Shown piece by piece: positions 1 through 6,551 of a stretch of DNA of 6,551 bases (the stretch's first letter is position 1; the number at the start of each line of letters is the position of its first letter). The translations under genes and the position numbers were made by a program. The notes beneath the pieces are model-generated. The model had not been told where the DNA came from. It saw nothing but the letters and a program-made list of their open reading frames with translations, and ran no database searches. The DNA comes from Clostridiales bacterium (lineage in GTDB: Bacteria > Bacillota_A > Clostridia > Peptostreptococcales > Anaerovoracaceae): the NCBI GenBank assembly GCA_012510935.1, contig JAAZHB010000006.1:1-6551 (forward strand), written 5' to 3'.

Positions 1-2004
1 AAGTCTATCCGTTCACTTGAAACTGGTGTTAACCACCTTAAGATGGACAAATTCGACAAGATGGACATAAGAAATCTTTGGGCATATGTCGATGGAGTTT
101 ACAGAGATGACACAATGTTTGCGATTGTTGAGCTTATTAGACGCGGCGCTTCGCTAGACGATATTCATAAGGTTACAATGTTCACACCTCTTTTCCTTGA
201 ATCATTCCAAAGAATTGTAAAGCTTGAGTTTGTTCTAAAGAATATGATTGGCGACCTTAAGGCTCTTAAGACTGCAAAAATGCTTGGCTTTAGCGATGAA
301 TATATCGCAAGTCTATGGAATATGACAGAAATCGATGTGTACAACATTCGTAAGGAAAACGGTATCGTACCAGCATTTAAGATGGTTGACACACTACATA
401 CCGGCGAGTACATCGCTTACCTATATTCATCATATATGGGCGAAAACGAATCAAGGCTTACTGATAAGAAGAAAATCGTTGTACTTGGAGCTGGTCCTAT
501 CAGAATTGGTCAGGGCGTTGAATTTGACTACTCAACAGTTCATGCTGTACAGACAATCAGAAGAGCTGGTTACGAAGCAATTATCATCAACAACAACCCT
601 GAAACTGTATCAACAGACTACACAACTAGCGATAAGCTTTACTTTGAGCCTCTAACACCTGAAGATGTTATGGCAATTATCGACTTCGAGAAGCCAGATG
701 GCGTAATTGCTTCACTTGGCGGCCAGACAGCTATCAACCTTGCACAGCCACTCATGGATAGAGGCGTTAAGATTATCGGTACTGATTGCGAAGCTATCGA
801 TAAAGCTGAGAACAGAGACAGATTCGAGAAAGTTCTTGCTAATCTAGGAATTCCACAGCCAAAGGGTCGTGCAGTAACTAATATTGAAGATGGTGTTGCT
901 GCTGCAACAGAGATTGGATACCCTGTACTAGTTAGACCTTCGTTCGTACTTGGAGGCAGAGCTATGCAAATTGTTGCTGGAGAAGAACAGTTAAGACATT
1001 ATCTCAAGACTGCTGTAGAGATTGATGAAGACAAGCCAGTTCTTGTAGACAAGTACATTCAGGGAAAAGAGCTAGAAGTTGATGCAATCTGTGATGGCGT
1101 TGATGTATTTGTACCAGGTATTATGGAACTCGTAGAGAGAACCGGAGTTCACTCAGGTGACTCGATAAGTGTATACCCTACTTTCAGCGTTTCAGATAAA
1201 GTGAAGGGTATAATTCTTCAATACACTAAGAAGCTTGGACTTGAGATTGGAATCAAGGGACTTTACAACATCCAGTTCATTGTTGATGAAAATGATGATG
1301 TATATATTATTGAAGTAAACCCTCGTTCATCAAGAACAGTGCCATTCCTTTCAAAGGCAACAGAATATTCACTAGCAGATATCGCAACAGAGGTTATTCT
1401 TGGAAAGTCACTTAAGGAGCAGGGATTCTTTAAGCTCTATCCTGATGAGAAGGAAAGATTCTATGTAAAGGTTCCAGTATTCTCATTCAATAAAATCAAG
1501 GGTCTTGACGCTTACCTATCCCCTGAGATGAAGTCCACAGGTGAAGCAATCGGTTACGATGACAAGCTTAACCGTGCACTCTTCAAGGCACTTCAGGCAA
1601 GTGGACTCAGAGTAAAGAATTACGGGACTGTTTTTGCAACACTAGCAAGAAACGACAAGGAAGAGGCTCTTCCACTAATTCGCAGATTCTACAACCTTGG
1701 TTTCAATATTGAAGCAACACAGGGAACTGCTGAGTTCTTAAAGGAGAACGGAATTAGAACTCGTACATTGAAGAAGCTCTCCGAAGGCAGCTCAGATATT
1801 CTTGACAGAATCAAGAGTGGACAAATTGCATATATAATTAATACAAAGAACATAGGTGATCACAGTCAGGAAACAGACGGAGCAAAGATCAGACTCTGCG
1901 CAACAGAGAACAACTGTACAATCTTTACTTCGCTTGACACAGTAAATGTTCTTCTCGATGTACTTGAGGAGACAACTCTTACAGTTTCAACTATTGACGC
2001 TTAG
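1..2004 (+). CDS. carB: Carbamoyl-phosphate synthase large subunit, C-terminal 667 residues (5' end outside the window)
   Basis: CarB uses two ATP, bicarbonate and ammonia passed from the small subunit CarA to make carbamoyl phosphate in the cytoplasm. The frame is open from base 1 and its first residues (KSIRSLETGV) are internal CarB sequence, so the ATG at 43 is not the start. About 390-400 N-terminal residues, holding the first ATP-grasp domain, are missing against the usual 1060-1070. Counting from base 1, residues 1 to about 160 are the oligomerisation domain. The second ATP-grasp domain follows, with GAGPIRIGQGVEFDY (163-177), GGQTAINLA (240-248) and the metal-binding EVNPRSSR (438-445). 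The MGS-like allosteric domain runs from about 540. It keeps the residues that bind UMP or IMP in the E. coli enzyme: both Thr of ATQGT (573, 576), Lys in LKKLSEG (591-592) and Asn614 in YIINT. Feedback control by UMP is therefore likely. carA is probably just upstream. Identity is certain. Confidence 0.97.
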   Translation, partial: KSIRSLETGVNHLKMDKFDKMDIRNLWAYVDGVYRDDTMFAIVELIRRGASLDDIHKVTMFTPLFLESFQRIVKLEFVLKNMIGDLKALKTAKMLGFSDEYIASLWNMTEIDVYNIRKENGIVPAFKMVDTLHTGEYIAYLYSSYMGENESRLTDKKKIVVLGAGPIRIGQGVEFDYSTVHAVQTIRRAGYEAIIINNNPETVSTDYTTSDKLYFEPLTPEDVMAIIDFEKPDGVIASLGGQTAINLAQPLMDRGVKIIGTDCEAIDKAENRDRFEKVLANLGIPQPKGRAVTNIEDGVAAATEIGYPVLVRPSFVLGGRAMQIVAGEEQLRHYLKTAVEIDEDKPVLVDKYIQGKELEVDAICDGVDVFVPGIMELVERTGVHSGDSISVYPTFSVSDKVKGIILQYTKKLGLEIGIKGLYNIQFIVDENDDVYIIEVNPRSSRTVPFLSKATEYSLADIATEVILGKSLKEQGFFKLYPDEKERFYVKVPVFSFNKIKGLDAYLSPEMKSTGEAIGYDDKLNRALFKALQASGLRVKNYGTVFATLARNDKEEALPLIRRFYNLGFNIEATQGTAEFLKENGIRTRTLKKLSEGSSDILDRIKSGQIAYIINTKNIGDHSQETDGAKIRLCATENNCTIFTSLDTVNVLLDVLEETTLTVSTIDA

Positions 2005-2029
2005 TTCTAATAATTGGAGATAAATATCT

Positions 2030-2776
2030 ATGAAACAGGAAATCTTGACAATTCAAGAGAATATCAAACTGGCAGAAGGTGTGTACCGAATGAAGCTAGC
2101 CGGTGACATCAGCGCAATAACTGCCCCTGGGCAATTCGTCAACATCAAGCTGGACGGTCATTTTCTCAGAAGGCCAATTTCTGTGAACGATATTAGCGAG
2201 AACGAGCTTACTATTATCTACAAGATTCTAGGTGAAGGCACCCGCGAGATGTCTCAATACGAGGTTGGAAGAGAACTGGATGTCCTCACAGGACTTGGCA
2301 ATGGTTATAGCATCGAACTTATGAAAGAAGAAGTTCCTTCGCGTGCAACAATCGCACTAATAGGTGGAGGGGTGGGAATTCCCCCTCTCTACCTTCTTGC
2401 AAAAAAACTTATTGCAAGTGGCGAAAAAGTTCATGTGGTTCTTGGGTTTAATTCGAGTTGCGATGTTTTCTACGAGAAAGAGTTCCTAGCTCTTGGTGCT
2501 GAGGTCTCCGTTGCGACAGCAGATGGAAGTTATGGAATCAAAGGTTTTGTAACAGATATTCTTCCATCAGACTATTCATACTTCTTCACCTGCGGCCCGG
2601 AGCCTATGCTCAAGGCAGTCTACAAAGCTACAACTACCCCTGGGCAGATGAGTTTTGAAGAAAGAATGGGCTGTGGTTTTGGTGCATGTATGGGATGTTC
2701 ATGCAAAACAGTAACTGGATATAAAAGAATTTGCAAAGAGGGCCCTGTTCTAAGGAAGGAGGAAGTTCTATGGTAA
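2030..2776 (+). CDS. pyrK: Dihydroorotate dehydrogenase B, electron-transfer subunit (FAD, 2Fe-2S)
   Basis: PyrK pairs with the class 1B PyrD and passes electrons from its FMN through a 2Fe-2S cluster and FAD to NAD+. The 248-residue product has the ferredoxin-reductase fold in order: an FAD-binding beta-barrel with the RRPIS motif (47-51), an NAD-binding half with GGGVGIPPL (112-120) and CGPEPM (188-193), and a C-terminal cluster of cysteines C215-x4-C220-x2-C223-x11-C235, the PyrK 2Fe-2S ligand pattern. An extra Cys225 lies inside the cluster loop. The length is normal for the family (about 250-260). The ATG is preceded by GGAGA at 2016-2020, nine bases upstream. The gap after carB is 25 bases and the gene overlaps pyrD by seven bases, fitting co-translation of the two subunits. 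Related reductase subunits (HydG/SudB types) share the fold, but the position directly before pyrD settles the call. Confidence 0.96.
   Translation: MKQEILTIQENIKLAEGVYRMKLAGDISAITAPGQFVNIKLDGHFLRRPISVNDISENELTIIYKILGEGTREMSQYEVGRELDVLTGLGNGYSIELMKEEVPSRATIALIGGGVGIPPLYLLAKKLIASGEKVHVVLGFNSSCDVFYEKEFLALGAEVSVATADGSYGIKGFVTDILPSDYSYFFTCGPEPMLKAVYKATTTPGQMSFEERMGCGFGACMGCSCKTVTGYKRICKEGPVLRKEEVLW
2756..2762 (+). promoter_or_regulatory. Ribosome binding site that fixes the pyrD start
   Basis: A full AAGGAGG stands seven bases before the ATG at 2770, inside the last codons of pyrK. This supports ATG 2770 over an in-frame TTG at 2731, which would add 13 residues unlike any PyrD N-terminus and has no such site. 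Placing the site within pyrK also suggests that ribosomes finishing pyrK feed pyrD translation. Confidence 0.85.
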
Positions 2777-3684
2777 ATACGAAAATCAATCTCCTTGGAA
2801 TTGACTTGGATAACCCAATAATTCCTGCATCAGGCACTTTTGGCTATGGCTATGAATTTGCAGAGATTTATGACATTAATTGCCTAGGCACTTTTTCTTT
2901 CAAGGGAACAACCAAAGAGCCTCGATTTGGAAATCCTACTCCGCGAATTGCTGAGTGCGAAGGTGGCCTTTTAAATGCGGTTGGGCTTCAGAACCCTGGC
3001 GTAGAGGCTGTTATTAGCGAAGAGCTCCCTAAGCTTGCTAAAGTTTTTCATAAGCCGGTTATGGCAAATGTCAGCGGCTTTTCCATCGAAGAATATGTTC
3101 ATACTTGCAAGGAACTAGACTCTCAAGAACAGATTGGTTGGCTCGAAGTAAATATTTCTTGCCCAAATGTTCATGGAGGAGGAATGAGTTTCGGTACAGA
3201 TGCCGATGCTGCTGCTTCTGTTGTAAGAGCAGTAAAAAAAGTTACGACAAAGCCAATAATAATTAAACTGACTCCTAATGTTACTGATATTGTTGCAATT
3301 GCAAAAGCATGCGAGGATGCTGGCGCGGACGGAATAAGTCTAATCAACACAATGCTTGGAATGAGAATCAATCTTAAGACAAGAAAACCTCTTATTGCAA
3401 ATACTACCGGCGGATATTCCGGACCTGGAATTTTCCCAGTAGCACTTCGCATGGTATATCAGGTTTCATCCGCAGTCTCCATTCCTGTTATCGGAATGGG
3501 CGGAGTATCAAGCGCGAAGGATGTTATTGAGATGATGATGGCAGGCGCAACCGCAGTTGAAGTGGGCGCAGCTAATCTCGTTGAACCATTTGCGAGCAAG
3601 AATATCATTGAGGAGCTTCCTTTCGTTATGGAAGAATACGGCATTTCAGATCTTTCGAAAATAATTGGAATATCTCACATATAA
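2770..3684 (+). CDS. pyrD: Dihydroorotate dehydrogenase B, catalytic subunit (class 1B, FMN)
   Basis: This enzyme oxidises dihydroorotate to orotate, the fourth step of UMP synthesis, in the cytoplasm; the class 1B form works as a tetramer with PyrK and uses NAD+. The 304-residue product is an FMN-binding TIM barrel of normal family length. Visible motifs are SGTFGYGYEF (21-30), FKGTT with the FMN-contacting Lys45, LNAVGLQNPG (68-77), NISCPNVHGGG (128-138) with the catalytic base Cys131, KLTPNVTDI (Lys166), LINT (191-194), and the phosphate-binding stretches GGYSGPG (214-220) and GMGGVSS (242-248). Cysteine as the base marks class 1 enzymes; class 2 quinone-linked enzymes use serine. The adjoining pyrK makes it class 1B rather than the fumarate-linked class 1A. 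The start at 2770 is chosen for its AAGGAGG and because the protein then begins MVNTKINLLGIDL, as PyrDB proteins do. It overlaps pyrK by seven bases. Confidence 0.96.
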   Translation: MVNTKINLLGIDLDNPIIPASGTFGYGYEFAEIYDINCLGTFSFKGTTKEPRFGNPTPRIAECEGGLLNAVGLQNPGVEAVISEELPKLAKVFHKPVMANVSGFSIEEYVHTCKELDSQEQIGWLEVNISCPNVHGGGMSFGTDADAAASVVRAVKKVTTKPIIIKLTPNVTDIVAIAKACEDAGADGISLINTMLGMRINLKTRKPLIANTTGGYSGPGIFPVALRMVYQVSSAVSIPVIGMGGVSSAKDVIEMMMAGATAVEVGAANLVEPFASKNIIEELPFVMEEYGISDLSKIIGISHI

Positions 3685-3714
3685 ATTAAACTAAGATTTA
3701 AATAAGGAGAAAAA

Positions 3715-4419
3715 ATGGGTAAGGATGTAATAATAGCTTGCGATTTTGATAACGCACAAGATACTTTTCGTTTCCTAGATGCATTCGAGGATAGCAAGCC
3801 TTTTGTAAAAATTGGAATGGAGCTGTTCTACTCTGAAGGTCCCGACATAGTTCGTGAATTAAAGAAAGAAGGACACAAGGTTTTCCTTGATTTGAAACTT
3901 CACGACATTCCTAATACTGTTAGAAAGTCTATGGCTGTTCTAGCAGGTCTTGGCACAGATATTCTTAATTGTCATGCGGGCGGATCTATTCGTATGATGG
4001 AATATGCATTGCAGGGGCTTGAGGAAGGTTGCAAGAGCAGCGAGCGTCCTCTTCTAATCGCAGTTACCCAGCTAACATCAACAGACCAGGATACTCTTGA
4101 AGAAGATCTTCTTATAGAAAAACCAATCGATGATGTTGTAATGCATTACGCACTTAATGCAAAGAAAGCAAATCTTGATGGCGTCGTATGTTCTCCTTTA
4201 GAAGCCAAAAAAGTCCACCTAATGTGTGGAGATGATTTTCTCACGATAACTCCAGGTGTACGATGGGCCGATAGTGCTACCGGTGATCAAAAAAGAGTAA
4301 TGACTCCTTCACAAGCAAAGGAAAATGGTTCAGACTATATCGTTGTAGGTCGTCCAATAACTCAAGCCGAGGATCCAGTAGCTGCATATAAAAGATGTTG
4401 TGATGAATTTATTGGTTAA
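3715..4419 (+). CDS. pyrF: Orotidine 5'-phosphate decarboxylase
   Basis: PyrF removes CO2 from OMP to give UMP, the last step of the pathway, without any cofactor. The 234-residue product matches the usual length of the bacterial short-form (about 230-240) TIM-barrel enzyme. The N-terminal DVIIACDF carries the first active-site aspartate (Asp10) and FVKIGMELF the lysine Lys32. The catalytic D-x-K-x-x-D motif is FLDLKLHD, with Asp59, Lys61 and Asp64. The phosphate-gripping elements are TPGVR (179-183), the mobile loop after it (GDQKRVMTP, 190-198) and VVGRPIT (210-216) with Arg213. The ATG follows AAGGAG (3704-3709) by five bases. The gap after pyrD is 30 bases and shows no terminator, so the gene belongs to the same transcript. 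Confidence 0.97.
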   Translation: MGKDVIIACDFDNAQDTFRFLDAFEDSKPFVKIGMELFYSEGPDIVRELKKEGHKVFLDLKLHDIPNTVRKSMAVLAGLGTDILNCHAGGSIRMMEYALQGLEEGCKSSERPLLIAVTQLTSTDQDTLEEDLLIEKPIDDVVMHYALNAKKANLDGVVCSPLEAKKVHLMCGDDFLTITPGVRWADSATGDQKRVMTPSQAKENGSDYIVVGRPITQAEDPVAAYKRCCDEFIG

Positions 4420-4443
4420 GGATATCTATAAATGCAAATATTA

Positions 4444-4452
4444 TGATATAAT
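4444..4452 (+). promoter_or_regulatory. Candidate internal promoter before pyrE (extended -10)
   Basis: The 65-base gap between pyrF and pyrE contains TGATATAAT, a perfect extended -10 element (TG, one base, TATAAT). A start site would fall near 4458-4460, about 25 bases before the pyrE ATG, which leaves room for the AAGGAG at 4472-4477. No good -35 hexamer is seen at 16-18 bases upstream; extended -10 promoters can work without one. AT-rich gaps often contain TATAAT by chance, so this is a candidate only. If real, it would let pyrE and the pyrB fusion be transcribed apart from the upstream genes. Confidence 0.35.
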
Positions 4453-4484
4453 CAAGTACTGTATTTTAATGAAGGAGACAGACT

Positions 4485-5123
4485 ATGGATTTAAACAGAA
4501 TAATTGCTAAGGATCTTTTAAGAATTGAAGCTCTTATTTTCAGACCTAATGACCCTTTTACATGGGCGAGCGGTATTAAGAGCCCTGTCTATTGTGACAA
4601 CAGGCTTACTCTTACAGATGTTACAGCAAGAAATGATGTTGAGAATGCACTTGCGCAATTAATCAAAGAGAATTACCCTGAAACTGAAGTTGTTATGGGA
4701 ACATCTACTGCTGGTATAGCGCATGCGGCTATTGTTGGTCATATTCTTGATTTACCAATGGGGTATGTCCGCTCAAGTGCGAAAGATCATGGTAGGAATA
4801 ATCAAATAGAGGGAAAGCTTCTTCCAGGTCAGAAGGTTGTTGTTGTTGAGGACCTCATATCAACTGGCGGATCAGTAATTGAAGTTGTGAATGTTCTTCG
4901 CGATGCTGGGGCTGAAGTGCTCGGAGTAGTATCGATTTTCACATACGGTCTACAGAAAGGTCTTGATCGTATGGCTAACGCTGATGTAAAGAACGTCTCC
5001 CTTACGAACTTGGATTCAATTGCTGAGGTAGCAGCTGAAGAAGGATATATTTCTAAGGATGCAGTTGCAAAGGTTCTTGCATTTAGAGCTGACCCATCAG
5101 ATGAAAGTTGGATTACAGCATAG
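4485..5123 (+). CDS. pyrE: Orotate phosphoribosyltransferase
   Basis: PyrE transfers ribose 5-phosphate from PRPP to orotate, giving OMP for PyrF. The product has 212 residues, normal for bacterial PyrE, and is a type I phosphoribosyltransferase that acts as a dimer. The PRPP-binding signature is VVVVEDLISTGGS at 118-130, with acidic Glu122-Asp123 and the STGGS phosphate loop. The N-terminal orotate-side hood includes FTWASGIKSPVYCDNR (25-40), a stretch typical of PyrE rather than of purine phosphoribosyltransferases. The flexible catalytic loop is YVRSSAKDHGRNNQIEG (94-110), which closes over the partner subunit's active site. The ATG is seven bases after AAGGAG (4472-4477). Its position directly after pyrF, the next enzyme of the pathway, is common in pyr operons. 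Confidence 0.97.
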   Translation: MDLNRIIAKDLLRIEALIFRPNDPFTWASGIKSPVYCDNRLTLTDVTARNDVENALAQLIKENYPETEVVMGTSTAGIAHAAIVGHILDLPMGYVRSSAKDHGRNNQIEGKLLPGQKVVVVEDLISTGGSVIEVVNVLRDAGAEVLGVVSIFTYGLQKGLDRMANADVKNVSLTNLDSIAEVAAEEGYISKDAVAKVLAFRADPSDESWITA

Positions 5124-5178
5124 AAGATATACTATAAGATAGTTTTAAGATAGATTAGAAGAAAGATAAAAAAGATAG
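5124..5178 (+). repeat. Five AAGATA repeats in the leader of the pyrB fusion gene
   Basis: The 69-base gap between pyrE and the pyrB fusion holds AAGATA at 5124, 5136, 5147, 5163 and 5172; the second, third and fifth copies read AAGATAG. Start-to-start steps are 12, 11, 16 and 9 bases. The strand is strongly purine-rich, almost without C, and should be unstructured in RNA. No hairpin or U-run typical of an attenuator is present. The repeats end just before the AAGGAG ribosome site at 5181-5186. They may be simple low-complexity drift or a binding array for a protein; the sequence alone does not decide. Confidence 0.55.
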
Positions 5179-5192
5179 ATAAGGAGCTAGGG

Positions 5193-6356
5193 ATGAAAAG
5201 TTTAATTGATATCAGAGATTTAAGTGTGAATGAAATTTCTCAGCTTATTCATGTAGCTAAAGACATCATTGCAAGGCCAGATTATTATAGTCATGCTTGC
5301 GAAGGCAAGAAGCTTGCCACTCTATTCTTTGAGCCTTCAACAAGAACACGTCTAAGTCACGAGGCCGCTATGTATGAATTAGGTGGCCAGGTTCTTTCAG
5401 TAACAGACTCTGCATCATCATCTGCATCAAAAGGTGAAAGTGTAGCTGATACTGCTAAAGTCATTAGTTGCTATGCAGATATAATTGCAATAAGACATCC
5501 CGCTGAAGGAGCTGCGCTTGTAGCTGGCGAGAATGCGACTGTACCAGTTATTAATGCTGGTGATGGTGGACATTCACACCCAACTCAAACACTTGGAGAC
5601 CTTCTCACAATTCATCGTGAGAAAGGCCGACTTGACCATCTAGTAATTGGTCTTTGCGGCGACCTTCGTTATGGAAGAACTGTACACTCACTTGTATCTG
5701 CTCTTAGCAAATACCCAGGTGTCAGATTCATATTTGTAAGCCCAGAAGAGCTTCAAATTCCTGATTATATTAAGAATGACATTCTTAATCCGAATCAGAT
5801 TCCATTCTATGAGACATCATCTCTAGAAGAAGCTCTACCAGTTCTTGATGTTCTGTATATGACAAGAATACAGAAAGAACGTTTTGATAATATTGAGAAG
5901 TACGAGGTACTAAAGGACTCATACCGTATTACTTACGATATGATTAATGGTCGCTATGGAAATACAGCTGCTCCAAGAGAGATGTGTATTTTGCATCCTC
6001 TTCCAAGGGTAAACGAAATAGCTGCTGATGTTGATAAAGATGCTCGTGCTTGTTACTTTAAGCAAGTTGAAAATGGTAAATATATGCGTATGGCCTTAAT
6101 ACTTAAGTTGCTTTATGACCATGACTATAAGTGCCAGATTAATGACAATCGCAAGATTCTGACATCTTCTGAAATCCTTGATATTAGACAAGATATTAAG
6201 GGACTCGATTGTGCAGGTGGCGTTTTCACAAATCAAGTTCATTGTCATAATGCTCATTGCATTACTCAAACAGAGCAAGATCTTGAACAGAAATTTATTA
6301 TTAGGGAAGGTTCAGGCATCAAGTGCCTATATTGCGAATCAGAGATTAATCAATAA
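5193..6356 (+). CDS. pyrB: Aspartate carbamoyltransferase fused to the zinc domain of regulatory chain PyrI
   Basis: The enzyme joins carbamoyl phosphate to aspartate, the committed step of the pathway. Residues 1 to about 313 are a full catalytic chain. STRTR (49-53) binds carbamoyl phosphate; Ser76 and Lys80 match the 80s-loop Ser/Lys supplied by the neighbouring subunit. Arg101, HPTQT (129-133), YGRTVHSL with Arg162, TRIQ with Arg225 and Gln227, and HPLPR (268-272) match the E. coli active site. Chains of this type usually stop near residue 310. Here about 74 more residues follow, with C351-x4-C356 and C378-x2-C381, the spacing of the PyrI zinc ligands (E. coli 109, 114, 138, 141), within a PyrI-like context (CITQTEQ ... 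KCLYC). PyrI's N-terminal nucleotide-binding domain, about 100 residues, is absent. The ATG lies six bases after AAGGAG (5181-5186). The catalytic call is certain; the zinc-domain call is strong. Confidence 0.95.
   Translation: MKSLIDIRDLSVNEISQLIHVAKDIIARPDYYSHACEGKKLATLFFEPSTRTRLSHEAAMYELGGQVLSVTDSASSSASKGESVADTAKVISCYADIIAIRHPAEGAALVAGENATVPVINAGDGGHSHPTQTLGDLLTIHREKGRLDHLVIGLCGDLRYGRTVHSLVSALSKYPGVRFIFVSPEELQIPDYIKNDILNPNQIPFYETSSLEEALPVLDVLYMTRIQKERFDNIEKYEVLKDSYRITYDMINGRYGNTAAPREMCILHPLPRVNEIAADVDKDARACYFKQVENGKYMRMALILKLLYDHDYKCQINDNRKILTSSEILDIRQDIKGLDCAGGVFTNQVHCHNAHCITQTEQDLEQKFIIREGSGIKCLYCESEINQ
6131..6353 (+). other. PyrI-like zinc-binding tail within the pyrB fusion
   Basis: This segment encodes residues from about 314 to 387 of the fusion. 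Its first 30 or so residues (INDNRKILTSSEIL and onward) form a linker that may preserve the last strand of the lost PyrI allosteric domain. The rest lines up with the PyrI zinc domain, ligands Cys351, Cys356, Cys378 and Cys381. In E. coli that domain clamps the regulatory chain onto the catalytic chain, so the fused copy could fold back on its own or a neighbouring catalytic subunit. It shows no site for ATP or CTP. No separate pyrI lies downstream in the window. Confidence 0.8.
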
Positions 6357-6381
6357 GCTAATTAAATACTGAAATATATTT

Positions 6382-6419
6382 ATCGGAAGAATATTCATAT
6401 ATTCTTCCGATTTTTATTT
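6382..6419 (+). terminator. Intrinsic terminator of the pyr operon
   Basis: A perfect 13-base-pair stem (6382-6394 with 6399-6411) closes a four-base TCAT loop and runs straight into a T-rich tract, TTTTTATTT (6411-6419). It lies 25 bases after the stop codon of the pyrB fusion. This is the only strong intrinsic terminator I see in the window, so the genes from carB onward probably form one transcript ending here. The stem is AT-rich, but its perfect pairing and tight loop make it convincing. Confidence 0.9.
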
Positions 6420-6459
6420 GAATATCTTCTTAAAACGCAAAAAAAGGGTTCTACAATTT

Positions 6460-6504
6460 ATGGTGTTGGTGATGGAAATAACATTTCATCGTCAGCACCA
6501 TTTT
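6460..6504 (+). other. Second hairpin after the operon, possible backup terminator or small RNA end
   Basis: Bases 6460-6474 pair with 6487-6501 in a 15-pair stem containing three G-U wobbles, around a 12-base loop, followed by TTTT at 6501-6504 and then AGTTC. The wobbles pair only in + strand RNA; on the - strand they would be A-C mismatches, which favours a + strand transcript. It could be a tandem terminator for read-through from the pyr operon or the end of a small RNA starting in the AT-rich stretch before it. The rest of 6420-6551 holds A-runs and no convincing gene. Confidence 0.5.
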
Positions 6505-6551
6505 AGTTCAAAAAAATAAAAGACATGAAAGCCTTTTTCCTTTAGAATATA

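What the first reader, a model, noticed from the sequence alone, without database searches (positions are those of the whole stretch)
5193..6356. PyrB fused to a PyrI remnant that kept the zinc domain and lost the allosteric domain
Seen: a full catalytic chain followed in the same frame by C-x4-C ... C-x2-C in a PyrI-like context, with only about 37 residues between the catalytic end and the first ligand cysteine. Known: PyrI normally has an approximately 100-residue nucleotide-binding domain before the zinc domain, and full-length PyrB-PyrI fusions have been described, for example in Thermotoga maritima. Inference: this is a fusion in which the allosteric domain was deleted, giving a zinc-stabilised aspartate carbamoyltransferase without nucleotide control, possibly with an unusual subunit arrangement.
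Basis: partly seen in the sequence, partly recalled or inferred. Interest (0 to 1): 0.7.

Follow-up and report, generated by a model that had tools for sequence, protein, structure and literature searches.

The report
Aspartate transcarbamoylase with zinc-only regulatory tail
A first-step enzyme of pyrimidine synthesis carries, fused to its end, only the zinc-binding half of its usual regulatory partner and not the half that senses nucleotides; related bacteria share this stripped-down form, which offers a natural test of what each half of a textbook allosteric enzyme is for.

Summary
Confirmed. ORF 5193-6356 (387 aa) is a complete E. coli-type PyrB chain, a long, probably disordered linker and a PyrI zinc domain (PF02748, 30.4 bits, cut-off 23.4). 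No PyrI nucleotide domain (PF01948) was found in it. The form is not unique: 108 of 120 listed database hits, the window's own included, carry the same three domains. In 391 sampled genomes of one class, 186 have this PyrB type: 155 with both PyrI domains in the genome, 19 fused zinc-only, 2 with a separate zinc-only PyrI, 9 catalytic-only (one distant), 1 cut. PF01948 was detected in 0 of 29 fused genomes. Fused chains mostly keep the residue that holds the zinc domain (E. coli Glu109) but have mostly lost interface residues that are nearly invariant beside full PyrI. I infer catalytic trimers with docked zinc domains, no nucleotide site and no T state. Zinc content, stoichiometry and kinetics are untested; the number of origins is open. 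Ten literature searches listed no description: an apparently undescribed variant of a known enzyme.

The parts
5193..6356 (+). fused pyrB + PyrI zinc domain, 387 aa, stop at 6354-6356
5196..6110 (+). catalytic chain (residues 2-306)
5505..5507 (+). Glu105 = E. coli Glu109, partner of zinc-domain Asn111
   Evidence: alignment; Glu kept in 66 of 77 fused, 66 of 66 full-PyrI, 0 of 8 catalytic-only chains; Glu109-Asn111 bond in passages of PMC6056424
5667..5672 (+). Arg159-Tyr160 = E. coli Lys164-Tyr165; position 160 is Phe in 65 of 66 full-PyrI chains
5886..5900 (+). residues 232-236 (DNIEK), E. coli 240s loop region; mostly FNE-x-D in full-PyrI chains
6114..6242 (+). linker, residues 308-350, mostly predicted disordered (311-342 pLDDT under 50)
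   Evidence: length 43
6231..6353 (+). PyrI zinc domain PF02748 (residues 347-387)
6243..6260 (+). first zinc ligand pair C351-x4-C356, with Asn353 at the place of E. coli Asn111
6324..6335 (+). second zinc ligand pair C378-x2-C381
6382..6411 (+). terminator-like hairpin after the fused gene; no pyrI-like ORF between the fused gene and the end of the window
1..5123 (+). upstream pyrimidine genes in the same orientation: carB (3' part), pyrK, pyrD, pyrF, pyrE
   Evidence: the pyrK matches stay below their models' cut-offs

Best explanation
It is an aspartate transcarbamoylase of the E. coli catalytic type in which the regulatory chain has been cut down to its zinc domain and joined to the catalytic chain. 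SHOWN: complete catalytic chain, PyrI-type zinc domain with four cysteines, no nucleotide-binding domain detected in the protein or in 29 related genomes with the fusion, the bond partners Glu109 (catalytic) and Asn111 (zinc domain) mostly kept, and the positions of the E. coli 164-165/236-240 interface mostly changed. INFERRED: the zinc domain binds zinc and docks on a catalytic chain at the same face as in E. coli, stabilising the catalytic trimer; with no nucleotide domain there is no regulatory dimer to bridge two trimers, so the enzyme works as a trimer (or at least without the T state), with no response to ATP, CTP or UTP, and with the pathway controlled elsewhere.
For: Domain content. 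The tail profile finds 12 PyrI sequences in the PDB, best 1.2e-08; the two other hits are insignificant. The tail model's structural matches are PyrI residues about 96-154. PyrI nucleotide domain detected in 0 of 29 fused genomes (11, 19, G001 in both) and in 3 of 3 unfused controls. In 37 aligned tails (window, 24 fused, 10 full PyrI, 2 split) the columns C, N111, C, E, C, C are invariant; over all 77 fused tails Asn is kept in 75 and the Glu in 77 (fused rows were picked by the cysteine motif). Glu109 equivalent: 66 of 77 fused (7 more have Asp), 66 of 66 full-PyrI, 0 of 8 catalytic-only. Interface positions: Glu234 kept in 17 of 77 fused against 66 of 66 full-PyrI; Phe160 in 9 of 77 against 65 of 66. 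Tail dN/dS about 0.05-0.18 in 4 of 6 pairs, not computable in 2. Zinc-only state without fusion: G158 and G296, and a 67-aa database protein named from Clostridium colicanis.
Against: No biochemistry exists here. Only a monomer was predicted, so docking and oligomer state are untested. Relatedness: only one well-supported independent fused/full pair exists in the tree, so the residue contrast cannot be given a p-value. The 8 catalytic-only chains (9 with the distant G339) show that this PyrB type can do without a zinc domain. 11 of 77 fused chains have changed Glu109 (7 Asp, 2 Ala, 2 Pro), and 2 of 77 (G027, G064) have Ser in place of Asn111. The window's own genome is unknown and might hold a separate PyrI.
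Confidence: 0.7

Rival explanations
1. The zinc domains still bridge two catalytic trimers through the second (r1-c4 type) contact, giving a hexamer that is cooperative for aspartate but blind to nucleotides.
For: The zinc domain in E. coli touches both trimers (recalled); the long linker (43 aa) would allow a swap to another chain.
Against: The positions of the E. coli interface (160, 232-236) are diverged in most fused chains, in the window too, and look like those of catalytic-only chains.
Confidence: 0.15
2. The zinc tail is a slowly decaying remnant without function.
For: Linker disordered; by dN the tail evolves faster than the catalytic part in 5 of the 6 pairs computed; in one genome (G046) only a tail fragment was found.
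Against: Asn in 75 and Glu in 77 of 77 fused tails besides the four Cys by which they were picked; the only E. coli-type catalytic chains with tails of 50 or more residues are those with the intact motif; dN/dS well below 1 where computable; the same zinc-only state also exists unfused.
Confidence: 0.08
3. The zinc domain was kept for a new partner (for example another pathway enzyme or nucleic acid) rather than for the catalytic trimer.
For: Not tested; zinc ribbons often bind partners (general knowledge).
Against: The bond pair with the catalytic chain is mostly conserved.
Confidence: 0.05

Closest known systems
E. coli-type aspartate transcarbamoylase (PyrB + PyrI)
   Same: catalytic chain (TIGR00670), PyrI zinc domain, Glu109/Asn111 pair
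   Different: one chain instead of two; nucleotide-binding domain (PF01948) missing; interface residues changed
Full-length PyrB-PyrI fusion (NF009916; Thermotoga maritima, Chen et al. 1998, seen only as a title in the reference list of PMC4581275)
   Same: PyrB and PyrI sequence in one chain
   Different: that model is 525 positions long; the window scores 121 bits against a cut-off of 800 and covers only profile positions 9-331
Laboratory complex of E. coli catalytic trimers with the isolated zinc-domain peptide of PyrI (Schachman group; recalled, not found in the held library)
   Same: catalytic trimer plus zinc domain without nucleotide domain
   Different: made in the test tube from fragments and not fused; the present ones are natural
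Catalytic-only trimeric ATCase (B. subtilis type)
   Same: no nucleotide regulation expected
   Different: the more distant chains of genomes without PyrI_C are about 30-35% identical and have no zinc tail; that they are of B. subtilis type is by reading, not by profile

Membership tests
Aspartate carbamoyltransferase, catalytic (TIGR00670) | profile match over the curated cut-off | tested here: met
   325.7 bits, cut-off 236.95
Aspartate carbamoyltransferase, catalytic (TIGR00670) | active-site residues (E. coli positions recalled) | tested here: met
   S49 T50 R51 T52 S77 K80 R101 H129 Q132 R162 R225 Q227 L270 P271
PyrI zinc domain (PF02748) | profile match over the gathering score, four Cys | tested here: met
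   30.4 bits, cut-off 23.4; C351, C356, C378, C381
PyrI zinc domain (PF02748) | fold of PyrI zinc domain | tested here: met
PyrI zinc domain (PF02748) | binds zinc | not testable with these tools
   -
Full PyrI regulatory subunit (TIGR00240, PF01948) | nucleotide-binding domain and full-length match | tested here: not met
   TIGR00240 21.7 bits, cut-off 148.55; no PF01948 match listed up to E 10
Full-length PyrB-PyrI fusion (NF009916) | match over the cut-off along a 525-position model with both PyrI domains | tested here: not met
   121.3 bits, cut-off 800, positions 9-331 of 525
Unregulated trimeric ATCase | trimer, no nucleotide effect | not testable with these tools
   -

The most novel reading that the evidence does not exclude
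Clostridia have repeatedly dismantled the textbook allosteric enzyme in the same way: the nucleotide-sensing half of PyrI is deleted (still as a separate mini-gene in two lineages, as a fusion in many), the zinc half is kept as a structural clamp on the catalytic trimer, and the trimer-trimer interface then decays. The zinc domain is thus a module with its own selected function, and these enzymes are natural versions of the zinc-peptide/trimer complex made in the laboratory, fixed in an always-active state.
Probability: 0.5. Interest if true: 0.72.

Novelty: new variant of a known kind. Interest (0 to 1): 0.6.

Why it matters
Aspartate transcarbamoylase is a model of allostery, but in E. coli the jobs of the two PyrI halves are hard to separate because both sit in one chain that also builds the dodecamer. 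Natural enzymes that kept one half and dropped the other, in both fused and split form and with relatives in full form, allow the question 'what does the zinc domain do by itself?' to be answered by comparing homologues. If the fused enzyme is a stable, nucleotide-blind trimer, it also shows a route by which a large allosteric assembly is lost, and gives a compact unregulated enzyme for pyrimidine engineering.

Tried and rejected
Misassembly of the window: rejected, a cluster with an identical representative lies on 12 contigs. Separate pyrI in the host: not testable, no genome held; not detected in fused relatives.

Single origin of the fusion: the quick tree (152 rows) needs 9 changes of the fused label, 2 forced by starred branches; the 111-row tree 7 and 3; the tree without the nine interface and docking columns 10 and 1. 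But an AU test on 45 rows chosen by me does not reject all fused rows as one clade (p 0.117) nor the two big fused groups together (p 0.53). So the count of origins is open. The one-clade test on 111 rows did not finish. The two split zinc-only genes each sit beside a full-PyrI relative on starred branches, so those two losses look separate. The window falls in a supported 58-row group (57 fused, 1 full), but in no starred group.

'Zinc domain is always needed by this PyrB type': rejected; 8 genomes (G386, G314, G159, G136, G203, G297, G182, G105) have E. coli-type PyrB with no zinc domain detected, G339 is a more distant one, G232 is cut by a contig end.

'Asn111 is invariant': true of the 37 tails aligned, but not of all: G027 and G064, found later, have Ser.

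Transcription control instead of allostery: PyrR (NF003549) over cut-off in 14 of 29 fused genomes (plus one weak partial hit at a contig end) and in 14 of 30 full-PyrI genomes, no difference. No Rfam match at gathering score in the window.

PF02748 at E 0.001 missed 4 of the 19 fused genes of the sample (G027, G064, G311, G049), found only by the whole-protein search. G230 was a weak hit below cut-off with no E. coli-type PyrB and was dropped; G046 has only a tail fragment and was not counted as fused. Of the 217 sampled genomes without PyrI_C, 19 were searched for their PyrB: 17 matched, one of them fused (G027), the other 16 with distant chains, at least one of which (L126) reads like ornithine transcarbamoylase.

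Rows dropped or left out: of the 120 listed database hits 57 were aligned; P0002 is represented by the window row, and P0003 and P0103 were left out of the trees; the tree used 17 of the 47 fused database rows; L044 and L049 (long branches) were left out; two truncated loci and the 7 database rows without a zinc tail were counted as neither state; the tail alignment left out L096, a near copy of L094. Fused database rows were picked because they resemble the window, so proportions among them are biased.

Literature: ten searches listed no paper on a zinc-only PyrB fusion; most subscription journals are not held. Seen: passages of PMC6056424 and of PMC4581275. The Thermotoga paper PMC107728 is not held.

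Corrections made on checking: Asn111 counted over all fused tails; the PyrR remark on the second fused group now includes G004.

Full report

How common it is. Of the 120 best database proteins listed (8000 scored, the cap), 108 carry both catalytic domains plus PyrI_C, the window's own cluster among them. Of 44 related loci from titled genomes, 11 are fused, 29 have a separate pyrI, and 4 are cut or partial. The titles of the fused ones are Clostridia and relatives, many from rumen or gut, with one 'Bacteroidales' on a 3-kb contig (L040). In an even sample of 391 genomes of the class of G001 (a Clostridiales record; the class name is not told), the E. coli-type PyrB is found in 186 at E 1e-60, PyrI_C in 174 and the PyrI nucleotide domain in 155. 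Sorting the 186: 155 with both PyrI domains in the genome, 19 fused zinc-only (15 seen by PF02748, plus G027, G064, G311, G049 seen by the whole-protein search), 2 split zinc-only (G158, G296), 8 catalytic-only plus the more distant G339, and G232 cut by a contig end. In 29 different fused genomes (11, 19, one shared) the PyrI nucleotide domain was detected in none at E 0.001. Many are draft genomes, so absence in any single one is weak, but 0 of 29 is not.

The split form. In G158 and G296 the pyrB stop codon overlaps the start of a tiny gene (TAATG) with the PyrI zinc domain only, 67 and 58 residues. The G158 protein starts MLKIDSIKHEII, like the start of full PyrI in its tree neighbour Clostridium homopropionicum (MLNIDSIKDGIV), then jumps to the zinc domain: an internal deletion of the nucleotide domain. 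A 67-residue database protein named from Clostridium colicanis differs from it by one residue, and a second cluster is 81% identical with the same kind of junction. The search for such short proteins needs shared exact words, so this is not a census. A repeat search with E up to 10 found no convincing nucleotide domain in these two genomes (best 0.54, below cut-off).

How it probably works. In the E. coli enzyme, Asn111 of the zinc domain bonds Glu109 of the catalytic chain in the R state, Lys164 and Glu239 make different bonds in the T and R states, and mutation of Asn111, Lys164 or Glu239 removes cooperativity and nucleotide effects (passages of PMC6056424). That Tyr165 and Asp236 also lie at the contact between trimers is recalled. 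I compared catalytic chains by state. A scan of all window positions for columns conserved in fused and full-PyrI chains but lost in catalytic-only chains returned five (22, 95, 105, 127, 192), and one of them is Glu105, the Glu109 equivalent: 66 of 77 fused (7 more have Asp), 66 of 66 full-PyrI, 0 of 8 catalytic-only. His127 behaves alike (77 of 77, 66 of 66, 0 of 8), though E. coli has Asn there. The partner Asn is kept in 75 of 77 fused tails. The opposite scan, for columns that differ between fused and full-PyrI chains, returned six (160, 226, 232, 233, 234, 236), five of them at the equivalents of E. coli 165 and 236-240: Phe160 kept in 9 of 77 fused against 65 of 66; Glu234 in 17 of 77 against 66 of 66; a hydrophobic residue at 232 in 9 of 77 against 66 of 66. 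The window itself has Tyr160 and DNIEK in the loop. Catalytic-only chains also lack the full-PyrI pattern. So fused chains keep the zinc-docking partner and have mostly let go of the trimer-trimer interface. The simplest mechanism is a catalytic trimer with a zinc domain docked on each chain, without the T state and without nucleotide control. Nine fused rows still have Phe160, and one of them, P0024, has an unchanged FNEED loop and falls among full-PyrI rows, as expected of a recent fusion in which the interface has not yet decayed; support for its place is weak.

Limits. The contrast counts related sequences. On supported branches only one independent fused/full pair exists, so no significance can be claimed. 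An AU test does not reject a single origin of all fused rows (p 0.117). No multimer prediction, zinc binding or kinetics could be run. Tail dN/dS values (about 0.05-0.18 in four of six pairs, not computable in two) point to selection on the tail but come from small segments. The window's linker, 43 residues, is the longest measured; its meaning is unknown.

Comparison with the known. It is a member of the E. coli-type catalytic family and carries a PyrI zinc domain; it is not a full PyrI and not the full-length PyrB-PyrI fusion (membership table). A review divides prokaryotic ATCases into dodecamers with dihydroorotase, dodecamers with regulatory dimers 'separated or fused together', and bare trimers (passage of PMC4581275). 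A zinc-only form fits none of these three as described. The nearest functional parallel I know is the laboratory complex of E. coli catalytic trimers with an isolated zinc-domain fragment (recalled; not in the held library). Domain databases already mark the three domains on these proteins, so the architecture is visible in public data, but ten literature searches listed no paper describing it.

Noticed in passing
L107 (G158) 1986-2186 and L108 (G296) 2591-2764: Separate genes of 67 and 58 aa encoding only the PyrI zinc domain, start codon overlapping the pyrB stop; G158 keeps the first dozen residues of PyrI before the deletion.
   Followed up: yes
L109 (G046) about 1172-1339: A zinc-tail fragment (CTNPRC...CLYC) lies next to what reads like a DNA methylase and a following gene (by reading, not tested); no PyrB match at E 0.001 in that genome. 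Interrupted gene or chimeric contig.
   Followed up: partly
P0016, P0023, P0024: Fused zinc-only proteins whose Phe160 (and in P0024 the whole FNEED loop) is still of full-PyrI type: possible recent fusions.
   Followed up: partly
L137-L143, L146: E. coli-type PyrB without any detected zinc domain, with Ser or Ala at the Glu109 place; in most the next gene downstream reads like pyrK (by reading).
   Followed up: partly
G155, G178, G259, G278, G295, G365, G383, G311, G049, G004: In the second, more distant fused group PyrR was found in 1 of 10 genomes (G004 only), so most may lack both allosteric and PyrR control. G311 and G049 are placed in this group by similarity, not by the tree.
   Followed up: no
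L111 (G027), L136 (G064): Fused chains with Ser instead of Asn111 in the zinc domain although Glu109 is kept.
   Followed up: no
L010: A full-PyrI type catalytic chain (FNEED loop) that falls inside a fused clade; misplacement, exchange or regain.
   Followed up: no
window 6460-6501: Second terminator-like hairpin, 18 pairs, downstream of the operon end.
   Followed up: no
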